A stretch of DNA of 12,117 nt from Rodentolepis nana (lineage: Eukaryota > Platyhelminthes > Cestoda > Cyclophyllidea > Hymenolepididae): positions 1 through 12,117 of the forward strand of contig UZAE01014110.1 in the NCBI GenBank assembly GCA_900617975.1, given 5' to 3'. The translations under genes were made by a program, and so were the position numbers. The notes under the pieces were generated by a model, which saw only the letters and a program-made list of their open reading frames with translations, did no database searches and was not told the DNA's origin. Positions 1 through 12,117 of the stretch are shown piece after piece (positions within the stretch are counted from its first letter, which is position 1; each line of letters opens with the position of its first letter).

Positions 1-1069
1 CCCCCCTCCTCCTCCCGCCCTACAACCCCCATATCCACAAGCATATTTTACTCCCTGTCTTAATTCATCGCTCAATTGCTCTATTCACCCTCTCTCCCTC
101 ACTCCCTCACCCGTGCTCCACCTATTCCAGTGACTCCTGTTCACTTAACCTTCTCCCTGCCTTGTCTTGACTCTCCGCTCTATTTTCATGGTGAGGTTTG
201 GTACAAGCTCAAAGGTACGCACTCTGCAAGAGTCTTGATAAAGTAACTTGGGCTTGATGTAATGCATCTTCCTGAAATTGAGGCACTCAAAGTGGAATTT
301 GGGGTTTCAAATAAAATCAATGCTACAAAAAATGAAAATTGCACTGACATATTCCAAGGGACATTTGACGCTATTGAGGTTTAAATTTAATTTTAACAAG
401 TTGTATTATATTGGAAAAAGTTGAGGATTTGAAAAGAAGTTAGTTGGCTGCATCATTTGAACTTTGAACTGGACATCTGCAACAACTCCGCTCGCACAAA
501 AGACACGCATGATGCAATAATAGGTGCAAGTAATTAATTGCACAGCAACAAAGAATAACAGTAACAATAATTACAATCAATAAAAACCACTCCGTTTCAT
601 AAAATCTCCGTTCATAAGTAATAGGCTGACCTGAAATAAACGAAAAATTATTATGTACTGATAAGGTGAAAAGGTGAATAAGTCAATAAAGATGAGCATG
701 TAAAATTGTTGACGATACAACACAAGAAATTCAAACGATTCTAACCAATGGATCCATTTCTAGGCGAACGATTTCAAATTGCACTGATTTTTGTGCCAAA
801 TTAGGCCTATGAATGTGGAACGTTTAATCCAGTTGAACAGTTTCAAGTAAAGATGCTAAATGTCAGACAGCTTAACATCAACAAACTCAAAATATCCAAT
901 AGTGAGCATGATGCATCATTGGAGATCAATGTTGATTGGATCTACGTCTGGGTACCTAGCTCACCTCTTATTCTATTCAATATTATCCTAACCAAACTGT
1001 AGTGCAAATAAATGGAATGCTTGAAGGTAGGCATTCTGTCAATCCTTCGAAACCTTCAAAGCTTCAAAC
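1..1069. other. Gene-free flank with pyrimidine-rich start
   Basis: I see no supported gene here. The first 180 bases are strongly pyrimidine-rich on the plus strand, with runs of C and CT, and then the sequence becomes ordinary AT-rich non-coding DNA. It lies downstream of minus-strand gene A, so the 3' end of that transcript may enter it. I found no AATAAA on the minus strand in the 400 bases below the last candidate exon. The 61-codon plus-strand frame at 1002-1184 runs antisense to a candidate exon of gene A and has no signal, family motif or coding-like bias, so I leave it out. Confidence 0.5.
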
Positions 1070-1119
1070 TTTGAATTTCCAATGGACAGCACGCTCAATA
1101 AGAATGACAAAAGACAACT

Positions 1120-1160
1120 TCAAAAGCAATCATCAATTTCCATTAACTTTGCATATTCTG
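1120..1160 (-). CDS. Gene A possible last exon, weak
   Basis: After the GTAAGT that closes exon 2, an acceptor TTGGTGCAG at 1161-1169 is followed by a short frame. If exon 2 is read in its proline frame, the split codon G|CA gives Ala, then EYAKLMEIDDCF and a TGA at 1120-1122. Unit B has the aligned frame ECEKLLEINVCF with its stop in the same place, but there the split codon T|GA is itself a stop. The differences between copies are mostly amino-acid changing. This exon applies only if the proline frame is the real one. Confidence 0.22.
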
Positions 1161-1235
1161 CTGCACCAAGCTGAATGCAACTGAAGGTGTAGACGACACT
1201 TTCAACATCATTCCTTTATCAACTCACTGACTTAC

Positions 1236-1277
1236 CAATATACACGTGTCTGTGCACAATTGGAGGAGGTACAGCAT
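1236..1277 (-). CDS. Gene A exon 2: mature-peptide exon
   Basis: This 42-base exon is bounded by TTTAG at its start, after about 60 bases without another AG, and by GGTAAGT at its end. Unit B has the same boundaries but 24 more bases, so both lengths are multiples of three. Two frames are open. Joined directly to exon 1 (phase 1) it reads NAVPPPIVHRHVYI. The alternative frame reads CCTSSNCAQTRVYW and then a TAA lying inside the donor. In the cysteine frame the first three differences from unit B are all silent, which favours it, but reaching it needs a middle exon ending in phase 2. I am fairly sure this is an exon and unsure of its frame. Confidence 0.5.
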
Positions 1278-1802
1278 CTAAAGCATTTCAAAACCATTGT
1301 CAATCAAGAGCAACATAACAGGACATTATGTGTGGGAGGCTTTCTCATTTAAATGCCAAAAAATAAAACTCTGAGTTCACTTATAAGGATGTGGAAATGC
1401 CAATACTTCAGTCTGTCTTCACTCACAATACCTCCATACAAGACGCCATCGCACAGAAACTGGCAAAATATATAAATTCATGTTGGCTTGAACATTTACT
1501 TGTTGATCAAAGCTTCTACTGTTGACCCAGTTACATGTATTTCAAGGTCTTCGCTTGCCAATGAAGCAGAGTTTTGAAGAATTTGAGCTAAATTATCTGC
1601 GCCCTGCTCTCATTTAAGTAGACATTTCACATTGAGCTAAGTAGCATTTAGCCAACGGATCACAACTGAGCATACCATTACTCAAGTAAGATAGTAAAGA
1701 GAGGAGGATAGGGGATGAGGCAGTTGAATTGTAATGGTGAGGACTCTGAAGGCGAGTCAAACAAATTAACCTGGAAGATCAAATCGGATGAGGTAACTCC
1801 AC

Positions 1803-1884
1803 CTCAGCATTGCAACCTTCACCACATATTCCGCCACTTCCTCCTCCGAGAATCTTGAATTTGTAGTAGCCTCAGTATGCGTTA
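1803..1884 (-). CDS. Gene A possible middle exon (acidic spacer), weak
   Basis: Within intron 1 of gene A, an AG at 1885-1886 is followed by 82 bases that continue the exon 1 frame without a stop. They encode a Thr/Glu-rich, partly helical stretch (key residues FSEEEVAEYVVKVAML) with many G-first codons. A GTGGAG donor at the end leaves phase 2, which would put the next exon (1236-1277) into its cysteine-rich frame. Signal, acidic spacer and cysteine-bearing end would be a normal secreted-peptide layout. Against it: the acceptor has a poor pyrimidine tract, the donor is weak, and unit B has no matching exon here. It may be chance. Confidence 0.22.
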
Positions 1885-2076
1885 CTTAAATTTGTGTTAT
1901 GAAATTGTGAAAGCATGGTAGAATTACTTGAAGTGAACAAATGCGAATTCGGTATTTGAGTACTGTGGACTTAATCCCTCAGAAATTACAACAATAAAGT
2001 AACTAAAAATGCAAAAATTGGTAAAACGGTAAATCCAATGAAGTATGTTATCACGAAGATAAGAGTAGATACTTAC

Positions 2077-2137
2077 TAAGTGGAGATTGTACCGTGACAA
2101 GGAGAAGAGTTGCGAGAAGGTAGAAAAGACAACGCAT
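2077..2137 (-). CDS. Gene A exon 1: signal peptide of small secreted protein
   Basis: On the minus strand, ATG at 2135-2137 opens 20 codons plus one base, ending at an AGTAAGT splice donor (GT at 2075-2076). The peptide starts MRCLFYLLATLLLVTVQS: a basic residue, a hydrophobic leucine-rich core and a polar end, which is a textbook secretion signal. Cleavage would fall near VQS. A TATA box lies about 50 bases upstream and the leader between them is short. The copy in unit B differs at two codons, one silent (ACT/ACA) and one conservative (Leu/Val). This start is chosen because it is the first ATG after the TATA box and is conserved. The exon ends in phase 1. The product is probably a secreted peptide precursor. 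I do not recognise the family. Confidence 0.8.
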
Positions 2138-2182
2138 TCTAGTGGGGGTGTGTGTGAGTAGTTCTATTCAGTTGAATTGACG

Positions 2183-2207
2183 TTTATATACTTGTGTACA
2201 TGACGTC
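2183..2207 (-). promoter_or_regulatory. Gene A core promoter: TATA box and CRE-like site
   Basis: On the minus strand TATATAAA occupies 2183-2190, with the start codon about 50 bases downstream, so transcription should begin near 2155-2162, where TCACAC-type initiator sequence lies. Just upstream of the TATA box, TGACGTC at 2201-2207 is seven bases of a CRE/ATF site. Both elements and their spacing are kept in unit B, apart from one base lost between them. A TGATAA GATA-type motif at about 2531-2536 is also shared. A GGAAATTTC match to a Rel-type site near 2350-2358 is weakened in B. Site identities come from motif matching only. Confidence 0.7.
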
Positions 2208-3008
2208 TATGACCTGACAGAATATGTGATATTCTACTTAAGCATAGCTGATGGATATTTCATTAAAATTCTCAATTTCGAAACAAAGCATCATGACAGC
2301 ACTGCAATTATTGCTGGTCACAAACTGAAGTGCTAACGATGAAGGTCACGAAATTTCCATGAGATGACATTTGAGTTTTCTCCTTAATAATTTGAGCAGC
2401 CATGACCCATTTTACCTGACAAGAAAGCAAATTTGAGCCCTATTTTAGCCTTATTGTGATCGATGTTTCATAGGAAATATTTGAATATTTTCAATCATTT
2501 CGAGTATTTAAACATGAGAGTAGCGAAATTTGATAAGGAAAAAGTTAAGCAGTGTGTGAATTCTGAAATCGTCCGATTCGCATATTCCTAATTGTTCATC
2601 GTCATTTTATTAAAATTTTCCATATCACTGATACATTGAAATTACTTGTGGTATTGCGTTAACTGTTTCCATCACTACTCTCTAAATGTACTTCTCCCTC
2701 TCTAGACCCAACATTGAAACCATCCATCCATTCTACGGGCTTGACGTCATCCACAGAGAAGTGTTCTAAACAGACCACAAATTGATGTCACTCTCCACTT
2801 TAATTACAGACGATAACGCACTTACAACACTTCTACCATGCATTCGTCTAGCGTTAACTTTCATCTCAGTAGACGTATACCACAATTACATTTGAATTAG
2901 TAGCATTCGTGTGAATGTACTCACTACTCCTGAGACCACTGACCTTTTGCAGAGTTCAAATGTGAAAGCATCCAATTTTCCCGCCTTGAATTCGTTTAAT
3001 CTATCGAT

Positions 3009-3125
3009 ATGGGATATTATGTCATGGCATCGTCATGTAAGCAAAATAATTCACTTACACATTTTAAGGCCTGTGGGAACAACGGAATGAAGTGTAAAAT
3101 GGGACCTGTCGACCTTGGCTTATAA
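3009..3125 (+). CDS. Small plus-strand ORF with three cysteines, uncertain
   Basis: ATG at 3009 opens 38 codons to TAA at 3123-3125, lying between the two duplicated units on the opposite strand. The frame contains three Cys, and its last 18 residues are ACGNNGMKCKMGPVDLGL, with a composition unlike the surrounding AT-rich DNA. A TTTTAAG at 3062-3068 could serve as an acceptor, making 3069-3125 the last exon of an unseen plus-strand gene. There is no signal peptide, promoter or polyadenylation signal that I can tie to it. Open frames of this length are expected by chance. Confidence 0.2.
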   Translation: MGYYVMASSCKQNNSLTHFKACGNNGMKCKMGPVDLGL

Positions 3126-3465
3126 GCTTAATTAACTAATTTTTCCAATTTACGAATATCATTGCTGTTCTTATTCTTCCAAACACGTTCAATTGAAGGG
3201 CAAAGTAGACAAAACACTGAAGTGCGTCATTTGAATCACTGAGTAGCTTAACGTTAGCGATAATCATAGCCAATCTGCTTGTTAATTAATTGAACTGATT
3301 GACACCTTCGACTCGATAGACATACCCTAATTTTAAATACGCGATAAGCGAGTTTCCACCCACTCAGTTTTCCTTCCTGGGATAACTCCCATAACTAGAG
3401 TTCATTAAGATGAACTCAAACCACAGTAGTACGACATTATCGATATACCGATGGGGTGATTGTAA

Positions 3466-3471
3466 TTTATT
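3466..3471 (-). terminator. Candidate polyadenylation signal of gene B
   Basis: AATAAA on the minus strand, about 75 bases beyond the TGA at 3544-3546 and about 190 beyond exon 2. It is correctly placed for the end of the gene B transcript. Such hexamers are frequent in AT-rich DNA, so support is positional only. Confidence 0.4.
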
Positions 3472-3659
3472 GTACATTTTCACAGCTTCCAAGTGAGAGT
3501 TCCAAGTGGAAGGCCGGCTCAATAGGAATGACGAAAGACTAGTTCAAAAACAAACATTAATTTCTAATAACTTTTCACATTCTCCTGAACCAAGATAAAT
3601 GCAAATGAAACTGTAAATGTAACATCCAACAGCATTCCTTTACCAACTCAATGACTTAC

Positions 3660-3725
3660 AGATATACGGGTTTCTTCGCACAGTTGGAGGAGGTGCAGCA
3701 CTTCCACTCCTTCCTCTTGGCGTAT
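3660..3725 (-). CDS. Gene B exon 2: mature-peptide exon with 24-bp insert
   Basis: This 66-base exon lies between a TTTAG acceptor and a TGTAAGT donor, aligned with 1236-1277 of gene A but with eight extra codons near its start. In the frame reached directly from exon 1 it is Pro/Arg-rich (PRGRSGSAAPPPTVRRNPYI) and the next candidate junction makes a stop, giving a precursor of about 42 residues. In the other frame it reads YAKRKEWKCCTSSNCAKKPVYL in part, with a dibasic KR ahead of a cysteine cluster and a TAA inside the donor. The cysteine motif CCTSSNCA is unchanged from gene A with three silent differences. An in-frame indel at intact splice sites supports a real coding exon. The frame is open to question. 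Confidence 0.5.
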
Positions 3726-4268
3726 CTAAAGCATTCCAAAAGCATTGTCAATCAAGAGCAACACAACAGGAAATTTTGTGTGGGAGGCTCTGTCATTCAA
3801 ACACCAGAAATGAAACTCTGAGTTCTCTCGTAAGCATGTAGAAATGTCAATACTTCAGTCTGACTTCAGTCTCAATATTTCCGAATAGGACTCCATAATC
3901 ACATAACCACCTGTTGGTTCCAACCTTTGGTTGTTGATCGATGCTTCTGCGTTGATTCAATCACTTGTATTCCAAAGTCTCCGCCCACCAATTCAGGTTA
4001 CTGTTGAAGAACGCAAACAAAGTGATTTGTGTTCTGCTCTCATTTTGTTCGGCTGCATTTAGACATATGATCACTTATTGAGGTGCTTATTCCATCTGAG
4101 TACACCTCGAATAAGTAGGATAGAGACATAGTCTGCATCGATCGGTAAAACGAGGTGAAATGTCACGTTCACACCACAGGTGTAGGCCATGAAACCAGAT
4201 GGATCAAGTTATCTAAGAGGATCATTTCAAATGAATTATCTTCAACCAACAATGAAACTTATACATAC

Positions 4269-4328
4269 TCCGACAAGAAATTTGATTCCGTGGAATACTA
4301 ACAATGGGGAAATTGTGCCACCAATTTT
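4269..4328 (-). CDS. Gene B possible middle exon, weak
   Basis: In intron 1 of gene B, CTACTTAG is followed by 60 bases bounded by a good GTATGT donor at 4263-4268. The phase 1 frame from exon 1 stays open: a split AAA codon, then residues beginning NWWHNFPIVSIPRN and ending with CR, and it leaves phase 1 again. That would feed exon 2 in its proline/arginine-rich frame. Unit A has no convincing counterpart, since the candidate there has different boundaries and phase. It may be a copy-specific exon or chance. Confidence 0.2.
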
Positions 4329-4564
4329 CTAAGTAGTATTTAAATTATGAAATTATTGAAGCTATGTAGAATTACTTGAAGCGAATTGAAGCAAATTCGG
4401 TTCTTGAGAAATGTGGACGAACCATGGTGGTGAAAGATAAAATTTCCTAATATGGATTTTTTCACTCAGAAATAACTAAAACAATGTAGCGAATAGTGCA
4501 AAAATAGGGTAAAACTGTAAGACAAATGAAATATGTTATCACGAAGATGAAAGTCGATACTTAC

Positions 4565-4625
4565 TAAGTGGAGATTGTACCGTGACAACGAGAAGTGTTG
4601 CGAGAAGGTAGAAAAGACAACGCAT
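4565..4625 (-). CDS. Gene B exon 1: signal peptide of small secreted protein
   Basis: Minus-strand ATG at 4623-4625 opens 20 codons plus one base to an AGTAAGT donor (GT at 4563-4564). The peptide is the same signal sequence as in gene A, with one Leu replaced by Val in the hydrophobic core and one silent change. No stop or frameshift is present, and the promoter, leader and donor are intact, so this copy should be transcribed and spliced. The exon ends in phase 1 with a single A. The mature part lies downstream at lower coordinates. Family unknown. Confidence 0.8.
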
Positions 4626-4670
4626 TCTAGTGGGGGTGTGTGTGAGTAGTTCTATTCAGTTAAGTTGACG

Positions 4671-4694
4671 TTTATATACTGTGTACATGACGTC
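4671..4694 (-). promoter_or_regulatory. Gene B core promoter: TATA box and CRE-like site
   Basis: TATATAAA (minus strand, 4671-4678) lies about 50 bases upstream of the gene B start codon, with TGACGTC at 4688-4694 behind it, as in unit A. The sequence from the start codon to about 5170 is nearly identical to unit A, more so than the intron. The two genes therefore probably share regulation, or have been homogenised by gene conversion. Confidence 0.7.
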
Positions 4695-5174
4695 TATGAC
4701 CTGACAGAATATGTGATATTCTACTTCAGCATAGCTGATGGATATTTCATTAAAATTCTCAATTTTGAAACAAAGCATCATGACAGCACTGCAATTATTG
4801 CTGGTCACGAACTGAAGTGCTAACAATGAAGGTCATAAAATTTCCATGAGATGACATTTGAGTTTTCTCCTTAATAATTTGAGAAGCCATGACCCATTTT
4901 ACCTGACAAGAAGGCAAATCTGAGGCCTATTGAATCCTTATTGTCATGGATGTTTTTTAGGAAATATTTGAATATTTTCAATCATTTCGAGTATTTAAAC
5001 ATGAGAGTAGCGAAATTTGATAAAGAAAAAGTCAAACAGTGTGTGAATTCTGAAATCGTCCGATTCGCATATTCCTAATTGTTCATCGTCATTTTTTTAA
5101 AATTTTCCATATCACTGATACATTGAAATCACTTGTGCTATAGTGTTAAATGTTTCCATTACTACTCTCTGAGA

Positions 5175-5175
<1 letters not shown>

Positions 5176-5209
<34 letters not shown>
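5176..5209. repeat. (TA)17 microsatellite
   Basis: An uninterrupted TA run of 34 bases. It begins six bases after the end of similarity between units A and B, and A lacks it, so it marks the duplication edge or an insertion point in unit B. Confidence 0.97.
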
Positions 5210-5211
<2 letters not shown>

Positions 5212-5222
5212 TAATGACGATT

Positions 5223-5420
5223 ATGAAAGTGAAAATTGGTTTAGAAGCACATGCATTTGCTATCAGACGAGACAACACTCGGATTGACCGCTCCGAGATT
5301 CGAGCCTAAAGCGCATCAAAGGAGGTCAGAACTGCTCGAATAGGAAACAGATACGCCGGAACTAGTTTTTTCGAAGTCGAGAAAGGCCCGATGTATGCAG
5401 CAGGAATGGCGATTAAATAA
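5223..5420 (+). pseudogene. Interrupted coding-like fragment of unknown protein
   Basis: A plus-strand frame runs from ATG at 5223 (another ATG at 5214) to TAA at 5418-5420, broken once by TAA at 5307-5309. The first part, 28 codons, reads MKVKIGLEAHAFAIRRDN and on. The second part, 36 codons, contains IGNRYAGTSFFEVEKGPMYA. GC content is higher than the surroundings and most codons start with a purine, as real coding sequence does. It is followed two bases later by an AG|GTAAGTT donor. I do not recognise the protein. It could be a mobile-element or host gene fragment with a nonsense mutation, or two short exons. The overlapping minus-strand 78-codon frame is probably its shadow. Confidence 0.4.
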
Positions 5421-5523
5421 AGGTAAGTTAAAAATATAATTTTATAACTTAGACTGCAAAACATTTTACCTGAAACTTTAAACGCGTATTTCTCAAAACT
5501 GTTTTTTGAATCTGATACCCACG

Positions 5524-5692
5524 ATTTCTCAGATCCTACCAACCCAATTTTCTTGAAATTTTAAGGAATCTTCTTTAGAAACTTTTTTATGTCCGAAACT
5601 ACGGCTATCTCCAAATTTTTATTTTTAAAATTCAAAGAATGTTCAAAAAGTGGTACAAAAATGGTTTTTTTCTTTAGACAGTCACCATTTTT
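5524..5692 (+). repeat. Dispersed repeat copy 1 (fold-back family)
   Basis: Related to 6714-6895 in the same orientation. Shared landmarks are ATTTCTCA, CTTGAAATTTT, ATGTCCG.AACTACGG and TGGTACAAAAATGG followed by a T-run and CTTTAGACAGTC. This copy lacks the closing inverted arm seen in the other, so it appears truncated or diverged at its right end. Confidence 0.75.
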
Positions 5693-5891
5693 GTCTAAAA
5701 TGCGCCCGCAATTATTTCTTAGGTGATCTTCATTTTCACATGTGGAAATCGAATAAGCGTCAAGTAAAATATAGTAAAATAGAGGTTACACAGTTCTCAA
5801 GGTACATTTCACTATCCTTTTCAAGATATTTACTGCGTAATTAAAGAGATTACGTTTCTTGCCAAATGGCCACTTCTTTCATTATTTTCCA

Positions 5892-6270
5892 ACGTTGTTC
5901 TCAAACACTTGAGTAAATAACATGACTCAACCTGAAATTTCAGCCCACTTTAATCTTATTTATTCATTTTTGGGTATTTGATCTAACATTAGATTTAGTG
6001 ACAAAATATTGTATAATGGACTAGTCAATATTTTTGGACTAAGGAACGTCCATTCAAGTGCAATATTGACATCGACTAAGAATTTAATTCTTTTGGAAGT
6101 CTGAAAATTTAAAATATAAAACGCAATGGAGAATAGAATTATGCACGTGGATATTCTCTTTTGAAGAATTTAACCATGCCAATTTTATGCTAGAGTCAAA
6201 AGTCCTGGGTTTTTACTTAATGTCGCAGAAACTGCTCGCCTTCAACAGAGTTCATAAGTACAATCTTCTA
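5892..6270 (+). repeat. 379-bp direct repeat, left copy (assembly overlap)
   Basis: Matches 6272-6650 end to end with the same length and no indels. Differences are few and mostly cluster around 6129-6172. The left copy ends on the base before the N and the right copy starts on the base after it, as expected when two contigs with overlapping ends are joined without merging. No gene is visible inside. Confidence 0.95.
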
Positions 6271-6271
6271 N
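6271..6271. other. Assembly gap (single N)
   Basis: One undetermined base separates the two 379-bp copies. It is a scaffold join of unmeasured size rather than a single uncertain base call. Confidence 0.95.
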
Positions 6272-6650
6272 ACGTTGTTCTCAAACACTTGAGTAAATAA
6301 CATGACTCAACCTGAAATTTCAGCCCACTTTAATCTTATTTATTCATTTTTGGGTATTTGATCTAACATTAGATTTAGTGACAAAATATTGTATAATGGA
6401 CTAGTCAATATTTTTGGACTAAGGAACGTCCATTCAAGTGCAATATTGACATCGACTAAGAATTTAATTCTTTTGGAAGTCTGAAAATTTAAAATATAAA
6501 ACGCAATGAAGAATAGAAATATGCACGTGAGTGTTCTCTTTTGTAGAATTTCACCATGCCAATTTTATGCTAGAGTCAAAAGTCCTGGGTTTTTACTTAA
6601 TGTCGCAGAAACTGCTCGCCTTCAACAGAGTTCATAAGTACAATCTTCTA
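6272..6650 (+). repeat. 379-bp direct repeat, right copy (assembly overlap)
   Basis: Second copy of 5892-6270. The clustered mismatches fit two haplotypes of one locus better than a biological tandem duplication. Confidence 0.95.
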
Positions 6651-6713
6651 ATTCTTGTAAGTTGAGTCTATTTTCGTTTCACATTAAATGAATTTTCATG
6701 ATAAATGGATAAC

Positions 6714-6895
6714 ATTTCTCAAACTCTGCCGAACTGATTTACTTGAAATTTTGATAGAGTCTACTTTAGGGAATTGGCTATGTCCGGAACTACGGCCATC
6801 TAAAAATTTTTATTCTTACAATTTTTAAAAAATCGAAGAATGTTCAAAAAAGTGGTACAAAAATGGTTTTTTTTTCTTTAGACAGTCGCCATTTT
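6714..6895 (+). repeat. Dispersed repeat copy 2 (fold-back family)
   Basis: Same family as 5524-5692. In this copy the repeat continues rightwards into an inverted arm at 6920-6936, giving a palindromic unit like a non-autonomous fold-back or MITE-type element. The minus-strand 69-codon frame across 6825-7034 is a by-product of its T-runs. Confidence 0.75.
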
Positions 6896-6936
6896 GTAAA
6901 AAAATATATCTAAAACTTTCCGTAGTTCCGGACATA
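6779..6936. mobile_element. Palindromic fold-back element, MITE-like
   Basis: TATGTCCGGAACTACGG at 6779-6795 is matched by its exact reverse complement at 6920-6936, 17 bases each, around an AT-rich core of about 124 bases. Weaker complementarity continues inwards. No transposase is encoded and I see no target-site duplication, so the class of element is open. Confidence 0.6.
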
Positions 6937-7039
6937 ACAACATAGTTGTAGATTGATGATCTTTTTTTATTTTTTGATTTCAGATTGCTTGGAGAGCTAA
7001 AACGGTCATGCACCTTATTTTTGGGACGTCCCACTCCAT

Positions 7040-8650
7040 CAGCTGATAACTAACGGAATTTTAATTTTTAATTTTTATTTTTATTTATATGCTTCTAAGG
7101 TAAATAAATAATGTATAAAAAATTGATAATAAAAATATTGCTTGCTTTTATCACAGCACTTCAAAAATGACCTACATTTCATGCCTCTAGACCAGAATAC
7201 CCCCTTAATAAAGTATGATTTCATACGCCATTTGAAAAACGGGCTTGAATTGAATCGATAGGACAGGTCGTATTTTCCTCAGTCAATATGCATCTATAAT
7301 TTAATGATATCAAGGTAAATAGTTATGATATTTGCATTTGTAATACTGAATGGCCTATTTATTAGCAAAAATATCCAAATTAGTTAATTTAATTGAAAGA
7401 GTATATTGTACTTTCACATGCGTTTTCACCCGAATTTGCTTGCTTTCTCACAAATGAAATTGTGAAATGCCTCAATATAATTGCAGTAAATCATGATGGT
7501 TACCCTCAAATGATTTTCTACTAAAATATTTTAAATTTCAGTAATCAAACTTCAATCAAAGTCATCTGATCAATATTTAATGATTGCTTTGGTGTTCTCA
7601 ATAAAAAGGAACAATAATACCCTTTAGTGCAATGTGCCTAAACGTTAATGATAGAAATGAATAATTGATGAATATGTGAAGATTTCATCTTTTTAAAATG
7701 TTTAGCTAAATTCTGTACATATTATAATGGGGGAAAACGTAAATTTAAAAATTGATTTAGTATTAGAGCTGATTGTTTTACGCTTGCGTTGGAGACTTAC
7801 TTGTTTGATTATCTTTAGCAAAAAAATACATCTAAATTCTGCTTTCCTCCTTAACAGAAAACGCGAATTACAACAACCACAAATTTATCAAATATATAAG
7901 TTAATTGAACTGAAAAATAACATAAACCAAGGATTATAAATTATTTATTTAACTTTAAAGATGTTCAGCAACACCAGGCTCTATACTTTTACATTTAATC
8001 AGAAAGGCAAGTTTAATGACCTTCTTTTAAATTTGAAAACTAAAACAATATTAATTTTATTCAAAAATATATTTTTAATATTTCACATTTATTGGAAAAG
8101 CGCATTATTGCATTAAATAAATAAGTACAAACAGCCACGACTGGAAGTGGTACACTGAGCATTCAAATATTTGGGAAAGCATTAGTCAAAAATAGAAAGT
8201 AATTAAAAATGAATATGAGTAATGGAGGTATTATTTAATTATTTCAATTAACGATTGAATATGACTAGAAAAAAATGGGTTACTGCGACAATTTTTCTAA
8301 AATAGAGCCAATGCTTCAACTCTAACTACGTAGGAACTTAGTGATTTAGAGAATCAAGTTTCAGTGATTAATTCATTGAATGCCATTTCTCTGAGAAATA
8401 TTTGTTGTTAGCTTTTGATCGTTTCGTAATCCTGTTAAATCGTACTTTCCGGTTCTTTAGAAAGCAACAAAAATTTAGGACACAATTAATGGTAATGGAA
8501 GACGCAAAGGGAGATAGAATAGCACTTCTCATAAACGATTGAATTTTCTCCTTTTGATAAAATTAAGTACATTTTCATTTTTTAAAATCGGCACAAAAGG
8601 CGGCAATAAGCCAATGAAAAATCAGTGACTAAAATAGAAAAAAGACAGTC
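7040..8650. other. AT-rich stretch without supported features
   Basis: I see no gene, RNA or clear repeat here. The 70-codon plus-strand frame at 7727-7939 is low-complexity AT-rich sequence without a signal, motif or coding-like codon bias, and I take it as chance. Confidence 0.5.
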
Positions 8651-8655
8651 TAAAT

Positions 8656-9093
8656 TTAGATCTTCAGCCTTGGAAACCACGTTCCAACAAGAATTATAGC
8701 AAACCCTGTCTCGAATGAAGATTTTGTGCTGTCAAAATTGCTTATTTGAGAAATGGATGCTGTAGGTAAGATCACCTGTTCTATCTGAATGAAGAGTTGT
8801 AATTGATTGACGTACTCACAAACTCTTTCCTTAAAAGCAGCGAAGGAGTGGCAACAAGTGTAAATAATATCACTTAAAAAAACAGAGTACCCCTGAATGC
8901 AAGTGAGGGAAATCGTACTCTCTGGCACATTGAATCCTAGTAAAACGAATCTCCATGGATTAGGACTTGCCGTAAACGAAACGTGATTGTGGTATTTCCT
9001 TTTCACACATTCAAGGAGTACGTTGCTGTGCTTGACATGGAAAGGTAAGTGAGTGACATATTTAAAATGAGTAAATCCAGAATGTTGCGAATA
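8656..9093 (-). CDS. 146-codon open frame, unknown, partly inside inverted repeat
   Basis: The minus strand is open from 9093 to a stop at 8656-8658, the longest open frame in the window. It has no clear ATG; the first usable start would be a GTG at 9004-9006. Residues include KYHNHVSFTASPNPWRF and a central part with several Cys (SDIIYTCCHSF). Bases 8854-9017 recur inverted at 11954-12117, where the same frame is also open and one Lys becomes Glu. In that copy the repeat begins right after a TTAG, as an exon would. I do not recognise the protein. It may be an internal or last exon, a retrocopy, or an untranslated repeat that is open by chance. Confidence 0.3.
   Translation of the reverse strand, partial: YSQHSGFTHFKYVTHLPFHVKHSNVLLECVKRKYHNHVSFTASPNPWRFVLLGFNVPESTISLTCIQGYSVFLSDIIYTCCHSFAAFKERVCEYVNQLQLFIQIEQVILPTASISQISNFDSTKSSFETGFAIILVGTWFPRLKI
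8854..9017 (-). repeat. Inverted repeat, left arm
   Basis: The reverse complement of 11954-12117: 164 bases with no indels and one mismatch, which I found at the GAAAAGG/GGAAAGG position. The right arm runs into the window end, so the full arm is longer than seen. The inner boundary is sharp at TCCTTGAATG. Near identity means a recent event or an assembly artefact. Confidence 0.95.
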
Positions 9094-9168
9094 TCAGCAG
9101 GCTGAACAGTCAATAGACCCATTCATTCATTCATTTCAAATGGCAGGCATTTTGATAGTTATCATTAG

Positions 9169-9520
9169 CCCTTTAGCTGACTTCGGGCTGTAGACGGAAC
9201 ATCCAAGTAACAGAAAGTCGAGGGATGGGGAACAGTGAGAGGAGGAGGAACATCAAAGTGAGAAAAAGTCGAGAGGTAGGGAGGAACATTAGAGTGAGAA
9301 AAATTCGACAGGGGAAAAGAAGAGCGATTCACATCAAAGTGACAAAAAGTCGAGAGGGTGGACAGAATAATGATTTAACCCTTTAGCTGACTTTGGGCTT
9401 CACAGAGAGGAGGAGGAAACACATGTAACAGACAGACAGACACAAAGTCAGAGAAAAGGCTAGATGAGTACTGTGAAGGGAGGGAAAATGCTAGATGAGT
9501 ACTGTGAAGGGTCAACTGCC
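9169..9520 (+). repeat. Degenerate purine-rich minisatellite
   Basis: A 210-bp period is marked by CCCTTTAGCTGACTT.GGGCT at 9169-9189 and 9379-9399. Between them, variants of AACATCAAAGTGAGAAAAAG followed by TCGAGAGG recur starting near 9198, 9249, 9285 and 9330. A related tail follows at about 9420. GCTAGATGAGTACTGTGAAG then occurs twice with a 31-base period (about 9459 and 9490). Strongly purine-biased on this strand, with no gene. Confidence 0.8.
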
Positions 9521-9599
9521 AGTTAATAGACTTTTTTGCCGTATTAGTATACGTTGCCCAGGGTGCACCACGTGGAGGTAAGTCTATCGCACACCCCTC

Positions 9600-10420
9600 A
9601 ATAGACTAAAGGTGTTGAGATTCGAAATACGACTTATAACGTCTGTCAACACGCCTCTTTCAACATCGCCACACTGAATTATCGATTCTAAGTGACCAAT
9701 TTCATCCAGCAATCGGTCATTATTTTTTTTATAAAAGAATTTCAATAATCTGTCCATAATTCTGCCTTGCGATAATCATGTGATTTTTGAAACATACTTT
9801 CAAATGCAAAAAATGATCCATGAACTATCCGTCAATGGTAAATCAATTGAGAATTCTGTCGGCAATCTGTCAGTAAACAATGATTTGTGGTGCTATTTTT
9901 CCATTTAAATGTACTAAATTGTTTAACTGTTTAGTCTAAAAAATTTTTCAATGTTCACGGCTTATTCAGGTGCATTCATTTTTAAAAAACTCTTTTTTAA
10001 CAATAAATTATGCTCTCTTCCAGGTTGGTGAAATATCCCAAAAAACACAGAAGGTGAACTGAATTATATTTACGTTTAAGAGAACCTTGCCTTGTCCGAT
10101 CTCCGAACATATCAAGTTGATCGCCTTTTCAAATGAAAGTTCAAGCAGACAGGGCACTGTTTCTGGTTATTTCACACCTTTCGTTAAATGCTTCTAGTGG
10201 TTGTCTCTCATTTGACAGATCATCTTCGGTGTTGTAGTGATCACCTTCACTAGCAAAGAGTCCAAAACACAGGAGGTCAATAAACCAGGTTACTCTTTTG
10301 CGCTCACCTTTCAGTTGTGATCAATGTTCGACAATACGTGAAGTGGAATTGCTTGAGGAATGCGTCATCTGAATTTCGGCGTCTTTATCTCCCACCTGAA
10401 CTTGTCTTAACCGACTAACA
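9600..10420. other. Stretch without supported features
   Basis: AT-rich DNA between the minisatellite and two short ORFs. I see no coding frame, RNA gene or repeat that I can support. Confidence 0.45.
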
Positions 10421-10423
10421 ACT

Positions 10424-10627
10424 TTGTGGTATCACATTTCTTTAGTTGTCGTATTCACTTACTTAAAATACTGCCTTGGGTTTAAAACAGTTCAGTTCGG
10501 AGACAACTTAAATTCGATTTTCAATGATATTAATCATCGAGACCACTTTCATCAAACATTATATAAGATTGCCAAAGCTATTCTTTACCGAATAAAATCG
10601 CGTCGTATGGGTTATGTCATTAGCTGA
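10424..10627 (+). CDS. Short ORF, upstream member of overlapping pair, doubtful
   Basis: 67 codons from ATG at 10424, ending in TGA at 10625-10627. The N-terminal part is hydrophobic (ISLVVVFTYLKYCLG), which could be a signal or membrane segment, and the remainder is basic. The stop overlaps the start of the next ORF as TGATG, an arrangement used for re-initiation in some retroelements. Composition matches the AT-rich surroundings, I recognise no family, and chance remains the simpler explanation. Confidence 0.2.
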   Translation: MWYHISLVVVFTYLKYCLGFKTVQFGDNLNSIFNDINHRDHFHQTLYKIAKAILYRIKSRRMGYVIS

Positions 10628-10815
10628 TGAATCGTTTTATTTCGACTGCATTTCGAAGTTCCATTTCGGGAGTTTGGTTGTTTATGCGGGTATACTTTAT
10701 TCATATTCTCTACTTTAATTATGGGCTATTCAAACACGTGTTCAACGATCTAATCCATGTCAAACTACTAGGCGTTGAGAAAAACCTGATGGCAGTTCAT
10801 GGCAGAATCTTTTAA
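10627..10815 (+). CDS. Short ORF, downstream member of overlapping pair, doubtful
   Basis: 62 codons beginning at the A of the upstream TGA (TGATG) and ending at TAA 10813-10815. It contains a hydrophobic aromatic-rich stretch (WLFMRVYFIHILYF) that could span a membrane. No known domain is seen. Together with the preceding ORF it makes about 390 bases interrupted by a single stop, which could be one decayed frame or chance. Confidence 0.2.
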   Translation: MNRFISTAFRSSISGVWLFMRVYFIHILYFNYGLFKHVFNDLIHVKLLGVEKNLMAVHGRIF

Positions 10816-10856
10816 TGCGCAAAAGTGCAATTTATGTCCGAGAGATTTAGAGCTAA

Positions 10857-10868
10857 CCCCCCCCCCCC
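10857..10868 (+). repeat. C12 homopolymer
   Basis: Twelve consecutive C in AT-rich surroundings. Its length is likely variable and prone to sequencing error. Confidence 0.95.
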
Positions 10869-11248
10869 GGACAAAATACTTTCTTCATATTGACCAGACT
10901 AGCAAAGTGGTAACTTTTGTTAGTTTTCATGACAAATTTTGCATAACTTTCACTCGGTAAAAAATTTTAATTCTTGAAATGCTAAGTTGAAACTGTGCAA
11001 AGGGTGTCTGTGATATCTGCCATTCTGCATCGAATCACAACCACGTGGACTATATGTCATTAGGGAGCGGAATGTGCCACCTCGAATTTTCAACTGAATT
11101 TTTCCATTTCTCGAGCACTTGATCTTAGTGATTACTTTTAATCATATGCTTTACCAATTTAATACTGCATACACCTTGAAATTCAATGAATTTAGTTAAA
11201 ACTGACGGCTTTTATGACCTGCAGTTAAAGGGAATTCATGGATGACTT

Positions 11249-11292
11249 TAAGCAGAGCGGAATTGGTTACGCTAGGAATTCCGTTCGAACTC
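11249..11292 (+). mobile_element. tRNA-like pol III box pair, possible SINE remnant
   Basis: TAAGCAGAGCGG (11249-11260) resembles an A box and GTTCGAAC with flanking bases (11283-11292) resembles a B box, about 34 bases apart, as in tRNA-derived SINE heads. The sequence between is too short and mismatched for a tRNA cloverleaf, so a working tRNA gene is unlikely. Only the box pattern supports this call. Confidence 0.35.
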
Positions 11293-11393
11293 CCTTGAAA
11301 GTAACCCCCAAAAGCATTTCAATTACTAAAGCAAACTGCCTGATGAAATGAAATTTTCTTACGATTTCAAGAATCTAACGATTTTGTTTTGCC

Positions 11394-11531
11394 ATGAAGA
11401 CTTGTACTAAAAATCGTTTATCTGTGGGACACGTTATCGCTGTGTGCGTCATCGTATGCCTGCATGTCTGCTCTCCAGAACTGGGAGGTGCGGCCGTACA
11501 ACTCTGTGTGCAGCGACCGTACAAACATTGA
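11394..11531 (+). CDS. 45-residue ORF with signal peptide, possible small secreted peptide
   Basis: ATG at 11394 opens 45 codons to TGA at 11529-11531. The protein starts MKTCTKNRLSVGHVIAV, continues with a hydrophobic core rich in Val, Ile and Cys (VIAVCVIVCLHVC), and has a small-residue GGAA site where a signal peptidase could cut, leaving a short tail (AVQLCVQRPYKH). AATAAA lies 90 bases after the stop. The area is more GC- and CpG-rich than its neighbours. TTTCAAG at about 11365-11371 could be an acceptor, so this may be the coding exon of a spliced gene, or the first part of one that continues beyond a missed donor. A solo LTR is another explanation for the GC island and polyadenylation signal. 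I do not recognise the family. Confidence 0.4.
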   Translation: MKTCTKNRLSVGHVIAVCVIVCLHVCSPELGGAAVQLCVQRPYKH

Positions 11532-11620
11532 CCAATAATCAACCTCTGTTTAACCTAATCAGCCATCCTGATCATGATTAGGCCCCCTACGTGTACACTT
11601 GACCTGCAATATACGTCCTG

Positions 11621-11626
11621 AATAAA
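11621..11626 (+). terminator. Polyadenylation signal AATAAA
   Basis: AATAAA followed by GT- and T-rich sequence (GTGCTCCGTG, then GTCTGTTTCC), as a cleavage region would have. It is placed correctly for the ORF at 11394-11531, or for an LTR R region if the island is a retroelement. Confidence 0.5.
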
Positions 11627-11953
11627 CGTGCTCCGTGCTACACGTCTGTTTCCTTTATAGCTAGGCTATAGCTTAGCTGATTCTGGGAGTCTAGCTAGAT
11701 GTTGGAGAATCTGGCCTAGAGATTTCTAAGTCGGTCAGGCTTTACTAAGGTAGCAATCCGCTACAATCTATTCTCGAAAATATCGCTTTGAATTTCTAGT
11801 CATTTAGCAAAGGTAATTTTTGAAAAAAGGGCATTAATTAAGTAAGTTGAAGAATTACGTGTTTTGGAAAATGAATAAGTGAACGGAAGACACAGAAAGG
11901 GAAATGGGAAAAATTGTTTAAAGCATTCACTTAAAAACACTTTGCCAACTTAG

Positions 11954-12117
11954 TCCTTGAATGTGTGGAAAGGAAATACCACAATCACGTTTCGTTTACG
12001 GCAAGTCCTAATCCATGGAGATTCGTTTTACTAGGATTCAATGTGCCAGAGAGTACGATTTCCCTCACTTGCATTCAGGGGTACTCTGTTTTTTTAAGTG
12101 ATATTATTTACACTTGT
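11954..12117 (+). repeat. Inverted repeat, right arm (cut by window end)
   Basis: The reverse complement of 8854-9017 with one mismatch. It begins immediately after TTAG, so it may start at a splice acceptor, and the same reading frame as in the left copy stays open to the window end. The arm continues outside the window. Confidence 0.95.

What the first reader, a model, noticed from the sequence alone, without database searches (positions are those of the whole stretch)
1070..5170. Tandem pair of secreted-peptide genes with frozen signal exon and diverging mature exon
Seen: two same-strand units share TATA box, CRE-like site, leader, signal-peptide exon and donor almost base for base, while the downstream exon differs in length by 24 bases in frame and in several residues. 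Known: this contrast is typical of fast-evolving secreted peptide families such as host-defence or venom peptides. Inference: an undescribed small peptide family in an invertebrate. No family name fits what I can read.
Basis: partly seen in the sequence, partly recalled or inferred. Interest (0 to 1): 0.8.

Follow-up and report, generated by a model that had tools for sequence, protein, structure and literature searches.

The report
Tapeworm micro-exon secreted gene pair
Two neighbouring copies of a small secreted-protein gene from a tapeworm belong to a family that looks built, like the known micro-exon genes of parasitic flatworms, from a signal-peptide exon plus tiny exons that can be lost or lengthened without breaking the reading frame.

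Summary
Two minus-strand units (signal exons 2137-2077 and 4625-4565) in a ~2.49 kb tandem duplication share a TATA box, leader, 61-nt signal exon and donor; the next exon is 42 or 66 nt.

The "frozen signal exon" is mostly regional: ~650 bp of promoter plus signal exon are ~94% identical, and the exon is not significantly more conserved than its upstream DNA (2/61 v 39/599, p=0.25).

The genome is read as a non-taeniid acetabulate tapeworm (mitochondrial tRNA order; one TPI exon). The signal exon has 11 places on 6 contigs, 9 intact. Paralogues carry series of phase-1 exons divisible by three (21-78 nt), above chance in 4 of 8 spans tested, but not in the window's own two.

Best reading: a tapeworm micro-exon gene (MEG) family, a known flatworm kind. 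The window pair shows one small exon per copy and does not itself meet the working MEG definition; paralogue C2822 does on paper. In two paralogue pairs small exons differ about three times more than introns (one depends on a cut chosen afterwards), with dN near or below dS; the window pair shows no excess. Transcripts, 3' ends, tissue and function are unproven.

The parts
2183..2190 (-). TATA box (TATATAAA) of copy u1
4671..4678 (-). TATA box (TATATAAA) of copy u2
2077..2137 (-). signal-peptide exon of u1, 61 nt, MRCLFYLLATLLLVTVQSPL, ends in phase 1, donor GTAAGT
4565..4625 (-). signal-peptide exon of u2, 61 nt, MRCLFYLLATLLVVTVQSPL, ends in phase 1, donor GTAAGT
1236..1277 (-). predicted small exon of u1, 42 nt, phase 1 to phase 1, (N)AVPPPIVHRHVYI
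   Evidence: homologous to 66-nt exons of the paralogues
3660..3725 (-). predicted small exon of u2, 66 nt, phase 1 to phase 1, (N)TPRGRSGSAAPPPTVRRNPYI
   Evidence: homologous to 66-nt exons of the paralogues
1050..2693 (-). duplicated segment, copy u1 (approximate ends)
3474..5180 (-). duplicated segment, copy u2 (approximate ends; upstream end at a TA microsatellite)

Best explanation
The pair are two tandem members of a tapeworm micro-exon gene (MEG) family. Each has its own TATA promoter and a signal-peptide exon ending in phase 1. Downstream exons in the family are short, begin and end in phase 1 and are divisible by three, so each can be skipped, added, lengthened or shortened without disturbing the frame; the 24-nt difference between the window copies is such a change. 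Shown by sequence: promoter, signal exon, donors, acceptors, exon phase and length, and paralogues with series of such exons. Inferred: that they are transcribed and spliced as drawn; that the product is secreted; that it is a short, poorly structured peptide released where parasite meets host. Open: whether the two signal exons start two genes or are alternative first exons of one, and where the 3' ends lie.
For: 11 signal-exon places on 6 contigs, 9 of 11 with ATG, frame and a GT donor at base 61. A profile of the 66-nt exon with flanks gives 25 sense hits on all six contigs (11 are its seeds), none antisense, none in reversed sequence. Phase-1-open exons divisible by three, counted by donor: C2822 7, C3969 3, C2368 3, C1239 4 against 0.33, 0.06, 0.06, 0.10 expected, 0 of 100 resamplings reaching each; antisense 0 in all 8 spans; 1 in 102,272 control bases. 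Pooled candidate lengths mod 3 on the sense strand 44/10/9, antisense 5/4/5, overlapping candidates counted apart. Tapeworm origin: S2-L1 tRNA order, TPI exon. Tandem MEG families with a shared N-terminal motif are known in a tapeworm (PMC7653826).
Against: No transcript data. The window copies show one small exon each, and 4 of 8 spans, the window's two among them, are not above chance (C4079 c 1, reached by 11 of 100; C4079 a 0; u2 1, reached by 7 of 100; u1 0). Non-symmetric open candidates also occur (C3969 2, C2368 1, C4079 a 2). No terminal exon or poly-A site could be fixed. Some exons are longer than the 70-nt limit (75, 78, 111 nt). C2822 has a degenerate second signal exon inside the span, so it may be more than one gene. 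Signal-exon changes are not concentrated at third codon positions (254/192/177). No relative was found in the protein library.
Confidence: 0.72

Rival explanations
1. One gene with two alternative promoters: the duplication copied promoter, signal exon and first small exon inside a single MEG. A transcript from 4625 would use the 66-nt exon, pass over the second signal exon and go on to the 42-nt exon and exons beyond the contig end.
For: Same strand and order; both small exons are in phase 1 and end at strong donors; no further 66-nt-type unit lies between 3660 and 2137; the contig ends downstream of 1236.
Against: Each copy has a full TATA promoter and signal exon, and other contigs also carry several such units in tandem; neither fact excludes it. 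A poly-A-like AATAAA at 3471 follows the 66-nt exon.
Confidence: 0.25
2. Ordinary two-exon genes: the 42/66-nt segment is the start of the last exon, read through the apparent donor to a nearby stop, giving secreted peptides of about 40-48 residues.
For: Reading on without splicing gives stops soon after...ICKSLSW* and ...IGKSVS*; u2 has AATAAA at 3471.
Against: Both keep GTAAGT exactly at the exon end; lengths divisible by three and series of such exons in four paralogous spans; u1 has no AATAAA at the matching place.
Confidence: 0.15
3. Degenerate copies: the window pair are decaying members whose other small exons have been lost and which make no product.
For: One small exon each in view; 2 of 11 signal exons in the family are broken; no 51-nt-type exon in the window.
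Against: Intact TATA, ATG, frame, donors and acceptors in both copies; the 24-nt change is in frame.
Confidence: 0.15
4. A venom- or defence-type cysteine peptide family of another invertebrate.
For: Only the general contrast of conserved signal and variable mature part; a cysteine-rich reading exists in another frame.
Against: Tapeworm origin; in the frame set by the signal exon cysteine occurs in 1 of 18 listed family exons and in neither window exon.
Confidence: 0.03

Closest known systems
Tandem MEG family of the tapeworm Hymenolepis microstoma (ten MEGs in one region of Chr6, shared motif MRLFILLCFAVTLWACPKQCP; PMC7653826, passages seen)
   Same: Tapeworm; tandem copies; shared N-terminal motif; small exons divisible by three.
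   Different: The motif differs from MRCLFYLLATLLVVTVQSPL; homology could not be tested because the gene tables are in supplements that were not open here.
Schistosome MEGs (PMC5825161 and PMC4350168, passages seen)
   Same: Signal peptide, short symmetric exons, secreted products, copies that diverge; mature part changes faster than the signal part there.
   Different: Schistosome exons are given as 6-36 bp with ~80% of the coding region; here 21-78 nt, 42 and 66 in the window. No sequence homology tested.
Small secreted salivary gland proteins of the Hessian fly (recalled, no paper looked up)
   Same: Signal and introns more alike than the mature coding part.
   Different: Insect, not built of micro-exons; an analogy only.

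Membership tests
Micro-exon gene, working definition of PMC7653826 | Micro-exons: under 70 nt and divisible by three | tested here: met
   Window exons 42 and 66 nt; paralogues 21, 51, 57, 66 nt, also 75 and 78 nt over the limit. Predicted, not transcript-based.
Micro-exon gene, working definition of PMC7653826 | At least seven exons, at least half micro-exons, a run of at least four - in the window copies | tested here: inconclusive
   One small exon per copy found; the 3' ends are unresolved and the contig ends downstream of u1.
Micro-exon gene, working definition of PMC7653826 | The same in paralogue C2822 | tested here: inconclusive
   Signal exon then 51, 51, 51, 66, 66, 66, 75 nt, plus one 51-nt exon with a GC donor and one 66-nt exon with a weak donor: meets the numbers if this is one gene; a degenerate signal exon lies inside the span.
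Micro-exon gene (general) | Signal peptide, secreted product | tested here: inconclusive
   A hydrophobic N-terminus is encoded in 9 of 11 intact copies; no signal-peptide predictor was run and no secretion data exist.
Micro-exon gene (general) | Protein variants by exon skipping | not testable with these tools
   No RNA data.
Micro-exon gene (general) | Parasitic flatworm | tested here: met
   Mitochondrial order Y-S2-L1-L2-R-nad5; TPI exon best match 6oog, recalled as Taenia solium.
Cysteine-framework venom or defence peptide | Conserved cysteines in frame with the signal | tested here: not met
   Neither window exon has cysteine in phase 1; 1 of 18 listed family exons does.

The most novel reading that the evidence does not exclude
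In this tapeworm MEG family change is concentrated in the small exons themselves. Between close paralogues the exons differ about three times as much as the introns around them, at silent as well as replacement sites, as if exon contents were replaced or specially mutated while introns were kept or homogenised: an exon-confined way of diversifying a parasite's secreted proteins beyond exon skipping and ordinary positive selection.
Probability: 0.15. Interest if true: 0.7.

Novelty: new member of a known kind. Interest (0 to 1): 0.42.

Why it matters
MEGs are a flatworm puzzle of little-understood function; PMC7653826 (passages) calls curating them across lineages a high priority and says orthogroups cannot yet be set with confidence. 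A family with recent paralogues whose small exons and introns can be compared base by base lets one ask whether MEG exons change by selection, by exon replacement or while introns are homogenised. The window pair adds a clean in-frame 24-nt change between copies that share promoter and signal exon.

Tried and rejected
Cysteine-rich peptide: a CCTSSNC-like reading exists around the 42/66-nt exon in another frame; rejected because the signal exon ends in phase 1. Arthropod effector or venom family: dropped once contig C1797 proved to be flatworm mitochondrial DNA. Monogenean origin: considered from genome size and GC, dropped on tRNA order and TPI; GC alone does not exclude it, since monogenean genomes are given as 31.3-37.7% GC (PMC10308649, passages). 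More small exons of the 51-nt type in the window: none. Terminal exon: a candidate in C3969/C2368 is not claimed; no AATAAA or ATTAAA lies within 1 kb after it. A donor for replaced exons: searches with the C1239 75-nt exon and the window 66-nt exon found only themselves. Phage collection: no match. The guessed motif was uninformative (80 and 93 hits, controls 93 and 77). Three antisense hits to the signal motif on C2822 were dropped as chance. The degenerate C2822 copy was left out of the identity counts (10 of 11 rows used).

Exon against intron divergence, both ways. C3969/C2368: 19/144 v 47/1164, p=3.6e-5; C2368 has lost the first acceptor, and with its 57-nt exon 16/135 v 50/1173, p=6.4e-4; the 21-nt exon has no difference. 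C2822/C1239: over the whole stretch 29/141 v 165/631, p=0.93; in the clearly homologous part 29/141 v 26/395, p=8.9e-6, a limit set after seeing the alignment, and 25 of the 29 differences lie in one 75-nt exon at its edge. Window pair: 9/42 v 66/342, p=0.44. dN and dS: C3969/C2368 0.129 and 0.129 (first exon taken as 66 nt); C2822/C1239 0.044 and 0.134 (66-nt exon), 0.376 and 0.723 (75-nt exon); window pair 0.285 and 0.142 on 13 codons.
Full report
What is there. The window is the whole of contig C4135 (12,117 bases) of an unnamed 107-Mb assembly in 4701 contigs. On the minus strand two units lie in a tandem duplication of about 2.49 kb. Each has TATATAAA (2190-2183; 4678-4671), a short leader, and a 61-nt exon encoding MRCLFYLLATLL(L/V)VTVQSPL that ends in phase 1 at GTAAGT (2137-2077; 4625-4565). 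Some 800 and 840 nt further on comes a 42- or 66-nt segment between TTTAG and GTAAGT (1277-1236; 3725-3660). In the phase set by the signal exon they encode (N)AVPPPIVHRHVYI and (N)TPRGRSGSAAPPPTVRRNPYI.

How frozen is the signal exon? The copies are about 94% identical over some 650 bp of promoter plus signal exon (2/61 exon and 39/599 other differences); similarity falls off soon after the donor. The exon is not significantly more alike than its upstream DNA (p=0.25). Over all pairs of 10 family copies (the degenerate C2822 copy left out) the signal exon is 76% identical, the 100 bases upstream 70%, the start of the intron 49%: real but modest conservation. Differences do not favour third codon positions (254/192/177). 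A recent local gene conversion, or joint constraint on promoter and signal, explains the pair better than a frozen exon alone; this is inference.

Which organism. A COX1 profile led to C1797, mitochondrial DNA with its genes on one strand. From cox1 the order is T, C, cox2, E, nad6, Y, S2, L1, L2, R, nad5, G, cox3, H, cob, nad4L/4, F, M, atp6, nad2 (gene names by my reading of the frames; one further Leu call inside cox2 taken as spurious; rRNA genes not searched). The S2-L1 order is called a putative synapomorphy of acetabulate tapeworms, reverted in taeniids (PMC8727539, passages seen). An 85-residue TPI exon matches PDB 6oog best (140 bits; 65 of 75 aligned residues identical by my count), then 6r8h and 7qon (127 bits); 6ooi (107 bits) ranks 14th, behind many others. 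That 6oog, 6r8h and 6ooi are from Taenia solium, Fasciola and Schistosoma mansoni is recalled; the output names only the molecule. I read the genome as that of a non-taeniid acetabulate tapeworm. GC is 35.7% in 25,993 bases of nine loci.

The family. Genome searches with three signal-exon queries and a motif scan of the fetched contigs give 11 places on 6 contigs: C4135 two, C4079 three, C2822 two, C3969 two, C2368 one, C1239 one. The tool calls its counts lower bounds. Nine of 11 keep ATG, frame and a GT donor at base 61; one C2822 copy has neither ATG nor donor, one C3969 copy has a one-base deletion. TATA[TA]A lies within 80 nt upstream in 7 of 11.

The small exons. A profile of the 66-nt exon with flanks gives 25 sense hits over the six contigs (11 of them seeds), none antisense, none in reversed sequence. 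Predicted exons after the C2822 signal exon: 51, 51, 51, 66, 66, 66, 75 nt, with a further 51-nt one having a GC donor and a 66-nt one with a weak GTGACT donor. C3969: 66, 21, 57; C2368: 57, 21, 57; C1239: 66, 75, 66, 78. Control (first-order Markov resampling, 100 each; 15-90 nt): distinct donors with a divisible-by-three, phase-1-open exon number 7, 3, 3 and 4 in the C2822, C3969, C2368 and C1239 spans, against 0.33, 0.06, 0.06 and 0.10 expected; 0 of 100 reach each. The other four spans are not above chance: C4079 c 1 (11 of 100), C4079 a 0, window u2 1 (7 of 100), window u1 0. Open candidates not divisible by three number 0, 2, 1, 0, 0, 2, 0, 0 in the same eight spans (C2822, C3969, C2368, C1239, C4079 c, C4079 a, u2, u1). 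Antisense strands give 0 in all 8; 102,272 control bases give 1 (and 3 not divisible by three). Of 18 exons listed (chosen by hand; one C2368 row shown there as 66 nt is 57 nt by its acceptor) 12 hold an N-glycosylation sequon; neither window exon does.

What kind of thing. In flatworms micro-exon genes have several exons divisible by three and mostly encode secreted proteins (PMC7653826, PMC4413821, PMC5825161; passages seen). H. microstoma has 52 by a working definition (exons under 70 nt, at least seven exons, half of them micro, a run of four), ten in one tandem family with a common N-terminal motif. C2822 meets these numbers if its exons form one gene. The window pair, with one small exon each in view and the contig ending downstream, does not. 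I place the pair in a MEG family by homology to the paralogues, not because it passes the test itself.

How it probably works. A shared TATA promoter and signal exon would send a short peptide into the secretory pathway. Because the junctions are in phase 1, small exons can be added, lost, lengthened or skipped without loss of frame. Promoter, phase and the in-frame length change are shown by sequence. Expression, splicing, secretion and a role at the host surface are inferred from schistosome MEGs, where mature parts have higher dN/dS than signal parts (PMC4350168, passages).

How the exons change. C3969/C2368: exons 19/144 v non-exon 47/1164 (p=3.6e-5), or 16/135 v 50/1173 (p=6.4e-4) allowing for the lost acceptor of C2368. 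C2822/C1239: 29/141 v 26/395 (p=8.9e-6) in the clearly homologous part, a limit set after seeing the alignment; over the whole stretch 29/141 v 165/631 (p=0.93); 25 of the 29 differences lie in one exon. Window pair: 9/42 v 66/342 (p=0.44). dN equals dS in C3969/C2368 and is below dS in both C2822/C1239 exons, so positive selection in the narrow sense is not shown. Exon replacement, homogenised introns or chance in short exons remain possible; no donor was found for two exons searched.

Novelty. A 74-residue model of the C3969 gene has no relative in 5.8 billion predicted proteins at that tool's sensitivity; the share of flatworm proteins there is unknown to me. Paper searches show MEGs already described in tapeworms; one passage names micro-exon gene organisation as a proposed neodermatan gain (PMC4398949). 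In the passages I saw, this signal motif did not appear, but supplements were not open, so the family may be annotated somewhere. Rating: a new member of a known kind.

Noticed in passing
window 5892-6191 and 6272-6571: Two 300-base copies, 98% identical, 380 bases apart, with a single N at 6271 just before the second: looks like an assembly join that repeats the same DNA.
   Followed up: no
window 8854-9025 and 11946-12117: 172-base inverted repeat, 98% complementary, whose second arm is the contig's end: a mobile-element arm or an assembly fold-back.
   Followed up: no
window 9370-9610: Dispersed repeat: 2910 first-look candidates in the genome, 40 scored, 63 matching pieces listed. Its sequence also shows beside the MEG copies on C2368 and C3969.
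   Followed up: partly
window about 5176-5210: A TA-dinucleotide run sits at the upstream edge of the duplicated segment, a possible breakpoint.
   Followed up: no
C2822:34812-35107 and C1239:1258-1552: C1239 repeats the last predicted exons of C2822 with nearby introns about 93% identical, but one 75-nt exon only 67% identical: a paralogue or divergent haplotype with one exon that looks exchanged.
   Followed up: partly
C4079:2142-2252: A 111-nt phase-1-open exon after the first C4079 signal exon, longer than other family exons and not of the 66-nt type.
   Followed up: no
C1797: 11,487-base mitochondrial contig with flatworm gene order, starting or ending inside nad2.
   Followed up: partly
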